DNA from: an uncultured Clostridia bacterium
Lineage (GTDB): Bacteria > Bacillota > Clostridia > TANB77 > CAG-508
Length of the DNA: 64,000 nt
Assembly: GCA_944393505.1 (NCBI GenBank)
Contig: CALYAK010000004.1
Coordinates: 1 to 64,000 of the forward strand
Direction of reading: 5' to 3'
In this document: piece after piece, positions 1 through 64,000 of the stretch
Layout: the number at the start of each line of letters is the position of its first letter
Position numbering within the stretch: the first letter of the stretch is position 1
The notes under the pieces: generated by a model
Seen by the model: only the letters and a program-made list of their open reading frames with translations
What the model was told of the DNA's origin: nothing
The model's database searches: none
Position numbers and translations under genes: made by a program

Positions 1-1453
1 ATACAAAAGATAACATACACCATAACAGGAACAGCCAAAGGAAATGGAACAATAGCAGGACAAAGTGTAACAACAAATCAAGCAGTAAACATAGGAGAAA
101 CAGAAATAGCAAACAATGGAACATTTACAATAGAAGCAGATGGAACATGGACAGTTACAGCATATGCCTATGACTATTCAGGAAGAAAAACAACAAGTAG
201 TACACTAGTCTTTACAAGAGATACAGTAGCACCAACGATATCGAGTTTTACAAAAACAGCAAGCACATCAACAACAATCAATGTAAGTGTCAGTGCAAGT
301 GAAGAATTTAGTGGATGGGCAACAGGAGGAGGTTATACATATTATTTAAACAATGCAAGTAAGAGTACAACAACAGCAAACACATATCAATATACAGGAT
401 TAGCAGATTTGGGAAGATATACATTAAAGGTAGTGGTAAAAGATAAAGCAGGAAATACAAATGAAAAAAGTATAACAGCTGCAACAACGACAGTAAAAAA
501 CTTTGCCTATACTGGAAACGTTCAATCTATAACAATACCGACAGCAGGAACATACAAGCTAGAAGTATGGGGCGCTCAAGGTGGAAATAGTGGAACAAGT
601 ACTTACGGAGCAGGTGGATATTCGGTAGGAACTATAACCTTAAATGCAGGAACTACTATCTATGCTTACGTAGGAGGAAAAGGCGGTTCTACGTCTGGAG
701 TTTCTGGAGGAAGAGGTGGATGGAATGGTGGAGGAGCTGGTGGATCTGGATATAGTAGTGCGACATATTCACGTGGAGGAAACGGTGGCGGAGGAGCATC
801 AGACTTTCGAATTGCTACGACATCGTCCTATGCTAGAGTTATTGTAGCTGGAGGGGGTGGTGGGAATGGGAGTAATTCAATGTCCGGAAGTAGTTCTTTA
901 ACCGCGACAGAGAAAGCGGGAGGAGCTGGCGGAGGAAGTTCGAGCTTAGCTGGAAGTAGTGGAGGTGGAAATTGGGATGGTAAAGGTGGAGCTAAAGCTA
1001 CGGCAACGTCGGGGGGCTCTGGAGGAGCAAGAGGAGGAAGTAAAAATAGCCAAACGGATCGAATATACTATGCTTCTGGGGGTGGAGGAGGCCGGAGGCG
1101 GTTGGTACGGAGGAGGTGCCGGAGGTGGTGGAGGATTGAATGCGCCGACGGCATATTATGGATCTGCAGGAGGATCAGGAACATTTGGAACAGGAGGAAA
1201 AGGAGGTAAGGCATACCAAGGGGCTCAGACTGCTTATCAAGGAGGATGTGGTGGCTCTGGAGCTGGGGGTTCTGGATACGTATATACATCATCAACAGCT
1301 TCAAGCTATCCATCTGGTTGCTTGCTAAATAGTTCATACTACTTGAGTAACGCAGCAACCTATGCAGGAAATACATCCTTTGTTTCGCCTACTGGTGGAA
1401 ATGAAACAGGACATACTGGAAACGGTTATGCAAGAATAACATTAATAGAATAA
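1..1453 (+). pseudogene. Glycine-rich cell-surface protein, 5'-partial, frameshifted
   Basis: The reading frame is open from the first base, so the start lies upstream. The first part has Ig-like/fibronectin-like beta repeats rich in Thr, Ser and Ala, including the phrase DTVAPTISSF typical of repeat boundaries in large surface proteins. A long Gly-rich domain follows (GGxGG runs, VWGAQGG near the start, TGNGYARI at the end), resembling the Gly_rich (PF12810) family. Frame 1 carries the domain to about 1090. There the sense jumps to frame 2 and continues in good Gly-rich sequence to the stop at 1453. Removing one G around 1085-1095 restores one frame. The role is probably surface display or adhesion. 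The frameshift could be a sequencing error, true decay or phase variation. Confidence 0.75.
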
Positions 1454-1473
1454 TCCATATACTTTAGAATATC

Positions 1474-1513
1474 GAAGAGGAAAGCGCTGCCTATTGCTTT
1501 CCTCTTCATTTTG
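1474..1513 (+). terminator. Rho-independent terminator after the Gly-rich gene
   Basis: A perfect 12-bp stem (1474-1485 with 1496-1507) around a 10-base loop is followed by a short T-rich tail. It lies 20 bases after the stop. Confidence 0.8.
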
Positions 1514-1689
1514 CTTCGTATTTCTTCTCTCTTCTTTCGGTCTTTTTTGATTGCTTTGTTGGAAAATATTGACAGATTGTAAAGAATATGATTAGATAAT
1601 GTTGGTTAAGAAAAATAGCTTTTCTTTCGAAAAAATTAATTCAAGAGAAATTTGTTCAAAGAATTTTATTCAAATATTGATGTCAATGA

Positions 1690-2567
1690 AAATTCAGAGG
1701 AGAAAAGAAATTAAATAAAGTAAAAAATGGTCTTGTAGAAAGGTATATTTTTCATGCCTAAAAATAGGTAGTGAAAAGATTACAAAAAGATTTATAGAAA
1801 AAATCTTGGGAGAAAAAATCGAGAAAGTAGATTTAAGTAAGAATCCCATTTTAAGAAGAGAAACAGTTCATGGAAAGTTAGGCGTATTAGATGTATTAGT
1901 GGAGTTTAATGAAAGTGAGAAGATCAATCTTGAAATGCAGGTAGCAAAAAGAGAAGATATACTAGAAAGACTTTTGTATTATTGGGCCAGGCTATATACT
2001 CGAGGGATACAAGAAGGAGAGGAATATGTAAGGTTAGAAAGAACGATTGTAGTTTTAATTACAGAATTTGAACTAAAAGGGTTAGAAGAGTTAGGATACC
2101 ATACAGAATGGAAGATAATTGAGGAAAAAGGAAGAAAAAAGATTTTGACAGATAAGTTAGAAATTCATATACTAGAATTAAACAAAATCAAGGGGAAAGA
2201 GAATGAGGACGATGAGCTGTTAGATTGGCTGTTTTTCATCGATAACCCGAAATCAGAAAGGGTGAGAGAGGCAATGAAAGAAAATGAAGAATTACAAGAA
2301 GCAAATAAGAAACTAAATCAAATGAGTGAAGAAGAAGAAATGCAAAGGATCGCATGGTGGAGGGAAAAAGCACTACATGATGAAGCATCTTTAAAAGGAA
2401 TGGGAAGAAGAGAAGGAATGGCAATCGGAGAGAAAAAAGGAAGACTAAAAGGAAAACAAGAGGAAAAAGAAGAAATTGCAAAGAAAATGTTGCAAAAGAA
2501 AATGGATCGAGCTAGTATTATGGAATTAACAGGACTAAGTGAAGAAGAATTAAAAAAGTTAGAATAA
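1690..2567 (+). pseudogene. PD-(D/E)XK nuclease family transposase (Rpn-like), 5' end broken
   Basis: The body matches the Rpn/PDDEXK_2 family. It has the GKLGVLDVLVEF strand carrying the catalytic Asp, the LEMQV (E-x-Q) motif, and the LYYWARLYTRG segment, then a Lys/Glu-rich C-terminus ending in ELTGLSEEELKKL. The longest uninterrupted start is a TTG near 1806, which leaves no N-terminal region. Family-like sequence continues upstream in the same frame (ITKRFIEKI) and then in another frame from about 1690 to 1758 (NGLVERYIFHA). The N-terminal part therefore appears split by a frameshift near 1755, and no good start is visible. Intact members act in recombination-promoting DNA cleavage. This copy is probably decayed. 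Confidence 0.6.
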
Positions 2568-2572
2568 TTGCG

Positions 2573-2610
2573 AAAAGGAACAGATTTCATATAAGAGATC
2601 TGTTCCTTTT
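2573..2610 (+). terminator. Terminator hairpin after the PDDEXK gene
   Basis: A 13-bp A/T-then-G/C stem (2573-2585 with 2598-2610) has a 12-base loop; the T run is the 3' arm itself. Confidence 0.6.
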
Positions 2611-2638
2611 GCGTTGTAAAAAAGTTCTTGCTTTTTCC

Positions 2639-2667
2639 TTGTAAAATGTCTAGAAAAATGATAGAAT
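2639..2667 (+). promoter_or_regulatory. Sigma-A promoter of the murB operon
   Basis: TTGTAA (2639-2644), a 17-base spacer and TAGAAT (2662-2667) lie 31 bases before the murB start. Confidence 0.6.
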
Positions 2668-2697
2668 TGTAACGACTATTAGAAAGGATGGGATTGG

Positions 2698-3609
2698 ATG
2701 GAAAAAACGCAGATTTTTCAAGAGTTATCCAAACTAATTAATCCAGAAAATATGAAAATCGATGAACCAATGAAAAAACATACCAGTTTTCACATTGGAG
2801 GAAATGCAGATATTTTCATAAAAGCAAAGTTAAAAGAAGAAATCAAACAAGTAGTTCAGCTTGCCAAAGAAAAGAATGTTCCACTAACAATTGTAGGAAA
2901 TGGAACCAATCTATTAGTAAGAGACAAGGGGATTCGTGGAATTGTATTAAAACCAGAGATTCAAAACATTGAAATAAATGGGGATGTGATTCTAGCTGGT
3001 GCAGGAAATACACTTGCAGAAATTGCATTTAAGGCATACCAAGCAAATCTGAGTGGATTTGAATTTGCAGGTGGAATACCAGGAAGCATAGGCGGAGCAA
3101 TCAAGATGAACGCTGGTGCTCATGGAAGAGAAATGAAAGATGTCGTTGTTGAAACGACTTGCTTAGATCCGAATTTAGAAGAAGTTGTTTTACAAAATTC
3201 AGAGCAAGGTTTTGCTTATCGAACCAGTCATTTCTTTGATCAATTTCAAGAATACATTGTTTTAGGAACAAAATTAAAATTAGAACCGGGACACGGAGAA
3301 GAAATAAAAGGAAAAATGGATGAATATACAGCCTATCGAAAAGAAAAACAACCGCAATATCCTTCAGCAGGTAGTACCTTTAAAAGAGGAAAGGATTTTT
3401 TGACAGCTAAGTTAATTGATGAAGCTGGCTTGAAAGGACTTTCGGTAGGGGGAGCAGAAGTTTCGACACTTCATGCTGGATTTATTATCAACAAAGGAGA
3501 AGCAACAGCAAGTGATGTTCTAGAACTTGTTCAGCAAGTAAAAAGAACTATTCAAGAAAAGTTTCAAAAGACAATTGAGTTAGAAGTGCAAGTAATTGGA
3601 GAGGAATAA
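2698..3609 (+). CDS. murB: UDP-N-acetylenolpyruvoylglucosamine reductase MurB
   Basis: MurB makes UDP-MurNAc by NADPH-dependent reduction of enolpyruvyl-UDP-GlcNAc, a cytoplasmic step of peptidoglycan precursor synthesis. The 303-residue length is typical of the Gram-positive (type II) enzyme. The FAD-binding PP-loop region shows VGNGTNLLV near residue 67 and GFEFAGGIPGSIGGA near residue 120. The YPSAGSTFKR segment near residue 220 carries the catalytic serine, and HAGFIIN occurs in the C-terminal domain. The ATG start has a weak GA-rich ribosome site. The gene heads a collinear run with the YvcK-like gene 23 bases downstream, which is a common Firmicute pairing. Confidence 0.95.
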   Translation: MEKTQIFQELSKLINPENMKIDEPMKKHTSFHIGGNADIFIKAKLKEEIKQVVQLAKEKNVPLTIVGNGTNLLVRDKGIRGIVLKPEIQNIEINGDVILAGAGNTLAEIAFKAYQANLSGFEFAGGIPGSIGGAIKMNAGAHGREMKDVVVETTCLDPNLEEVVLQNSEQGFAYRTSHFFDQFQEYIVLGTKLKLEPGHGEEIKGKMDEYTAYRKEKQPQYPSAGSTFKRGKDFLTAKLIDEAGLKGLSVGGAEVSTLHAGFIINKGEATASDVLELVQQVKRTIQEKFQKTIELEVQVIGEE

Positions 3610-3632
3610 GGAGAAAAAGAGAGGAAGAAAAA

Positions 3633-5204
3633 ATGAAAGGCTTTTTTAAATGGTTTAAATCAAGCACAAAAGTGAAAAGATGGATGTTTCTCATCTTAAT
3701 TGGAATTGTTCTTGCTTGTTATGGAATGGCAAGAATTTTGGTATCGGAAGAGTTAGAGTTTACAGAACTTGCTCAAATTATTGCTACTTTCGTAGTTGGA
3801 TTTGTTTGTATCATTTTAGGAATTATCTATATTCAAAAAAGAACATTAGAGTTATTAGTACAAGAAACTGATTCAAGAAATATTGAAAAAGACGATGTAA
3901 AGTCTTTAATTTTCAATAAAAAAGTATATAACCAAGGACCAAAAGTTGTTGTTATCGGAGGAGGTTCTGGATTAAATACTGTATTAAAAGGCTTAAAACA
4001 TTATACCGATAATATTACGGCGATTGTAACCATATCCGATTATGGAGCAGCTATTTCAAATTCACGAAAAGTACTCGAAACAAAGCCATTAGAAGATATT
4101 ATTGACAGTATGGTTGCATTATCTGGAAATGAAGAAGTGATGAAAGCAATCTTAAAACATGAATTTTCCAGAGGTCGATTAAAAGATCTATGTTTTGGTG
4201 ATATCTATCTATTAGGAATGCAAGAAGTTTTTGGAGATTTTTCAAAATCAATTGAGCAAGCCAAAGATGTATTAAATATTACCGGAAAAGTTTTACCAGT
4301 TACCTTAGATGAAATGACAATTTGTGCAGAACTAGATGATGGAACGGTAATTGAAAGTAGAGAAAAAATACCTGAGGTTGTAAATAGCAAAGTAAGTAAG
4401 ATTAATCGTATTTATTTAAGTCCATCGAATTGTAGACCTGCTGCAGGTGTATTAGAAGCGATTGCGGAAGCTGATGCAATTGTCATTGGACCTGGTAGCC
4501 TATATACCAATGTGATTCCAAACTTACTAGTAAAAGGTGTATCAAAAGCGATTAAAGAATCAAAAGCATTTAAGATCTACATTAGCAATATTATGACAGA
4601 ACCGGGACAAACTGATAACTATACTTTATCGGATCATATTCGTGCAATTGTGGATCATGTGGGAAGAGGAGTAATTGATTACTGTATTTACGATACAGGA
4701 GAAATCGTTCCAGAATTTATTCGAAGATATAACTTAGAAGGTGCAGACTTAATTGAGCAAGATCCAAAAATTGCAAAAACAGAGGACATTTATTTAATTC
4801 AAAGAAACTTATCCTATATCGATGGGGAATATATTCGTCATAATCCAGATGCCATTGCAACTGCCATTATTCAATTAATTTGTGAAGATATGAAATTCCG
4901 CGATAAGCAAAATGATGCACAATATGTCATGTTAAATGATCGTGTGAAGAAAACCAAAAAATCTTTAAAAGCAAATAAACAAGAAGTACCAAAAACAAAG
5001 AAACATGTTGCACAAAGAGGAAAAAGTAAATTCGCAAACAAATATCATGAGAGAATTCTTTCCATCAAAGAAAGTGATGGAAAGGTAAGAAGTGGATCAT
5101 CGAGAAGAGCAAATAGAAGAGAAGAAGAAAAAGCAAAAAAAGCATCCAAAAATAAAAAAGAGAAGAAAGAGAAAAAACAGAAAGCTGAAAAAGCAAAAAA
5201 ATAG
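3633..5204 (+). CDS. YvcK/CofD-like gluconeogenesis factor, membrane-anchored
   Basis: The YvcK family (CofD-like fold) supports growth on gluconeogenic carbon and cell-shape control in Bacillus; the chemistry is not settled. Residues 17-35 and 47-66 form two membrane helices, as in other clostridial members. The Rossmann-like domain starts at VVVIGGGSG (about 105-113). APGSLYTN-type sequence (IGPGSLYTNVIPNLLV) and SNIMTEPGQT are both conserved. The usual DDGGSSG loop after the second strand reads SDYGAA here (135-140), losing the paired acidic and glycine residues. The last 70 residues are an extremely Lys-rich tail. The gene sits between murB and a glycogen debranching enzyme. Confidence 0.85.
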   Translation: MKGFFKWFKSSTKVKRWMFLILIGIVLACYGMARILVSEELEFTELAQIIATFVVGFVCIILGIIYIQKRTLELLVQETDSRNIEKDDVKSLIFNKKVYNQGPKVVVIGGGSGLNTVLKGLKHYTDNITAIVTISDYGAAISNSRKVLETKPLEDIIDSMVALSGNEEVMKAILKHEFSRGRLKDLCFGDIYLLGMQEVFGDFSKSIEQAKDVLNITGKVLPVTLDEMTICAELDDGTVIESREKIPEVVNSKVSKINRIYLSPSNCRPAAGVLEAIAEADAIVIGPGSLYTNVIPNLLVKGVSKAIKESKAFKIYISNIMTEPGQTDNYTLSDHIRAIVDHVGRGVIDYCIYDTGEIVPEFIRRYNLEGADLIEQDPKIAKTEDIYLIQRNLSYIDGEYIRHNPDAIATAIIQLICEDMKFRDKQNDAQYVMLNDRVKKTKKSLKANKQEVPKTKKHVAQRGKSKFANKYHERILSIKESDGKVRSGSSRRANRREEEKAKKASKNKKEKKEKKQKAEKAKK

Positions 5205-5249
5205 TAGAGAAAGAAAAACACAAAAAGATAAAATTTTGGAGGAATACAA

Positions 5250-7283
5250 ATGAAATACACAAATAAAGATGTAGATTTAGAAAATGGTTTGAGAAGAGAA
5301 TGGCTTATTACAAACGGAATCGGTGGTTATGCAAGTTCCACTGTCATTGGGGCCAACACAAGAAAATACCATGGAATCTTAGTTGCTCCTCTTGCTCCAC
5401 CAGCAAGACGTTATCTTCTTTTTTCAAAAATTGATGAGGCAATTGAAATCGATGGAACCAGTTATCCACTTTATACGAATTTAGGAAAGAACTATGTTTC
5501 AGATGGTTATCAATATTTATACAGTTTTGAAAAAGAATACATACCAATCTATACCTATGTAATCCAAGGCATAACCATCAAAAAATTCATCTGTATGCAA
5601 CATGGAAAAAATACAACTACCATTTTATACAATATTCAAAATGGAGATCAAAGAGCAAAACTAAAGTTAGCTCCACTTGTAAACTTCCGTGATTTTCATT
5701 CCATTAGTAAAGACAAAAATTTTGCAGTACAACAAGAAATAAATGGACGAAAAGTAAAAATTGTTATGGAAGATTGCCCTGCTCATCCAGTTTTTATGTA
5801 TGTAACAGAAGGAAAGTATGTGGAACATACCAATGATATTTACCGCAACATGTATTATCCAGAGGAAGAAAAAAGAGGGTTTGATGCAGAGGAGAATCAT
5901 GTTGTTCCAGGTGTTTATGAAATTGATTTAGAGCCAAATGATATCAAATCCATTACCATGGTTTGCTCTATGGAATCCAACATTGAGGAGATCGATGCAC
6001 GTAATATCATTAATCGTGAAATTGTTCGAATTAGTACGGAGTTATATGATTCGGATTTGGTAGAAGATAGAGATAGTGTAGAATATCGTCATTTGATGAA
6101 AGAGTTTATTGTTGCTTCAGATAATTTCCTAGTGAAAAGACCATCGTTTGGATTAGATACAGTAATTGCTGGCTATCCATGGTTTTTGGATTGGGGAAGA
6201 GACACCTTAATTGCTTTTGAGGGATTGTTATTAGTTCCAAGAAGATTTGAAAAAGCGAAAAGTGTTTTAAAATGTTTAGCTAAAAATATGCGTTATGGAT
6301 TAATTCCAAATGGATATGCAGAAGTAGATAGCACGCCATTATATAACAGTGCTGATGCAGCACTTCTCTTGTTTGAAGAAGTGAAAAAATATTTGGATTA
6401 TACGAAAGATTATACTTTTGTACAAGAGCATCTTTTTGAAAAGATGAAAAAGATTATTGAAGCTTATACGATTGGTATTGAAGAAGATGAAAATCATATT
6501 TTTATGGATGATGATTATTTAATTTCTTCTGGAAATGAACACACACAAAATACTTGGATGGATGCAAAAATTGGAAATCAGCCAGTTACGCCAAGAAATG
6601 GAAAAGTGGTTGAAATTAATGCAATGTGGTATAACGCTCTTTGCATCATGCAAGAATTATGCAATAAATTTGGAAAAAAAGACGAAGCAAAAGATTATGG
6701 AAAACTTGCAGATAAGGTTGAAGAATCTTTTGTCGAAGCTTTCTATAACCCAGATAAGAAATGCCTATATGATGTAGTAGGAGATGATAAAGTTCGACCA
6801 AATCAGCTATTTGCTCTAAGTTTAACTTATCCAGTAATTGATCCTACGTCAGATATCGCAGATGAAATAATGGATACGGTTACCAAAAAATTAAAAAATC
6901 CATATGGATTAAAAACATTAGCAAAAGGCGAAAAAGATTATATGGATGTCTATGAAGGAAATGCTGAAAAACGTGACAGAAGTTATCACCAAGGTCCAAC
7001 TTGGCCTTGGCTTGCTGGATTATACTTTGATGCTCTTACCAATCGTATGAAAGCAGAAAAAAATAAAGCGAGAAAACGAGAATTAGAAGAAGAACGAGAC
7101 CAATTTGTAGAGGAAATCGAAGAAACATTTTGTAAAGAATTAGAGGAAGGAAGAACCGTAGGAAGTATTTCCGAAATGTATGATTCAAGACCACCACAAA
7201 TTGCGAGAGGCACAATTGCACAAGCGTGGAGTGTTTCTGAAATTTTTCGTATTATCATCCGAGGAAAATATCGTAAAATCTAA
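5250..7283 (+). CDS. Glycogen debranching enzyme (amylo-alpha-1,6-glucosidase)
   Basis: The protein has 677 residues with two domains: an N-terminal GDE_N beta domain (NGIGGYASSTVIGANTRKYHG near the start) and a C-terminal (alpha/alpha)6 GDE_C domain. Catalytic-region phrases include FLDWGRDTLIAFEGLL (about 310-325), ISSGNEHTQNTWMDAK and YHQGPTWPWL. It hydrolyses alpha-1,6 branch stubs of glycogen or maltodextrin in the cytoplasm. The ATG is preceded by GGAGG. It follows the yvcK-like gene by 45 bases and precedes ruvC by 11, so the three are probably co-transcribed. No other glycogen genes are in view. Confidence 0.9.
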   Translation: MKYTNKDVDLENGLRREWLITNGIGGYASSTVIGANTRKYHGILVAPLAPPARRYLLFSKIDEAIEIDGTSYPLYTNLGKNYVSDGYQYLYSFEKEYIPIYTYVIQGITIKKFICMQHGKNTTTILYNIQNGDQRAKLKLAPLVNFRDFHSISKDKNFAVQQEINGRKVKIVMEDCPAHPVFMYVTEGKYVEHTNDIYRNMYYPEEEKRGFDAEENHVVPGVYEIDLEPNDIKSITMVCSMESNIEEIDARNIINREIVRISTELYDSDLVEDRDSVEYRHLMKEFIVASDNFLVKRPSFGLDTVIAGYPWFLDWGRDTLIAFEGLLLVPRRFEKAKSVLKCLAKNMRYGLIPNGYAEVDSTPLYNSADAALLLFEEVKKYLDYTKDYTFVQEHLFEKMKKIIEAYTIGIEEDENHIFMDDDYLISSGNEHTQNTWMDAKIGNQPVTPRNGKVVEINAMWYNALCIMQELCNKFGKKDEAKDYGKLADKVEESFVEAFYNPDKKCLYDVVGDDKVRPNQLFALSLTYPVIDPTSDIADEIMDTVTKKLKNPYGLKTLAKGEKDYMDVYEGNAEKRDRSYHQGPTWPWLAGLYFDALTNRMKAEKNKARKRELEEERDQFVEEIEETFCKELEEGRTVGSISEMYDSRPPQIARGTIAQAWSVSEIFRIIIRGKYRKI

Positions 7284-7294
7284 GGAGGAAGAAC

Positions 7295-7780
7295 GTGAGA
7301 ATATTAGGAATTGATCCTGGATTTGCCATTACAGGATATAGCATAATTGATTATATCGGAAATAAATTCCATCTCATTCATTCCGGTGCAATACTAACAC
7401 AAGCGGGGGAATCTTTCCCCCTTCGTTTGTTGAAATTGAATACAGAATTAGAAGAGATTATTGATACTTACCAACCAGATGCAGTGTCTGTCGAAGAGTT
7501 ATTTTTTAATAACAATGCCAAAACAGCAATCAATGTAGCTCAGGCAAGAGGCGTTATTTTAGTAACCTGTTGTAAAAAACAAATTCCAACTTATGAATAT
7601 ACACCACTTCAAATTAAGCAAGCTGTAGTAGGATATGGAAGGGCAGACAAAATTCAAGTACAAAAAATGGTAAAAACAATCTTAAATGTTGAAAAATTGC
7701 CAAAACTAGATGATACTACCGATAGTATGGCTGCAGCGATTTGCCATGCACATAGTGCGAAGTTTGCTGTTAAATTATAA
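7295..7780 (+). CDS. ruvC: Holliday junction resolvase RuvC
   Basis: This 161-residue endodeoxyribonuclease cuts Holliday junctions during recombinational repair with RuvAB. The four acidic residues of the RNase H-like fold are recognisable: GIDPG at the N-terminus, VEELFF near residue 68, and the C-terminal DDTTDSMAAAICH segment. The start is GTG, 8 bases after a strong AAGGAGG site. ruvA and ruvB are not beside it, which differs from many bacteria. It is followed by holA after 17 bases. Confidence 0.95.
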   Translation: MRILGIDPGFAITGYSIIDYIGNKFHLIHSGAILTQAGESFPLRLLKLNTELEEIIDTYQPDAVSVEELFFNNNAKTAINVAQARGVILVTCCKKQIPTYEYTPLQIKQAVVGYGRADKIQVQKMVKTILNVEKLPKLDDTTDSMAAAICHAHSAKFAVKL

Positions 7781-7797
7781 GAAGGGAGATTAAAAGC

Positions 7798-8791
7798 GTG
7801 CCAGGTAAAAATCCAAATCTATCTTTGCTTTATGGAAAAGATACCTATTTTTTAGAAAATGCACTCAAGAAAATAAAAAAAGATTTTGGAACTTTGGTAA
7901 AAGGAATCAACTTTATTACAATTGAGCAAACAAATGTGAATGCCATGATTTCTGAGATTGAAACACCTGCGTTTGGCTATGAAAAAAAGTTTATTCTGGC
8001 AAGAGATACGGGACTATTTAAAAAAGCAGGAAAGAAGACAAAAGGATCTCAATCAGAATGGATTCAAAAAATTGCAGAATATATCCAAGAACATCAGGAA
8101 GAAATGAAGGAATCGGTACTGCTTGTTTTTGTGGAAGAAGAAGTAGAAAAAAATGAGCTATACAAGACGATTGAAAAATTTGGAGTCGTGCAAGCTTTTG
8201 AAGAAGAAAAACCAGCTCAGATTGTTACGAGGCTAAAACAGATTTGCCAAGCCTATGGAGTAAAAGCAGATCAACCCACTTTACTCTATTTGGTAGAAAT
8301 GTGTGGAACCAATATGCAAGACTTAATCAATGAAATTAGAAAACTGATTGAATATGCCGGAAAAGGTGGAACCATTACAAAAGAAGCAATTGATTTACTT
8401 TGTGTTCGAAAAATGGATGCAGTTATTTTCCAACTAACTGATTATTTAGGAAAAAAAGAAATTCGGAAATGCTTTTGGCGTATTAAAAGATCTTAAGTAT
8501 CAGAAAGAACCAACACAAAAAATTTTAATTACCTTATACAATCATTTTAAAAAGCTATATATCACCAAAAAAGCAATCGAATTAGGCAAACAAGACTTAG
8601 TTTCTGTTTTGAATTTAAAACCAAATCAAGAATTCTTGGTTTCGAAATATAAAATGCAGGCGAGTCGTTTTCAAACTTCAAATTTAAGAAATTTATTAGA
8701 AGATTTAGCGAATTTAGATTATCAATCAAAGCAAGGTACCGTAGATATTGACATAGGATTAGAAGTAACATTATGTCATTATTGCTCATAA
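7798..8791 (+). pseudogene. holA: DNA polymerase III delta subunit HolA, single-base frameshift
   Basis: The delta subunit is the clamp-loader wrench that opens the beta sliding clamp. The GTG-started frame (7798-8496) shows the N-terminal LLYGKDTYFLE motif, then the AAA-like region (CGTNMQDLINEIRKL) and the LVFVEEEVEKN segment. It then falls out of frame near 8467. The remainder continues in frame +1 (NAFGVLKDLKYQKEP to LEVTLCHYCS, ending at 8791), giving a full delta length of about 330 residues. Deleting one A from the AAA at 8467-8469 repairs it. holA is essential, so an assembly error is more likely than a true knockout. The position just before gpr is the usual clostridial neighbourhood. 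Confidence 0.85.
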
Positions 8792-8800
8792 AGAATCCTT

Positions 8801-8830
8801 GTATAAAATACCTCAAAAAGTCCGATACTA
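8801..8830 (+). promoter_or_regulatory. Forespore sigma-G/F-type promoter of gpr
   Basis: GTATA (8801-8805), an 18-base spacer and GATACTA (8824-8830) fit the sigma-G consensus GHATR-N18-CATNHTA with one mismatch. gpr is a known forespore gene, so the match is expected by function. Confidence 0.5.
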
Positions 8831-8865
8831 AATGAAAAAAGTATGGAGAAAAGAGGTATTTTTTT

Positions 8866-9801
8866 ATGGTAAATTTTCGAACAGATCTTGCTTTGGAAAG
8901 AAGAGAAATCTATCGCAAAGCAAACCAATTGGAAAAGGAAATCGAAGGAATTGAAGCTGAAGAAGAAAAAGTAGATGACAAAATTGTGGTAAATCGTGTA
9001 AAAGTAACAACTTCAAATGGTGAAGAAGCAATTGGAAAACCAATTGGTAACTATATTACGGTGGATTTAAAAGAATTGAAAACAGCAACCGAAGAAGATA
9101 TTGAAAAAGCATCGAACGTTGTTACGAAAGAGTTGAAAGAATTAATTGGACAACATATTGGTCCACAAGATAGTATTTTGGTAGTAGGTCTTGGAAATGA
9201 ATATGTAACACCAGATGCGTTAGGACCAAAGGTGATTACGCAAATTGATGTAACAAGACATATTTTAAACTATATGCCAGAGATTTTAGATTCGAAAACA
9301 AGAGAAGTAAGTGCTGTATCACCGGGCGTTTTAGGAACAACTGGAATTGAAACACAAGAAATTTTAAAAGGAATTGTCGAAAACGTAAAACCAAAAATGC
9401 TCATTGTAATTGATGCATTGGCATCAAAAAGTATTGAAAGAATTAGTAGTACGGTTCAAATAGCTGATACTGGAATTGTTCCAGGAGCTGGTGTTGGAAA
9501 TACGAGAAAAGAATTAAGCCAAAACTCTCTTGGAATTCCAGTAATTGCAGTTGGGATTCCAACGGTTGTGGATCTTGCAACGATTACCGATGACTGTTTA
9601 GATCTTTTTATCACAAAGCTACAAGATGAAGCCAAATCCAATGACTATTTAAATTCTTTAAAAGAACAAGATAATTATGAAGAAATTAAAGAAGCGTTAG
9701 TTCCCAATGGATATAACATGATTGTAACACCAAAAGAGATTGATGAATTAATTGAAAATATGAGTAGTGTTGTAGCAAGAGGAATTAATTTTGCAATGTA
9801 A
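8866..9801 (+). CDS. gpr: Spore germination protease GPR
   Basis: GPR is the endopeptidase that degrades small acid-soluble spore proteins at germination; it is made in the forespore as a zymogen. The 311-residue product starts NFRTDLALERRE, which matches the pro-sequence and cleavage region. It carries the conserved core VVGLGNEYVTPDALGPKV, VSPGVLGTTGIET, and IVPGAGVGNTRKELS. The ATG follows an AGAGG ribosome site inside a short inverted repeat. GPR is restricted to endospore formers, so this gene is the best evidence in the window that the organism sporulates. Confidence 0.95.
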   Translation: MVNFRTDLALERREIYRKANQLEKEIEGIEAEEEKVDDKIVVNRVKVTTSNGEEAIGKPIGNYITVDLKELKTATEEDIEKASNVVTKELKELIGQHIGPQDSILVVGLGNEYVTPDALGPKVITQIDVTRHILNYMPEILDSKTREVSAVSPGVLGTTGIETQEILKGIVENVKPKMLIVIDALASKSIERISSTVQIADTGIVPGAGVGNTRKELSQNSLGIPVIAVGIPTVVDLATITDDCLDLFITKLQDEAKSNDYLNSLKEQDNYEEIKEALVPNGYNMIVTPKEIDELIENMSSVVARGINFAM

Positions 9802-9815
9802 AATCGAAAATCAGA

Positions 9816-9850
9816 AAACAGACCACGGAAAATTGTGGTCTGTTTGTTTT
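9816..9850 (+). terminator. Terminator between gpr and traX (convergent)
   Basis: An 11-bp stem (9816-9826 with 9835-9845) has an 8-base loop and a T-rich tail. It stops gpr transcription and overlaps the approach to the oppositely oriented TraX gene. Confidence 0.8.
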
Positions 9851-9853
9851 TGC

Positions 9854-10531
9854 TTAAATAGCAACGAAGAAGCAAAGTAAAGTTAAGAGAGCTAAATGAC
9901 AAGGGTAGAAAAGATAGAAGAAATAAGTCATTTTTTTCCCTCTTGTACCGTTATAGAAAAGGATTGGAATTATGGCAAGGCAAGTACAAATACAAAGAAT
10001 GATGTTTGGGTAGTAAAAGTTTGTATTGAAAAAGACTGGAATGTATCTTAGAATGGTTAAAAGTAGAAAACTTGCTACCATGATTTTTTTATGATCGCGG
10101 AATAAATAAAATAAGAAGATGACAAGAACACCATAATAACCATAGTCCATATGCAAAAAGCTTGCAACAAAAGCACAGAAAGCACAAAATAGAAATCCTA
10201 AGAACTTCGATGGACTTTTCTCAAATACAAAAATACTAAGGAGACCAAGTGTTAAGGTAAAGAAGATATTTAAGGTTAAAAATTCTCCTGTGATTGTATA
10301 AAGAAAAAAGGAAAAAGGTATTTGGGAAAGAATCGCAAATACAAATAAACGAAGAAAATATTTTTTTAAGTTACTTGTATGCTGATAGCCTTGTGCAATT
10401 TGAAAAGCAAAGATAGGAAAGGCAAGTCTTCCAAGATAATTCCAAAAACTAAAGCCTCCATAAAGGGCATAAGCGGTATGATCAATTAGCATTGAAATAA
10501 TGGCAATGATTTTTAATCCAAAACTACTCAT
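9854..10531 (-). CDS. TraX-family integral membrane protein
   Basis: The product has 225 residues and is almost entirely hydrophobic, with about seven to eight predicted membrane helices. The N-terminus SFGLKIIAIISMLIDHT followed by GRLAFPIFAFQIAQGY is the signature of the TraX family (PF05857). TraX acetylates F-pilin in Enterobacteria; chromosomal Firmicute homologues are unassigned and may acylate surface molecules. The gene is monocistronic, with its own promoter divergent from the polysaccharide operon. The start is ATG after a GAAGGA site. Confidence 0.85.
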   Translation of the reverse strand: MSSFGLKIIAIISMLIDHTAYALYGGFSFWNYLGRLAFPIFAFQIAQGYQHTSNLKKYFLRLFVFAILSQIPFSFFLYTITGEFLTLNIFFTLTLGLLSIFVFEKSPSKFLGFLFCAFCAFVASFLHMDYGYYGVLVIFLFYLFRDHKKIMVASFLLLTILRYIPVFFNTNFYYPNIILCICTCLAIIPILFYNGTRGKKMTYFFYLFYPCHLALLTLLCFFVAI

Positions 10532-10564
10532 TTTTTTCCTTCTTTCGTTGTTTTTTCTAAAATC

Positions 10565-10593
10565 ATTATAGCTTTTTCGAAAAAGAAAGTCAA
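10565..10593 (-). promoter_or_regulatory. Sigma-A promoter of the TraX gene
   Basis: Read on the minus strand: TTGACT (10593-10588), a 17-base spacer and TATAAT (10570-10565). Confidence 0.75.
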
Positions 10594-10638
10594 TGAACCA
10601 ATCTTCGAAAAAGGAATCTTAAAATCTTGCCAGAAATG

Positions 10639-10667
10639 TTGAAATCTATGGATTGGTAAGATATAAT
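10639..10667 (+). promoter_or_regulatory. Sigma-A promoter of the polysaccharide operon
   Basis: TTGAAA (10639-10644), a 17-base spacer and TATAAT (10662-10667). It places the transcript start after an upstream TTG, so the deacetylase must start at the ATG at 10704. No other clear promoter is seen before 22978. Confidence 0.75.
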
Positions 10668-10703
10668 GGGGGAAGATTAAAAGAAGAAAGAGGTAATCGA
10701 AAA

Positions 10704-11495
10704 ATGAAGGGAAAATTAAAGATTGTAGGAATCGTAGTCGGAGCACTTTTTTTGATTGGAATGATAGCAATCGCTATCATTTATCGAGAGCCAAAAGTTG
10801 CGGTTCTTTCTTATCATAATATTGCGAAAAAAGAAGAAATTAAAAAGGATGATCCGTGGTGTGTTACTTTAGAGTGTTTTGAAAAGGAAATGAAATACTT
10901 GCATGATGCTGGTTACAAGACACTAACTATGCAAGAATTTTACGAGTGGAAAACAGGAAAAAGAGAGGTACCTTTTCGTAGTGTGTTAATTACTTTTGAT
11001 GATGGGCTTTTATCCAATGCAGAATATGCGATGCCGATTTTAAAGAAATATGGATTTAATGCAACTATTTTTTGTATTGGAAAGGAAGTTGAAAAATCAA
11101 CCGCTGAAAAATGGAATGGAGATTGTTCTTTGTACATGAAAAAATCAAAGATTGAAGAGTACAAAAAAGAATATCCAAACATCGAATTTTATTCACACTC
11201 TTATAACATGCATTATGAAAATGCCGTTAATTGTTTAACCAAAGAACAAATGAAAGAAGGAATTAAAAAATACGAAGAATTATTTGGAAAAACAGATGTG
11301 ATTGCTTATCCTTTTGGAAAATACAACGACAAAGTGATTGAAGTGTTAAAAGAAAAAGGGTATAAAATGGGATTCACACTTGCAGATAATAAAAAGGCTA
11401 CTAGAGGAGAAAGCAATTGGACCATTAATCGAATTAATGTGTCTTATGATAAGCCACTTTATAAATTTGCTTTGCGATTATTATTACCATATTAA
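10704..11495 (+). CDS. Polysaccharide deacetylase family protein
   Basis: The product is a 263-residue NodB-fold carbohydrate esterase (CE4) with an N-terminal membrane anchor (about residues 5-26), so the catalytic domain is outside the cell. The motif LSYHNI near the start of the domain, the metal-binding pair ITFDDGLLSN, FYSHSYNMH and AYPFGKYND are visible. These proteins remove N-acetyl groups from peptidoglycan or capsule sugars. The ATG has an AGAGG site. The gene heads a long co-directional glycan operon, and a glycosyltransferase starts 10 bases later. Confidence 0.85.
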   Translation: MKGKLKIVGIVVGALFLIGMIAIAIIYREPKVAVLSYHNIAKKEEIKKDDPWCVTLECFEKEMKYLHDAGYKTLTMQEFYEWKTGKREVPFRSVLITFDDGLLSNAEYAMPILKKYGFNATIFCIGKEVEKSTAEKWNGDCSLYMKKSKIEEYKKEYPNIEFYSHSYNMHYENAVNCLTKEQMKEGIKKYEELFGKTDVIAYPFGKYNDKVIEVLKEKGYKMGFTLADNKKATRGESNWTINRINVSYDKPLYKFALRLLLPY

Positions 11496-11505
11496 GGAGG
11501 AATTC

Positions 11506-12534
11506 ATGGAAAAAGTTAGCATAATTGTGCCAACCTATAATAAAGCAGAAGAGCTGAGACGTGCTTTGGATTCAATTCTAAGCCAAACCTATTCCAATTT
11601 GGAAGTCATTGTAATCAATGACGGATCTTTGGACCATACCAAAGATGTTCTGCAAGAATACCAACAAAAAGATGAAAGAATTGTTGCAATCTATCAGGAA
11701 AATAGCGGAGTGAGTGTTGCACGAAATGTAGGAATCAAAAGAGCAACAGGAACCTATATCAATTTTGTAGATGGAGATGATGCGATTGCACCAGATATCA
11801 TTGAAAAATTGGTAAAGAAAATAGAAGAAGAAAAAGTAGATCTAGTTCGATACAACTGCTATTATAGTACGGAAGAGAATAAGGAAGAGGCAAAAGGAAG
11901 TATGGCAGGTTTTGCCAACCAAAGAATCGAAAGTGAAGATTTAGAAGAAGTCCGTAAAAAATTAATTACAGGAGAACTTCCTGGATATTCATGTCTTCTT
12001 TTCATGAAAAGTGAAATTTCAAAAAATTGGAACAAAGGAAATGTTTATGACAAAAAGATTCGTTATATGGAAGATACGTTAGTCTATTTAGAACTATTTT
12101 GTCGAATCAAATCCGCCTATTTTTTGGATGAACCAGCCTACTATTATTACTATACACCAGAGACATCACTTCGAGAAAAAAGCTTTTATCAAACTTATTT
12201 AAAAACATTAAATTTGGTTTATCAGAAGATGAAAACCATTTTAAAGAAATACGGAAAATTAACACAAGAATTATCGGATTTAATCGATGTCAAATGGCTA
12301 AATACCATTGTGGATCATTTTGCTTTAATTGAAAAAGTAGATCCAAAAACCAATAAGACAGAACGATTACGCTTAATTGCTGAATTAGAATATCCAAAAG
12401 AATCTGTAGAAAGTAAAGATTTGCCACTAAAGTCCTATAATGCGAAAATGATTAAAATGTTGCAAAAAGGACAATATCGTAAACTATTTTTATTTAATAA
12501 AGTAAGAAGGATTGTGACGAAAGTAAAACATTAA
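11506..12534 (+). CDS. Glycosyltransferase family 2
   Basis: This is a 342-residue cytoplasmic GT-A transferase. The N-terminus VSIIVPTYNKAEELRRALDS, the DXD-like VDGDDAI and NSGVSVARNVG are diagnostic of GT2 enzymes that add sugars to lipid-linked glycan intermediates. The start was taken at the ATG at 11506 because an AAGGAGG site lies 5 bases before it. The sugar donor cannot be read from sequence. It belongs to the tightly packed polysaccharide operon. Confidence 0.85.
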   Translation: MEKVSIIVPTYNKAEELRRALDSILSQTYSNLEVIVINDGSLDHTKDVLQEYQQKDERIVAIYQENSGVSVARNVGIKRATGTYINFVDGDDAIAPDIIEKLVKKIEEEKVDLVRYNCYYSTEENKEEAKGSMAGFANQRIESEDLEEVRKKLITGELPGYSCLLFMKSEISKNWNKGNVYDKKIRYMEDTLVYLELFCRIKSAYFLDEPAYYYYYTPETSLREKSFYQTYLKTLNLVYQKMKTILKKYGKLTQELSDLIDVKWLNTIVDHFALIEKVDPKTNKTERLRLIAELEYPKESVESKDLPLKSYNAKMIKMLQKGQYRKLFLFNKVRRIVTKVKH

Positions 12535-12546
12535 GGAGAAAAAGAA

Positions 12547-13563
12547 ATGAAAGTAATCACCATCAAAAGTTGGGAAGCGTTTAATGCAGGGCCGAAGGCT
12601 TTAGAAGATGTTCAAGAAATTTTAGCCAAGTACGATCAAGCCAAACCGTGCGTTATTGATTTAAAAACAGGAAAAATAAGGTCAAAAGGAAAACTTGCTT
12701 GGAATCTATTATTAAGTCATTTTTCAAAAGAAATTCTTGTATTACAATACCCAATTTTTGAGAGGAAAGAACTATTAAATTTAGCCAATAAAAAAAGAAC
12801 CATTCTTTTTGTACATGATATTGAAGGCTTGCGTAGCCAGAATGAGGAACTTTTAAAACAAGAAATTGAAAGATTCCAGCTATTTCAATATATTGTTGTA
12901 CATAACCAAAAGATGAAACAATTTCTAATCGAAAAAGGAATACCAGAGGAAAAGCTCTATTTATTAGAATTGTTTGATTATCTTTGTCAAGGAGAAGAAA
13001 AAAATAGGCAAAGGACACCAGTCATTAGCAAAAAAGACATAAAGTTATGTTATGCTGGAAACTTGAGACAAGAGAAGAGTCCTTTTTTGTATCAAATAAC
13101 AGAGGAAATGTTGGGATTTGATTTTTATCTTTATGGTGTGGGAGCGGAAACGGAAAAACTTACTAAGAGAATTCATTATGAAGGCAAAGCAGATCCGGCA
13201 GAACTTCCGAATCAGTTAAAAGGAAATTTAGGACTTGTTTGGGATGGCCTTTTTGATGAATCCGATGAAAAGGAAAAATTTAAAGGCTATACCAAATATA
13301 ATAATCCGCATAAATTGTCCTGCTATCTTGCAGCAGGAATACCAGTAGTTGTATGGGAAAAAGCTGCCATTGCAGATTTTGTAAAAAAGCAAAACATTGG
13401 TTATACCATTCGTAATTTTGCTGAAATGGAACAACTAGATTTTAGTGATTATGAACAAAAATACCAAAATGTACAAGAACTAAAACAAAGAGTAAGAAAC
13501 GGTTATTATACGAAACGAATCATAGAAGAAATTAAAGAAAAAATGGAGGAAGAACAAGCGTGA
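12547..13563 (+). CDS. Probable galactofuranosyltransferase (sugar transferase)
   Basis: The 338-residue protein resembles the beta-1,6-galactofuranosyltransferase/Gtf3-type sugar transferases. It has an N-terminal Rossmann half (FVHDIEGLRSQN), then VHNQKMKQFLIEKGIPEEKL, LCYAGNLRQEKSPF, FYLYGVG, and the acceptor/donor region YNNPHKLSCYLAAGIPVVVW. The assignment to galactofuranose rests on family resemblance and on overlap with the UDP-galactopyranose mutase gene, whose product makes the donor. The stop codon overlaps the next GTG start. Confidence 0.7.
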   Translation: MKVITIKSWEAFNAGPKALEDVQEILAKYDQAKPCVIDLKTGKIRSKGKLAWNLLLSHFSKEILVLQYPIFERKELLNLANKKRTILFVHDIEGLRSQNEELLKQEIERFQLFQYIVVHNQKMKQFLIEKGIPEEKLYLLELFDYLCQGEEKNRQRTPVISKKDIKLCYAGNLRQEKSPFLYQITEEMLGFDFYLYGVGAETEKLTKRIHYEGKADPAELPNQLKGNLGLVWDGLFDESDEKEKFKGYTKYNNPHKLSCYLAAGIPVVVWEKAAIADFVKKQNIGYTIRNFAEMEQLDFSDYEQKYQNVQELKQRVRNGYYTKRIIEEIKEKMEEEQA

Positions 13564-14663
13564 AAAAATATGACTTTTTAATTGTAGGAAGCGGTTTATT
13601 TGGATCAATTTTTGCTTATGAAGCGAAAAAAAGAGGAAAGAGTTGCTTAGTCATTGATAAACGTGATCATGTTGCAGGAAATATTTATACCAAAGAAGTC
13701 GAAGGAATCCAAGTTCATTGGTATGGTGCCCATATTTTCCATACAAGTAATCCAGAAATTTGGCAATATATCAATCAATTTGCAGAATTCAACCGTTATA
13801 CCAATAGCCCAATCGCAAGATATCAGGATGAAGTCTATAACATGCCTTTTAATATGAATACCTTTCATGCATTATGGGGCGTTTTTACCCCGAAAGAAGC
13901 AAAGCAAAAAATTGAAGAAGAATTGCAAGATGTACAAATCGAAAATCCAAAAAACTTGGAAGAACAGGCAATTAAATTAGTCGGAGAAACGATTTATGAA
14001 AAATTAGTAAAAGGATATACCGAAAAACAATGGGGAAAAAAGGCGACCGAATTACCGCCATTTATTATTAAACGCTTACCAGTTCGTTTTACTTATGATA
14101 ACAACTACTTTAATGATCGTTATCAAGGAATTCCAATCGGAGGTTATACACAAATCATTGAAAAAATGTTAGAAGGAATTCCGGTGAGATTAAACTGTGA
14201 TTATTTTGCTGAAAAAGAAGAACTAGATGCATTAGCAGAAAAAATCGTGTTTACTGGACCAATTGATCAATTTTATGCTTATCAATTTGGAGAATTGGAA
14301 TACCGTAGTTTGCGTTTTGAGACAGAGATTTTGGAAGAAGAAAATTATCAAGGAAATGCAGTTGTGAATTATACCGATTATGAAGTGCCTTATACACGCG
14401 TAATCGAGCATAAGCATTTTGAATTTTTACAGGGAGGAAAAACGGTTATTACTAGAGAATATCCAGATACTTGGACAAAAGAAAAAGAACCATATTATCC
14501 AGTAAATGACGAGAAAAATAATCAATTATATCAAACTTATCGAAACAGAGCAAAACAAGACCAAAATATCATTTTTGGTGGAAGATTAGGACAGTATCAA
14601 TATTATGATATGGATAAAGTCATTTTAGAAGCTTTAAACTGTGTAAAAGAAAATTTAAATTAA
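13560..14663 (+). CDS. glf: UDP-galactopyranose mutase
   Basis: This flavoenzyme (367 residues) converts UDP-galactopyranose to UDP-galactofuranose, the donor for Galf residues in surface glycans. The FAD-binding VGSGLFGSIFAYEAKKRG, the HWYGAHIFHTS motif, YTEKQWG, and the C-terminal FGGRLGQYQYYDMDKVI are all present. The start is a GTG that overlaps the previous stop by four bases, so translation is coupled to the putative Galf transferase. Mutase plus transferase predicts galactofuranose in the polymer. Confidence 0.95.
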   Translation: MKKYDFLIVGSGLFGSIFAYEAKKRGKSCLVIDKRDHVAGNIYTKEVEGIQVHWYGAHIFHTSNPEIWQYINQFAEFNRYTNSPIARYQDEVYNMPFNMNTFHALWGVFTPKEAKQKIEEELQDVQIENPKNLEEQAIKLVGETIYEKLVKGYTEKQWGKKATELPPFIIKRLPVRFTYDNNYFNDRYQGIPIGGYTQIIEKMLEGIPVRLNCDYFAEKEELDALAEKIVFTGPIDQFYAYQFGELEYRSLRFETEILEEENYQGNAVVNYTDYEVPYTRVIEHKHFEFLQGGKTVITREYPDTWTKEKEPYYPVNDEKNNQLYQTYRNRAKQDQNIIFGGRLGQYQYYDMDKVILEALNCVKENLN

Positions 14664-14680
14664 TTAAAGGAAAGGTTCGA

Positions 14681-16138
14681 ATGGGAAAAAAGAGTATTTC
14701 AAAAAATTATTTATATCAACTTTCTTATCAAATTTTAGCACTAATTATCCCGTTAATTACAACACCATATATTTCAAGGGTATTAGGAGCAGAAGGAATT
14801 GGAATTTATAGCTTTACCTATTCTATTGCTACCTACTTTATTCTATTTGGTTCATTGGGAATTGCGATGTATGGACAAAGAGAAATTGCTTATGTCCAAG
14901 ATAAAAAAGAAGAAAGAAGTAGAATTTTTTGGGAAATTGTCATTTTAAGATTAGTGTTAATGACAATATCTGCAACTGTTTTTTACTTTGCTTATTGTAC
15001 AGGAGAAGAATATCAACTTTATTACAAGATTTTGTTAATCGAATTATTTAGTAATGCCATTGATATTAGTTGGTTTTTCCAAGGATTAGAAGAATTTAAG
15101 AAAACTGTAACAAGGAACTTTATTATAAAAGCAGCTTTTACGATTTGTATCTTTATTTTTGTTAAATCACCTGCAGATCTAACCAAATATTTCTTTGTAG
15201 CAATTGGAGGAAATTTACTTGGAAATCTTTCTTTATGGATTTATGTACCAAAATATGTACAAAAGATCAAAATAAAATCCTTAAAAGTGTTTCGCCATTT
15301 AAAGCATACCTTTTTCCTATTCATCCCACAAATTGCAACACAAGTTTATACGATATTGGATAAAACGATGATAGGATATATTGTAGCAGATAAATCAGAA
15401 GTAGGTTATTATGAACAAGCACAAAAAGTGATTAATATGTTATTAACACTTGTTACTTCACTTGGAACTGTTATGGTGCCTCGTATGGCCAATACATTTG
15501 CGAGTGGAGATAAAGAACAAATGAAGCGCTATTTACAAAATTCTTTTAAATTTACCTATACGATTGCTTTTCCCGTTATGTTAGGTGTCATTGCTGTATC
15601 TGCTAACTTTGTGCCGATCTTTTTTGGAGAGGGCTATGAAAGTGTTGTACCATTAATCAATATTTTAGCAATTACTATTTTATTCATTGGAATGAGTAAT
15701 GTAACGGGGACACAATTATTGTTACCAACGAAAAGGCAAAAAGAATTTACGATTTCTGTTACCATTGGAGCAATTGTTAACTTTGTTTTGAATTGGATTT
15801 TCATTTACCATTATCGAGCAATAGGGGGAGCAATTACCACGGTGATATCGGAAATTTTAGTAGCAGGAATTCAATTATGGTTCTTACGTAAAGAATGGGA
15901 TCTAAAAGAAATTTTAAAATTAGCAAGAAATAACGTGATTGCTGGCGTGCTAATGTTTATCGTAGCTTATGGCATTGGAATGGTAATTTCGAATCCGATT
16001 CTTGGAATTGTTTTACAAATGGCAGCAGGAGTAGCTGTTTATGGAATTACCTTACTTCTTTTAAAAGATCCTTTTGTATTTTATTTATTAGAAAGATTTA
16101 AAATCATCAAACCAAAGGGAGAGAAGGTGAAAGAATGA
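14681..16138 (+). CDS. Oligosaccharide flippase (Wzx-like)
   Basis: The 485-residue protein has about 12-14 membrane helices and belongs to the polysaccharide biosynthesis/MOP superfamily. Its opening segment YLYQLSYQILALIIPLITTPYI followed by SRVLGAEGIGIYSF is typical of Wzx/RfbX flippases. It should move undecaprenyl-PP-linked repeat units across the membrane for polymerisation outside. The stop overlaps the ATG of the following GT4 gene. Confidence 0.9.
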   Translation: MGKKSISKNYLYQLSYQILALIIPLITTPYISRVLGAEGIGIYSFTYSIATYFILFGSLGIAMYGQREIAYVQDKKEERSRIFWEIVILRLVLMTISATVFYFAYCTGEEYQLYYKILLIELFSNAIDISWFFQGLEEFKKTVTRNFIIKAAFTICIFIFVKSPADLTKYFFVAIGGNLLGNLSLWIYVPKYVQKIKIKSLKVFRHLKHTFFLFIPQIATQVYTILDKTMIGYIVADKSEVGYYEQAQKVINMLLTLVTSLGTVMVPRMANTFASGDKEQMKRYLQNSFKFTYTIAFPVMLGVIAVSANFVPIFFGEGYESVVPLINILAITILFIGMSNVTGTQLLLPTKRQKEFTISVTIGAIVNFVLNWIFIYHYRAIGGAITTVISEILVAGIQLWFLRKEWDLKEILKLARNNVIAGVLMFIVAYGIGMVISNPILGIVLQMAAGVAVYGITLLLLKDPFVFYLLERFKIIKPKGEKVKE

Positions 16139-17262
16139 AAAAAGTAGCCATACTATTACTTCACATGAGGCATGGTGGAGTAGAAAAACAAAGTATTAAT
16201 TTCGCAAATGAATTATGCAAAGATTACGAAGTAGAAATTATTTCTTGTTATGACATGTTATCTGAACCAGCTTATCAGGTAGATAATCGTATAAAAATTA
16301 CGTATTTAATGCATGATAAACCAAATCGAGAAGAATTTCAAAAAGCGATGCAAAGTAAAAATCCATTGAAAATTTTAAAAGAGGGATTTCATGCGATTTC
16401 AATTCTATGGAAAAAGAAGAGTTTGATGAAGCAAGCGATTCAGGACTTAAAAGTGGATTATGTATTATCAACACGCATCGAATATGCAGACCTTCTTTCT
16501 CGCTACGCACCAAAAACCGTTACAACGATCACACAAGAACATTTACATAATGATAGTCCGAAATACATTAAGCGCGTGCAAAAAGCATTTCGTAATTTAG
16601 ATTATCTTGTGGTATTAGGCCCTGGATCAAAAGAAAATTATACCAAGTGGCTACGTGAAAACAAAAAAATTCAGATTGTAGAAATCCCCAACTTATTGGA
16701 AAGTGTACCAAATCAAAGTAGTTCTTTAAAAAGTATGCAAATCGTAAGTGTAGGAAGATTGCATTCAGTTAAAGATTTTGCAAGTTTAATTGAAGTATTT
16801 GATTTCGTACAAAAACAACTGCCAGAAGCAAGATTAACCATTGTGGGAGGTGGAGAGGAAAGAAAGAAGTTAGAAGAACTTATTAAAGAAAAACGATTGA
16901 CTGGTAAAGTCATTATTACCGGAATGGTAGATAAAGAACGTGTGCAAGAAACGATGTTGTATGCTAGTGTTTATGCAATGACTTCTCTTACCGAATGTTT
17001 CCCAATGGTGTTGTTAGAAGCTTTTTCTTGCGGATTGCCAGCAGTTGCTTTTGATGTTCCAGTAGGCCCAAGAGCGATTATTAAACAAGGGGAAAATGGC
17101 TATTTAATTGCAAATCGTGATAAAAAAGAAATGGCTGGTCGTATTGTTGAAATCTTAACGCATCAAGCAGAAAGAGAAAGACTAGGAAAAAAAGCAAAAC
17201 AAGATGCTTATCAATATTTACCAGAAGCCGTTATGCCAAAATGGAAAGCTTTATTAAAATAG
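16135..17262 (+). CDS. Glycosyltransferase family 4 (GT-B)
   Basis: The 375-residue GT-B fold enzyme has the acceptor-side motif MRHGGVEKQSINFANEL. The donor-side half carries VSVGRLHSVKDFASLIEVF, GGGEERKKLEELI and the E-x7-E region TECFPMVLLEAFSCGLPAVAFD. GT4 members retain anomeric configuration. Donor and acceptor are not determinable. It overlaps the flippase gene by four bases and is followed after 11 bases by another transferase. Confidence 0.85.
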   Translation: MKKVAILLLHMRHGGVEKQSINFANELCKDYEVEIISCYDMLSEPAYQVDNRIKITYLMHDKPNREEFQKAMQSKNPLKILKEGFHAISILWKKKSLMKQAIQDLKVDYVLSTRIEYADLLSRYAPKTVTTITQEHLHNDSPKYIKRVQKAFRNLDYLVVLGPGSKENYTKWLRENKKIQIVEIPNLLESVPNQSSSLKSMQIVSVGRLHSVKDFASLIEVFDFVQKQLPEARLTIVGGGEERKKLEELIKEKRLTGKVIITGMVDKERVQETMLYASVYAMTSLTECFPMVLLEAFSCGLPAVAFDVPVGPRAIIKQGENGYLIANRDKKEMAGRIVEILTHQAERERLGKKAKQDAYQYLPEAVMPKWKALLK

Positions 17263-17273
17263 GAGGTGAAGGA

Positions 17274-18149
17274 ATGCTTACGGTATTCACACCAGCATAT
17301 AACAAAGCCAATACACTAAAAAGATTATATGAGTCTTTAAAAAAACAAAAAAACTTTGATTCTTCTTTTGAATGGATTGTGATTAATGATGGATCGACTG
17401 ACCAAACGCATGAATTAATGCAAGAGTTGATCAAAGAAAATGAGATTGCAATTCATTATATCCAAAAACAAAATGGAGGAAAACAAAGAGCATATAACGA
17501 AGCGGTACAAATGGCAAAAGGAGATTATTTCATTTGTATGGATGGAGATGACTATTTTACCGAAGATGCATTTCAAAAAATCGAACAAGAGAGAAAAGCA
17601 ATCCAAGATCAGGATGAGATTGCAGGAATTGGATTTTTAGAATATCAGCATGGATCTAAAGAAATTGTAGGAAGTAAATTTCCAGAAGATCGAATGATTG
17701 CAACATATTCCGATATTTATTATCGCCATCATGTAACAGGAGATAAGCAATTAACATTTAAAACAAAAGTATTAAAAGAATTTCCATTTCCGGTGCAAGA
17801 AGGAGAAAACTTTATCTCAGAAGGAATTGTATTTAACCGAATTGCCAAGAAATATCAAATGGTATTTTTAAATGAACCAATTGCTTATGTAGAGTATCTA
17901 GCAGATGGATACTCAGCTAATTATTTTTCTTTAGTCAAAAAAAATCCGAAAGGAAATATGCTCTACCTAAAAGAATTATATGAGGTAGATCCAAAACTTT
18001 ATCATATTGCTGCTTTTGATTTATTTGGAATCTATGCAAAGAAAAAATGGAAAGAAGTTGTAAAAGAACATCCGAATCGTTTTTTGGCAACCATTCTTTA
18101 TCCTGTTGCTTATCTGAAATATCGACAAAAAGAAAGAAAAAAGGAGTGA
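17274..18149 (+). CDS. Glycosyltransferase family 2
   Basis: The product is a 291-residue GT-A enzyme. TVFTPAYNKANTLKRLYESL, the nucleotide-binding WIVINDGSTD, and the metal-binding MDGDDYF are clear. The start was placed at the ATG at 17274, directly after AGGAGG; an upstream in-frame codon would overlap the previous gene. The C-terminus is basic (RQKERKKE), suggesting membrane association. It is part of the glycan operon. Confidence 0.85.
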   Translation: MLTVFTPAYNKANTLKRLYESLKKQKNFDSSFEWIVINDGSTDQTHELMQELIKENEIAIHYIQKQNGGKQRAYNEAVQMAKGDYFICMDGDDYFTEDAFQKIEQERKAIQDQDEIAGIGFLEYQHGSKEIVGSKFPEDRMIATYSDIYYRHHVTGDKQLTFKTKVLKEFPFPVQEGENFISEGIVFNRIAKKYQMVFLNEPIAYVEYLADGYSANYFSLVKKNPKGNMLYLKELYEVDPKLYHIAAFDLFGIYAKKKWKEVVKEHPNRFLATILYPVAYLKYRQKERKKE

Positions 18150-18153
18150 AACC

Positions 18154-19239
18154 ATGAAAAAATTGTTATTCTTTGGCTATACTCTGGAAATGGGAGGAGC
18201 GGAGAAGGTTTTAATTGACTTTTTAAAAGTGCTAAAACCAGATTATGAAATCGACCTTGTTTTGTTACAGGCAAAAGGAGAACTTTTACAGAACTTGCCA
18301 GAGGGAATTCAAGTTCAACAAATTCGTAATAATCCTTTTTCCTATTTTCTTTTCCGATATATCCCATGGTTTCGAAAGAAAAAAATCAACCGAATTGCAA
18401 GCCAAAAAGATTATCAAGTAGCAGTTGGATTTTTTGAAGGAAGAAGTGCAACATGGGTTGCAGACATTGAAAAAAAGATTAGGCGAATTGCTTGGGTTCA
18501 TAATGATGTAGAAAAGTTTGACATCGGAATTGGAGAAAAAGAAATCAAAGATTCTTATCAAAAGATGGATCAAATTGTTTTGGTATCTGAAGAAGCAAAA
18601 AGAAATTTTGCAAAGAAATATCAAATTTCGGAAGAAAAATTAGTTGTTCTATACAATTTAATTGATGAAGAAAAGATAAAAAAATTAGCAGAAGAACCAA
18701 TTCCAGAAGAGAAAAAAGTGTTTACTTTTGTTAATGTAGGAAAAATGCGACCACAGAAAAGACAGGATCGCCTTATAGAAATTGCTAGTCGATTAAAAAA
18801 AGTAGGTTATTCCTTCCAAATCCAGATCATTGGAAATGGACCAGAAGAAGAAAAGATAAAAAGTCTTATCAAAGAAAAAGATGTCTCCGATGTAGTTCAA
18901 TTATTAGGATTAAAAGTAAATCCATATCCATATGTAAAAAAAGCAGATTGTTTTGTTTTAACAAGTGATTTTGAAGGATTTGGAATTGCAGTAAAGGAAG
19001 CACTTCTTTTAGGAACCCCTGTTATATCCACGAATGTAACTGGTGTAAAGGAAGTTTTAGCTAACGGAGAATATGGGATTCTTTGTGAAATCAATACAGA
19101 CAAAATCGAAGAAGCAATGAGAGAAATGCTGGATCATCCAGAGTTACAAAGAAAAATTCGAGATCAGCTTACCAACTTTGATTGTGAAAACGGAAAAATT
19201 ATGGAAGGATTAAGAAACATTATTGAAGGCAGAAGATAA
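18154..19239 (+). CDS. Glycosyltransferase family 4 (GT-B)
   Basis: The 361-residue protein begins LFFGYTLEMGGAEKVLIDFLK, the typical GT4 acceptor loop. It has FVNVGKMRPQKRQDRLIEIA and IGNGPEEEKIKSLI in the donor domain, then SDFEGFGIAVKEALLLGTPV with the conserved Glu pair, and VTGVKEVLANGEYGILCE. Five bases separate it from the preceding GT2 gene. Confidence 0.88.
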   Translation: MKKLLFFGYTLEMGGAEKVLIDFLKVLKPDYEIDLVLLQAKGELLQNLPEGIQVQQIRNNPFSYFLFRYIPWFRKKKINRIASQKDYQVAVGFFEGRSATWVADIEKKIRRIAWVHNDVEKFDIGIGEKEIKDSYQKMDQIVLVSEEAKRNFAKKYQISEEKLVVLYNLIDEEKIKKLAEEPIPEEKKVFTFVNVGKMRPQKRQDRLIEIASRLKKVGYSFQIQIIGNGPEEEKIKSLIKEKDVSDVVQLLGLKVNPYPYVKKADCFVLTSDFEGFGIAVKEALLLGTPVISTNVTGVKEVLANGEYGILCEINTDKIEEAMREMLDHPELQRKIRDQLTNFDCENGKIMEGLRNIIEGRR

Positions 19240-19256
19240 AAGAAAGGAAACAAAAA

Positions 19257-21464
19257 ATGGAAAAAATAAAAAAACTTTTAACGGTAAAAAACTTAAGTAA
19301 GATTTTTTTAATCTATATCTTTTTACAACCAGTTTTGGATATCTTAAGTTTCTTAGATATTCGAAGCTTAATTCCATTTGGAATTTCAACTTATGTAAAA
19401 CCATTATTTGTGTTTGGACTAGGAGCGACCATATTTTTAATCAACAAACAACAAAGAAAAAAATGGTTTTTGTTATATCTAGTTTATGCAGCACTAATGG
19501 TGATTCATACCATTATGCTAAAAGAATTAAATACAGCGAATTCATTGGTATTTCAAGAAATACGCTATATGGTAAATATCGTGTATATGCTTGTGCTATA
19601 CATGATTTTTGATTATTTTTACTTAAATTACGAAGATAAAGAAGAATTTGCCCAAAAATTAAAAAAGACAATTGTTTATACTTTTGTTTTTTACTGTATC
19701 ACCATTGTGTTAGCAATTTTAACAGGAACTTCTGCAAAAACCTATGAGTATGCAGATGCAACGAAACAAGGATTTAAAGGTTGGCTAGATTCTGGTCAAA
19801 TATTTGGACATGCTCTATCCATTTGGATTCCGTTTATTGGATATTATTTCCTAAACTATAAAAATGAAAATAAAATCATTCAAACGATTGTGAGATTACT
19901 TGTTCTTCTACCAGTTGCGATTTTAAGTTTAATTGGAACAAAAGTTACCTTTTTCATCGTTATTATTGTATTCATTACTCATATTTGTATTGATGGATTT
20001 TATGGAATTCGACAAAAGAATAAAAGCTATTTGTTAAGTGCAGTCATGTCCGTTCTAATTGTTGGAATTATTGTAGCTTTGTATAAACAATTACCGGTCT
20101 ATACCAATATTGAAATCAATAATGCGGTACTAAGTTCCGGTGTTTCAGAAGAAAGTATCAAAAGAGAACAAGATAGCCGAACTGACTTAAGAGATTTGGA
20201 AAAAGAAATTTCTGATTTAGATGGTACCACCAATAAAAAAGATCAGCGAAAACTAAAAACATTGCGAGACTACTATACTTGGGATTCACAAGCAACGAGT
20301 ATTCTAGAACAAAAATTTATCGATGGATCTGTTCATCCAAGTGATAACCGTGCAAAACAATTGGTATATAACTGGAATAAATACCAATTAGCAAGTTTAA
20401 AATATAAACTATTTGGATTAGGCTATTTAAATCAACCAGGTCAACTACAAATCGAAAGAGACCTATTCATGGTAATCTTTAGCTTAGGTATTATTGGAAC
20501 ATTAACCATTTTGGTATATCCAATTTCAAAATTCTTAAAAGCTGGAATTCGAATTTTACGTTATTGGAAGGAAGTAAGCCCAGAAACGTTATATCTATTT
20601 GAAGGATTTGGAATTTTCTTCTGTATCAGTATTTATGCAGGCTATACCTTTATCTATACCAATTTCTCGATTTTCTTAGTGGCATTAATTACTGCGCTAA
20701 GGTTTAATATGGATCAAATGCAAAAAGAAATACAAAAAGATGATCCGTTTTTAAAAGGAATGGATCGTTGCTATCGAGGAACGAATGAAGCGTTTTATCA
20801 AGTAGTAGAAGAAAACTTAGAAAAAGAACAAAAAATGTTTATCGTAACAGCAAATCCAGAAACCTTTATGAGAGCCAATAAGGATCCAGAAATCGCTAAA
20901 ATGATTTTAGATCCGCAAACAACAATAACACCGGATGGAATTGGTGTGGTAGCTGGAGCAAAACTAATTGGAAAAGAGATCCAAGAAACAATTACTGGTG
21001 TTGATCTTGCCAAAAAACTAATGGAATTTGCTCACGAAAAGAGAAAAAGCATTTATCTATTTGGTGCAAGCAAAGAAGTATCACAAAAAATGGAAGAAAT
21101 GCTAAAAGAAAAATATCCAAATGCGATTTTAGCTGGAAGACAAGATGGCTATGTAGAAGATAAGCAAAAAGTATTCTTAGAAATTGCAAAAGTAAATCCA
21201 GACATTGTATTAGTAGCTTTAGGAGCACCTACACAGGAAATGCTAATTTATCAAAACTTAGGGCGCTTTACGAAAGGAATTTTCGTAGGAGTAGGGGGAA
21301 GTTTTGATGTCTTAAGTGGTTCGAAAAAAAGAGCACCAAACTTCTTTGTAAAAATGAGGTTAGAGTGGCTATATCGCATTACAACAGAACCAAAACGCTT
21401 AAAACGTTTTGCAAAATATAACATTACTTACGGATTTAAAATTTTAAAATATAAAGCCTTGTAA
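19257..21464 (+). CDS. Polysaccharide polymerase/ligase fused to GT26 (TagA/WecG/CpsF-type) transferase
   Basis: The 735-residue protein has two parts. Residues 1 to about 490 form a polytopic membrane protein (roughly 10-11 helices) with a large extracellular loop between about 270 and 385, the architecture of O-antigen ligases and Wzy polymerases. Residues about 505-735 are a complete GT26 domain: TANPETFMRANKDPEIAKMI, TPDGIGVV, GVDLAKKLME, FGASKEV, ALGAPTQEM, FVGVGGSFDVLSG and a C-terminal RLEWLYRI...PKRLKR amphipathic tail. GT26 enzymes such as TagA add ManNAc to lipid-linked GlcNAc. The domains share one uninterrupted frame. wecB at 25.9 kb could supply UDP-ManNAc. The fusion is unusual. 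Confidence 0.85.
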   Translation: MEKIKKLLTVKNLSKIFLIYIFLQPVLDILSFLDIRSLIPFGISTYVKPLFVFGLGATIFLINKQQRKKWFLLYLVYAALMVIHTIMLKELNTANSLVFQEIRYMVNIVYMLVLYMIFDYFYLNYEDKEEFAQKLKKTIVYTFVFYCITIVLAILTGTSAKTYEYADATKQGFKGWLDSGQIFGHALSIWIPFIGYYFLNYKNENKIIQTIVRLLVLLPVAILSLIGTKVTFFIVIIVFITHICIDGFYGIRQKNKSYLLSAVMSVLIVGIIVALYKQLPVYTNIEINNAVLSSGVSEESIKREQDSRTDLRDLEKEISDLDGTTNKKDQRKLKTLRDYYTWDSQATSILEQKFIDGSVHPSDNRAKQLVYNWNKYQLASLKYKLFGLGYLNQPGQLQIERDLFMVIFSLGIIGTLTILVYPISKFLKAGIRILRYWKEVSPETLYLFEGFGIFFCISIYAGYTFIYTNFSIFLVALITALRFNMDQMQKEIQKDDPFLKGMDRCYRGTNEAFYQVVEENLEKEQKMFIVTANPETFMRANKDPEIAKMILDPQTTITPDGIGVVAGAKLIGKEIQETITGVDLAKKLMEFAHEKRKSIYLFGASKEVSQKMEEMLKEKYPNAILAGRQDGYVEDKQKVFLEIAKVNPDIVLVALGAPTQEMLIYQNLGRFTKGIFVGVGGSFDVLSGSKKRAPNFFVKMRLEWLYRITTEPKRLKRFAKYNITYGFKILKYKAL

Positions 21465-21481
21465 AAGGGAAAGGATACGAA

Positions 21482-22970
21482 ATGAAAAAGTGTAACCAAC
21501 TACTCATTACGATTATTTTCGTAATATTCATTGGAATCTATGCTTTTACCATTCTTTCGAATATCGGATCTTTACTAGGTCTTATGATTCTCTTACCAAT
21601 CCTTTTTGGGATTGGTAAGTTGATCCATCATCGGGAAAACAAAATGGAAGATACCGAATTGGGTTCATCAATATTTTCCAGTTTTGCTATTTACATTCGC
21701 TTTTTTGATTCGCTTTATTGTTTTACACATTTTAAAAATTGAACCATATAGTGATTATGCCACTTTATTCAATGCAGCTTGGAATTTAAAAGATGGAATT
21801 AATGTGATGGCAGATTCGCCCTATTTTAACATGTGGGGATTTCAAACTGGATATGTTCTTTATCAGACTGTACTTTTAAAGATCTTCCAATCCGAAATGG
21901 CACTTCATGTCTTCGATTGTTTTTATACATCAGCTAGTTGTACAATGATTTATTTAATGGGAAAAGATTTATGGAAATCGGATCAAAAGTTACCAAGTTT
22001 CCTTTATGCAGTTTACCTATTTGCCATTGCGTATACAGGTGTTTTAAGCAATCAACATCTTTATGTATTCCTCGTTTTAATTGCCATTTGGTTATGGTTA
22101 AGAGAAAGAGAGAAAAGTAATACGATTAAGATTAGTTTAATCGTAGGTGTTTTACTTGCAATTGCCAATATCATAAGACCAGAAGTTATTTTGGTATTAA
22201 GTGCGATGATTCTTTATGAGTTCTTAAAAATCGAAACAAAAGAAGATTGGAAGAAATGGATAAAAAAGATTTTAATCCTCTTGGGTACCTTTCTATTCCT
22301 TACACAAACAGCAAGTTTCTTAGTTCAAAAAACAGGATTAAATCCATCTGGACTAGAGAATAAAAACATATTATGGAAATTTGTTTGTGGGTCTGATTAC
22401 GAAGTTGGTGGAGGATATAGTTTAAGAGGAGAACCGATTTCCAATGATCAAGAAGCGGAAAAACAGTTTATTCTAGATAACTATACAAGCTTAACACCGA
22501 GCGAATGGCTGATCTTTTTCAAAAAGAAAATTAATAATTTCTGGACCAATGATTCTTATGGATGGGTTTCTGCAACAGTAGGAGAAAAAAAAGAGATCAT
22601 TTCTGGAATTTCTATGTCAAGTGAAACCATTATTCAAATTGTAAAAATCGTGGATGGAATGGGATATCTCGTTATTTTCTTTTTGGCATTGGTTTCAATG
22701 GCAAAGGCAAGAAAAGAAAATGATGTACACTCTCCCAAAAACTTTTTTCTAATCTTGTTATTACTTCATTTCCTAGTCTATTTAGTGATCGAAACGCAGA
22801 CGCGATATGCATATCTTGCTCGTATTCTTCTATTCATTTTAGCAATGGATGGTATGAAGACATGGAAAGAAGATCCAATTCCTCAAAAAATGAAGAACTG
22901 GCTGAAAGAAAAATGTGAAAATATCGAAAAAAAGAGAGAAAAGGCGAAGCTTGACGGAAAAAAGGTTTGA
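21482..22970 (+). pseudogene. Membrane glycosyltransferase (GT39/PMT-like), single-base frameshift
   Basis: An N-terminal piece (21482 to about 21682) encodes two membrane helices and then runs out of frame. The main piece continues in the next frame to 22970 with the FAFLIRFIVLHI helix, EPYSDYATLFNAAWNLKDG (acidic first loop), and about eight more helices. The acidic loop after helix 1 and the overall layout resemble lipid-phosphate-sugar-dependent GT39/GT-C transferases. Removing one T from the TTTT run at 21682-21685 joins the two pieces. It is the last gene of the glycan operon; no terminator follows before the next promoter. Confidence 0.7.
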
Positions 22971-22977
22971 ATTTTCG

Positions 22978-23006
22978 TTGTTTTAGAATAGGAAGTGTGA
23001 TACAAT
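22978..23006 (+). promoter_or_regulatory. Sigma-A promoter of the single-domain orphan gene
   Basis: TTGTTT (22978-22983), a 17-base spacer and TACAAT (23001-23006), starting only 8 bases after the preceding stop codon. It implies a leader of about 95 bases. Confidence 0.7.
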
Positions 23007-23106
23007 GAAAGATGCAAACAAGGAAAACCAAGCGTAGCAAAATCCCTCAGTTTGCAGAAGAAAATAGGCCTTGTGAGATAAATAATTGTTTAGGAGGGAA
23101 AATTCT

Positions 23107-23298
23107 ATGACCGCAAAAGAGCTTCGGATTGGAGACCATGTAACGACAAAGGATCCGAATGATGATACTGTAATGACTGGCAATGTGGTCAGTTTGTGCC
23201 AGTATCCGGTAAACGGAATTACAATCAAGTTGGATGGAGGAGGAACCCTCTTCATCGCCTGGAAAGGAATCCAGAACTGGAAGTTTAAGCGAATCTAA
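23107..23298 (+). CDS. Orphan 63-residue protein, single copy of a GD-x-V / PW domain
   Basis: I do not recognise this protein. It begins MTAKELRIGDHVTTKD, continues NGITIKLDGGGTLFIAW and ends in Lys/Arg. This is one copy of the domain found three times in the next gene: an L-x-IGD-x-V opening, a central NGxTI strand and an F-I-x-W strand, suggesting a small beta barrel of SH3/KOW type. The start follows a strong AGGAGGG site. Codons such as CTC, GCC, ATC, CGG and CAG are common and unlike the A/T-ending codons of neighbouring genes. It has its own promoter and terminator. Confidence 0.7.
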   Translation: MTAKELRIGDHVTTKDPNDDTVMTGNVVSLCQYPVNGITIKLDGGGTLFIAWKGIQNWKFKRI

Positions 23299-23304
23299 GA
23301 GACG

Positions 23305-23331
23305 AGCTCCTCCCTTTAGGGAGGAGCTTTC
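23305..23331 (+). terminator. Terminator of the single-domain orphan gene
   Basis: A 10-bp stem (23305-23314 with 23319-23328) has a 4-base loop. The T tail is short (TTT). Confidence 0.65.
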
Positions 23332-23347
23332 AATCGCAATCGAAAAT

Positions 23348-23376
23348 TTGAAAAAAATTGAAAAATATGGTAAAAT
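23348..23376 (+). promoter_or_regulatory. Sigma-A promoter of the three-domain orphan gene
   Basis: TTGAAA (23348-23353), a 17-base spacer and TAAAAT (23371-23376). The leader of about 85 bases contains a small hairpin near 23418-23440 (GTTTAC / GTAAAC). Confidence 0.7.
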
Positions 23377-23465
23377 ATAGAGTGCAAATAAGGTCAAGGC
23401 CTTATCGTATAACTCCACATGTTTACTAAAATAGGTAAACAAATTCAAAAACAGGAGGTATCTCT

Positions 23466-24032
23466 ATGACAGCACATGACCTAATGTTAGACGATCGGAT
23501 CGAATTTTTAGATCCATACAATGGAAGGAGGATAAGAGGACGCGTTTTCAAGATCGAAAAAGGACGTGAGAACGGAGTAACCATTCAATCGGATCGAGGA
23601 GAAAAGATCTTTGTCCCTTGGGACAGTTGCTATCAATTCCGGCTGCTTGTAAGGGCAATTCATCTGCAGGTAGGCGACCGAGTAAAATTCAGTAATCCAT
23701 ATAATGGTGTTCGAATGAAAGGATGTGTCTCCAAAATCCAGGAGGATCCTCTCGATGGAGTAACAATCCAAAGAGACTACAATGGGATCGTATTCATTCC
23801 CTGGACGGAGGACATTTCTGCTTATCACTTTCATCGCTTGCTAAGAGCAAAGGAACTAGGGATCGGCAACAAGGTAGAAGTTTCCACACAAAAGGATGAC
23901 ATCATTTTCAACGGCAAGGTTTGCGGTTTTAGCAATTCGCGTGAACACGGTGTCTTACTGCGGAACGATTGGATAGGAAAAGTCTTCATTCCAGAGTTAG
24001 AGTTTTCCAATTGGGATTTTTGTTTGCTGTAA
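23466..24032 (+). CDS. Orphan protein with three tandem copies of an unnamed ~60-residue domain
   Basis: The 188-residue product is three repeats. Unit 1 (1-60) has LMLDDRIEFLDPYNG, NGVTIQSDRGEKIFVPW. Unit 2 (61-122) has LQVGDRVKFSNPYNG, DGVTIQRDYNGIVFIPW. Unit 3 (123-188) has LGIGNKVEVSTQKDD, HGVLLRNDWIGKVFIPE. The shared plan is L-x-x-GD-x-V-x-F, PYNG, a basic turn, GVTIQ-x-D and (I/V)-F-(I/V)-P-W. This resembles compact beta domains used for nucleic-acid or protein binding, but I cannot assign a function. The ribosome site is AGGAGG. Codon use differs sharply from neighbours. The gene is monocistronic, and the one-domain paralogue lies just upstream. Confidence 0.75.
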   Translation: MTAHDLMLDDRIEFLDPYNGRRIRGRVFKIEKGRENGVTIQSDRGEKIFVPWDSCYQFRLLVRAIHLQVGDRVKFSNPYNGVRMKGCVSKIQEDPLDGVTIQRDYNGIVFIPWTEDISAYHFHRLLRAKELGIGNKVEVSTQKDDIIFNGKVCGFSNSREHGVLLRNDWIGKVFIPELEFSNWDFCLL

Positions 24033-24041
24033 AAGAGGAGG

Positions 24042-24070
24042 ATCCCTCACCGTAAGGTGGGGGATTTTCT
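24042..24070 (+). terminator. Terminator of the three-domain orphan gene
   Basis: A 9-bp GC-rich stem (24042-24050 with 24057-24065, one G-T pair) is followed by TTTTCTT. Confidence 0.75.
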
Positions 24071-24107
24071 TGTGTTATAGGAAATTTCTCAAACAAGTTT
24101 TTAAAAG

Positions 24108-24142
24108 GATAAAAAAATTGAGGCATAACAAATATGCCTCAA
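24108..24142 (-). terminator. Terminator of the zinc-ribbon passenger gene
   Basis: On the minus strand a 9-bp stem (24142-24134 with 24126-24118) is followed by seven Ts. Confidence 0.8.
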
Positions 24143-24161
24143 AATATAACTTTTTTGAAGT

Positions 24162-24542
24162 TTAGTTTTCAAATATTTTTCCATTTGGAGTTTTGTAATA
24201 AATTGGAGACGCACTGTGACTTTCACAGTGATAGCAGTCGACTTGTGGTTCCTTTTGGGTTGCTTCGTAAATATCATTAACAATTTCAATTGGATATGCA
24301 CTAATTTTTTTGCACTCGGGACATCTAAAATTTACCATTTCTCCAGAAAAGGGATTTTCAAAATCTTCGTTTTCCAGTTCATCTTCGAATGCTTCATCGC
24401 AATCTTCCTCAAATCCACTTTCCATTAAAAAGAATACCATTTCAAGAAAATATTCATCTGGCATTTCATCAACCATTCTTTTGAATTCATCTTTTAATTT
24501 TTTTGTTTCATTTGCAAATGGTAATATTTTTTCATTTTTCAT
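24162..24542 (-). CDS. Hypothetical acidic protein with C-terminal zinc ribbon, IS-associated
   Basis: The product has 126 residues. Residues 15-70 are helical and very acidic (a run rich in Glu and Asp near 45-63). The C-terminal part has two Cys pairs, CPEC and CYHC, spaced like a zinc ribbon. It has a good AGGAGG-like site and its own promoter lying in the 3' end of the transposase gene. Its position just downstream of an IS91-like transposase, between that and a terminator, suggests a passenger gene. Function unknown. Confidence 0.6.
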   Translation of the reverse strand: MKNEKILPFANETKKLKDEFKRMVDEMPDEYFLEMVFFLMESGFEEDCDEAFEDELENEDFENPFSGEMVNFRCPECKKISAYPIEIVNDIYEATQKEPQVDCYHCESHSASPIYYKTPNGKIFEN

Positions 24543-24561
24543 AACAGATACCTCCAGTGCA

Positions 24562-24591
24562 ATTATACACTAGGGGGACTAGTAGTTGCAA
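24562..24591 (-). promoter_or_regulatory. Promoter with a dyad operator for the zinc-ribbon gene
   Basis: On the minus strand: TTGCAA (24591-24586), an 18-base spacer and TATAAT (24567-24562). The spacer holds an inverted repeat ACTAG/CTAGT, a possible operator. Confidence 0.6.
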
Positions 24592-25708
24592 TAGAATATT
24601 TTTTAGGAATCACTAATTTAAAGAATATCATAAAATTACCACAAGAACATTTAGTAGGATCATAACCAAAAGACAACTCAATAGACAGTCTCCATTTTCT
24701 AAGTTGTTTTCTAAATTCAATTTGTGTTTGAGAAAGCATTTTAAATATTTTTGAAGAATGTTTATGCTTTTTAGCGTAAAGACCATAATATCTAACAAGT
24801 TTAAAATGTTTATCAGGTATATGAATAATAAGTTTTTTTATGAAATCAAATACATGAACTTTTTCTTCAACTCTTTGATCATCTTCATGCCTTTGATAAT
24901 AAAAAGTAACGTATTCACCATCATAATCTAAAATACGAGATTGAGCCATAGCAGGTCTGCTAGTATATCTAACGATATAATCAACAGCAATTTTAATAGA
25001 AGATATATCATCTGGTTTAGCATAAACATAGAAACCATTATCATAGGATGAATATAAAAAATTTTTTAATTTATTAAAAGTATACAATTTAGAAGGAGGT
25101 AAGTTTTTATACAAATAGGATAATAATAATTTTTGCCAACGTGAGCGTAAAGCTTTAAATGAAATATGAGGTACTTTTCGAAAAATTTCAATGTTACCAG
25201 CGCCACCTTCTGAACAAAGCATATGGATATGAGGATTCCATTTTAAATCTCTACCGAAAGTATGAAGAGTACACATGATTCCAGGAGTAAAATTTTGAGA
25301 TTTATTCATCTCATGAAACCAAGACAAAATAGTTTCAGAAGCTGATTCAAATAAGCCATTTAATAAATTTCTATCTTCTAAAAAATAGATACGAAGTTGT
25401 TTAGGAATGGTAAAAACAATATGTCTATGTTTGCAACGAATAATTTTTTTAGAAATATTAAAAGCTCTATCTTGAGCGTATTTAACACCACAAGTATTGC
25501 AAAATCTGGATTTACAACGAAAAGGAACATTTACAAATTTATTACAATGTTCACAGTAATATAAAGCATAACCAAGTTCAGGATTACCACAATTGATCAT
25601 ATGTTGTACTTCTTCGAATACAACAGGTCTAATATTTAAATTAGGATTTTCTAAAATAAATTTATCCCAATTATCAATAAAAATTTGTTTTATTGTGTAT
25701 TTTGACAT
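24563..25708 (-). CDS. IS91-family transposase (HUH)
   Basis: The 381-residue protein has an N-terminal zinc-binding region (CEHCNKFVNVPFRCKSRFC followed by TCG). The HUH-type motif is NPHIHML in the middle, and the C-terminal segment IVRYTSRPAMAQSRI contains the catalytic Tyr region. IS91-type elements transpose as single strands by a rolling-circle-like route, without target duplications. The start was placed at the second in-frame ATG because GGTGAT precedes it at suitable spacing. The element lies between the orphan cassettes and wecB. Confidence 0.88.
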   Translation of the reverse strand: MSKYTIKQIFIDNWDKFILENPNLNIRPVVFEEVQHMINCGNPELGYALYYCEHCNKFVNVPFRCKSRFCNTCGVKYAQDRAFNISKKIIRCKHRHIVFTIPKQLRIYFLEDRNLLNGLFESASETILSWFHEMNKSQNFTPGIMCTLHTFGRDLKWNPHIHMLCSEGGAGNIEIFRKVPHISFKALRSRWQKLLLSYLYKNLPPSKLYTFNKLKNFLYSSYDNGFYVYAKPDDISSIKIAVDYIVRYTSRPAMAQSRILDYDGEYVTFYYQRHEDDQRVEEKVHVFDFIKKLIIHIPDKHFKLVRYYGLYAKKHKHSSKIFKMLSQTQIEFRKQLRKWRLSIELSFGYDPTKCSCGNFMIFFKLVIPKKYSIATTSPPSV

Positions 25709-25757
25709 ATTAATCACCATTTAAAATATATCAGATATTTACTAAAAATTAAAATAA

Positions 25758-25783
25758 AAGAGCCTAAACTTAATCAGGCTCTT
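25758..25783. repeat. Hairpin upstream of the IS91-like transposase, possible element end
   Basis: An 8-bp inverted repeat (25758-25765 with 25776-25783) is followed on the minus strand by T-rich sequence. IS91-type ends carry hairpins, so this may mark an element end; it could equally be a minus-strand terminator. Confidence 0.4.
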
Positions 25784-25788
25784 ACAGG

Positions 25789-25810
25789 GCGGAATTTATT
25801 CCGCTTTTTT
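25789..25810 (+). terminator. Plus-strand terminator before wecB
   Basis: A 7-bp stem (25789-25795 with 25798-25804) has a tiny loop and six Ts. No plus-strand gene lies immediately before it, so it may be the former terminator of the polysaccharide operon, now displaced by insertions. Confidence 0.65.
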
Positions 25811-25832
25811 ATTCCTTCATCGGAAAGAAAAC

Positions 25833-25861
25833 TTGCGAAAAAAGAATAAGTACAGTATAAT
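25833..25861 (+). promoter_or_regulatory. Sigma-A promoter of wecB
   Basis: TTGCGA (25833-25838), a 17-base spacer and TATAAT (25856-25861). Confidence 0.7.
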
Positions 25862-25893
25862 CAAAACAGAAAAAGACAAAAGGAGGAGAAAAG

Positions 25894-27003
25894 ATGATAA
25901 AAGTTATGACAATCTTCGGAACAAGACCAGAAGCAATCAAGATGGCTCCACTTGTAAAAGAGTTAAAAAGTAGAAAAGAAATTGAGTGTATTGTTTGCGT
26001 AACAGCACAACATCGTCAAATGTTAGATCAAGTTTTAAAAACATTTGAAATTGTGCCAGATTATGATTTAGATATTATGAAACAAGGACAAACCTTAAGT
26101 GATATTACAGCAAGAGTTTTAAAGGGATTAGAAGAGGTAATCCAAGAGGTAAAACCAAATATCATATTAGTACATGGTGATACCACCACCACTTTTGCTG
26201 GAGCACTTGCTGCCTACTATAACCAAGTGGATATTGGACATGTAGAGGCAGGACTTCGTACATGGAATAAATATTCTCCTTATCCAGAAGAAATGAATCG
26301 TCAAATGGTAGGTGTTTTAGCAGATATGCATTTTGCACCAACCGAAAATAGTAAAGCTAGTCTATTAAAAGAAGGAAAAAAAGAAGAAACAATCTTTGTA
26401 ACAGGAAATACAGCAATTGATGCTTTGGCAACAACCGTTCATAAAAACTATACACATCCGATTTTAGATTGGGCAAAAGGTAGTCGTATGATTTTAATTA
26501 CAGCTCATCGAAGAGAAAATTTAGGAGAACCGATGAGAGGAATGTTTCAAGCAATTCGTAGAATTGTAGAAGAATATCCAGATGTAAAAGCAGTTTATCC
26601 TGTGCACTTGAATCCAAAGGTACGAGAAGTAGCAAACGAAGTATTGGGTGATAATGAAAAAATAAAACTAATTGACCCATTAGAAGTAATTGATTTTCAC
26701 AACTTTATCGCAAATTCCTATTTAATCTTAACCGATAGTGGAGGAATTCAAGAAGAGGCTCCTTCTTTAGGAAAACCAGTTTTAGTTTTAAGAGATACAA
26801 CGGAAAGACCAGAAGGAATTCAAGCAGGAACCTTGAAACTTGCTGGAACAGATGAAGAAACGATTTATCAATTAACAAAACAATTATTGGAAGATCAAGA
26901 AGAGTATAGAAAAATGAGTAAAGCTTCGAATCCTTATGGAGATGGAAAAGCAAGTCAAAGGATTGCAGATGCTATTATCCAAAGATATGGGAAAGAAGCA
27001 TAA
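25894..27003 (+). CDS. wecB: UDP-N-acetylglucosamine 2-epimerase (non-hydrolysing)
   Basis: The enzyme interconverts UDP-GlcNAc and UDP-ManNAc in the cytoplasm. The 369-residue length is standard. Recognisable parts are TIFGTRPEAIKMAPL, VHGDTTTTFAGAL, VGHVEAGLR-type sequence (DIGHVEAGLRTWN), TAHRRENLGEP, and LTDSGGIQEEAPSLGKPVLVLRDTTERPE split across the UDP-binding region. A strong GGAGGAG site precedes the ATG. Its product is the donor expected for the GT26 domain at 19-21 kb. The name mnaA is used for the same enzyme in Gram-positives. Confidence 0.95.
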   Translation: MIKVMTIFGTRPEAIKMAPLVKELKSRKEIECIVCVTAQHRQMLDQVLKTFEIVPDYDLDIMKQGQTLSDITARVLKGLEEVIQEVKPNIILVHGDTTTTFAGALAAYYNQVDIGHVEAGLRTWNKYSPYPEEMNRQMVGVLADMHFAPTENSKASLLKEGKKEETIFVTGNTAIDALATTVHKNYTHPILDWAKGSRMILITAHRRENLGEPMRGMFQAIRRIVEEYPDVKAVYPVHLNPKVREVANEVLGDNEKIKLIDPLEVIDFHNFIANSYLILTDSGGIQEEAPSLGKPVLVLRDTTERPEGIQAGTLKLAGTDEETIYQLTKQLLEDQEEYRKMSKASNPYGDGKASQRIADAIIQRYGKEA

Positions 27004-27053
27004 AGCATAAAAAAAGAAAGAAAAAGCAAAAGAAGAAGGAAGAATGAAAAGGG

Positions 27054-27089
27054 AAAAGACACAGTTTCAGCTGGAAATTGTGTCTTTTT
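27054..27089. terminator. Bidirectional terminator between wecB and the DUF368 gene
   Basis: A 10-bp stem (27054-27063 with 27079-27088) has A-run and T-run flanks, usable from both sides. It overlaps the last codons of the convergent DUF368 gene. Confidence 0.7.
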
Positions 27090-27882
27090 GTGTTAAAGAG
27101 TAAGTGAGATAAATGGAAACAAACATAAGTCCAAGAGCAAGAAAGTGAGAAAGATCGCAAGCAAAGCCTGGATAAATAACAAAAATGGAACCAAGCGTAA
27201 ATCCCAAGACAGCGTAGAAGGTTTGGGAATAATAGTGTTTCATAAAATATTTTAGTAAATTTAAGAAGATAAGTCCTCCGACGAGTACGCCAAGTGACAT
27301 GGGAATTAGAACAGATAAGGTTAAACTGGAAACGGCTGATAAATAGGTGGAATATACACCAAGAAGCATCAATAAAACGGTACTACTTACACCGGGAACT
27401 ACAATTCCAATGGACATGATAATTCCAGAAAAGAATAAATAAAAAGAAGAAGGAGAAGTGATTTCACTTGTTGCTAGTAAATCATATTTTTCTAAGTAAA
27501 CAAGGAAAAGGGCTAAACAGAAGGCAAGAACGGTAAGGAGCGGATAAGATCTTTTCTTACCACCTTCTTGCTGAATACTCTGTAAAAATCCTGGAATACT
27601 GCCTAAAATTAACCCAATAAAACTAAACTTGATATAGATTGGATAATGTTCAAAAAGATAAAGCAAAACATTTCCGAAAAGAACCATTCCAATCACTCCA
27701 CCGATCCCTAAAGGAAAAAGAAAGCAAAAATTCTTTTTAAAGTCTTTAAAAATTCCAAGAATAGCTTCAATCATAGATTGATAAATTCCAAAAATGACGC
27801 ACAAAACACCACTACTTATTCCCGGAAGAATTGCACCAGAACCGATTACAAATCCTTTGAAAAAACGCTGAATAAAATCCAT
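27067..27882 (-). CDS. popT: PopT/DUF368 undecaprenyl-phosphate transporter
   Basis: The 271-residue protein has about eight membrane helices arranged in two similar halves. GFVIGSGAILPGISSGVLCVIFGIY in the first half is echoed by GIVVPGVSSTVLLMLLGVY in the second. This inverted-repeat PG-(I/V)-S-S pattern defines DUF368, shown to include polyprenyl-phosphate translocases that recycle undecaprenyl phosphate. In context it could return the lipid carrier used by the nearby polysaccharide pathway. It is encoded alone on the minus strand. The symbol is by family, not by proof. Confidence 0.8.
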   Translation of the reverse strand: MDFIQRFFKGFVIGSGAILPGISSGVLCVIFGIYQSMIEAILGIFKDFKKNFCFLFPLGIGGVIGMVLFGNVLLYLFEHYPIYIKFSFIGLILGSIPGFLQSIQQEGGKKRSYPLLTVLAFCLALFLVYLEKYDLLATSEITSPSSFYLFFSGIIMSIGIVVPGVSSTVLLMLLGVYSTYLSAVSSLTLSVLIPMSLGVLVGGLIFLNLLKYFMKHYYSQTFYAVLGFTLGSIFVIYPGFACDLSHFLALGLMFVSIYLTYSLTQKDTISS

Positions 27883-28012
27883 AGCAAGTCTCCTTTCTCA
27901 TAAATGAAACAAAATAAAATCAGGATATTTCATTGTATGCAGTATATATTTTTTTTAGACAAAATAGAAAAAAGATAAAAAAACAAGACAAAATATTTTA
28001 AAGGTCAGATAA

Positions 28013-28041
28013 TTGTAAAAGAAAAATTTGTATGATAAAAT
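28013..28041 (+). promoter_or_regulatory. Sigma-A promoter of the WCM-repeat gene
   Basis: TTGTAA (28013-28018), a 17-base spacer and TAAAAT (28036-28041). Confidence 0.6.
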
Positions 28042-28077
28042 GAAAAAAATAATAAAAATAAAAAAAGAAGAGAAAAA

Positions 28078-29310
28078 ATGATTAGTTATTCTAAAAAACA
28101 AAAGTATCTACAAGAAACAGAAGAATTGATTCATGCTCTTAGTATTGCTTCAGCAGAACAAAACAATGTGGATGAAGTATTAGCACAAATACAATCTATA
28201 AGAACATATATTGTAGAGCAAGATGATATTACACTAGAAAAGAAAAGTTCAGATTTAATTGAATTAAAGATGGAAGATAGTCCGGAGTTTGTGATTAAAC
28301 AAGAATTGGAAAAGATAAAAGCAAGGATTCCGGTCAAATATCACGAAATAACAAAGGCGAGAATTAGGTGTGAGGAAAAATTACCAGATTGGATAAAACA
28401 AGCCTTTTTCGAGCATGTAGATTGGGAATTTTTATGTTTACAAGAAACAGAAGCGTTGCTACAGCAAGATGCAAGAAAGCTGGTAGAAAAAATTCCAGCG
28501 ATATTTACATATCTTCCATATTCGGAAAAACAGGCCGATTCTATGCTATGCCAAGAAGCGGTAAAAAAAGATATTCGCTTGCTAAAATATGTTCCGATTA
28601 CTGTAATAGAAAAAGATATAAACTTTTGGAAACCATATTTTGGTGTTATGGGAATTGATATAGAACTATTCCAACAATATGATAAAAAGATTCATAAAAA
28701 TATTACGATTTCTGAAAATATTCCACAAACGAAAGAAGAACAAGCATTATCTTTCCAAGATGTAAACCGAAAATTTTTAGAAGAATATTTCAAAAAACAA
28801 GAAAAGTCAGAAACAGCAAAAACAGAAGAAAAAAAGGAACCAGACGATTTATCACCAGAAAAAATACAACAATATATGGAAGAAGGAAGAATATATCTTT
28901 TACCAGAAGACATAAAATTGGCCAATCCAAAATGGTGTATGGAGCAAGTTCGATCTGGAGACATTTTTGACTATGTGCCAGAAGCCATTAAACTAGAAAA
29001 TCCTGAGTGGTGCATGAGCTTAGTAGAAAATGAAGTGATGACTTCCTATCATCTACCAAAACAAATAAAATTAGACCATCAAGATTGGTGTCAAGAAATC
29101 AGTGAAGAAAAAGGGGTATACACAGGCTTTATGGGAGTACCTGACGAAATAAAAATAGCAAATCCGGATTGGTGTATACAACTTGTGGAAAAAAGAGGAT
29201 TAGAATCTGATACGTTCTATTCCCAAGTGCCAGATGTAGTAAAATTGACTCATCCAGGTTGGGCAATTCGCTATTTTAAACAAAACCTAGAACGGTTATC
29301 TAGCAAGTGA
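28078..29310 (+). CDS. Uncharacterised protein with five P-x-x-IKL-x-N-P-x-WC repeats
   Basis: I do not recognise a named family for this 410-residue protein. Residues 1-245 are helical and charged. From about residue 265 there are five repeats of roughly 30-35 residues: LPEDIKLANPKWCMEQV, VPEAIKLENPEWCMSLV, LPKQIKLDHQDWCQEI, VPDEIKIANPDWCIQLV and a degenerate VPDVVKLTHPGWAIRYF. They recall the short alpha-helical repeats of DUF4116-type proteins, where each unit links a rank or time index to a paired helix. No signal peptide is seen, so it is probably cytoplasmic. The next gene starts 19 bases on and may be joined to it. Confidence 0.65.
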   Translation: MISYSKKQKYLQETEELIHALSIASAEQNNVDEVLAQIQSIRTYIVEQDDITLEKKSSDLIELKMEDSPEFVIKQELEKIKARIPVKYHEITKARIRCEEKLPDWIKQAFFEHVDWEFLCLQETEALLQQDARKLVEKIPAIFTYLPYSEKQADSMLCQEAVKKDIRLLKYVPITVIEKDINFWKPYFGVMGIDIELFQQYDKKIHKNITISENIPQTKEEQALSFQDVNRKFLEEYFKKQEKSETAKTEEKKEPDDLSPEKIQQYMEEGRIYLLPEDIKLANPKWCMEQVRSGDIFDYVPEAIKLENPEWCMSLVENEVMTSYHLPKQIKLDHQDWCQEISEEKGVYTGFMGVPDEIKIANPDWCIQLVEKRGLESDTFYSQVPDVVKLTHPGWAIRYFKQNLERLSSK

Positions 29311-29329
29311 ATATATCTTACCAATTTCT

Positions 29330-30238
29330 ATGATTTTAGCAGATTCTGAGCTTTGTAAAAAGTATCAAGGAAGTAAAATAGATGGAAAAACTTTTGTTGA
29401 ACAATATCAGCAAGACTATTATGGACAAGAGTTAAATTTAGAAAAAATGCAAGAAGAATTTTGCATAAGAGTTGATCCACAGATGATAAAAGCTATTGGA
29501 AGTATTGCTCCTGTAATGAAAAGGTGTTATCAAATTATTGAAGGCTTGGATAATCCGAGCTATAACGGAAAACAGCAAGCATATTACGAGCAAGCGACAC
29601 AATTAGCAAGAAAAGAATTAATCTTAGAAGCACAGGGAGTAAAAATCGATGATGCCGAAATGACACAATTGATTGGAGAGATTGCAAATTTTGAGATTTC
29701 TTTGCAACAAGAAGGAGTTCGTTATGAAGACTTAGAAAAGAAAATGGTAAATCGAAACCAAATTAGAGAAAAAATTGAACAAATAAAAAAGATGAATCCA
29801 ACTTTGGCTAAAACATACGAAACAGTATTACAGGATATAGAAAAGAAAGAAAAAGGTCAAGAAGAACAAGGGCTACATTTACCAAATGAAGAAGAAATGC
29901 AACTATTTTTAAAAATTGAATTTTATCTTGCATCTAATTTACCTGAAGTGCAAGAAAACAATGCAATTGCAGTATATAAGCCAAGTTTATGGAAACGTTT
30001 TTGGAATAAATGGAATAATTGGAAACAAGGAAGAAAAGAAGAAAATATGCAAGAACCAAAGGAAGAGGAACAAGAAAAACAAGAAGAAACATTACGACAA
30101 GAACCAGAAGAGTTTTCAAATATGAGTTTAGAGGAATTACGAAGAACAGCTCAACAGTTAGCAGAAAAGATTCAAGAACAAGAAAGAATCCAAGAACAGC
30201 AAAAAGAAGACCAAAAATCAATGGGAGAAGGGGAATAG
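29330..30238 (+). CDS. Uncharacterised coiled-coil protein
   Basis: The 302-residue product is rich in Gln, Glu and Lys; residues 235-300 are a strong coiled coil (EEEQEKQEETL, QLAEKIQEQERIQEQQ). No domain is recognised. The ATG has no visible ribosome site. Reading back in frame, sense-looking codons continue to 29291 (NGYLASEYILPIS), overlapping the end of the previous gene. Either translation is coupled, or a single-base change near 29292 split one longer gene. Not exported by sequence. Confidence 0.6.
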   Translation: MILADSELCKKYQGSKIDGKTFVEQYQQDYYGQELNLEKMQEEFCIRVDPQMIKAIGSIAPVMKRCYQIIEGLDNPSYNGKQQAYYEQATQLARKELILEAQGVKIDDAEMTQLIGEIANFEISLQQEGVRYEDLEKKMVNRNQIREKIEQIKKMNPTLAKTYETVLQDIEKKEKGQEEQGLHLPNEEEMQLFLKIEFYLASNLPEVQENNAIAVYKPSLWKRFWNKWNNWKQGRKEENMQEPKEEEQEKQEETLRQEPEEFSNMSLEELRRTAQQLAEKIQEQERIQEQQKEDQKSMGEGE

Positions 30239-30248
30239 GAGGCACATC

Positions 30249-30437
30249 TTGCAAAACAAAAAAAGTAAATTTTTAAATCGTGTGAAAATTAAAAATTTTC
30301 AAGATATAGAAGAATATAAAAAGAAATTTGAAGATGGAAAGATTTCCGAAAAAGATATTCCAGAACCTTATCGAACGAGGATTCGAAGAAGCTATATTCA
30401 ACAAATTCAAGAATATCGAAGCATTTTACATCACTAA
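30249..30437 (+). CDS. Small basic protein of unknown function
   Basis: The 62-residue product starts at TTG, six bases after a perfect AGGAGG that overlaps the previous stop, which supports it as real. It is Lys/Arg-rich (KIKNFQDIEEYKKKFEDGKI, then PYRTRIRRSYIQQI) and predicted helical. It completes a three-gene unit with the two preceding unknown genes. Confidence 0.5.
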   Translation: MQNKKSKFLNRVKIKNFQDIEEYKKKFEDGKISEKDIPEPYRTRIRRSYIQQIQEYRSILHH

Positions 30438-30521
30438 AAAAACAAAACTGGCTCTTTTCTATTATCAAAGAAAGGTACCTATGGTACAATTCAAAAAAAG
30501 ACAAGGACAAAGGAGTAAAAC

Positions 30522-30983
30522 ATGAATCAAAAATTAGTGAACTTTTTTCAAAAAGTAGGTCTTGAAAGTAATATCATGGAGTTTGAAAAGCCTTCTGCTA
30601 CCTCAGAACAGGCAGCAAATGAAATTGGATGTACGATTGAACAAATTGCAAAGTCAATTACTTTTAAGATTGAAGAAAGAACAATTTTAATTGTAGCAGC
30701 TGGAAACGCAAAGATTGATAATCCAAAATACAAAGAAAAGTTTTGTAAAAAAGCAATCATGCTTTCAAGAGAGGAAGTAGAAGAAAGAACTTCTTATCCA
30801 GTAGGAGGCGTTTGCCCATTCTTATTACCAACAAACGTAGAAGTTTATTTTGATCAATCCATTCAAAATTTTGAGAAAATGTATTTTGCTTGCGGAACAC
30901 CAAATTCGATTATTGGACTTACCATTGAAGAAGCGGAAAAGCTAGCAAAACCAAAAGAATGGATTGATGTTTGTAAAGAATAA
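30522..30983 (+). CDS. YbaK/EbsC-type aminoacyl-tRNA deacylase
   Basis: The 153-residue protein has the YbaK fold used for trans-editing of mischarged tRNA, especially Cys- or Ala-tRNAPro. Seen in sequence: the hydrophobic AANEIGCTIEQIAKSITFK segment with the conserved Lys, the ILIVAAGNAKID strand, YPVGGVCPFLL with the conserved GGV(C/S)P loop, and the substrate-pocket FACGTPN. It has an AGGAG site. Possible promoter TACAAT at 30485-30490 with a poor -35. Confidence 0.85.
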   Translation: MNQKLVNFFQKVGLESNIMEFEKPSATSEQAANEIGCTIEQIAKSITFKIEERTILIVAAGNAKIDNPKYKEKFCKKAIMLSREEVEERTSYPVGGVCPFLLPTNVEVYFDQSIQNFEKMYFACGTPNSIIGLTIEEAEKLAKPKEWIDVCKE

Positions 30984-31022
30984 AAGAGGACAAGTATTTT
31001 TTTGAAAAAATCGAAAAAATAC

Positions 31023-31051
31023 TTGACTTTTTTTTTCAACATGCTTATAAT
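31023..31051 (+). promoter_or_regulatory. Promoter of tRNA-Gly
   Basis: TTGACT (31023-31028), a 17-base spacer and TATAAT (31046-31051), 21 bases before the tRNA. Confidence 0.8.
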
Positions 31052-31071
31052 ATTAATTGTCGTTAGGAAAT

Positions 31072-31145
<74 letters not shown>

Positions 31146-31149
31146 AAAG

Positions 31150-31178
31150 AAGAGGTTTTAGACCTCTTTATTTTTTTG
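31150..31178 (+). terminator. Terminator after tRNA-Gly
   Basis: A 7-bp stem (31150-31156 with 31162-31168) is followed by a T-rich tail. Confidence 0.75.
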
Positions 31179-31268
31179 TTTTCGAAACGCGAAACCCTGT
31201 AATATCAAGGGATTTTCCTTTTTACACATTTTTACACCTTCGTGCGTATTTTACTGTTTTTTTGTGTT

Positions 31269-31321
31269 TTTTTCTACATTTTTTCTACAATTTCAATTTT
31301 GTAGAAAAAATGTAGAAAAAA
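31269..31321. repeat. Inverted repeat of TTTTCTACA units near attL
   Basis: A 22-bp near-perfect inverted repeat contains two TTTTCTACA units on each arm (31270-31290 with 31299-31320). Repeated short units between an attachment site and an integrase gene are typical arm-type integrase binding sites; it may also act as a terminator for the integrase. Confidence 0.5.
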
Positions 31322-31368
31322 TCTTTTATGTTTAGAAATAAAATTAAAATAAATACGGTATTTTATTT

Positions 31369-32556
31369 TCATTTTTCTTTTTCGTGTGTATTTTTCTCTT
31401 GTTCTATACGATTGAACATATTATTTGATTCATAATAATTATTAACTTTAATCAATTCCTCATTTTTAAATCTACTTAATATAGAAGTATAAGTATTAAG
31501 TGTGACAGCTATGTCTTTATGTCCCATAAGTTTTTGAAGAGTTACTGGTTGCATGCCGGCTTCGATACATCTTGTTCCAAAAGTATGCCTCAAGCTATGA
31601 GTAGTTATATCATAAATCCTAAAATTTTGACTTAGCATTCTTTTTAAAACCGTATTAACTGTTCGAGGATCGGACATAGAGCCATATTTACCCAAGAATA
31701 GTAATTGATCTTTATTATTTTTGGCAATTTCTTTTTGTTCTGCTACTTCTCCTAAAATATTATTAGGAATGGGAACGGTTCGAATACCTGCAACTGTTTT
31801 AGGAATATGCTTCATAATTACTCGTTCATTTTCATCTCTACTGAGAGTTTTATGAATATGGATGGCTCGATTTTTTAAGTCGATATCATCATATTGCAAG
31901 GCAAGGGCTTCGCCAATTCTTAATCCCATATATAATTGAATAAGGAATACGTTTTTATAAGGTTCTTCTGCAGTTGTTTTGTTGATAAGATATTCGGTAA
32001 AAGCTTGTTGCTCATCGATTTCCATAGCACGAATAATTTTATCCGGTTTATTGCTTTTTGGTTTATATACATCAATCATAGGATTAACTGTAATATATCC
32101 TTTTTCTTTTGCATAATTAAATGCTTGAGTAAATTGCATCATATATTTTTGCATATAGGAATTACTATAATGTTTTAAGGAGTCGAAGTAAGCCTGCAAT
32201 TCATCTGCTGTAATTTCAGAGATTTCTTTTGTACCGACAGAGGCTTGTTCGATCGTTTCAATTATTTTATTATTCTTTCCGTATTGTTGGGGAGAGACTT
32301 TATTAAATCGAAGTTTTCGATCATTAATTGCTTTCATCAATTCATTGATTGGAATACCATTGTGTTTGACATAGATACTATTATTCTTTTTATGTTCTTG
32401 CTCGATCAAAAATTGATTAGCTTCTTTTTCAGTAGCAAAGCTTTTTTTACGATGTATTTCTTTTCCAGTTTTTGGATCAATCGTTGTATAGGGAGCAAGC
32501 CAATTATCTCTTGTTTTATTATAGTAAGCTTTAGTAGATTCACGTTTTCTAGCCAT
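31369..32556 (-). CDS. int: Tyrosine recombinase/integrase of a tRNA-Gly element
   Basis: The 395-residue protein has an N-terminal arm-binding domain (YNKTRDNWLAPYTTID), a SAM-like core-binding domain (about 75-175), and a C-terminal catalytic domain. Catalytic residues visible are Arg in GLRIGEAL, His-x-x-Arg in HSLRHTFGTR, His in GHKDIAV and Tyr in LNTYTSI. Tn916-type integrases share this plan. It points toward the tRNA-Gly 3' end. The excisionase gene is 16 bases upstream in the same transcript. Confidence 0.93.
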   Translation of the reverse strand: MARKRESTKAYYNKTRDNWLAPYTTIDPKTGKEIHRKKSFATEKEANQFLIEQEHKKNNSIYVKHNGIPINELMKAINDRKLRFNKVSPQQYGKNNKIIETIEQASVGTKEISEITADELQAYFDSLKHYSNSYMQKYMMQFTQAFNYAKEKGYITVNPMIDVYKPKSNKPDKIIRAMEIDEQQAFTEYLINKTTAEEPYKNVFLIQLYMGLRIGEALALQYDDIDLKNRAIHIHKTLSRDENERVIMKHIPKTVAGIRTVPIPNNILGEVAEQKEIAKNNKDQLLFLGKYGSMSDPRTVNTVLKRMLSQNFRIYDITTHSLRHTFGTRCIEAGMQPVTLQKLMGHKDIAVTLNTYTSILSRFKNEELIKVNNYYESNNMFNRIEQEKNTHEKEK

Positions 32557-32571
32557 ATTTTCACCACCTTT

Positions 32572-32883
32572 TTAAATTCTTTTTTGTGTTTTCCAAATTA
32601 AGTAGGCAATTAGAGATATCTTCCATTTCCTACCGATATTGATAGAGGGAAAATCCTCTCTTTTAAAAACTTCATAAGCCATATTTTCGCCAATTTGTAA
32701 ATCTTGTGCGACTTGTTTTACGCTTAGATTATAAAATGGATTTTTCAGCTTTCTTAATACTTCTAAGATGATTCTTTCTTGGTAAGTATTCGCGTTTGTA
32801 TATTCATTGTTAAGATCTTCTTTGGTTTCTATTGGGTATAGCATATCTTTTGTGCAGTTTTTTTGTGGATTTTGATCTTGCAT
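32572..32883 (-). CDS. xis: Excisionase-like MerR/Xis helix-turn-helix protein
   Basis: The 103-residue protein ends with a winged-helix module: VKQVAQDLQIGENMAYEVFKREDFPSINIGRKWKI, quoted here by its parts (VKQVAQDLQIGE, NMAYEVFKR, INIGRKWKI). That is the pattern of excisionase-family DNA-binding domains. It stands directly before the integrase gene, as in Tn916-type elements, and would direct excision and bend att DNA. The N-terminal 45 residues are unassigned. Confidence 0.75.
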   Translation of the reverse strand: MQDQNPQKNCTKDMLYPIETKEDLNNEYTNANTYQERIILEVLRKLKNPFYNLSVKQVAQDLQIGENMAYEVFKREDFPSINIGRKWKISLIAYLIWKTQKRI

Positions 32884-32993
32884 ATTTTATCTCCTTTTTA
32901 TATCTTTTTTTCTTTTTTAGCGATTCTTCGAAGCCTTACTCAAACAAAATACCCGCTTGAATTAGCTGTAATAAAACTTCCTCGAGTTTCTAA

Positions 32994-33229
32994 CACACTA
33001 GAAGCTCAGCAGAGCTTCCGTGTGGTCGGGGAAAGGATTTTCCCCAACACCCCTTTCCCAAATACGCGAAATCATATTTATTGAGTAAACTCAATAAACA
33101 TGATTTTGCTTGAGGCATTTTTCTATCCGAGCCTTGTTATTCTTTATCGCATTTCTCGAAATAGACTTTGTTCGCTACGCTCTAAAATCTATTTCGCCCA
33201 TAGCAAATTTCCTTAGAAATTTGCTATGG
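32994..33229. other. Cluster of five hairpins: putative oriT or single-strand origin
   Basis: A gene-free stretch of about 500 bases (32884-33382) holds five consecutive inverted repeats. They are: 32994-33024 (CACAC plus GAAGCTC arms); 33028-33045 (GGGGAAA/TTTCCCC); 33069-33106 (a perfect long stem around TTTATTGAGT); 33157-33196 (CGAAATAGA arms); and 33198-33229 (13-bp perfect stem around CCATAGCAAATTT). Such dense hairpins mark transfer or single-strand replication origins in Gram-positive mobile elements. No nick site can be named from sequence alone. Confidence 0.5.
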
Positions 33230-33382
33230 AGCGTCTCTTTAGATGTAGTGCTACCAGTCTAATTAGAGATGTGAATTTATTTTTCTTTTTTATTTTGATT
33301 GGTACAGGATAAAGTCTAAGTTTTGATTCCCGTAGATAGACTATTCTCTTTTATTTTCATAGCGGAAATAGTTTGTTTTGAT

Positions 33383-33955
33383 TTAGAATTCTTCATCTTC
33401 ATCATCTCCTTCGGTTTTATTTTTTGTCAGATTGGTTAGTAGTAGTTCGATATGAATTAATGTATTGATCAAAGAGCGTTCGAAGATAGCTTTGGTGCTC
33501 TTGCTAGATGTTCCATCCAATTCTTTTGCTGGATAATCTGAATAGTCTTTTTGGGAAGGTAGATCTAGTTCTACGTTTGCAGGATAACTTTTATCAATCA
33601 GATCTTCTTCGAACCACAGAATATCTTCTTGTGAGATACTTTTAAATTCTCGATCTTTTTTGTCGATTTTAACAAGGATAAGATCTCCTGCAATATTCCT
33701 ATAATCAAAAACAATATGGGGAGGCATTTGTTTTCTTTTGTCTTTACTTGAGCAAACGATAAAGTGATCTTTATAAGGAACGATGTCTAGATTCCTTTCG
33801 ATAATTGCTTTTTTAAAGCGAGAAAGGTCTGGAATGATCTTAACTTCTGGTGTTTGCCCAGGTTTTTTATACAAAACGCGAAGAGGTTCGCGTTTTGTAG
33901 CTTTTGTGATCAGCATTTTTCGTAAGTTCCTTTCTTTTTTCTGTTTTTTCTTCAT
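33383..33955 (-). CDS. Uncharacterised mobile-element protein
   Basis: The 190-residue product is Lys-rich at the N-terminus (KKKQKKERNLRKM) and ends in an acidic tail (GDDEDEEF). Between them lie alternating strands and helices (PLRVLYKKPGQTPEV, HIVFDYRNIAGDLILVKID). No family is recognised. The stop-start overlap (4 bases) with the sigma-like gene upstream indicates one transcript running toward the origin-like hairpins and the integrase. Confidence 0.55.
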   Translation of the reverse strand: MKKKQKKERNLRKMLITKATKREPLRVLYKKPGQTPEVKIIPDLSRFKKAIIERNLDIVPYKDHFIVCSSKDKRKQMPPHIVFDYRNIAGDLILVKIDKKDREFKSISQEDILWFEEDLIDKSYPANVELDLPSQKDYSDYPAKELDGTSSKSTKAIFERSLINTLIHIELLLTNLTKNKTEGDDEDEEF

Positions 33956-34326
33956 TTGGAATCACCTCGGAATACTTGTGCCTTACTTAAAATTTCCCAA
34001 TTGTTCTTAAAATGCGTAATTCCTTTTTTACGAATAGAGATTACTTCCATCTTACTTAGTTTTAATCTTCGGCAAATATCATTTAAGCGAGCATTTTCGA
34101 TATAGGTTAGATACAGCACTTTTCTTTCAAGCAATGGAACAATTTTCATTGCTAGGTAATACGTTTGATCGGTAAAGATATTTTCTAAGTGATTGATATC
34201 TACGCCAATATCTTCTACTTGTTGCATCGACTTTGTGTAGTAGTTATCCTTTAGAATTTTGCGAATTAAGTCATTGGGTAATGGAACATCTTTTGTATGC
34301 TTTTTTGGAAAGTTTTGTTTTTTCAT
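33952..34326 (-). CDS. Sigma-70 region 4-like mobile-element protein
   Basis: The 124-residue protein carries a helix-turn-helix resembling sigma region 4: LLERKVLYLTYIENARLNDICRRL leads into KLSKMEVISIRKKGITHFK. Small sigma-like proteins regulate Tn916-type elements (for example Orf7 of Tn916), which supports a role in element gene control. No region 2 is present, so it is not a complete sigma factor. It has an AGGAG site before the ATG. Confidence 0.6.
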   Translation of the reverse strand: MKKQNFPKKHTKDVPLPNDLIRKILKDNYYTKSMQQVEDIGVDINHLENIFTDQTYYLAMKIVPLLERKVLYLTYIENARLNDICRRLKLSKMEVISIRKKGITHFKNNWEILSKAQVFRGDSK

Positions 34327-34522
34327 GTTTGAAATCTCCTTTTAATAAATTTGATTTCCAGAAATCAGTTTGTTCGAACTGAATATAGGGTAACACGAAA
34401 AAAAGAAGATTCATTATCTAACATAGGAGAGTGGAGAAAAACATAGCGTAGCATAGGATATGGAAAAAAATGGAATGATACGAGCAAAAAAAAGAAAGGT
34501 GCTCAATGAAAACGATCATTTT

Positions 34523-34924
34523 TTACCTTTTCTTTTTATCCAATTCTTTCATATAGATTAAATTAAGCATTAGGCTAATAATCGATTTTGCTGTGAGGAA
34601 GTAGGGATCGTAAGTGATACCAAATAGATCTTTAAAATGATCATGTGCCTTTTGATCGTTTCGGTATTTAAAAGCATAGTCCAAATTTGCTTTGACCCTA
34701 TTCGGAGGGATCTTGATTTGTTCTGCTAATTGATTGGTTAGTGATTTTAAAGCAATATCACGATCTTTAAAATTTGTTTGAAGTGCTAGTAAAATTAGAT
34801 CTCTTAAATAATAGGTTCCTTTGGTGGTGGGGCTAAATCCTAAATTTAGGAGATAGGAGAGTATAAAAGCACGATATGAAATTTCTATTTTATCTTTTGT
34901 AGAAATTTCATATTTATTTTTCAT
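34523..34924 (-). CDS. Spo0A C-terminal-like DNA-binding protein
   Basis: The 133-residue protein resembles the effector domain of Spo0A. GFSPTTKGTYYLRDLILLAL corresponds to the helix after the Spo0A hinge, and IKIPPNRVKANLDYAFKYR matches the recognition helix region (TPSRVERAIRHAIE in Spo0A). There is no receiver domain. The ATG at 34924 was chosen because the upstream in-frame TTG lies inside a TATAAT -10 element and AAAGGA precedes the ATG. It may bind Spo0A boxes or compete with host Spo0A. Confidence 0.65.
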   Translation of the reverse strand: MKNKYEISTKDKIEISYRAFILSYLLNLGFSPTTKGTYYLRDLILLALQTNFKDRDIALKSLTNQLAEQIKIPPNRVKANLDYAFKYRNDQKAHDHFKDLFGITYDPYFLTAKSIISLMLNLIYMKELDKKKR

Positions 34925-34987
34925 AACATTCGATCCTTTCGTAAAGATATTATACAAGAAAGGTTAACATAAACAAAATTTCGAAAA

Positions 34988-35055
34988 TTACCTCAATACG
35001 GAAAGAATGAATAAAACAATTACCTTATGAAGGTAAAATTATCTTACTACGATAG
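34988..35055. promoter_or_regulatory. Three 17-bp operators upstream of the Spo0A-C-like gene
   Basis: Sites at 34988-35004, 35020-35036 and 35039-35055 share the form TTACCTT-N3-AAGGTAA (the second is a perfect 7-bp dyad, the others carry mismatches). They sit just behind the minus-strand promoter of the Spo0A-C-like gene. Confidence 0.6.
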
Positions 35056-35121
35056 AAAATAGGAAGAAGGAGAACAAGAAAAATTCACAGAATGAAAAAT
35101 AGATTTATAAAATCAAAAAAA

Positions 35122-35138
35122 TTACCTTTTTAAGGTAA
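35122..35138. promoter_or_regulatory. Fourth copy of the 17-bp operator
   Basis: TTACCTTTTTAAGGTAA is a perfect 7-bp dyad of the same type as those at 34988-35055, immediately before the hairpin at 35146. Confidence 0.6.
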
Positions 35139-35179
35139 AAAAATTAAGCCATAGGCGCAAATGTCAAAACCTATGGCTT
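35139..35179 (-). terminator. Minus-strand terminator of the small hydrophobic ORF unit
   Basis: On the minus strand a 10-bp stem (35179-35170 with 35155-35146) is followed by a run of seven Ts. Confidence 0.75.
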
Positions 35180-35420
35180 ATATATTAAATAAAACTATCG
35201 CAAGTAGTTTTATTAATATCAATATTATATCATAAAAATTGAAAATCCCCAAGGGGGTGGGGGAAAATTTTTCCCCCGAGGTTCTGACTAATAACAGTTT
35301 CTTTTTAGCCTCCGTGGGATGGCTTTTTTTAATTTTCTGTATGACATTTGCATTCTTCCTTTGTATAAGATTTCTAATAAGAGTAAAAACAATTACAATC
35401 AATATTACACAAAAGAACAA
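35178..35420 (-). CDS. Possible type I toxin-like hydrophobic peptide
   Basis: The frame encodes an N-terminal membrane helix (FFCVILIVIVFTLIRNLI) followed by a basic stretch (QRKNANVIQKIKKSHP). That pattern is seen in short holin-like toxins of Firmicute type I systems. The start would be TTG with only a weak AGAAG site. It lies between a strong minus-strand promoter with a structured leader and a terminator. A hairpin plus T-run on the opposite strand (about 35309-35333) could end an antisense RNA. The peptide itself is not proven; the true coding part may be shorter. Confidence 0.35.
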   Translation of the reverse strand: MFFCVILIVIVFTLIRNLIQRKNANVIQKIKKSHPTEAKKKLLLVRTSGEKFSPTPLGIFNFYDIILILIKLLAIVLFNI

Positions 35421-35431
35421 ACGTCATCTTC

Positions 35432-35520
35432 TGTAATATGGAATAACAGGCACTTGCGATGCCTGAAATAAGTAATTGTTTCAAGCAATGCTTGTGCGAC
35501 TGATCAAGAACCATATTACA
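35432..35520 (-). ncRNA. Structured RNA leader
   Basis: A 10-bp closing stem (TGTAATATGG at 35432-35441 with its complement at 35511-35520) encloses an inner 6-bp hairpin (35447-35452 with 35460-35465) and other short pairings. It begins about 30 bases after a consensus minus-strand promoter and ends just before the hydrophobic ORF. It is probably a 5' regulatory structure or a stand-alone small RNA. Function unknown. Confidence 0.45.
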
Positions 35521-35554
35521 AAAATATAGTCAGTCTATCTTAATAGATAATTCT

Positions 35555-35583
35555 ATTATACCATAAAATTATGTAAACATCAA
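35555..35583 (-). promoter_or_regulatory. Minus-strand promoter of the structured leader
   Basis: TTGATG (35583-35578), a 17-base spacer and TATAAT (35560-35555). Confidence 0.7.
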
Positions 35584-35588
35584 CAACG

Positions 35589-35650
35589 TTTCGGTATCTA
35601 AGGAAAATTACCGCAATAAGGTAGAAAAATTATGTAAAGTATGATATAAT
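35589..35650 (+). promoter_or_regulatory. Operator pair and promoter of the CI-like regulator
   Basis: Two further copies of the 17-bp operator, 35589-35605 (weak) and 35608-35624 (good), lie between the divergent promoters. The second overlaps the -35 region of TATAAT at 35645-35650, which points to autorepression of the regulator. Confidence 0.55.
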
Positions 35651-35681
35651 AAAACTGTATTGAAACTAAGGGGGATAAGTG

Positions 35682-36386
35682 ATGTATAGTTTAGATTCTT
35701 ATCATTTTGGAAATTTGTTTCGAATAGCAAGGAAATCAAAAGCATTAAGTATTGAAGAAGTAGCCAAAAAGATTGATCGATCAGCAAGTACGGTTTATAA
35801 ATATGAGGCAAATACGATTATACCAGATTTTGAAACAGTTATCCGTATTTGTAATGCGTTAGAAATCCAATTAGATGAACTTGCCTTTGAAGAGGAAGTA
35901 GATTCTAATATTCAAACAAGCAACAATCCTTTTCCAACCGATATTTTATATCTATACTATATCGGAATAGAAAAGCTTTACGAAATGAAATTGGAAATAA
36001 AGCCAGAAGATGGAATCATGAAAGTGTATTTTAAAGTACCGTTATTGAACGATAAAATATTCTATGTCGGATCTATTGAATCCAATTCAGATGTAGCCTT
36101 TATTATGCTAAAGAATTATGGATCATCGAATAATCATTTTGAAAAAGTAATGATCTATATTAATATGAATCATGCGAGCGACGATATTCGAATGGGATTT
36201 ATTGTTGGAGAAAAAGATAATACTTATAGCCCCGTAATCAAGAAAATCTGTGTTTTAAAAAAGAAGCTAGAGAAAGAGCAAAAAGAAGAAATATTTCAAA
36301 GGTTACAGATAACAAAAGAGGAAATGGAGCAAATAAAAAAAGATGGATACTGGTACCCAGATATTTCAAATGAAGTTGGATATTAA
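35682..36386 (+). CDS. Cro/CI-type transcriptional regulator
   Basis: The 234-residue protein has an N-terminal helix-turn-helix (FGNLFRIARKSKALSIEEVAKKI, then SASTVYKYEANTIIPDFETV) of the HTH_3 family and an unassigned C-terminal domain of about 150 residues, perhaps for oligomerisation or signal sensing. The ATG at 35682 was chosen because GGGGGA lies 7 bases before it. It faces the opposite way from the rest of the element, and the six TTACC-type operators flanking it are its probable targets. By position it is the lysogeny-like master repressor. Confidence 0.8.
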   Translation: MYSLDSYHFGNLFRIARKSKALSIEEVAKKIDRSASTVYKYEANTIIPDFETVIRICNALEIQLDELAFEEEVDSNIQTSNNPFPTDILYLYYIGIEKLYEMKLEIKPEDGIMKVYFKVPLLNDKIFYVGSIESNSDVAFIMLKNYGSSNNHFEKVMIYINMNHASDDIRMGFIVGEKDNTYSPVIKKICVLKKKLEKEQKEEIFQRLQITKEEMEQIKKDGYWYPDISNEVGY

Positions 36387-36466
36387 TAAAAGATAGAAAG
36401 CAAAAAGCAAATAATTTGAGAATAATCAAGTTATTTGTTTTTCATTGTAAATAATAGAAAAAGAAA

Positions 36467-36505
36467 TTCGACACAAAAGGTCAAAAAATGTCGAAAAGTG
36501 TCGGA
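36467..36505. promoter_or_regulatory. Three Spo0A boxes upstream of the protease operon
   Basis: TTCGACA (36467-36473, inverted), TGTCGAA (36489-36495) and TGTCGGA (36499-36505). The first two are exact 0A boxes and the third has one mismatch; the last two are 10 bases apart, one helical turn. They lie about 160 bases before the protease start. Confidence 0.6.
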
Positions 36506-36663
36506 AAAAAGAGAGAAAAGTTTGTTTATGTGTATTTATTTTTTATAAAGTATATGATATAAGGAAGGTAAGGTTATTATAGGATTTTTTATAGTGGCAT
36601 TATAGATACCCTATAGCTGGCCAGCAATCCTTTAATATAAAAAATAAAAGGAGGAAAAATTTT

Positions 36664-37659
36664 ATGAAGAAAAAGATGATAAAAATACTAACACTAATCC
36701 TAGTTGCTAATTTATTGATCTATACTTCGGTTATGGCTTATTCAAACTACAATGAAACACAGCAATTTCAGAATACAATAACTTATTTTGATATGGAAAC
36801 AAGAGAAATGGTAACAGAAGAAATACCGACACTAGAACAAATAATGATAGAAAAAAATCGTTCAAATCTAAGTTCAACTATTAGCTCAAATCTAAATATA
36901 ACCATAGATGAAAATGGAGGAAGAATAGAACCGTATATAGCAAATCCAACAGCGGAAGTAGAACCTAATATTATAATTGGCGGAGATAATCGCACACCAG
37001 TTACAAATACAACAGTTTATCCGTATAAAACGGTTTGTTATTTAGAGGTTACTTTTCCAGATGGTACGAAAAGTTTATATGGTACAGGAGTGTTGGTTTA
37101 TAAAGATGTAGTGCTTACAGCAGGACATGTTGTATATCAACCAAAACATGGAGGATATGCTACAAAGGTTGCCGTTTTTCCTGGAAGAGCTGGAGGACCT
37201 GGTGTTCAAGGTAGTGAACCATATTTATATACAACTGTGCAAAATTTATATGTAGATCCACAATATGTAAGCAACCAAAGTGCTTATTATGATTGGGCTA
37301 TGATGAAAACTTATGACCCAATTGGAAATTATGTTGGAGCATGGATGGGAATTGCTTATTCTGGTGATTATTCCTTTTTTGTTAATGATGGATTAAGTGT
37401 GTCTATTGTGGGATATCCAGAGGATAAAGGTAAATATTATCAATATTACAGTAGAGATAGAGTCGCATATGCGGAAAATAGGTTTATGGCTTACTATACG
37501 GATTCTTTTAGGGGACAGAGTGGATCTCCAGTTTACGAACAAGATCAATATGTGGTTGCAATTCATCACGGTGATTGGCCTAACAGTCAACCGGCTTTAA
37601 ATTTGGGAGTGAATATCAATCAAAGTAGATTTTCTTTAATTGTATCATGGATGAACTAA
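36664..37659 (+). CDS. Exported trypsin-like (V8/Glu-specific type) serine protease
   Basis: The 331-residue product has a signal peptide (MKKKMIKILTLILVANLLIY, cleavage after about residue 27). The chymotrypsin-fold domain from about 100 has the catalytic triad: His in VVLTAGHVVY, Asp in YYDWAMMKTY and Ser in FRGQSGSPVY. This matches S1B glutamyl endopeptidases. The substrate outside the cell is unknown. An AGGAGG site precedes the ATG. It leads an apparent operon with two Ig-like-domain proteins and a membrane sigma factor, and Spo0A boxes lie upstream. Confidence 0.88.
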   Translation: MKKKMIKILTLILVANLLIYTSVMAYSNYNETQQFQNTITYFDMETREMVTEEIPTLEQIMIEKNRSNLSSTISSNLNITIDENGGRIEPYIANPTAEVEPNIIIGGDNRTPVTNTTVYPYKTVCYLEVTFPDGTKSLYGTGVLVYKDVVLTAGHVVYQPKHGGYATKVAVFPGRAGGPGVQGSEPYLYTTVQNLYVDPQYVSNQSAYYDWAMMKTYDPIGNYVGAWMGIAYSGDYSFFVNDGLSVSIVGYPEDKGKYYQYYSRDRVAYAENRFMAYYTDSFRGQSGSPVYEQDQYVVAIHHGDWPNSQPALNLGVNINQSRFSLIVSWMN

Positions 37660-37677
37660 TTTTAAGGGGAGTTTAAG

Positions 37678-38247
37678 ATGAAGAAAAAAGTTGTTATTAT
37701 GACTCTGTTCTTGTTAATTTTGACAGGTATCATTGGAACTTTAGGTTATTTTTACACGGTAAATTGGCAAAAGAATAGTGATACAAAAAATATTGAATCA
37801 AAAGAAAAAAATGTTATGGAAGCAGTATTTGATGAAGAAGAAATAAATAGAACAGAGCCTGTTTTTAAAGAGGAGCCTCCAAGAGAAACAACAAAATATA
37901 TCGAGAATGTTTGGATGGAAATCAAAGAAGGAACATTAACGAGAAGTGGAGCAACAATAATTATTTATGACAATAATACAGAACATTTTGGATATCATGA
38001 AAAGTTTCGTATTGAAAAATACACAGAAAATGGATGGGAACTTCTACCGTTCTTATACCCAGATATAGGATTTAATGAGATTGGCACTAGTCCGGCTAAA
38101 GAAAGTCCAATTGAAATGCAACAAAATTGGGCAAGATATTTTGGAGAACTATCCAATGGAACATATCGACTTGTTAAAAGTGTGGCAGATATTGACTCAT
38201 ATAATGGAAAAGAGCAATTCTTCTATGTTGAGTTTACAATCGAATAA
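37678..38247 (+). CDS. Membrane-anchored Ig-like (Big_14-type) domain protein
   Basis: The 189-residue protein has an N-terminal membrane helix (VVIMTLFLLILTGIIGTLGY) and an extracellular beta-sandwich. MEIKEGTLTRSGATIIIYDNN, FRIEKYTENGW and FGELSNGTYRLVKS with a terminal FFYVEFTIE are the features of the bacterial Ig-like domain in PF20251. Such domains occur in clostridial surface proteins next to sigma/anti-sigma genes. It is 18 bases after the protease gene and is similar to the following gene product. Confidence 0.7.
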   Translation: MKKKVVIMTLFLLILTGIIGTLGYFYTVNWQKNSDTKNIESKEKNVMEAVFDEEEINRTEPVFKEEPPRETTKYIENVWMEIKEGTLTRSGATIIIYDNNTEHFGYHEKFRIEKYTENGWELLPFLYPDIGFNEIGTSPAKESPIEMQQNWARYFGELSNGTYRLVKSVADIDSYNGKEQFFYVEFTIE

Positions 38248-38287
38248 TATGGAATCTTTTTCGTAGAATCATAAAGGAGGGAAGTAA

Positions 38288-38752
38288 ATGTCAAGAAAAA
38301 TTATTATATTGACTTTTATCATTCTCTTCTTTTTTATTACTCTTGCATTGTTTTTACAGATAAATGGAGAGAAAAACGAATTAGAAGAAAGAACAAAAAT
38401 TGAAGAAGTTTCCATGAAAGTGATTGATGATACCGTAACACCAAATGGAGCAGAGTTTGTTATTACGGATCATTACATATACCCGGGATTTGGACATTTA
38501 TATTGGTTTAATTTAGATTATCGAATTGAAAAACGAGAATGGGACAAATGGAGAGAGCTTGAAAAGATTAAAGAAATAGATACGAGAGGTTATGATATTA
38601 GTCATTCTACTGGAGAAGATGGAACATGGACACAAAAGATTGATTGGACAGATACATATGGAGAATTAAGCAAAGGGAATTATCGATGTGTAAAATGGGT
38701 CACTTGGGAGGGCGAAAAGCTATATTTTGAAGCAATTTTTACCATCGAATAA
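38288..38752 (+). CDS. Membrane-anchored Ig-like (Big_14-type) domain protein, paralogue
   Basis: The 154-residue product has a membrane helix (IIILTFIILFFFITLALFL) followed by the same kind of Ig-like domain: VSMKVIDDTVTPNGAEFVITD, YRIEKREWDKW, TYGELSKGNYRCVKW and YFEAIFTIE. It looks like a diverged tandem duplicate of the preceding gene. The AGGAGG site is strong. A hairpin at 38771-38791 (TTTTAAC/GTTAAAA) follows. Confidence 0.7.
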   Translation: MSRKIIILTFIILFFFITLALFLQINGEKNELEERTKIEEVSMKVIDDTVTPNGAEFVITDHYIYPGFGHLYWFNLDYRIEKREWDKWRELEKIKEIDTRGYDISHSTGEDGTWTQKIDWTDTYGELSKGNYRCVKWVTWEGEKLYFEAIFTIE

Positions 38753-38793
38753 AGAGATAGAAAAGAAAATTTTTAACTTTTGGTGTTAAAAAG

Positions 38794-38800
38794 TGTAACC
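38794..38800 (+). promoter_or_regulatory. Possible ECF-type -35 element (TGTAACC)
   Basis: TGTAACC followed by a T run is the usual -35 pattern of ECF-dependent promoters and lies 45 bases before a sigma gene, suggesting autoregulation. A matching CGTC-like -10 is not evident. Confidence 0.35.
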
Positions 38801-38844
38801 TTTTTGGAAAAAATGGAAATATTGGAATAAAGGGGTAAAAGAGG

Positions 38845-40431
38845 ATGGAACAAAAAATAAGTACATATTTTCAAGGAAAAGAGTTAAATTTGAAAAAAAT
38901 GATGCAAGACAGCAGTCATTACATCAATAAGATAATTGACAATCAAACAAAGGGAATTTTGTCAAAGGAAGAAAAAGAGGAAATTGTTTCAGATGTGTTC
39001 TTAACCGTTTGGCATAATCGAGAGAAGTTAGACAAAGAAAAAGAGTTATTTCCATATATAGCTGGGATTACCAAAAAAATTGTTAGTCATAATTTAAGAG
39101 ATCAAAAAAGAAGGATTGAAACCATTAGTTTAGAGGAAGAGGAGATCCAATCGACTGAAAATGTAGAATTGATTGCTGAACAAGAAATGGCAAGACAAGT
39201 GATTTCCGAAGAATTAAAAGGGTTGAAAGAACAAGATTATCAAATTTTTACGAAATATTATTTCTTTAATCAATCCATACAAGAAATTGCAAAAGAAATG
39301 AAGTTATCGGAAGGAAATGTCAAAACAAAATTACATCGTATTCGTAAAAGATTAAAATCACGCTTAGAAGCAAAACAAATAAAAGCGTTGTTATTTACGA
39401 TACTTTTCTTATTCCTATTATCGGGAATTGTAATAGGAGTAATTCTTTATCAAAAGAATATATTTGGAGGAAATGCAAGTCCAGGAGCCGAAAAAGCGAT
39501 CCAAAATGGATATATAAGTGAAGGAAATGATAACTTTATTGAAAGCAATGATACAAAAATAACGGTTGATGAGTTTTTAATGGATGATATTTCACTTTAT
39601 GTAACTTTTACCATAAGATCAGAAGATATTCGATATATTTCCAATACAAAAGTTGAGTTGGTAGATTTATTTATTACTGACGAAGCGGGAAATTTAATCT
39701 TTTGTAACTTAAATAATTATCAACAATATGAAAATTATTGTAAATTACATAATCTAGAGTATGATCAATTTTTTAGTAATGTATCTGCAAAGTCTTATGG
39801 TATTCAAATATTGGATCATACGGACGAAACGACGAAAATAGCATACACCATAAATTGTGAAGATAATCCACATAGTGAGAAGCTATATTTTCATTTATCT
39901 TTGATTAAGGTAGAAAATATAAGCTTTGAAGATGGAGATTTCTCTAAGCCAAATGAAGAGATTGACTATTTATCAGGAGAATGGGATTTGGAAGTAGATG
40001 TTCCAGAAGATATGGTCAATAGGGAGACGGTTGCTTACGAAGTTATTCAGACATCAGATGAAGGAATTAAAGTAGAGAATGCTTATACCGGTCCGACTGG
40101 TACAACAATCAAATTTCTTTATCAAAAAGAAGAGAATGGTGAGTCAAGAGAAAAGATGAGTCAACAAGAATTGGAAAATTACATCAATGAACAACTTTCT
40201 GGAAATCTTTTAGTAGATTTAACTTATCCATATATTGAAACAGCAAGTGGAAAGAAATTTACAGCACAAAGAAGAAGTGATGGAGACGGGTGGTATAGTT
40301 TTGATAGAGAGAATAATTCTTATCAAGTATTTCAGAAGTTTACTTATACCATCTATGATATAGAAGAAGAAATAACGGTATATTATCAGTTAGATGATGA
40401 AATTCTTTGGATAAAATTAAAGAAACAGTGA
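38845..40431 (+). CDS. ECF sigma factor fused to a membrane helix and extracellular domain
   Basis: The 528-residue protein is a fusion. Residues 20-85 hold sigma region 2 (EEIVSDVFLTVWHNREKL, YIAGITKKIVSHNLRD). Residues 115-175 hold region 4 (GLKEQDYQIFTKYYFFNQSI, EIAKEMKLSEGNVKTKLHRIRKRL). Residues 182-203 are a membrane helix, and 205-528 form an extracytoplasmic domain resembling the DUF4179 class. The usual separate anti-sigma factor is absent, so the C-terminal part may hold the sigma domain at the membrane until a signal or proteolysis. The protease at the head of the operon is a candidate for such cleavage, by inference only. Confidence 0.75.
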   Translation: MEQKISTYFQGKELNLKKMMQDSSHYINKIIDNQTKGILSKEEKEEIVSDVFLTVWHNREKLDKEKELFPYIAGITKKIVSHNLRDQKRRIETISLEEEEIQSTENVELIAEQEMARQVISEELKGLKEQDYQIFTKYYFFNQSIQEIAKEMKLSEGNVKTKLHRIRKRLKSRLEAKQIKALLFTILFLFLLSGIVIGVILYQKNIFGGNASPGAEKAIQNGYISEGNDNFIESNDTKITVDEFLMDDISLYVTFTIRSEDIRYISNTKVELVDLFITDEAGNLIFCNLNNYQQYENYCKLHNLEYDQFFSNVSAKSYGIQILDHTDETTKIAYTINCEDNPHSEKLYFHLSLIKVENISFEDGDFSKPNEEIDYLSGEWDLEVDVPEDMVNRETVAYEVIQTSDEGIKVENAYTGPTGTTIKFLYQKEENGESREKMSQQELENYINEQLSGNLLVDLTYPYIETASGKKFTAQRRSDGDGWYSFDRENNSYQVFQKFTYTIYDIEEEITVYYQLDDEILWIKLKKQ

Positions 40432-40456
40432 AAAAAGAATCTATGTAGAGGATGAC

Positions 40457-40486
40457 TTGACTTTTTAATTCAGATAATGCTATACT
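40457..40486 (+). promoter_or_regulatory. Promoter of the second tRNA-Gly
   Basis: TTGACT (40457-40462), an 18-base spacer and TATACT (40481-40486). Confidence 0.7.
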
Positions 40487-40500
40487 TTTAAAGTATAGTT

Positions 40501-40574
40501 GCGGGTATAATTTAGTGGTAAAATGCCATGCTTCCGACCTGGTCTCGCGAGTTCGATTCTCGCTACCCGCTCCA
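40501..40574 (+). tRNA. tRNA-Gly (anticodon UCC), atypical anticodon arm
   Basis: Acceptor GCGGGTA/TACCCGC, D arm and T arm (GAGTTCGATTCTC) are normal and CCA is encoded. The anticodon stem CCATG/CCTGG has a mismatch at the fourth pair (30-40), and the loop CTTCCGA has G at position 37, where the other tRNA-Gly here has A. It may be a divergent isoacceptor or a decaying copy. Confidence 0.85.
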
Positions 40575-40869
40575 ATTGACAACAACTTATGAACGATAAA
40601 GTTTGTAGGTTGTTTTTTTATAAAAACAAGAGAAGAAATTACATAAAAAAGATTGTAATACTTTTTGAGTTTGCAAATTTTTGTCCTAACAAGCACTAAA
40701 TTTGTGGAAGAGAACAAATTGTCAATTCGAAAATGAATTTTCTAATGAAGAATATAAATTTTAAACGTGCCAAATGGTTACCTTAAACTCAAAAGGATAA
40801 GATAGAAAATATCTACCATATTTATTGAATAAATATAAAATTACCATATTTGCAGCTTTTCCACAAGAG
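40575..40869. other. Gene-free stretch after tRNA-Gly
   Basis: An imperfect hairpin with a T run at about 40580-40620 probably ends the tRNA transcript. I see no gene in the remaining AT-rich sequence. Confidence 0.5.
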
Positions 40870-40898
40870 TTGTAAAATTATGTAAAAAGTGATATAAT
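40870..40898 (+). promoter_or_regulatory. Sigma-A promoter of the 58-residue membrane protein gene
   Basis: TTGTAA (40870-40875), a 17-base spacer and TATAAT (40893-40898). Confidence 0.75.
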
Positions 40899-40980
40899 AG
40901 AAATAGTTACAAGAGTAACCGTACCACGATATTCCTTGCTTTGCGAAAGGAAAAAGCAACACTAATTAGGAGGAATCATC

Positions 40981-41157
40981 ATGCTAAAGAGAATTTTGTG
41001 GACAGTAACTTACCCCGTGAGTCTGTTTCTCGTTTTATATCTGCAGCCAACGCTGCTGGGAGCACATCCGTCGATTCGGAATACTCTTTCCATCTGCATC
41101 TTTGCAGCAGTCGGAGTATTTATCGCGTATGGAGCGGGAAAGAAGGACACCGATTAA
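40981..41157 (+). CDS. Small two-helix membrane protein, orphan cassette
   Basis: The 58-residue product starts MLKRILWTVTYPVSLFLVLY, has two membrane helices (about 5-25 and 35-52), and ends GAGKKDTD. A perfect AGGAGG lies 7 bases before the ATG. A consensus promoter and a leader of about 75 bases precede it, and a strong terminator follows. GC-rich codons (CTG, CTC, ATC, CCG, GCG) are frequent and unlike the neighbours. No family is recognised. It shares gene layout with the orphans at 23.1, 23.5 and 61.6 kb. Confidence 0.65.
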   Translation: MLKRILWTVTYPVSLFLVLYLQPTLLGAHPSIRNTLSICIFAAVGVFIAYGAGKKDTD

Positions 41158-41181
41158 CCATTCAATTCTTTCAGCAGGATT

Positions 41182-41212
41182 GACCAGTGCAATGTAGTTG
41201 TACTGGTCTTTT
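41182..41212 (+). terminator. Terminator of the 58-residue protein gene
   Basis: An 11-bp stem (41182-41192 with 41198-41208, one G-T pair) is followed by TTTTCC. Confidence 0.8.
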
Positions 41213-41249
41213 CCTTGTGTAGATTGTTTGAAAAAATTTAGTTATAACA

Positions 41250-41278
41250 TTGTAAAATAAAAAAGTTTAAGGTATAAT
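41250..41278 (+). promoter_or_regulatory. Sigma-A promoter of the riboswitch-ATPase unit
   Basis: TTGTAA (41250-41255), a 17-base spacer and TATAAT (41273-41278). Confidence 0.75.
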
Positions 41279-41299
41279 GGCAAAGAAGCATAAAACTAC

Positions 41300-41400
41300 T
41301 TCAGATTAAAAGGGAGTAGCTCATAAACTACTAGTCAACAACCCAGCTATTAAAGCATGGCTAGTAACCAACTTTTCTGGTGAGCAAGACTTTTAGAAAA
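41300..41400 (+). promoter_or_regulatory. yybP-ykoY (manganese) riboswitch
   Basis: The conserved blocks are AAAGGGAGTAGC (41309-41320), the central region with GTCAACAACCC (41333-41343), and GGTGAGCAAGACTTTT (41379-41394), matching the paired loops of the yybP-ykoY Mn2+ riboswitch. It lies in the leader of a P-type cation ATPase, a standard partner of this class. Confidence 0.8.
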
Positions 41401-41448
41401 AAATACAAAGAGAGGCTTCTTCTTTTTTTTCATGAAAAGTCTTTTTTT
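41387..41448 (+). terminator. Riboswitch expression-platform terminator
   Basis: AGACTTTT (41387-41394), the 3' side of riboswitch stem P1, can instead pair with AAAAGTCT (41435-41442) before seven Ts. Ligand binding would hold P1 and prevent termination, giving an ON switch. Confidence 0.65.
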
Positions 41449-41479
41449 GTGTAAAATAAAAAGAAAAGGAGAAAAAAGA

Positions 41480-44227
41480 TTGGAAAAGAAAAATTGGTTT
41501 AACATGACAGCAGACGAAACAAAAGACTTTTTCAAGACCGATTTTGAAAAAGGATTGACGTCTTCGCAAGTAGAGGAAAATCTTGAAAAGTACGGAAAGA
41601 ATGAATTAGAGGAAGGAAAGAAAAAATCTTTATTTGTAAAATTTTTAGAACAATTTAAAGATTTTATGATCATCATTTTAATCATTGCTGCGATTATTTC
41701 AGCTGTGGTAGGAGGAGAAATCACAGATGCTGTCATTATTATGATTGTTGTTATTGTCAATGCGATCATTGGTGTGGCACAAGAGAATAAGGCTGAAAAA
41801 TCACTAGAAGCATTACAAAAATTAAGTAGTCACTCGGCGAAAGTAATGAGAGATGGAAAATTAACCGTATTACCATCCAAAGATTTAGTACCGGGAGATG
41901 TAGTCATTATTGAAACTGGTGATTATGTTCCTGCTGATTTAAGAATTGTCGAAGCAATTAACTTAAAATCACAAGAAGCATCTTTAACAGGAGAATCGGT
42001 ACCTGTTGAAAAACATGCAGCAAAGATTGATGACGAAAAGATTGGAATCGGCGATCGAGAAAATATGCTATTTTCATCGAGTTTAATTACCTATGGTAGA
42101 GGAAAAGGTATTGTTGTTGAAACTGGTATGACAACAGAAGTTGGTAAAATAGCTGGAATTATTAGTCAAACAGAAAAAGCAGAAACACCATTACAAGCAA
42201 AATTAAATCGACTAGGAAAAACACTTGGTATTGCTGCGATTATTATCTGTATCGTTATTTTTGTAATAGGATTATTCTATGGCAAAAATCCACTAGATAT
42301 GTTTATGACAGCTGTTAGCTTAGCGGTAGCTGCAATCCCAGAAGGATTAGCTGCTGTATCAACCATTGTTCTTGCAATTGGTGTTCAAAGAATGGTTAAG
42401 AAAAATGCTATTATTAAAAAATTACCAGCTGTAGAAACATTAGGTAGTGCAACCGTTATTTGTTCGGACAAAACAGGAACTTTAACACAAAACAAAATGA
42501 CAGTAGAAAAAGCTTTTTGGAATGATCAATTAGTAGATTTAAAAGATATTAAACTAGATGCAATTGATGAAGAACTTAAAGTACTTGTGTATACAAGTAT
42601 GTTATGTAACGATACAAAAGTAAATGAGGATCATTCTTTAACAGGAGATCCAACAGAAACAGCTCTTGTTGATATGGCATTTAAATTAGATTTTGATCCA
42701 ACGATTTATGGAAGATCACCAAGAATTGGGGAAATTCCATTTGACTCTGATCGAAAATTAATGACCACCGTTCATGAAATGGGAAATGAATATATTGTCT
42801 ATACCAAAGGTGGTGTCGACGAACTTTTAGCAAAATGTATTGGCTATCGAGTTGGAGCAGAAGTAAAAAATGACCTTCAAGATTATCGAAAGAGAATAGC
42901 AGAAGTAAATGATCAAATGGCTAAAAATGCATTAAGAGTATTAGCCATGGCATACAAAAAATTAGATCACAAACCAACCAGTGAAGAAATTTTAGGAATT
43001 GAAAAAGATTTAATCTTTGTTGGAATGGTTGGAATGATCGATCCACCAAGAGAAGAAGCAAAAGTAGCAGTAGAAAAATGTAAAAGAGCAGGAATCAAAA
43101 CGGTTATGATCACAGGAGATCATAAGATTACTGCTACGGCGATTGCAAAACAATTAGGAATTTTAGAGAATGAGTCAGAAGCGGTAACTGGTAGCGAAGT
43201 AGAAGAAATGACAGATGAAGAATTAACCAAAAGAGTTCGCAATATTTCCGTTTATGCAAGAGTATCACCAGAGCATAAAGTAAGAATTGTAAGAGCATGG
43301 CAAGCAAATGGAGAAATTGTTGCCATGACTGGAGATGGTGTAAATGATGCACCTGCTCTAAAAAAAGCTGATATTGGATGTGCAATGGGAATTGTCGGAA
43401 CCGATGTTGCAAAAGAAGCTGCAGATGTTATTCTAACGGATGATAATTTTGCAACGGTTGTTTCAGCTGTTGAAGAAGGAAGAAGAATTTATGACAACAT
43501 TTTAAAAGCAATTCAATTCTTAATTTCAAGTAATGTTGGAGAAATTGTTGTATTGTTCTTCGCTATCTTATTAACACCGTTATTAAGTAGCCAATTTGGA
43601 ATTGATATGAACTTGATTGAAGTGCTATTACCAATCCATATCTTATGGATCAATTTAGTAACAGATTCACTTCCAGCGTTAGCGTTAGCAATTGATCCTG
43701 CTGAAAAAGATATTATGGATCGTAAACCATTAAAGCAAAAGAAGGGTATCTTCACAAGAGGAATGACATGGAGAATTATTTACCAAGGCTTTATGATAGG
43801 ACTATTAACTTTAGCTGCCTTTATCATTGGTCTTGCTACACCAGAAAGTGAGATTCTAAAAATGGGACCAATTTATCATGATGGTGTAGAATTAACCGTT
43901 CCAGAAATTAAAGTAGAAATTGGTCAGACAATGGCATTTTTAACATTAGCTTTTTCAGAGCTAGTACATGTATTTAACATTCGAAATAACAAAAAATCGA
44001 TTTTCAAAACGGGAATTACATCCAACAAAACCCTGTTGGGAGCAATTGCTCTTTCGGCAGCATTAATGCTAATTATTGTATTAGTACCAGCTCTACGTAA
44101 TCTATTTAGTATTCCTGTTTTACCAACAATGAATATCTTAGAAACCGTAGGACTTGTATTAGTTCCAATTGTGATTGTTGAAATTATGAAATTATTAAAA
44201 ATTAATACGACAAAAGATGAATATTAA
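41480..44227 (+). CDS. P-type cation-transporting ATPase (Ca2+/Mn2+ type)
   Basis: The 915-residue IIA-type pump has all landmarks. TGES (actuator) is near 160, IPEGLAAVSTIV sits in the fourth helix, and the phosphorylation site is DKTGTLTQN. The TGDGVNDAPALKKAD hinge follows, and the C-terminal helices carry NLVTDSLPALALA. The start is the TTG at 41480, 8 bases after AAAGGAG; the ATG further upstream lies in the riboswitch terminator. Family members export Ca2+; the Mn2+ riboswitch suggests manganese or mixed specificity. Confidence 0.9.
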   Translation: MEKKNWFNMTADETKDFFKTDFEKGLTSSQVEENLEKYGKNELEEGKKKSLFVKFLEQFKDFMIIILIIAAIISAVVGGEITDAVIIMIVVIVNAIIGVAQENKAEKSLEALQKLSSHSAKVMRDGKLTVLPSKDLVPGDVVIIETGDYVPADLRIVEAINLKSQEASLTGESVPVEKHAAKIDDEKIGIGDRENMLFSSSLITYGRGKGIVVETGMTTEVGKIAGIISQTEKAETPLQAKLNRLGKTLGIAAIIICIVIFVIGLFYGKNPLDMFMTAVSLAVAAIPEGLAAVSTIVLAIGVQRMVKKNAIIKKLPAVETLGSATVICSDKTGTLTQNKMTVEKAFWNDQLVDLKDIKLDAIDEELKVLVYTSMLCNDTKVNEDHSLTGDPTETALVDMAFKLDFDPTIYGRSPRIGEIPFDSDRKLMTTVHEMGNEYIVYTKGGVDELLAKCIGYRVGAEVKNDLQDYRKRIAEVNDQMAKNALRVLAMAYKKLDHKPTSEEILGIEKDLIFVGMVGMIDPPREEAKVAVEKCKRAGIKTVMITGDHKITATAIAKQLGILENESEAVTGSEVEEMTDEELTKRVRNISVYARVSPEHKVRIVRAWQANGEIVAMTGDGVNDAPALKKADIGCAMGIVGTDVAKEAADVILTDDNFATVVSAVEEGRRIYDNILKAIQFLISSNVGEIVVLFFAILLTPLLSSQFGIDMNLIEVLLPIHILWINLVTDSLPALALAIDPAEKDIMDRKPLKQKKGIFTRGMTWRIIYQGFMIGLLTLAAFIIGLATPESEILKMGPIYHDGVELTVPEIKVEIGQTMAFLTLAFSELVHVFNIRNNKKSIFKTGITSNKTLLGAIALSAALMLIIVLVPALRNLFSIPVLPTMNILETVGLVLVPIVIVEIMKLLKINTTKDEY

Positions 44228-44248
44228 TTCATCGAATGGATCGAAAAA

Positions 44249-44288
44249 AAGAAGTAATTCAAAAATCGAATTACTTCTTCTTTTTTTG
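44249..44288 (+). terminator. Terminator of the cation ATPase gene
   Basis: A 12-bp stem (44249-44260 with 44268-44279) is followed by C and seven Ts. Confidence 0.85.
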
Positions 44289-44308
44289 ACATAATATTTT
44301 AGAGAGGA

Positions 44309-44337
44309 TTGAATAAAAAAGAAAAAAACGGTATAAT
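44309..44337 (+). promoter_or_regulatory. Sigma-A promoter of the second deacetylase
   Basis: TTGAAT (44309-44314), a 17-base spacer and TATAAT (44332-44337). Confidence 0.75.
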
Positions 44338-44372
44338 ATGCCAAGAAAAGAAAAAATAAGGATGTTGTTAAC

Positions 44373-45275
44373 ATGTATGACTTAATTGTAGTAAAGCCAA
44401 AACTAAATAAATGGAAAGTAATTGCTTGTATTTGTGCAACCATCATTATTGTAAGTATTGCAACAATTGATGGGATTTTTTGCGCTACCAGAGTAAAAGC
44501 TGCAAAGTTTGCAGAGCAAATCGTTATGCAGGCAGAAGCACTTGAAAATTATCAGGAACAAGTTTTAATTATGGAGGAAACGAAGCGAGTAGAAGAGATT
44601 CGATCCAAAATTCCAACTTGGGAAAACTTACAGCAGGTTCGTCATATTTACGCAGCGAAAGAAGAAAAACGAGTATTTCTCACATTTGATGATGGTCCAA
44701 GTAAGAGTATAACACCTCAAATTTTAGATTTGTTAAAGCAAGAACAGATTAAAGCGACTTTTTTTGTCTTAGGAAAAAATGCGGAAAAAAATCCAAGTAT
44801 TGTGAAAAGAGCTTATGAAGAAGGGCACTATATAGCCAACCATGGCTATTCTCACGAATATGGATCGATTTATGAGTCTACAGATAGTCTTTTAGCAGAA
44901 TATAACCGTACAGAAGATGTGATTCGTAAGGCAATTGAAAATGAAAGTTATTCTTCTCATTTATTCCGCTATCCAGGAGGATCGAGTGGTGGAAAATATA
45001 AAGAGATTAAGAAAGAAGCAAAAACAATCTTAGAGGCAAATCAGATTTATTACTTAGATTGGAATGCTTTAACCAAAGATGCAGAAGGAGCTAAAACAAA
45101 AGAACAGCAATTAGAAAATTTAGCTGGAACAGTAGGAGAAAAGAGTAGTGTTGTTGTATTAATGCATGATTCTTCCAGCAAGACGGTAACTTATGAGACG
45201 TTACCAGACATTATTGCTTTTTTCCGTGAACGAGGTTATCAATTCAAAAATATTTATGATTTAATGCAAGAATAA
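44373..45275 (+). CDS. Peptidoglycan/polysaccharide deacetylase
   Basis: The 300-residue CE4 esterase has a short cytoplasmic N-terminus, one membrane helix (VIACICATIIIVSIATIDGIF), a stalk helix, and an external NodB domain. LTFDDGPSKSITPQILDLL carries the catalytic Asp and metal Asp, NHGYSHEYGSIY the metal His pair, and RYPGGSSGGKY the substrate loop. It ends LMHDSS. It probably de-N-acetylates peptidoglycan, which gives lysozyme resistance in relatives. It is monocistronic. Confidence 0.9.
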   Translation: MYDLIVVKPKLNKWKVIACICATIIIVSIATIDGIFCATRVKAAKFAEQIVMQAEALENYQEQVLIMEETKRVEEIRSKIPTWENLQQVRHIYAAKEEKRVFLTFDDGPSKSITPQILDLLKQEQIKATFFVLGKNAEKNPSIVKRAYEEGHYIANHGYSHEYGSIYESTDSLLAEYNRTEDVIRKAIENESYSSHLFRYPGGSSGGKYKEIKKEAKTILEANQIYYLDWNALTKDAEGAKTKEQQLENLAGTVGEKSSVVVLMHDSSSKTVTYETLPDIIAFFRERGYQFKNIYDLMQE

Positions 45276-45301
45276 CAAATAAAAAAATATAGGAAATTCT
45301 A

Positions 45302-45331
45302 TTGACAAGAAAAGTAGAATTGTGCTAAGAT
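45302..45331 (+). promoter_or_regulatory. Promoter of tRNA-Leu
   Basis: TTGACA (45302-45307), an 18-base spacer and TAAGAT (45326-45331). Confidence 0.7.
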
Positions 45332-45351
45332 ATACTTTGTCAATAGGAAAT

Positions 45352-45435
45352 GCGGATGTGGCGAAACTGGCAGACGCGCTGGTCTTAGGAACCAGTGTCA
45401 CCGACGTGGAGGTTCGAGTCCTCTCATCCGCACCA
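45352..45435 (+). tRNA. tRNA-Leu (anticodon UAG), CCA encoded
   Basis: A class II tRNA with a long variable arm. The acceptor stem is GCGGATG with CATCCGC, the anticodon loop CTTAGGA gives UAG, and the T loop is GGTTCGAGTCC. The 3' CCA is encoded. Confidence 0.95.
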
Positions 45436-45474
45436 ATGACGTTTCTGTTCGAACTAATAGAACAGAATTGATAC

Positions 45475-45512
45475 AAAATCAATCAGAAAATAAAATCTGG
45501 TTGATTTTTTTT
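45475..45512 (+). terminator. Terminator after tRNA-Leu
   Basis: An 8-bp stem (45475-45482 with 45501-45508) is followed by further Ts. A smaller hairpin (CTGTTC/GAACAG) lies just before it. Confidence 0.7.
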
Positions 45513-45552
45513 GCAAAAAAATGTAGCAAGATTTATTGCCTCGCAGAGTTCC

Positions 45553-45612
45553 GAGTTATAATTTTACGTCATAACTCATAGGGGGTAGGACTTATGACAG
45601 AGTCTAAGTCCT
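45553..45612. repeat. Two consecutive hairpins in intergenic DNA
   Basis: GAGTTAT/ATAACTC (45553-45559 with 45571-45577) and AGGACTTA/TAAGTCCT (45587-45594 with 45605-45612). There is no T run, so they are unlikely to be terminators. Purpose unknown. Confidence 0.45.
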
Positions 45613-45659
45613 GTAAAAATATTATGTATCTAAAAATTAAAAAAAATAGAAATATTCGA

Positions 45660-45688
45660 TTGACTTTTACAAACATTTGTTTTATAAT
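45660..45688 (+). promoter_or_regulatory. dinD promoter with LexA-like box
   Basis: TTGACT (45660-45665), a 17-base spacer and TATAAT (45683-45688). AAACATTTGTTT (45671-45682), close to the Gram-positive LexA box CGAACATATGTTCG, fills the spacer. Confidence 0.6.
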
Positions 45689-45730
45689 GCATTTAAAATA
45701 AGGAAAATGTTATGATTGGAGATGATATTA

Positions 45731-46555
45731 TTGAAAGAGATAGATAAGAACAATAAATCATTTGAAAATATAAAACATATTGATGAAAATGGTATTGAAT
45801 TTTGGTATGCTAGAGAGCTTATGTCTGTCCTACAATACTCGAATTGGCAAAATTTTGAAAGAATAATCAATAAAGCTAAAATGTCATGTCAAAATAGTGA
45901 TATTAGTATATTAGACCATTTTATTGACGTCAGTAAAATGGTGCAAATTGGTTCAGGAGCATATAGAGAACAAATTGATTATAAATTAACTCGTTACGCT
46001 TGTTATTTAATAGCACAAAATGGAGATAGTAGAAAAAGAGTAATTGCTCTAGCTCAAACATATTTTGCAGTTCAAACTAGAAAACAAGAAATTAGTGAAA
46101 AGGAATATAGCTTACTCACCGAAGATGAAAAAAGATTTTATCAAAGAAATTTAACAAGAAAAGGTAATTATTCGCTTAATCAAACAGCAAAAAATGCAGG
46201 AGTTAAAAATTTTGATAGATTTCATAATGCAGGTTATAAAGGTTTGTATAATGGAGAAAATGCTGATGATATTGCCAAAAGAAAAGGATTAAGATACAGA
46301 GAAGATATTTTGGACAATATGGGAAGTGATGAACTTATAGCCAATTTATTTAGAATTTCCCAAACAGAGCAAAAATTGAAAAAAGATAATATACAAACTG
46401 AAAGAGATGCTAATAAGGCTCATTATGAAGTAGGTTCTAAAATAAGAAAAACAATAAAAGAACTTGGTGGCACTATGCCAGAAGATTTACCAACACCGAA
46501 AAAGAGTTTGAAACAAATAGAAAAGGAAAATAAGAAGCTTTTAAAGCGAAAATAA
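45731..46555 (+). CDS. dinD: DNA damage-inducible protein D (DinD-like)
   Basis: The product matches DinD, an SOS protein that modulates RecA filaments in E. coli. Seen are ENGIEFWYARELMSVLQYSNW, the DHFIDVSKMVQIGSGA segment, YKLTRYACYLIAQNGDSRKRV, and AQTYFAVQTRKQE, then a coiled Lys-rich C-terminus. A TTG at 45731, nine bases after GGAG, is the best-spaced start; in-frame codons at 45716 or 45722 are alternatives. The LexA-like box in its promoter agrees with SOS control. Confidence 0.85.
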   Translation: MKEIDKNNKSFENIKHIDENGIEFWYARELMSVLQYSNWQNFERIINKAKMSCQNSDISILDHFIDVSKMVQIGSGAYREQIDYKLTRYACYLIAQNGDSRKRVIALAQTYFAVQTRKQEISEKEYSLLTEDEKRFYQRNLTRKGNYSLNQTAKNAGVKNFDRFHNAGYKGLYNGENADDIAKRKGLRYREDILDNMGSDELIANLFRISQTEQKLKKDNIQTERDANKAHYEVGSKIRKTIKELGGTMPEDLPTPKKSLKQIEKENKKLLKRK

Positions 46556-46656
46556 AGTGAATGATTTTGAGTAACCAATCATCATTTGCAGTTTTATGTA
46601 GTTATGAGAACCGAAAAAACTTGTAAATAACTACGTCGACGACACCACATAGAAAA

Positions 46657-46684
46657 AAGAACATTATAAAATGTTCTTTAAAAG
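46657..46684. terminator. Terminator between dinD and the minus-strand sigma operon
   Basis: An 8-bp stem AAGAACAT/ATGTTCTT (46657-46664 with 46671-46678) has A/T flanks on both sides. Confidence 0.65.
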
Positions 46685-46700
46685 TCGTTTTACTTTAATA

Positions 46701-47033
46701 TTAATAGGGCAAAGTATTAGTTCCATCTGATGTACTATCATAAGTATTAACTAGTTCCAAAATTAACTTTCCACCTAATTGATCATCATATTGCATGAAA
46801 AAAGTACCAACATGTATATTTTTATAGCCATTTGTTTTATGATATGCAATAACTTTATAACCGAATCCTATGTATTCTTTTGTGCCTCCATCTTTAAGTG
46901 TAGAATAGTGGATACAAAAAACTGGACTTTTTCCATTTTGAGCTCTATAAAAATCAACACTAAAAAATATTACTGCGATGATAAAAATAACTAAAAATAT
47001 TTTTAATATGGCTTTCTTTTTATTTCTCATCAT
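46701..47033 (-). CDS. Exported or membrane-anchored small protein next to a sigma gene
   Basis: The 110-residue product has one N-terminal membrane helix (AILKIFLVIFIIAVIFFSVD) and an external domain (QNGKSPVFCIHYS, GGTKEYIGFGYKVIAYHKTNG). I recall similar short proteins next to clostridial ECF sigma genes but cannot assign a name. It is 20 bases downstream of the membrane sigma factor in one operon and may be a sensor, target or antagonist. Confidence 0.6.
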   Translation of the reverse strand: MMRNKKKAILKIFLVIFIIAVIFFSVDFYRAQNGKSPVFCIHYSTLKDGGTKEYIGFGYKVIAYHKTNGYKNIHVGTFFMQYDDQLGGKLILELVNTYDSTSDGTNTLPY

Positions 47034-47053
47034 AACCCCTCCATTTTTGTGAT

Positions 47054-47836
47054 TTATCTTTTAGACGATTTATTAGGCTGTTTTTTATGGCTTTTTATGA
47101 AAATAAATAAAAAGTATAGGGTAATTAAAAAGAAAATGATTGAAACGATGAATAATAAATTGTTAAAAAATATATAATTTTTTACATGAAAAGCCGTCTC
47201 AATTGTATTAGTTACTTCATTCGTAGGTAGTAGAATACTACTTGATTTAGGAATATTATTTTTACGGATTATATAAATTCCAAAGGTGATTAAAGCAATC
47301 AAGAAATTACTTAACAACATCTTTAAAGTTTTTATAGATTTATAATATAGCCAACTAACTGTTGATGTAGGTAAATTAAGTAAAATTCCAATTTGCTTAA
47401 AAGAAAGGTCTGAAAGTATTTTTAAAGAAACAATTTCTTGATCTCTTTTAGTCAAATGCGAAATAATTTGATTATATGAGATTTTGTCAATACTAGCAAG
47501 AATGGGATCCTGAGAATCTGAAATTGTATAGATATCATCAATATTTACAGTTTTCTTATTTTTCTTTATATAATCGATAGCTACATTTTTCGTAACTTTA
47601 TATAACCAATTAAGCTCATTTTCTTTTGGTAATAAATGGTTCGGCATATGATATATTTTAATGAAAACCATCTGCATAATATCTTCACTTTCTGATTCGT
47701 TTTTTACAACAGAAAAAGCAGCTTTTTTTATTAAAGAATGATACTTATCATAAAAAAGATTAAATTTTATTTCATCTTTTTCCTCTATACCATTGAAAAA
47801 ATCTTTTAATTCTTTTCTGTTTTTTCGATGATTCAT
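47054..47836 (-). CDS. ECF sigma factor with C-terminal membrane helices
   Basis: The 260-residue protein has region 2 (EDIMQMVFIKIYHMPNHLL, YKVTKNVAIDYIKKN) and region 4 (LTKRDQEIVSLKILSDLSF, GILLNLPTSTVSWLYYKSIKTL). Then there is a helix at about 172-188 and a second at 222-245, with a basic C-terminal tail. Classical ECF factors end after region 4, so this one is membrane-tethered. It is the second such fusion in the window; unlike the 528-residue one it lacks a large external domain. Confidence 0.75.
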   Translation of the reverse strand: MNHRKNRKELKDFFNGIEEKDEIKFNLFYDKYHSLIKKAAFSVVKNESESEDIMQMVFIKIYHMPNHLLPKENELNWLYKVTKNVAIDYIKKNKKTVNIDDIYTISDSQDPILASIDKISYNQIISHLTKRDQEIVSLKILSDLSFKQIGILLNLPTSTVSWLYYKSIKTLKMLLSNFLIALITFGIYIIRKNNIPKSSSILLPTNEVTNTIETAFHVKNYIFFNNLLFIVSIIFFLITLYFLFIFIKSHKKQPNKSSKR

Positions 47837-47869
47837 TGATACTCTCCCTTTATAACTAATACGATATAA

Positions 47870-47898
47870 TTTATATTTTAATTATTTGTTTTTGTCAA
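47870..47898 (-). promoter_or_regulatory. Sigma-A promoter of the membrane sigma operon
   Basis: TTGACA (47898-47893), a 17-base spacer and TATAAA (47875-47870) on the minus strand. Confidence 0.7.
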
Positions 47899-47932
47899 TC
47901 TAATAGTAATTTTGGTTTGAAAATTTTAGAAA

Positions 47933-47966
47933 GAAAAACCCCCCGAGAAATTAACTTCTCGAGGGG
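47933..47966 (-). terminator. Terminator of the 350-residue protein gene
   Basis: On the minus strand an 11-bp stem (one mismatch) at 47966-47956 with 47949-47939 is followed by GTTTTTC-type T-rich sequence. Confidence 0.75.
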
Positions 47967-47989
47967 AAAACATTGAAAATGACTGTGAT

Positions 47990-49042
47990 TTACCATTTAG
48001 AATAGCCAGGATTTACGGCTTCTAATACCTTTTTGAGATATTCGTATGCTTTTTCATCGCCCCAAGCATGAATGCCGCGTTTACCATCTTCTTCCCATTT
48101 GGTAACATCTTCTGCATGGAAAAGTGTGTCCATATCAAATGGCTTGTAATTTGCTTGCCACTCAATTGATATAACACGCTTTCTCCAGCCCATTATGATA
48201 TCACCATCAATCGTATGGAATAAAAACCAGGGAATATAGGAGTCGTCCCCCTGCCAATAACCGTTTGGTAACAGTTCAAAGGTATAATCGGTGCTTTTAT
48301 AGATGAGATCCATCATTCTTCTAGTGAATTTGTCGACCTCCGTAAGCTTTCGATAGTTACGCCAACAACTGTTGTGATAGAATTTTCCGTCAATGAATAC
48401 GCACGGGTTATTTCTTACATCATCAATTGTAAGCTTTTGGCCACAGCAAGGGCAAACTGAGTCAGGAGCAGGAATCGCATATCCGTCAAATGTCAAAGTA
48501 AAACCTGTGGAATGATTCCTTTTAAAAGTTTCAAAATCTTCAACATTGGCGGTTGATACAAAACTGTCCTTTTGGCTTGGAATAACAGACAAAACCTGAC
48601 CAAATTGATCAAGCAAAAAACAACCGAAAAGCATAAACTCATTCAGCCGTACACCTTTATAGGCTTCATGAAACATTCTTCTGTTCTGTAACATTTCGTT
48701 CAAATCAGCAAGAGACAGAAGCGACTTTTCAATGCCTTGGAGTGTATCGAAAGTAGGTATTGCTATATCAAAAACTCTCTCTTCATAAGTGATTTCTGCT
48801 TCCAGTGGAACATACTCGCCACCATTCTGCCTTTTGAGTTCTTCTTCCTTAAATCGATAGAGCATTTCCTGCTCTTTTGTAAAATTGGGATGACCATAGC
48901 AGTTAAATGATGACGGAATCAGTGGCTCGCCGAGCAAGGTTACCTTTACGGTTTCAGGAATAGCTAATTTGTCCAACGTAATATGCCCAATTAAACCGCC
49001 TCCTACATTCCAACCTTCCATCCGTTTCTTTTCAATGTTCAT
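47990..49042 (-). CDS. Uncharacterised protein with CPCC zinc motif
   Basis: The 350-residue protein is not recognised. It has a central cluster SVCPCCGQKLTIDD followed by a later Cys/His pair (FYHNSCW), which could bind zinc. The rest looks like alternating strands and helices without a signal peptide or membrane helix. Codons are more GC-rich than neighbours (GCC, CTG, GGC), suggesting transfer. It is a single-gene unit with its own terminator. The start ATG has an AGGAGG-like site. Confidence 0.65.
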   Translation of the reverse strand: MNIEKKRMEGWNVGGGLIGHITLDKLAIPETVKVTLLGEPLIPSSFNCYGHPNFTKEQEMLYRFKEEELKRQNGGEYVPLEAEITYEERVFDIAIPTFDTLQGIEKSLLSLADLNEMLQNRRMFHEAYKGVRLNEFMLFGCFLLDQFGQVLSVIPSQKDSFVSTANVEDFETFKRNHSTGFTLTFDGYAIPAPDSVCPCCGQKLTIDDVRNNPCVFIDGKFYHNSCWRNYRKLTEVDKFTRRMMDLIYKSTDYTFELLPNGYWQGDDSYIPWFLFHTIDGDIIMGWRKRVISIEWQANYKPFDMDTLFHAEDVTKWEEDGKRGIHAWGDEKAYEYLKKVLEAVNPGYSKW

Positions 49043-49231
49043 GATAAAACCTCCTAATCGAAATTTAATTATTGTCGGAGGCTAATGCCTCCGAAATACC
49101 GGACGGCATTGAAAAATTTACCATCAGCACCAATTATAACACAAACGTTTACATAATTCAAACTGATTCTGAATTATATACTGATGAACCATTTGGAATT
49201 GACAAAATAACAGATTTTGGAGGGGAGAAAA

Positions 49232-49318
49232 ATGATTACTCAAAGTATTAATTTTAGAACAAGTGAAAATAACCAAGATATAATTGATTCAGTAATTGCG
49301 AACACAGCCAAAAAATGA
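49232..49318 (+). pseudogene. Possible remnant of a RelB/DinJ-type antitoxin gene
   Basis: A 28-codon frame (MITQSINFRTSENNQDIIDS) follows a perfect GGAGGGGAG site. Its N-terminus resembles the ribbon-helix-helix start of RelB/DinJ antitoxins but stops after 28 codons, and it overlaps a minus-strand gene. It may be a relic. Confidence 0.25.
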
Positions 49319-49626
49319 AAAATGGTATCAAAACTAAAATAACGAATTATTTTTTCTGTGATTTTGATAACTGGTAAACCTAATAAAAAATAGGTAATAA
49401 GTAATATTAAGATACCTCCTAGGCTAAATGAAATATTAGTACTGATAAGACTTCCTATAAGTAAAGCGGTAATAATTGGAATAAAAGTTTTGGCAATTGC
49501 ATACAAGGCTACATTTATCATGTAACGAAATCGATTCATTGCAAAGAATACAACTAGTCCAACAAGAATGAGATTCAAGAGTGAAACTAGAGAATTATAG
49601 CTTAAAAAATATAAAAAAGTTGTCAT
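49240..49626 (-). CDS. Small hydrophobic membrane protein of unknown function
   Basis: The 128-residue product has four likely membrane helices (FLSYNSLVSLLNLILVGLVVFF, IITALLIGSLIST, GGILILLITYFLLG, FHFLAVFAITESIISWLF). No family is recognised. The GGAA-type ribosome site is weak. It is monocistronic. Confidence 0.55.
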   Translation of the reverse strand: MTTFLYFLSYNSLVSLLNLILVGLVVFFAMNRFRYMINVALYAIAKTFIPIITALLIGSLISTNISFSLGGILILLITYFLLGLPVIKITEKIIRYFSFDTIFHFLAVFAITESIISWLFSLVLKLIL

Positions 49627-49784
49627 CAGATTTAATTCCTTCCATATAATTATGATTTGATTATATCACAAAAACTATTGGTACAATAAAATAAATGAAA
49701 TTTTCGTTTCATCATTCAGAAGTCGAGAATCTGTTTAATTTTTGCTTAATCGTTTGTTAGGATTGTAATCTACAGATGAGATAT

Positions 49785-49813
49785 TTGTCTTTTTCAGTAA
49801 AATATGGTAGAAT
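49785..49813 (+). promoter_or_regulatory. Sigma-A promoter of the lipoprotein gene
   Basis: TTGTCT (49785-49790), a 17-base spacer and TAGAAT (49808-49813). Confidence 0.65.
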
Positions 49814-49858
49814 AATGAACGCAGTATAGTTTTTGGGAATGAAAAGGGAGGATTTAGA

Positions 49859-50338
49859 ATGACAAGAAAACGGATACTCGCGATGATTATTGCTCTCTCA
49901 ACTTTAGCATTTTTAGGTAGTGGTTGCCATACGGCAGCAATGGATAATGGAGAAGAAAAAGGAGGATCAGAAGGACAAAATCTTTTTGAAGTGATAACAA
50001 ATGAAACGATTGGCAATTATCAGCAAACCATTATATATGATGTAGAGGAGCTCACGGAATACGTGTATTTGTGGCACAAGGGATCTGGTAGAACAGCTTC
50101 AACAGTCTTGTATCTGCCAGATGGAACTCCCAAAACATATTCTGGTGAAGCATGTAAATTGATTTTGGTTTCAAGAGAAGAATTTAGTAACTATACATTA
50201 AGTGTTATGTACGATTCTGAAACTTCTGTTATGTATGCAAGTTCATGGAATAGCAATGAAGGAGATATAACCATCCAACTACTCTATCATGCTGATGGAA
50301 CTCCGAAACTATATCGGAATTCAGAAGGAGTGCTCTAA
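49859..50338 (+). CDS. Probable lipoprotein of unknown function
   Basis: The 159-residue product has a signal sequence (MTRKRILAMIIALSTLAFLG) ending in SGC, an imperfect lipobox. The mature part is beta-rich with two similar phrases, LYLPDGTPKTYSGEAC and LYHADGTPKLYRNSEG, which suggests an internal duplication around a YxxDGTPK motif. It has a GGAGG site, its own promoter and its own terminator. Confidence 0.65.
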   Translation: MTRKRILAMIIALSTLAFLGSGCHTAAMDNGEEKGGSEGQNLFEVITNETIGNYQQTIIYDVEELTEYVYLWHKGSGRTASTVLYLPDGTPKTYSGEACKLILVSREEFSNYTLSVMYDSETSVMYASSWNSNEGDITIQLLYHADGTPKLYRNSEGVL

Positions 50339-50358
50339 AAGGGGCGCTCTTTTTTTGA
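50325..50358 (+). terminator. Terminator of the lipoprotein gene
   Basis: A short GC stem GAGTGC/GCGCTC overlaps the stop codon and is followed by seven Ts. Confidence 0.7.
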
Positions 50359-50445
50359 GGGGAAATTTATCTTTTGATACTTTGAAAGAATTGCATATTA
50401 TCTATTTTTATGATAAAAAATAAAAAAAGAAACAAGAGAAATGTA

Positions 50446-50476
50446 TTGACTTAAAGTTTACTTTAAGCGTTAAGAT
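50446..50476 (+). promoter_or_regulatory. MerR-type promoter with AdhR-like operator
   Basis: TTGACT (50446-50451) and TAAGAT (50471-50476) are separated by 19 bases, the long spacer typical of MerR control. The spacer region holds CTTAAAG-TTTA-CTTTAAG (50450-50467), identical to the CTTAAAG-N4-CTTTAAG operator of Bacillus AdhR, which regulates a carboxymuconolactone decarboxylase-family gene in aldehyde stress. Confidence 0.7.
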
Positions 50477-50518
50477 AAGATTGGAAAAATTTTTAAAAGG
50501 AAAAAGGAGGAAAATAAT

Positions 50519-51256
50519 ATGAAAAAACAAACAGCTGGTAGAGATCGTTTAGGAGATTTTGCTCCAAAATTTGCAGAGTTAAATGATGATGTGTTATTTG
50601 GAGAAGTATGGTCAAGAGAAGACAAATTATCATTAAGAGATCGTTCTTTGGTAACGATTTGTGTTTTTATGGGAAAAGGATTATTTGATGATTCTTTAAA
50701 ACATCATTTAATGAATGCGAAAAATAATGGAATTACAAAAGAAGAAATGGCAGAAATTATTACACATGCTGCATTTTATGCAGGATGGCCAAATGCTTGG
50801 GCAGTATTTAATTTAGCAAAGGAAATCTATGCAGACGATGATGCACAAGGAAACCATGGAGGAATGTTTGGATTAGGAGAACCAAATACAGCTTATGCGC
50901 AATACTTTATTGGAAATTCTTATCTAAAACCACTTGCAAAAACCGATTCTGGAATTGGATTTGCAAATGTTACTTTTGAACCAGGATGCAGAAATAATTG
51001 GCATATCCATAAAGCAACGGCTGGAGGAGGTCAAGTTTTAATCTGTATTGAGGGAGAAGGTTGGTACCAAGAAGAAGGAAAAACGACGCAAAGCCTAAAA
51101 GAAGGAGATATTGTTGTAATTCCTGCAAATGCAAAACACTGGCACGGTGCAAAGAAAGATTCATGGTTTAGCCATATTGCAGTAGAAGTTCCAGGAGAAG
51201 GTGCTTCCAATGAATGGTGTGAACCAGTAAATGATGAAGAATATATGAAATTATAG
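50519..51256 (+). CDS. Carboxymuconolactone decarboxylase-family/cupin fusion protein
   Basis: The 245-residue protein has two domains. Residues 1-105 are a CMD/AhpD-like helical domain (WSREDKLSLRDRSLVTICVFMG, HAAFYAGWPNAWAVF). Residues 125-245 are a cupin (WHIHKATAGGGQVLICIEGEG, IVVIPANAKHWHGA, with His ligands). Such fusions are linked to detoxification or redox stress, but the reaction is uncertain; the CMD domain lacks the AhpD CxxC pair. The AdhR-type operator upstream fits aldehyde or electrophile stress. Strong AGGAGG site. Confidence 0.85.
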   Translation: MKKQTAGRDRLGDFAPKFAELNDDVLFGEVWSREDKLSLRDRSLVTICVFMGKGLFDDSLKHHLMNAKNNGITKEEMAEIITHAAFYAGWPNAWAVFNLAKEIYADDDAQGNHGGMFGLGEPNTAYAQYFIGNSYLKPLAKTDSGIGFANVTFEPGCRNNWHIHKATAGGGQVLICIEGEGWYQEEGKTTQSLKEGDIVVIPANAKHWHGAKKDSWFSHIAVEVPGEGASNEWCEPVNDEEYMKL

Positions 51257-51265
51257 GAGAGATGT

Positions 51266-51745
51266 ATGAGTTCGTTATTATTAGTCATTGATCTACAAAA
51301 GGGATTTGTGAATGAAAAAACGGAATATTTAGTAGAAAAAATCAAACATCTAATTCAGCGTAATCTTTATGATCAAATAGCCTTTACCCGATTTATCAAT
51401 ACACCACAAAGTGTTTTTGCAAAAAAACTAAACTATTTTGGTGGCATGGGAGAAGACAATGAATTGGTAATGAATGAAATGAACCACAAAATCTTTGAAA
51501 AAAATGTCTATTCAGCATATAATGACGAACTTAAAAAATATCTCGAAACCAACCAAATTAATAAAATCTATTTATGCGGAGTAGATACGGATGCTTGTGT
51601 ATTAAAAACAGCCTTCGATTTATTTGAAAATGGATACGATGTTTTTGTTTTAAAAGATTATTGTGCATCTACTGGTGGTGAAAAATTACACCAAGCAGCA
51701 CTAGAGATTTTAAAAAGAAATATTGGCGAGGATAAGATTGAATAA
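51266..51745 (+). CDS. Isochorismatase-family cysteine hydrolase
   Basis: The 159-residue alpha/beta hydrolase shows LLLVIDLQKGFVN with the catalytic Asp, the KNVYSAYNDEL segment with the catalytic Lys region, and the nucleophile motif CGVDTDACVLKTAFDLF. Family members include nicotinamidases and N-carbamoyl hydrolases; the substrate is unknown. It begins 9 bases after the CMD/cupin gene and is probably in the same stress-induced transcript. Confidence 0.85.
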   Translation: MSSLLLVIDLQKGFVNEKTEYLVEKIKHLIQRNLYDQIAFTRFINTPQSVFAKKLNYFGGMGEDNELVMNEMNHKIFEKNVYSAYNDELKKYLETNQINKIYLCGVDTDACVLKTAFDLFENGYDVFVLKDYCASTGGEKLHQAALEILKRNIGEDKIE

Positions 51746-51772
51746 CGAGTAAAAACTAAAATGAGGTATAAG

Positions 51773-52579
51773 ATGGGAAAATTAGAATTAGAAGTGAAAG
51801 TTTTAAACATTAAGGAAGATGAAGTCATTCAAAAAATTCTTGATAATGGTGGAGAATTAAAAGAAGAATCTAATCAAATATTATATACCTATGATCTTTC
51901 AAGCTTGTATAGTCGATATGTCGATATTGTTGTTTTGCTCAATGAATATCAAAAAGAAAACATGGAAAATAAACAAATTGCACAAATGGAGCGTTTAAAG
52001 TTATTGTTTTTTGAGATGGATCAATTATTCAACCAAGGAGAAAGGCAAAATTTAAAAAAGATAACGGGAAAAGAGAAATTAAAGGATTTATTGGAACAAG
52101 ATACAAATGAACTTTTAGCGATTTTGAATAAAAAAGAATTCCAAGAATTTATGAGTCAATTTCATAACAATTCGAAAAAATGGATCCGATTGAGAAAAAC
52201 AAATCACAAAGTAACTTTAACCGTAAAACATATACTAGCAGATAATGATACCAAAATTCAACAAATGCTAGAAACAGAGATGGAAGTACCTTCGATTGAA
52301 GCAGCAAACGATTTTCTGGAAGCTTTAGGTTTTGCCTATAAAAGTTATCAAGAAAAGAGAAGAAAAACCTATCGATTAAATGGCTGTGAAATAGACATCG
52401 ACACATGGCCGATGCTGAATACCTATATGGAGATCGAAGGAAAAAACGAAGAAGAAATAGAAAAAATACTAAACCTATTCGGCTATTGTTTAAAAGATAC
52501 GATATCCTGTACAGTAGACGAAATTTATAAAAAGCAAGGAATTGATAGTCTGCGTATGAGAGAAATAAAATTTGAATAA
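51773..52579 (+). CDS. CYTH-domain protein (triphosphate tunnel metalloenzyme)
   Basis: The protein begins MGKLELEVKVLNI, containing the ExExK signature of CYTH enzymes. It has RLRKTNHKVTLTVKH and a C-terminal EIDIDTWPMLNTYMEIEG strand. Members hydrolyse thiamine triphosphate, tripolyphosphate or make cAMP. An inserted helical region (about 50-115) enlarges it compared with the usual 180 residues. The start at 51773 was chosen because GAGGT lies six bases before it; an ATG at 51761 is less well placed. Confidence 0.8.
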   Translation: MGKLELEVKVLNIKEDEVIQKILDNGGELKEESNQILYTYDLSSLYSRYVDIVVLLNEYQKENMENKQIAQMERLKLLFFEMDQLFNQGERQNLKKITGKEKLKDLLEQDTNELLAILNKKEFQEFMSQFHNNSKKWIRLRKTNHKVTLTVKHILADNDTKIQQMLETEMEVPSIEAANDFLEALGFAYKSYQEKRRKTYRLNGCEIDIDTWPMLNTYMEIEGKNEEEIEKILNLFGYCLKDTISCTVDEIYKKQGIDSLRMREIKFE

Positions 52580-52623
52580 AAAGAAACGGTTAAAACAAAC
52601 TAGTATGTTTTGAGGAGAAAAAT

Positions 52624-53052
52624 ATGGATATTTGGGAAGAAATGGTTGAAAAAGCAAAGAAGGAGTACCATCCAGAAGAGGTATCCCCTTTTATAACAGC
52701 TCACCATGTGGTTGCTGCTGTACAAAGTGAAAGTGGAAAAATTTTTACAGGATTTTGTATCGAAGGGGCAAGTGGCGTGATAAATTTATGTGCAGAAAGA
52801 GTAGCAGCATTAAATATGTATTTAAATACAGGTGAGACCAAAATTAAGCGCATGGTTGCTTTTCGAAACGAACCGCCAAAAGAAGAAGGCGGAATGCCTT
52901 GTGGTGCTTGTCGAGAGTTCTTTATGCAACTTGCTTATGAAAATCGAAACATTGAGATTCTGACAGATTATGAAACCAGAAAAACCGTTTTGTTAAAAGA
53001 TCTCTTACCAAATTGGTGGGGAGAAAAAAGATATAAAAAGGAGGAAAAATAA
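52624..53052 (+). CDS. Cytidine deaminase-family protein
   Basis: The 142-residue zinc hydrolase has NLCAERVAALNMYLN (C-A-E zinc and catalytic Glu) and PCGACREFF (the P-C-x-x-C zinc pair). It resembles cytidine or blasticidin-S deaminases. The substrate is not determinable. An AGGAG site precedes it, and the next gene starts one base after its stop. Confidence 0.85.
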   Translation: MDIWEEMVEKAKKEYHPEEVSPFITAHHVVAAVQSESGKIFTGFCIEGASGVINLCAERVAALNMYLNTGETKIKRMVAFRNEPPKEEGGMPCGACREFFMQLAYENRNIEILTDYETRKTVLLKDLLPNWWGEKRYKKEEK

Positions 53053-53053
53053 G

Positions 53054-53938
53054 ATGGAAAAGTCAAAAGTATTTTTTGTAAAGGAGATTACACCAGAAAA
53101 CATCATAAAAGCTTATGAGGCTTTGGGAAAGAAATTACCTGGCAAAGTAGCAGTGAAAATGCATTCAGGAGAAAAAGGAAACCAAAACTATTTAAGAGCA
53201 GAATTTGTAAAAGATGTCATTCAACATGTAAATGGTACAGTAGTAGAATGTAATACAGCCTATGAAGGTGCTCGAAATTCTACGGAAAAACATCGTAAAC
53301 TAATTGAAGAGCATGAGTGGAATAAATATTTTCCATTTGATCTATTAGATGCAGAAGGACCAGATATGGAACTTGATGTACCAAATGGAAAAGTATTAAA
53401 GAAAAACTATGTGGGTAAAAATTTAGCTAACTATGATTCACTATTTGTATTATCCCATTTTAAAGGTCATGCAATGGGTGGCTATGGAGGAGCTTTAAAA
53501 CAACTTTCAATTGGTTGTGCTTCTTCTGCTGGAAAAACATTGATTCACACAGCTGGAGTGACAGATGATCAAACAAAATTATTTGATAATTTACCAGAAC
53601 AGGATCGATTCTTAGAGGCAATGGCAGATGCTGCATCCAGTGTTGTAGATTATTTCAAAGGCAATGCGGTATATGTAAATGTAATGAAAAATATCTCCAT
53701 TGATTGTGACTGCGATGGAAATGCTTCTGCACCTTGTATGCAAGATATTGGTATCTTAGCAAGTTTAGATCCAGTTGCAATCGACCAAGCTTGTTTGGAT
53801 CTTGTATACAATTCAACTGATCCAGGTAAAGAAAAATTAATTAAGAGAATCGAATCTCTTCATGGTGTTCATACCGTAGAAGCAGCTGCAGATTTAAAAG
53901 TGGGATCACGTGATTATGAATTAATCAATATTGACTAA
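53054..53938 (+). CDS. DUF362 domain protein
   Basis: The 294-residue product matches DUF362. KVAVKMHSGEKGNQNYLRAEFV, VVECNTAYEGARNSTEKH, LSHFKGHAMGGYGGALKQLSIGC and DPVAIDQACLDLVYN are characteristic. The family is widespread in Clostridia, often near ferredoxins, and is of unknown function. The usual C-terminal 4Fe-4S motif is not present here; there is a single CDCDG segment. It is translationally close to the deaminase. Confidence 0.85.
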   Translation: MEKSKVFFVKEITPENIIKAYEALGKKLPGKVAVKMHSGEKGNQNYLRAEFVKDVIQHVNGTVVECNTAYEGARNSTEKHRKLIEEHEWNKYFPFDLLDAEGPDMELDVPNGKVLKKNYVGKNLANYDSLFVLSHFKGHAMGGYGGALKQLSIGCASSAGKTLIHTAGVTDDQTKLFDNLPEQDRFLEAMADAASSVVDYFKGNAVYVNVMKNISIDCDCDGNASAPCMQDIGILASLDPVAIDQACLDLVYNSTDPGKEKLIKRIESLHGVHTVEAAADLKVGSRDYELINID

Positions 53939-53966
53939 GAGTAGGCTTTTCGCCTACTTTTCTATT
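53939..53966 (+). terminator. Terminator after the DUF362 gene
   Basis: A stem GTAGGC/GCCTAC (53941-53946 with 53952-53957) is followed by TTTTCTATTTT. Confidence 0.75.
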
Positions 53967-54117
53967 TTAGCAGAATGAAAAAAATAACGAACTTAAAAAA
54001 AGAAAAAATACTAGGTATTCCAAAAGAAAATATGATACAATAAAAAAGATGAAAAACAATAGTTAAAAAGAGAACAAAAGCATAAAGAAGAATTGTTTTA
54101 GAAAGAGGAGGATACAA

Positions 54118-55044
54118 ATGAAAAACTATTTTGGGTACACAGATAAAGTTTGTGTAGTAACAGGAGCATCGAGTGGAATGGGAAAAGCAACAACGGAGAT
54201 GCTTGTAGATTTAGGGGCAAAGGTATATGCAATTGACTTAAATCCATGTCCAGTAGAAGGAATTACAGAATTTATTTCTTGTAACCTAGCGAAAAAAACA
54301 GAAATCGATGAGGCTTTTCAAAAAATACCAGAACACATTGATTCTTTTTTCGGAGTAGCAGGACTTTCAGGATCAAAAACCGATTATCGAACAACCTTTG
54401 ATTGCAACTATACCGCGAATATGTACATTACATTAAATTACTTAAAAACAAGAATGACCAAAGGAGGTTCCATCGTATACTGTACTTCAACAGCAGGATT
54501 AGAATGGAAAAAATTCAAAAAGGAACAAAACAAAGTTGTTCATGCAAAAACTTGGGAAGAAGTAGAGGCATTAACGAAAAAATTAGCAGAATCAGCACCA
54601 GCAACTTTTGCGTATATGTATTCAAAGAGATGTACTTCTCAATTTGCTTGTGAACAATCTGTTGAATTTGCAAAATTAGGAATTCGAATCAATAATGTTT
54701 TACCAGGATCAACCGATACTGGTATGAAACAAGAATTCCAAGATATGATTGGAAGTGAAGAAGAACTAATTGCACAAGCAGGATTAGCAGGAAGACTAGC
54801 AACACCAGAAGAAATGGCATATCCAATGGTATTTTTAAATTCCGATATGGCATCGTTTATAGCAGGATTAGATATGGTAGTGGATTATACCGATACTTGT
54901 TTGAAAGTTTTAGGGTTAAAGAAAAACTTGGAAGCAATATCGGCAACGAATCCAATTATCTGTGCACTTGCGAAAAAAATGATCATGAAATCAGCAAGTC
55001 AGAAAGCATTAAATGCTGGATCCGACGAGAAAAAATCCGAATAG
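54118..55044 (+). CDS. Short-chain dehydrogenase/reductase
   Basis: The 308-residue Rossmann enzyme has the cofactor motif VTGASSGMGKA, the acidic residue after strand 2 (AIDLNPC) favouring NAD(H), and the catalytic set: Ser in YCTSTAGLEW and Tyr-x3-Lys in YMYSKR. A PGSTDTGM segment follows as in hydroxysteroid or polyol SDRs. An insertion between the Ser and Tyr is longer than usual, and the C-terminal extension has KKMIMKSASQKAL. Gut Clostridia carry bile-acid dehydrogenases of this class, but the substrate cannot be inferred. Confidence 0.85.
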   Translation: MKNYFGYTDKVCVVTGASSGMGKATTEMLVDLGAKVYAIDLNPCPVEGITEFISCNLAKKTEIDEAFQKIPEHIDSFFGVAGLSGSKTDYRTTFDCNYTANMYITLNYLKTRMTKGGSIVYCTSTAGLEWKKFKKEQNKVVHAKTWEEVEALTKKLAESAPATFAYMYSKRCTSQFACEQSVEFAKLGIRINNVLPGSTDTGMKQEFQDMIGSEEELIAQAGLAGRLATPEEMAYPMVFLNSDMASFIAGLDMVVDYTDTCLKVLGLKKNLEAISATNPIICALAKKMIMKSASQKALNAGSDEKKSE

Positions 55045-55058
55045 ATGAAAAAATATAG

Positions 55059-55090
55059 AAGACTACAAAGAAAAAGTTGTAGTCTTTTTT
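55059..55090 (+). terminator. Terminator after the SDR gene
   Basis: A 10-bp stem (55059-55068 with 55077-55086) is followed by Ts. Confidence 0.8.
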
Positions 55091-55096
55091 CTTTGC

Positions 55097-55125
55097 TTGT
55101 GAAAGAAGTAAAAATATGGTATGAT
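55097..55125 (+). promoter_or_regulatory. Sigma-A promoter of the maf-rlmD unit
   Basis: TTGTGA (55097-55102), a 17-base spacer and TATGAT (55120-55125). Confidence 0.6.
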
Positions 55126-55159
55126 TAGCACAAAATAAAGCAAGAAATGAGGAAAAGTA

Positions 55160-55729
55160 ATGAAAATTATTTTAGCATCAGCTTCGCCAAGAAGAAAAGA
55201 GTTAATGGATTTAATGGAAGTGCCTTATCAAGTTATTCCAAGTCAGTTTGATGAAAAAAGAGATGAATCACTTGAGCCAGAAAAGCAAGTTGAAAAATTA
55301 GCGTATGGAAAAGCAAAAGATGTTTTGGATCGAACGACAGGAGATCGTATTATCATAGGCAGTGATACGCTTGTGTATAAAGATGGAAAGTTTTATGGAA
55401 AGCCAAAGACAGAAGACGTTGCTAGGAAAATGTTAGAAGAGTTAAAAGATGCTTATCATGAGGTTATTACAGGACTTAGTATTTTCATTGTAAAAGATGA
55501 TGTGGTACAAGAATATATAAGCCATGATACAACTAGAATTCATATTAAGGATATGTCAGAAAAAGAAATCGATCAATGGATTGCTACTGGAAAAGCTTTG
55601 GATAAAGCTGGTGCCTATGCAATTCAAGAAGAGTTTTGTGTGTTTATTGATCGAATCGAAGGAAGTTATTTTTCTACCATAGGACTTCCGGTTCATCAAG
55701 TTTATGATGTAATAAAACAATATTGTTAG
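55160..55729 (+). CDS. maf: Maf-family nucleotide pyrophosphatase
   Basis: The 189-residue house-cleaning enzyme hydrolyses non-canonical or excess NTPs (dTTP/UTP type). The signature ILASASPRRKELMDLM is at the N-terminus, ILGSDTLV-type sequence (IIIGSDTLVY) follows near 70, and GKALDKAGAYAIQ is in the C-terminal third. The gene is followed by an RNA methyltransferase after 13 bases. Confidence 0.93.
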   Translation: MKIILASASPRRKELMDLMEVPYQVIPSQFDEKRDESLEPEKQVEKLAYGKAKDVLDRTTGDRIIIGSDTLVYKDGKFYGKPKTEDVARKMLEELKDAYHEVITGLSIFIVKDDVVQEYISHDTTRIHIKDMSEKEIDQWIATGKALDKAGAYAIQEEFCVFIDRIEGSYFSTIGLPVHQVYDVIKQYC

Positions 55730-55742
55730 AGGAAAAAAGAGC

Positions 55743-57134
55743 ATGGAAAAAATTTTAGAAAAAAATCAAGAATATGTTGTTGAAATTATCGATCAAGGCT
55801 ATGAAGGAGAGGGAATTGCAAAGATTAATCAAATTCCTATCTTTATTCCAAATGCATTAAAAGGAGAAATTTGTAAAATTGTCATTGTTAAAGTTCTTAC
55901 CTCTTATGCTTATGGAAAAATCTTAGAAATCGTGAGAAATTCCAAAGATCGTGTAGAAAGTGATTGTTTAACCGATAAAAGATGCGGAGGATGTGACCTA
56001 AGACATATTTCTTATGCAAGAACATTGGAAATGAAAAGAGAGATTGTCCAGAATTTGGTTCAAAAGACATTGAAGCAAAAAGTAGAAGTGAGAACTACAA
56101 TTGGGATGGAACATCCGATGTTTTATCGTAACAAAGCACAATATCCTTTTGGAATTGATCCGAAAGGAAATCCTACCATTGGAATCTTTGCAAAAAGAAG
56201 CCATGAGATTATTCCGATTCAAGAATGTAAAATTCAAAATGAAATTTCACAAAGAATTGCGAAAACAACGATTGAATTTTGCCGAGAAAAGAAATTAGAA
56301 ATCTATAACGAGACAAGTGAAGAAGGAATCCTAAGACATCTCGTTGTAAGAGTTGGATTTACATCAAATGAGGTCATGTGCATTTTTGTTGTAAATGAAA
56401 AAAATGGAACCCAAAAAAGTAATTGGAGCAAATATAAAGAAGAGCTATATAACCAATTAGAAACAACTTATCCAGAAATTAAGACAATTGTGGAAAATCA
56501 AAATAACAAAAAGACAAATGTGATTTTAGGTGATCGTAATCAAGTGATTTTTGGAGAAGGATTTATTTATGATCAATTAGCAGATTTTACCTTTAAAATT
56601 TCACCGATGTCATTTTACCAAATTAACCCGATCCAAACGGTTAAATTGTACATCAAAGCAATTGAAGAAGCGGAATTAAAAAAAGACGATATTTTTTGTG
56701 ATCTATATTGTGGAATTGGAACGATTGGGATTTTCGCTGCAAAACATGTGAAAAAAGTTTATGGTGTTGAGATTGTTCCAGAGGCAATTCAAGATGCCAA
56801 GATTAATGCTCAAATCAATCAAATTCAAAATACAGAGTTTATGACAGGGGATGTAAAAGACTTATTCGATCAAATGATTCAAAAAGATCACATTAAACCG
56901 ACGGTCGTATGTGTGGATCCTCCGAGAAAAGGAATTGATCCAACTACGATAGAAAATATAAAGCAAGTTGAACCAAACAAGGTGATCTATATTAGTTGCA
57001 ATCCTGCAACTATGGTAAGAGATCTTGCAATGCTTGAAGAAAAATATCTGATAAAATCCATTACTCCAGTTGATATGTTTCCTTATACGAGTCATGTGGA
57101 GTGTGTGACAATTCTAGAATTAAAGAGATTATAA
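55743..57134 (+). CDS. 23S rRNA (uracil-5-)-methyltransferase, RlmD/RlmCD type
   Basis: The 463-residue SAM enzyme has an N-terminal TRAM domain (about 5-62, GYEGEGIAKINQIPIFIP). A 4Fe-4S Cys cluster lies around CGGCDLRH, with one Cys at CLTDKRC just before it. The C-terminal Rossmann methylase carries DLYCGIGTIGIFAA, VCVDPPRKGID and the catalytic YISCNPATMVRDL. It makes m5U in 23S rRNA. A terminator within the first repeat unit at 57148 ends the transcript. Confidence 0.93.
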   Translation: MEKILEKNQEYVVEIIDQGYEGEGIAKINQIPIFIPNALKGEICKIVIVKVLTSYAYGKILEIVRNSKDRVESDCLTDKRCGGCDLRHISYARTLEMKREIVQNLVQKTLKQKVEVRTTIGMEHPMFYRNKAQYPFGIDPKGNPTIGIFAKRSHEIIPIQECKIQNEISQRIAKTTIEFCREKKLEIYNETSEEGILRHLVVRVGFTSNEVMCIFVVNEKNGTQKSNWSKYKEELYNQLETTYPEIKTIVENQNNKKTNVILGDRNQVIFGEGFIYDQLADFTFKISPMSFYQINPIQTVKLYIKAIEEAELKKDDIFCDLYCGIGTIGIFAAKHVKKVYGVEIVPEAIQDAKINAQINQIQNTEFMTGDVKDLFDQMIQKDHIKPTVVCVDPPRKGIDPTTIENIKQVEPNKVIYISCNPATMVRDLAMLEEKYLIKSITPVDMFPYTSHVECVTILELKRL

Positions 57135-57147
57135 AAAGGAAGATCTC

Positions 57148-57256
57148 TAAATAAAGTACTTGAATAAGTACTTTATTTTTTTTGGAATATATATAAAACA
57201 CTTGCCGTTTACGTTCGTAAATGATATAATATTTACGAACATAAACGGCAAAGGAG
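57148..57256. repeat. Terminator-plus-operator unit, copy 1
   Basis: This ~109-base unit consists of a perfect terminator hairpin (AAATAAAGTACTT with its complement, then a T run) and then a promoter with a large operator (TTGCCG at 57202, 17-base spacer, TATAAT at 57225). A diverged copy in the same order lies at 58767-58873, so the two bracket the abiE genes. Confidence 0.8.
57204..57249. promoter_or_regulatory. abiE operator
   Basis: Nineteen-base inverted arms (57204-57222 with 57231-57249, one mismatch) flank the -10 element. AbiEi-type antitoxins repress their own operon at such inverted repeats. Confidence 0.75.
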
Positions 57257-57264
57257 AAATAGTG

Positions 57265-57858
57265 ATGGATGATATACAAAAGGTAGAAAAATTATTAAAA
57301 AAGAATAATGGAGTAATAGAAACATACCAAGTAGAAGATTTAGGAATTAACAATAAGGTTTTAACTCGAATGAGAGAAAGAGGCTTAATAGAAAGAGTAG
57401 CAAGAGGAACATATATAAGTGTAGATTCATTTGAAGATGAGTACTTTATTACACAAGCCATTTGTAAAAAAGGGATATTCTCTCATGAAACAGCTTTGTA
57501 CTTTCATGATTTATGTGATAGAACACCAATAAGATATCAATTAACAATACCAAGTTACTATAATACAAAATTGTTAAAAAATAAAAACTATCAATTTTTT
57601 TATTTGAAACAAGAATTATATGAAATAGGAATTGTAGAAATGAAAACACCTTATGGAAATAAAGTAAAAGTCTATGATTTAGAAAGAACAATATGTGACA
57701 TTATAAGAAATAAAAAGAAAATTGAAATAGCTTTATTCACAGATGCAATGAAAAGATATGCGGATAGAAAAGATAGAAATTCTATTAAATTACATAAATA
57801 TGCAAAGACATTTAATATTGAAGATGAACTAAGAAAATATCTGGAGGTTTTGCTATGA
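57265..57858 (+). CDS. abiEi: AbiEi-type antitoxin/transcriptional regulator
   Basis: The 197-residue protein has an N-terminal winged helix (VEKLLKKNNGVIETYQVEDLG, RMRERGLIERVARGTYI) and a C-terminal domain (FSHETALYFHDLCDRTP, YDLERTICDII) typical of the AbiEi_4 family. In type IV toxin-antitoxin systems it represses the operon and counteracts the AbiEii nucleotidyltransferase. The start is the ATG at 57265 after AAGGAG; an upstream codon would fall in the operator. It overlaps abiEii by four bases. Confidence 0.88.
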   Translation: MDDIQKVEKLLKKNNGVIETYQVEDLGINNKVLTRMRERGLIERVARGTYISVDSFEDEYFITQAICKKGIFSHETALYFHDLCDRTPIRYQLTIPSYYNTKLLKNKNYQFFYLKQELYEIGIVEMKTPYGNKVKVYDLERTICDIIRNKKKIEIALFTDAMKRYADRKDRNSIKLHKYAKTFNIEDELRKYLEVLL

Positions 57859-58700
57859 TAGCTAAAAATAGAGCACAACTTAAAGCATGGATAAAAAATA
57901 TGTCAGCAAAGGTTGATGTCAATGAAAATATCATTTTATAAAACTATATGCTAGAGAGACTGTTAGAAAGAATTTCTGTATCAAGATACAAATATAAATT
58001 CATATTAAAAGGTGGAATGCTAATAACAGCCATAGTTGGAATAGATATGAGAAACACCTTAGATATGGATGCAACAATAAAAGGTTTTGATTTAGAAAAA
58101 GATAATCTTGAAAATATTTTAGACAGCATATTTAAAATAAATTTAGATGATGGTGTAACTTTTGAATTTAGAGGAATAAAAGAAATAAGACAAGAAGATG
58201 AATATGGGGGATATAGGGTATCGCTAGATGCTAAGTTTGGTAAGTTAGTTGTACCGATGAAATTAGATATAACAACAGGAGATGTTATTATTCCAAAAGA
58301 AATAAAATATAAATTTGATTTAATGTTTGAAGACCGATCTATTGAAATATTAGCCTATAGTATGGAGACTGTAATTGCAGATAAATTTGAAACAATCGTA
58401 TCGAGAAATGTTGATACTACAAGAGCAAGGGATTTTTATGACATTTATATTTTATGGACGACGCAACAGAAAAATTTTGATAGAGAATTATTAGGACAAG
58501 CTATTATAAAGAAATTTGAATACAGAGGTTCTATGGATAAGTTAAATAATATAGATGAGATAATGGAAGTCATAAAAGAAAGCGAAGCTCTGAAAAAACA
58601 TTGGAAGAACTACCAGTCTAAATTTAGTTATGCTGAAGATATTAGCTATGAAGATACGATGAAAGTGTTGGAAGAGATTAAATTAATTTTGGAAAATTAA
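57855..58700 (+). pseudogene. abiEii: AbiEii-type nucleotidyltransferase toxin with a nonsense codon
   Basis: The frame starts at an ATG overlapping the antitoxin stop and is read for 28 codons (MIAKNRAQLKAWIKNMSAKV). It then meets TAA at 57939-57941 and resumes in the same frame (NYMLERLLERIS). Homologues have Gln before NYM, so CAA to TAA is the simplest event. Downstream are the nucleotidyltransferase motifs FILKGGMLITAIVG and RNTLDMDATIKG, and the ETVIADKFETIVSRN region with RARDFYDIY. A restart at the ATG at 57948 could yield a product lacking 31 residues. Probably inactive. Confidence 0.8.
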
Positions 58701-58766
58701 TGAATAATAGATGAGAGAATAAATATTAAGCTAAATAATGGTGTAGATAAACTCTTGAAAAAAGTT

Positions 58767-58873
58767 TAAATAAAGTACTTAGATAAGTGCTTTATTTTTT
58801 TAAAACTTATAAAAACCCCCTTGTCGTTTTTATTCGTAAATGATACGATACTTACGGATAAAAATAAGAAGGA
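58767..58873. repeat. Terminator-plus-operator unit, copy 2
   Basis: Same order as copy 1: hairpin AAATAAAGTACTT/AAGTGCTTTATTT with a T run, then TTGTCG (58821-58826), a 17-base spacer and TACGAT (58844-58849) within an inverted repeat (about 58827-58865) sharing TTCGTAAATGATA with copy 1. It ends abiEii and provides a promoter for the gene at 58905. Confidence 0.75.
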
Positions 58874-58904
58874 ACCATATAAATAAATCTAGATGGGAGG
58901 AAAC

Positions 58905-59351
58905 ATGGAAGAATTACTGAAACAAATAAAAGAAAATAGGACGATAACTATTAAAGGAATTCCATATCTGATCAAAACCAAAACATGGTATTCCATAGAG
59001 GAAGATAAAACAACGTCTTATGTAAAATGTGAATTAAGTCAAAATCAAGTTTTAGTCTTAAGTCCAGCAGATGCCATCCTTTATTTAGGAAAGGTAGTAG
59101 AAGTATTACCATATCAAAGGGTTTCCGAAGAAGAGATTGTATACCGAGGAGAAGTATTATATAAAACAGGAGAAGGACATCAGTTCATTACGAAAATTGA
59201 ATTTGGGAAAAAAGAAGAAGTAGAAGGAGCTTGTATCTTTGAAGATTTTGAAGCGAATAAAAAGATCATAAGTTTAGGATATTTAACAGAGAAAAAGAAA
59301 AGGGCAGATGTTTTAGCAGAAATTTTAGAAATCGATGATATTTGTTTTTAA
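58905..59351 (+). CDS. Uncharacterised protein upstream of a glucosyltransferase
   Basis: The 148-residue protein is not recognised. It is beta-rich with TITIKGIPYLIKTKTWYSIEEDK, a long hydrophobic strand QNQVLVLSPADAILYLGKVV and a Lys/Glu-rich end. The ATG at 58905 is four bases after GGGAGG; an earlier in-frame ATG overlaps that site. No signal peptide. It is co-directional with and 21 bases ahead of a GtrII-like gene. Confidence 0.6.
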   Translation: MEELLKQIKENRTITIKGIPYLIKTKTWYSIEEDKTTSYVKCELSQNQVLVLSPADAILYLGKVVEVLPYQRVSEEEIVYRGEVLYKTGEGHQFITKIEFGKKEEVEGACIFEDFEANKKIISLGYLTEKKKRADVLAEILEIDDICF

Positions 59352-59372
59352 GAAAGGGGAAAGAAATAAAAC

Positions 59373-60962
59373 ATGGAAAAAGTAGAAGAATGTTTTCAAA
59401 AAAAATTACAAGATTTTAAAGGATGGTGGAATAAAGAGAGAAGGAATATATTTTTCCTTACCATCCTTATCTCAATTATTGTCCACTTTCAACTTTATGC
59501 GTTGATGATAACTGGAGCGGACACTTTAATTAATGACATGTATCACCAAGCTGATGTATGGGAAGCAATGTTATTAAGATTCGGTTTGGATTTTATGCAA
59601 GCCATCAAGGGAAATATTGTGTCTCCGATATTAGCAACCTTAATTAGTAGCATCTTTTTGGGGATTACGGTCATTTTGACAACTGAGATATTTGAAATAA
59701 AAAATAAATATTTCAAATACATTCTAGCAATTCTGTTTGCAGTAGCACCCAATATATCGGCAACTCTAACATTTTTCTATTGCTCCGATGCCTATCTTTT
59801 TGCCATGCTTTTGGCAACCTTAGCAGTTTTTCTTATGAAAAAATATGAAAACAAGAAATGGCCAATCTTCCTAGGGGGAATATGTATTGCTCTTGCGATG
59901 GGAATGTATCAAACGTATTTATCGGTAACAATGGTATTAGCTTTAGCTACTTTGATCTTTGACTTGTTCCAGAAAAGAGAAATGAAACAAGTACTTAGAA
60001 ATCTGTTACGCTATGTTATTATGGGAATAATTGGAGTTGCTGTATTTTATCTATTAGCTCATTTAAATCTAACACTTAAAAACTTACATGTAAGTGATTA
60101 TAGTGGAGCAAATGAAATCGGAATTGCAACAATATTGAATATACCGCAATTGTTGCCAGAAACTTATCGAAGTTTCTTCCAATACTTTTTTGGTGATCAA
60201 ATCATTCCAAATCAAATCTGGGGTACCAATTGGTTATATATCATTCTATTTGGAATCATGTTAATTGCAAGTGTATACCTTGTAATCAAGAATAAAGTAT
60301 ATCAAAAAGTAGCGAATCTAATCTTAGGAATTCTTTTCATTGCTTGTTTGCTAATATGTTTTGGCGTTATTGAAATTGTAACGCCAGATATCGATATTCA
60401 TATTTTAATGGCATGTTCTATGATCTATATCTTTCCGATCTTCTTCAAAATAGTGGAAAGAATACCAAAGTCGATATTTTCTGAAATCGTTCAATTACTT
60501 ACCGTAATTTGTAGTCTAGTAGTGGCTTGGAACTACATATGGCAGGACAATGCGTCCTATCTTGCATTAAAAGCAATGCAGAACCAAACAGAATCTACTG
60601 CTTTAAGAATGGTAACAAGAATTGAACAATTAGAAGGATATACTCCAGAAATGCCGGTATTAATCTTAGGAGATCTAGCAAATAACGATTATTTCAATCG
60701 AGATAATACATCCATTGAAGCTAAGAAAATTTATGATCGATCCTGGGGATTTATATCAGGATGGCCAGCAATTTGGAGAGAGAGTCAAGACAGTTGGAGA
60801 AAATTGCTCTATGAACACACGGGTGTAAATTTAAACTTAATCAGTGTATCAGATAGTGAGGGGGTTACAGAAACAGAAGAATTTAAAACAATGAAAAATT
60901 ATCCGGAAAAAGATAGTATCAAAATCATTAATGGCATTGTTGTAGTAAAATTAACTAACTAA
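59373..60962 (+). CDS. GtrII-type membrane glucosyltransferase
   Basis: The 529-residue polytopic protein has about 10-11 helices and resembles the glucosyltransferase GtrII family (PF14264), which moves glucose from undecaprenyl-phosphate-glucose to surface polymers. Features seen are the first external loop YALMITGADTLINDMYHQAD with acidic residues, the MGMYQTYLSV helix start, and a soluble C-terminal domain (about 420-529) with ILGDLANNDYFNRD and RSWGFISGWP. In phages, Gtr systems change serotype and receptor. Confidence 0.8.
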   Translation: MEKVEECFQKKLQDFKGWWNKERRNIFFLTILISIIVHFQLYALMITGADTLINDMYHQADVWEAMLLRFGLDFMQAIKGNIVSPILATLISSIFLGITVILTTEIFEIKNKYFKYILAILFAVAPNISATLTFFYCSDAYLFAMLLATLAVFLMKKYENKKWPIFLGGICIALAMGMYQTYLSVTMVLALATLIFDLFQKREMKQVLRNLLRYVIMGIIGVAVFYLLAHLNLTLKNLHVSDYSGANEIGIATILNIPQLLPETYRSFFQYFFGDQIIPNQIWGTNWLYIILFGIMLIASVYLVIKNKVYQKVANLILGILFIACLLICFGVIEIVTPDIDIHILMACSMIYIFPIFFKIVERIPKSIFSEIVQLLTVICSLVVAWNYIWQDNASYLALKAMQNQTESTALRMVTRIEQLEGYTPEMPVLILGDLANNDYFNRDNTSIEAKKIYDRSWGFISGWPAIWRESQDSWRKLLYEHTGVNLNLISVSDSEGVTETEEFKTMKNYPEKDSIKIINGIVVVKLTN

Positions 60963-60998
60963 TGAAAAAAATATAAGTGGAAAAGAAGGGAGAAATTC

Positions 60999-61457
60999 AT
61001 GATACTTTCAACACTTTGCTATATTGAAAAAGAGGGACAATATTTAATGTTACATCGAACCAAAAAGAAAAAAGACATCAACCAAGATAAATGGATTGGA
61101 GTTGGTGGAAAATTCGAAGAAGGAGAAAGTCCGGAGGAATGCATCTTAAGGGAAGTAAAAGAGGAGACCGGCTTAACATTAAAATCTTATCAATTAAGAT
61201 GTATCGTAACTTATGTATCAACCAATTGGGAAACAGAATATATGTATGTATTTACTTCTGATGAGTTTGAAGGTGATTTAATTGAATGTACAGAAGGAGA
61301 TCTTCAATGGATTGACAAAGAAAAAGTGTTGCAATTGAATACTTGGGAAGGTGATAAAATTTTTCTGAAAAAAATACAAAAAGATCAATCCTTCTTTACT
61401 GCTAAATTTGCATATGATGGTGATCAATTATTGCAATATCAGATAAAAGAATATTAA
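60999..61457 (+). CDS. NUDIX hydrolase (8-oxo-dGTP diphosphatase-like)
   Basis: The 152-residue protein has a complete Nudix box from GVGGKFEEGESPEE through REVKEETGL (G-x5-E-x7-REVxEExGU). The start TLCYIEKEGQYLMLHRTKKKKDINQDKW resembles MutT/NUDT1-type enzymes. It hydrolyses nucleoside diphosphate-linked substrates; the oxidised-nucleotide role is by similarity. AGGGAG site before the ATG. Confidence 0.9.
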   Translation: MILSTLCYIEKEGQYLMLHRTKKKKDINQDKWIGVGGKFEEGESPEECILREVKEETGLTLKSYQLRCIVTYVSTNWETEYMYVFTSDEFEGDLIECTEGDLQWIDKEKVLQLNTWEGDKIFLKKIQKDQSFFTAKFAYDGDQLLQYQIKEY

Positions 61458-61470
61458 AATACCAGCCTGG

Positions 61471-61499
61471 TTGCTATTTTACATAAAATGTAATATAAT
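61471..61499 (+). promoter_or_regulatory. Sigma-A promoter of the 158-residue orphan gene
   Basis: TTGCTA (61471-61476), a 17-base spacer and TATAAT (61494-61499). The leader is about 65 bases. Confidence 0.75.
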
Positions 61500-61571
61500 A
61501 GAAGAGATATTGCAAAAGCATATCACGTAAAGACGAGTTGCAACAATCAATGTGACAGAAAGGGGATTACA

Positions 61572-62048
61572 ATGGAAATCCAAACGAAAAGATGGTTGGA
61601 ACGAGTACTTCCGGTGATCGAAGAATGTGAGGGAGTTTGCATTGAAGCATTAGAAAAGTGCAAAACCCTAAACATTGATGGCAAAGAGGAAGAATGCTAT
61701 TCTGCGGTTTTAACGAAAGAGGATATTGCAGAAGAGGTTTTTCTGTTCGTTTGCCAAGCCGAGAATCGGATCATTCTCTTCCGCAACTTCGTGCTAGAAG
61801 AAGACTGTGATCAATATCCGGAAGATGTGGAATTGATCCAAGGCGAAGGCGCGGATATCATGACTTGGAATGAAACAAAGAAATGGATTCTCTTTGACCA
61901 GGTCGTGGTAGCGAAGCAGTATCGGTTTGATGAGTCGGCACGATTGGTGGAAGACCAGACAGGCCTACGAAATGACCGAACTGGAACTGCTTTCAAGGGA
62001 AAACTGGGAAAGTATTTCATCCGAGTTGGAAACCAGTACATTGATTAA
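61572..62048 (+). CDS. Orphan 158-residue protein, cassette-like
   Basis: The product is not recognised. It is acidic and Cys-containing (EECEGVCIEALEKCKTL), with a beta-rich middle (EEVFLFVCQAENRIILFRNFV) and a C-terminal AFKGKLGKYFIRVGNQYID. No membrane helix. Codon use (CTC, ATC, GCC, CGG, GTC) is clearly more GC-rich than that of the genes on either side. It has a consensus promoter, an AGGGG ribosome site and a strong terminator, the same plan as the orphans at 23.1, 23.5 and 41.0 kb. Confidence 0.65.
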   Translation: MEIQTKRWLERVLPVIEECEGVCIEALEKCKTLNIDGKEEECYSAVLTKEDIAEEVFLFVCQAENRIILFRNFVLEEDCDQYPEDVELIQGEGADIMTWNETKKWILFDQVVVAKQYRFDESARLVEDQTGLRNDRTGTAFKGKLGKYFIRVGNQYID

Positions 62049-62079
62049 CCCGAACGAAAAAAAGTAAAATTATTCTTTT

Positions 62080-62114
62080 CCTCGCCACATTCAAAGTGGC
62101 GAGGTTTCTTTTTG
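62080..62114 (+). terminator. Terminator of the 158-residue orphan gene
   Basis: A 9-bp GC-rich stem (62080-62088 with 62096-62104) is followed by TTTCTTTTT. Confidence 0.9.
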
Positions 62115-62181
62115 CACGAGAAAATTGATTTTCAAGACCAGGAATGGTATGATAAAGAAAAAAGAGAGGAAACAAGAAAAA

Positions 62182-62787
62182 ATGGAAGAAATCAAGTATG
62201 AGTATGTCAAAACACCATTGGATTATCAAATAACAGAATATGATTGTGGAACGACGACATTATTAAATGCGTTACGATATTTGTTTAAAAGAAAAGAAAT
62301 TTCACCAGAAGTATATAAATTCATCATGCAATATACATTGGATAGTACGAATGAAAAAGGAGAAAACTGCAAAGGCGGAACTTCTATCTATGCATTAGAG
62401 TTTTTGGCAAATTGGTTGAATGATAATGCAAAAAGTAAACAAATGCCTTTGATGTGTGAGGTTTTAAAGCATGAGGAAGTAGCGATCAATAGTGAAAAAC
62501 TAAAAGAACATATGAACCAAGGTGGAATTGCCATTTTACGAGTTTGGCAAGATTGTGAGCATTATGTGTTATTAACAAAATTAGATGAAGAATATGGTTA
62601 TGTATTTGATCCATACTATTTAGATATTCATCAATATGACGGGGATCCAGATTGTGAAATTATCAAAGACCGACCTTTTGAATATAATCGTAAAATCAAA
62701 AGATCTCGATTTGAAGAGGAAGGAACGAAAGATTTTACCCTTGTAAAAGGAAAGAATCAAGAAATGATTTTAATCAAAAAAGTATAA
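62182..62787 (+). CDS. C39-like cysteine peptidase-fold protein
   Basis: The 201-residue protein has the papain-like pattern of peptidase C39/BtrH-like proteins. The nucleophile region is YQITEYDCGTTTLLNALRYL (Cys near residue 20), the catalytic His is in CEHYVLLTKL, and YVFDPYYL carries the third residue. Such domains cleave double-Gly leader peptides or act as stand-alone proteases; no bacteriocin is seen nearby. The ATG at 62182 was chosen because an earlier in-frame ATG overlaps the terminator region. Confidence 0.7.
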   Translation: MEEIKYEYVKTPLDYQITEYDCGTTTLLNALRYLFKRKEISPEVYKFIMQYTLDSTNEKGENCKGGTSIYALEFLANWLNDNAKSKQMPLMCEVLKHEEVAINSEKLKEHMNQGGIAILRVWQDCEHYVLLTKLDEEYGYVFDPYYLDIHQYDGDPDCEIIKDRPFEYNRKIKRSRFEEEGTKDFTLVKGKNQEMILIKKV

Positions 62788-62814
62788 CAGAAAGAAAAGG
62801 AAGGAAACGAGTAA

Positions 62815-63483
62815 ATGCATACGATATTATTGGTGGAAGACGATTTAGAGATTCGAGAAGAATTACAAATCTTATTACAAAATCGAGGTTATGCGGTAAA
62901 AAGTATTTCTGACTTTCAAGAAGTAGAAAAACAAATTCTCACGATAGCACCAGATCTTATTTTATTGGATATTAATTTACCAAATAAAAATGGTTATGAG
63001 ATTTGCCGTAAAGTCCGAATGCAATCTAAAGTTCCCATTATTTTTGTTACGAGTCGAAACAGTTCTTTGGACGAATTAAATGGATTAATGCTTGGAGCAG
63101 ACGATTATGTAGAAAAGCCTTACGATATTCCAATCTTACTTGCACGTATTCAAGGTGTTTTGAATCGTGTCTATCAAGGAAAGAAAGATGAGGTAAATCT
63201 TTCCTACCAAAACATTACCCTAAATTTACTAGAATCGACGGTGTCTGCAAATGGGAAAACAGTTGAACTGACAAAAAATGAATTAAAGATTTTATCTTAT
63301 TTATTTCAACATCCGAAACAAATTGTTTCTCGTGCGGAAATTATTGACTATCTATGGGATAATCAAATGTATATTGATGACAATACACTGAGTGTTAATA
63401 TGACAAGAATTCGAGAAAAATTAGCACAGATTGAAATCGAAAATTTGATTGAAACGAGGAGAGGACAAGGATATAAAATATGA
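62815..63483 (+). CDS. OmpR/BceR-type response regulator
   Basis: The 222-residue regulator has a receiver domain (LLVEDDLEIREEL acidic pocket, LILLDINLP phosphoacceptor Asp, IIFVTSRN, VEKPYDIPILLARI with the conserved Lys) and a winged-helix output domain (ELTKNELKILSYLFQHPKQIV, RIREKL, IETRRGQGYKI). The partner kinase overlaps its stop by three bases. BceRS-like pairs respond to cell-wall antibiotics with an adjacent ABC transporter, which may lie beyond the window. Confidence 0.92.
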   Translation: MHTILLVEDDLEIREELQILLQNRGYAVKSISDFQEVEKQILTIAPDLILLDINLPNKNGYEICRKVRMQSKVPIIFVTSRNSSLDELNGLMLGADDYVEKPYDIPILLARIQGVLNRVYQGKKDEVNLSYQNITLNLLESTVSANGKTVELTKNELKILSYLFQHPKQIVSRAEIIDYLWDNQMYIDDNTLSVNMTRIREKLAQIEIENLIETRRGQGYKI

Positions 63484-64000
63484 AAATTTCAAGCTATCTC
63501 AAGGATAAAATCAATTACCTATTAGCCTTTGTGATGATTTGTCTTATTTGGGTTTTGTATGCGAATGCAATGCAAGTAGACCCAAATGTTATTTTCTTTA
63601 CAGTTTTGTTATTTAGTCTTTTTGTGGGAATTAGTTTTTTGATTCATTTTTCAAAAAAGAACCAAAAAATAAAAAGGTTAAATCAAGTTCTAGATCATTT
63701 GCAAGAAAAATATTTAATTTCAGAAGTGATGGAAAAACCAAAAAGAGCAGAAGCTCTAGCATATTATAAAATTTTAAAGAGAATAACCAAATCGATGTTA
63801 GAACAAGTGAATAAGACGCAGACAACACAAAAAGAATACAAGGAATATATCGAAAGCTGGGTTCATGAAATAAAAATTCCAATTACTTCGATTAAGTTAT
63901 ACTGTGAAAATAATAAATCAGAAATGGCCAATAAGATTGAAGAAGACGTGGAAGAAATCAATAACTATGTAGAACAAGTATTGTTTTATGCAAGATTGGA
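63480..64000 (+). CDS. BceS-type intramembrane-sensing histidine kinase, 3'-partial
   Basis: The frame runs to the window end (173 codons seen). Two N-terminal membrane helices (INYLLAFVMICLIWVLY and VIFFTVLLFSLFVGISFLI) are separated by a very short external loop, typical of intramembrane-sensing kinases. The phosphoacceptor His is in SWVHEIKIPITSIKLYCE; the ATP-binding domain is beyond the edge. The ATG overlaps the regulator stop, so expression is coupled. Confidence 0.88.
   Translation, partial: MKISSYLKDKINYLLAFVMICLIWVLYANAMQVDPNVIFFTVLLFSLFVGISFLIHFSKKNQKIKRLNQVLDHLQEKYLISEVMEKPKRAEALAYYKILKRITKSMLEQVNKTQTTQKEYKEYIESWVHEIKIPITSIKLYCENNKSEMANKIEEDVEEINNYVEQVLFYARL

Follow-up and report, generated by a model that had tools for sequence, protein, structure and literature searches.

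Atypical genes in the window

The window (the whole stretch of DNA analysed, 64,000 nucleotides, positions 1–64000 of contig 4) has a G+C content of 32% and is part of an assembly of 1.56 Mb in 37 contigs. It carries five genes whose codon usage differs strongly from that of the genome around them (Table 1). Four of these, encoding the proteins P0001–P0004, had been singled out in a preliminary description of the sequence, and all four ORFs are present where it placed them and translate cleanly. The fifth had been overlooked.

Table 1. Positions of the atypical genes of the window and of their predicted signals
Feature	Position	Strand	Remarks
Promoter-like site, gene 1	22978..23006	+	TTGTTT - 17 - TACAAT; top site by our promoter score; not listed by the stricter scan
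Gene 1 (P0001, 63 aa)	23107..23298	+	One predicted SH3/Tudor-like domain; codon outlier
Hairpin 3' of gene 1	23305..23328	+	Almost without T tail; terminator score 0
Promoter-like site, gene 2	23348..23376	+	TTGAAA - 17 - TAAAAT; found by promoter score and stricter scan
Leader, gene 2	23384..23465	+	Two hairpins, z -3.45 against shuffles
Gene 2 (P0002, 188 aa)	23466..24032	+	Three copies of the gene 1 domain; codon outlier
Terminator-like hairpin 3' of gene 2	24042..24065	+	Sequence reading and terminator score
Promoter-like site, gene 3	40870..40898	+	TTGTAA - 17 - TATAAT
Gene 3 (P0003, 58 aa)	40981..41157	+	Hydrophobic; 410 bases behind a tRNA-Gly gene
Terminator-like hairpin 3' of gene 3	41182..41208	+	Sequence reading and terminator score
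Fifth gene (350 aa)	47990..49042	-	CPCCG motif; paralogue L019:18273-18956; relatives in eight other genomes
Promoter-like site, fifth gene	49133..49161	-	TTGAAT - 17 - TATAAT; leader with strong hairpins, z -4.22
Promoter-like site, gene 4	61471..61499	+	TTGCTA - 17 - TATAAT
Gene 4 (P0004, 158 aa)	61572..62048	+	One remote relative; codon outlier
Terminator-like hairpin 3' of gene 4	62080..62104	+	Sequence reading and terminator score

Genes 1 and 2 are paralogues, a point missed in the preliminary description. The copies in P0002 are 30–33% identical to P0001, and a fifth copy of the domain forms a separate gene of the same class elsewhere in the genome (L025:18375-18548; L-numbers such as L016 and L025 label sampled stretches). 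A domain model built from 5 sequences (pLDDT 86) has the shape of an SH3/Tudor-like barrel. Its best match in the PDB is weak (Foldseek E 0.03), and the tudor domain of 7de9 aligns with it at Z 7.9 and rmsd 2.2 over 58 residues, Z values of this size being common. The predicted fold may resemble the Tudor/SH3-like small barrels in shape, with no relation shown in sequence, and the proteins may bind protein or nucleic acid. A model of the whole of P0002 (pLDDT 36) was of no use. Close behind the two genes lies an IS91-type transposase gene (Y2_Tnp, Zn_Tnp_IS91; 24563-25720, minus strand).

P0003 is probably membrane-bound. Beyond gene 3, ahead of a Ca-ATPase gene, is a leader-like sequence (AAAAGGGAGTAGC...) that recurs by eye in several genera (41260-41440, L085, L086, L087, L089) and has no credible match in Rfam. 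Two further features of the window were recorded. A phage-type integrase gene (31369-32556, minus strand) lies near a tRNA-Gly gene (31072-31145) and is followed by small genes, a possible integrated element, and a glycine-rich reading frame (409-1453) is apparently broken between 409-1209 and 959-1453, possibly by a frameshift or an assembly error.

A scattered class across the genome

A further 400 kb of the same genome (G000) was read, giving with the window a sample of 464 kb of the 1.56 Mb. Including the five window genes, the wider class comprises 18 genes at 16 sites. Two pairs lie side by side and all other members are solitary; runs of several adjacent atypical genes, as in a cluster or genomic island, were not found. 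By simple proportion from the 464 kb, the whole genome would hold about 60 such genes. The candidate pool numbered 71, many of the remainder being without a ribosome site, overlapping tRNA genes or antisense. An initial list of 17 ORFs lost the doubtful L017:11903-12037 (44 aa) and gained L016:11641-11976 and the L025 gene, while a 571-aa outlier with a weak start (L021:4140-5855) is excluded from the 18. The plus-strand orientation pointed out for the four genes is correct for them but does not extend to the class (11 plus, 7 minus). In the promoter, terminator, start-codon GC profile, tRNA-distance, strand and GC1/GC2 counts the L025 gene is taken one base short; z-scores and CGG counts use its right frame.

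Organization of the transcription units

The four genes are laid out as any singly transcribed gene would be. Each had been credited with its own sigma-A promoter with an exact 17-base spacer, and the best promoter of all four does have this spacing, as do 16 of the 18 class promoters, but the score, which is crude and of sigma-A type, itself rewards a spacer of 17, and the plan is that of any one-gene unit. With a mean promoter score of 19.5, the 18 class genes stand above 126 host genes preceded by a gap of at least 110 bases (17.9) and above shuffled upstream regions (16.2); 23% of those host genes reach the class median. The leaders of genes 1–4 are estimated at 93, 82, 75 and 65 nt, in line with the 65–95 bases first proposed. 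Two of 10 leaders fold well beyond their shuffles, and no common motif was seen among the 10.

A predicted private terminator can be assigned to genes 2, 3 and 4, but not to gene 1, which is also the exception in the class: terminator-like hairpins follow 17 of the 18 genes, vs 72% of 161 host genes. That the polysaccharide operon ahead of genes 1 and 2 lacks a terminator of its own, as had been proposed, is faintly suggested at most, the stricter scanner listing no plus-strand terminator at all in 22900-24150. Repeats or shared edges were not found at the unit boundaries, the units gave no match in Rfam, and there is neither a recombinase tied to them nor a flanking site; “cassette” is therefore a description of layout, not of mechanism. 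Four of the 18 genes (two at one site) are at most 1 kb away from a tRNA gene, vs 6% of the sample, numbers too small to claim a link.

Codon usage and base composition

The GC-rich, foreign codon usage ascribed to the four ORFs is borne out, with GC3s of 0.43–0.49 against a host mean of 0.18. Their z-scores range from -4.5 to -8.3 relative to the other 59 genes of the window and from -5.5 to -9.9 relative to 256 host genes, a reference from which ORFs with GC3 of at least 0.33 are excluded. Within the window the fifth gene alone is more extreme. Against the same reference the 18 class genes span -5.5 to -22.4, and among 307 other ORFs of at least 100 aa with a ribosome site, a set without the GC3 exclusion, just one falls below -4.5 (at -4.7). 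The codon table of the class was trained on 12 of its genes and is circular for those, a problem that does not affect the z-scores against host genes. Such a composition, atypical for the host genome, is one expected of horizontally acquired ORFans.

The GC content rises sharply at the start codon, from 0.29 in the 100 bases upstream of class genes (host genes 0.26–0.28) to a GC3 of 0.39 in codons 2–11 and 0.45 further in; for other genomes, the rows of this profile contain related genes and are not independent of one another. GC is also raised at the first and second codon positions (0.489 and 0.372, vs 0.442 and 0.306 in host genes), which fits foreign genes better than selection on synonymous codons alone. 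GC-rich outliers occur too in stretches of a sister species of the same genus (G001), of a relative from another genus (G044) and of some other genomes, and are absent from several. Two of those in G044 (L075:13671-14951 and L075:18784-19548) look by eye like metabolic genes, one for a peptidase and one for a SAICAR-synthase-like protein, so not all outliers are orphans.

The contrast is greatest for CGG, which accounts for 37 of the 157 Arg codons of the class and for 19 of the 3,873 of the 256 host genes, or 118 vs 1.9 per 10,000 codons. Among the tRNA genes found, 35 in G000 and 35 in G044 (34 distinct sequences), none reads CGG, and the sole Arg anticodons are ACG, CCU and UCU; the set of G000 lacks Ala, Ile and Leu-UAA and is incomplete, and Ile is the sole amino acid missing from that of G044. 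A non-Arg meaning of CGG was rejected. CGG columns align mainly with Arg and Lys, including several fully conserved Arg columns, and the codon is therefore taken to be read as Arg. No claim is made for conserved CGG positions (12 columns with CGG in at least two genomes vs 7.8 expected, P 0.04), which are driven by one young pair (L011), nor for CGG enrichment near the starts of the 18 genes, a post hoc comparison with corrected P of 0.079 at 10 codons, 0.046 at 20 and 0.074 at 30. Shulgina and Eddy 2021 (PMC8629427) describe low-GC Firmicutes with extremely few CGG codons and without a tRNA that decodes them under the standard rules. The host genes resemble these, CGG being very rare and no standard-rule tRNA having been found, but differ from the cases given there in that one gene class has CGG as its commonest Arg codon.

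Relatives and possible donors

The absence of a known family noted for the four genes holds: none has a Pfam match above cut-off, and NCBIfam, PHROGs and PADLOC gave nothing at 0.01. Among 10 class proteins, PHROGs produced one match. P0002 and P0003 are confined to their own genome (1 of 95) and absent from the 94 others searched, and so lack recognisable relatives among these. P0004 occurs in 2 of 95, its own and G044, where the remote relative (23% identity) is GC-rich and apparently has its own promoter and terminator; some other class genes also have relatives. P0001 was searched through the domain common with P0002, which occurs in 4 of 391 class-level genomes, three of these being short partial matches inside long frames.

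No donor or vehicle of class genes was found in the collections searched. P0002 has no relative in the genome contigs, viral contigs, phages or plasmids; the viral collection likewise gave no match for P0004 or the CPCCG pair. For a HIT-like class gene (see below) the search gave only the sister genome among genome contigs, and weak matches in five plasmids. Residues 258–349 of the fifth window protein resemble hypothetical proteins encoded by very large phages (Erwinia, Xanthomonas, Caulobacter, uncultured), with 33–45% identity over about 80–107 residues, which hints that some members may have a phage source.

Occupied and empty junctions

Comparison with G001 shows a patchy presence. At the deacetylase/tRNA-Leu junction, G001 is longer by about 530 bases, which include a class gene of 107 aa, where G000 is empty, a presence/absence difference at a single junction as expected of an acquired ORFan. 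An HD-type gene is accompanied by an SH3-like class gene in G000 and by a 59-aa hydrophobic class gene in G001. Class genes at a YhbY/peptidase-type junction and beside an OB-type gene are found in G000 alone of the two. The genes for P0004, behind a NUDIX gene, and P0003, before the Ca-ATPase gene, are likewise limited to G000; G001 has the one flank named, and its outer neighbours differ. Three class genes are found at an identical junction in the two species, each time with GC-rich copies: the HIT-like gene next to a nucleotide pyrophosphatase gene, an L024 gene, and an L016 gene behind RimO, where G001 carries one more class gene. Also in G001 is a class gene (L066:4046-5023, minus strand; GC3 0.65) whose product has a Maf domain preceded by an N-terminal region of a different type.

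The L011 gene has a relative in G045, of another genus, with 71–76% identity, a 4-fold site difference of 0.34 and different neighbours. Host genes of G000 and G001 differ at 0.47–0.73 of 4-fold sites in seven of eight cases (0.38 in the eighth), close to saturation. The L011 gene is thus most simply explained by a transfer between genera. The suggestion that the genes are mobile or recently acquired is supported as to mobility, by the patchy presence, the occupied and empty junction and this one apparent move, but “recent” is unfit for the class as a whole, since three members hold the same junction in two species whose synonymous sites are near saturation.

We favour, with moderate confidence, the view that the class consists of dispersed ORFan genes, acquired horizontally, singly and at different times, from a pool of higher GC content.

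Age of the class and possible drift of its composition

At least some members are old. The HIT-like pair differs at 0.61 of 4-fold sites, about as far as host genes do, and has kept a GC of 0.61/0.65 at synonymous sites; its GC3 is 0.58 in G000 and 0.66 in G001, the neighbouring pyrophosphatase gene having 0.17 and 0.28. Drift towards host composition at the host clock is rejected for this pair (p 4.6e-8), and with a free clock the drift model fits but requires an ancestral GC of 0.97. Outside these two genomes the GC3 of the HIT-like gene is 0.28–0.66, mostly beside a host-like pyrophosphatase gene, and that of the CPCCG relatives is 0.13–0.52, a spread that looks like a mix of ages. In several genera of the family, the gene for a large HIT/CwfJ-like protein (L021:1365-3821; L138-L143, L147) is GC-rich and sits next to a host-like gene of the nucleotide pyrophosphatase type.

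The rejection of host-clock amelioration, for a gene that is GC-rich in both species beside a host-like neighbour, favours another explanation, in which selection, whatever the origin of the genes, keeps their codons GC-rich since it is useful for decoding to be slow or to depend on conditions, and the genes hence do not drift to host composition. That genes common to both species still contain CGG, for which the tRNA genes found include no reader, points the same way. We regard this as unlikely, though worth keeping in mind: for the other two syntenic pairs, which have few sites, drift from a GC-rich ancestor is not rejected (p 0.1–0.3), some genomes contain host-like relatives of class genes (GC3 of 0.15 and 0.13 for CPCCG in G027 and G068, and 0.13 for a deoxyribosyltransferase-like gene in G063), and the rise in GC extends to the first and second codon positions.

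It is rather improbable that the class represents native, fast-evolving lineage genes with relatives beyond recognition. Class proteins do change faster than their neighbours between G000 and G001 (identity 50% for the HIT-like protein vs 67% for the pyrophosphatase, and 38% for the L016 protein vs 72% for RimO), but rapid protein change gives no GC-rich codons in an AT-rich genome, nor would it account for the empty junction or the apparent transfer between genera.

More doubtful still is a codon-gated class, that is, dozens of scattered accessory genes written in codons, CGG foremost, that are purged from the core genes and unmatched by any tRNA of the cell, with low default translation that would rise only once an incoming phage or plasmid, say, supplied a CGG-reading tRNA, the codon acting as the switch. 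Least credible is the highly tuned, highly expressed class once offered as an option, for although promoter and terminator scores exceed the host average, the class codons are not the host optimum but those the host avoids, CGG above all, and ribosomal protein S2, the sole such gene from a pattern search of the sample, has a GC3 of 0.14.

Comparison with known systems and implications

Under horizontal acquisition, one-gene units of promoter, leader, ribosome site, ORF and terminator would sit in the gaps between unrelated resident genes, supplied at different times by a pool of higher GC in which CGG, CTG, CTC, CCC and GGC are in free use. Members would arrive, be lost frequently, replace one another at junctions and spread between related genera, with long retention of some. 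As each unit has its own start and stop signals, its expression is expected at any point of insertion, with adjacent genes left unaffected. We infer an outside source, expression, and movement as a whole unit.

Integron gene cassettes, which are small, mostly orphan and foreign in codon usage, consist of a promoterless ORF and an attC site in an array. The units described here are similar in the first three respects, but have their own promoters and are scattered, with no array. Phage “moron” genes are likewise single genes of foreign composition with their own promoter and terminator (the latter for 17 of 18 genes here), but no prophage was seen around the units, whose neighbours look chromosomal on reading. 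Atypical ORFans are tied to clusters from integrative elements by Cortez et al. 2009 (PMC2718499). The lack of relatives, atypical composition and patchy presence are shared with those ORFans, and the difference lies in the clustering reported there as against 18 genes at 16 separate sites. Viral relatives are reported for only 2.8% of ORFans by Yin and Fischer (PMC1559721).

A literature search found no description of such a scattered, GC-rich, CGG-using class, a result that does not prove that none exists. Orphan genes of foreign origin are usually presented as AT-rich islands or as cargo of prophages. The small AT-rich genome studied here would carry many scattered GC-rich foreign orphans, some of them kept past the split of two species, in a cell with no recognised tRNA for a codon that is frequent in them. 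It would offer a natural test of two things: the speed at which foreign genes adopt host composition, and the effect of a codon that no tRNA matches, which might block such genes, slow them or regulate them.
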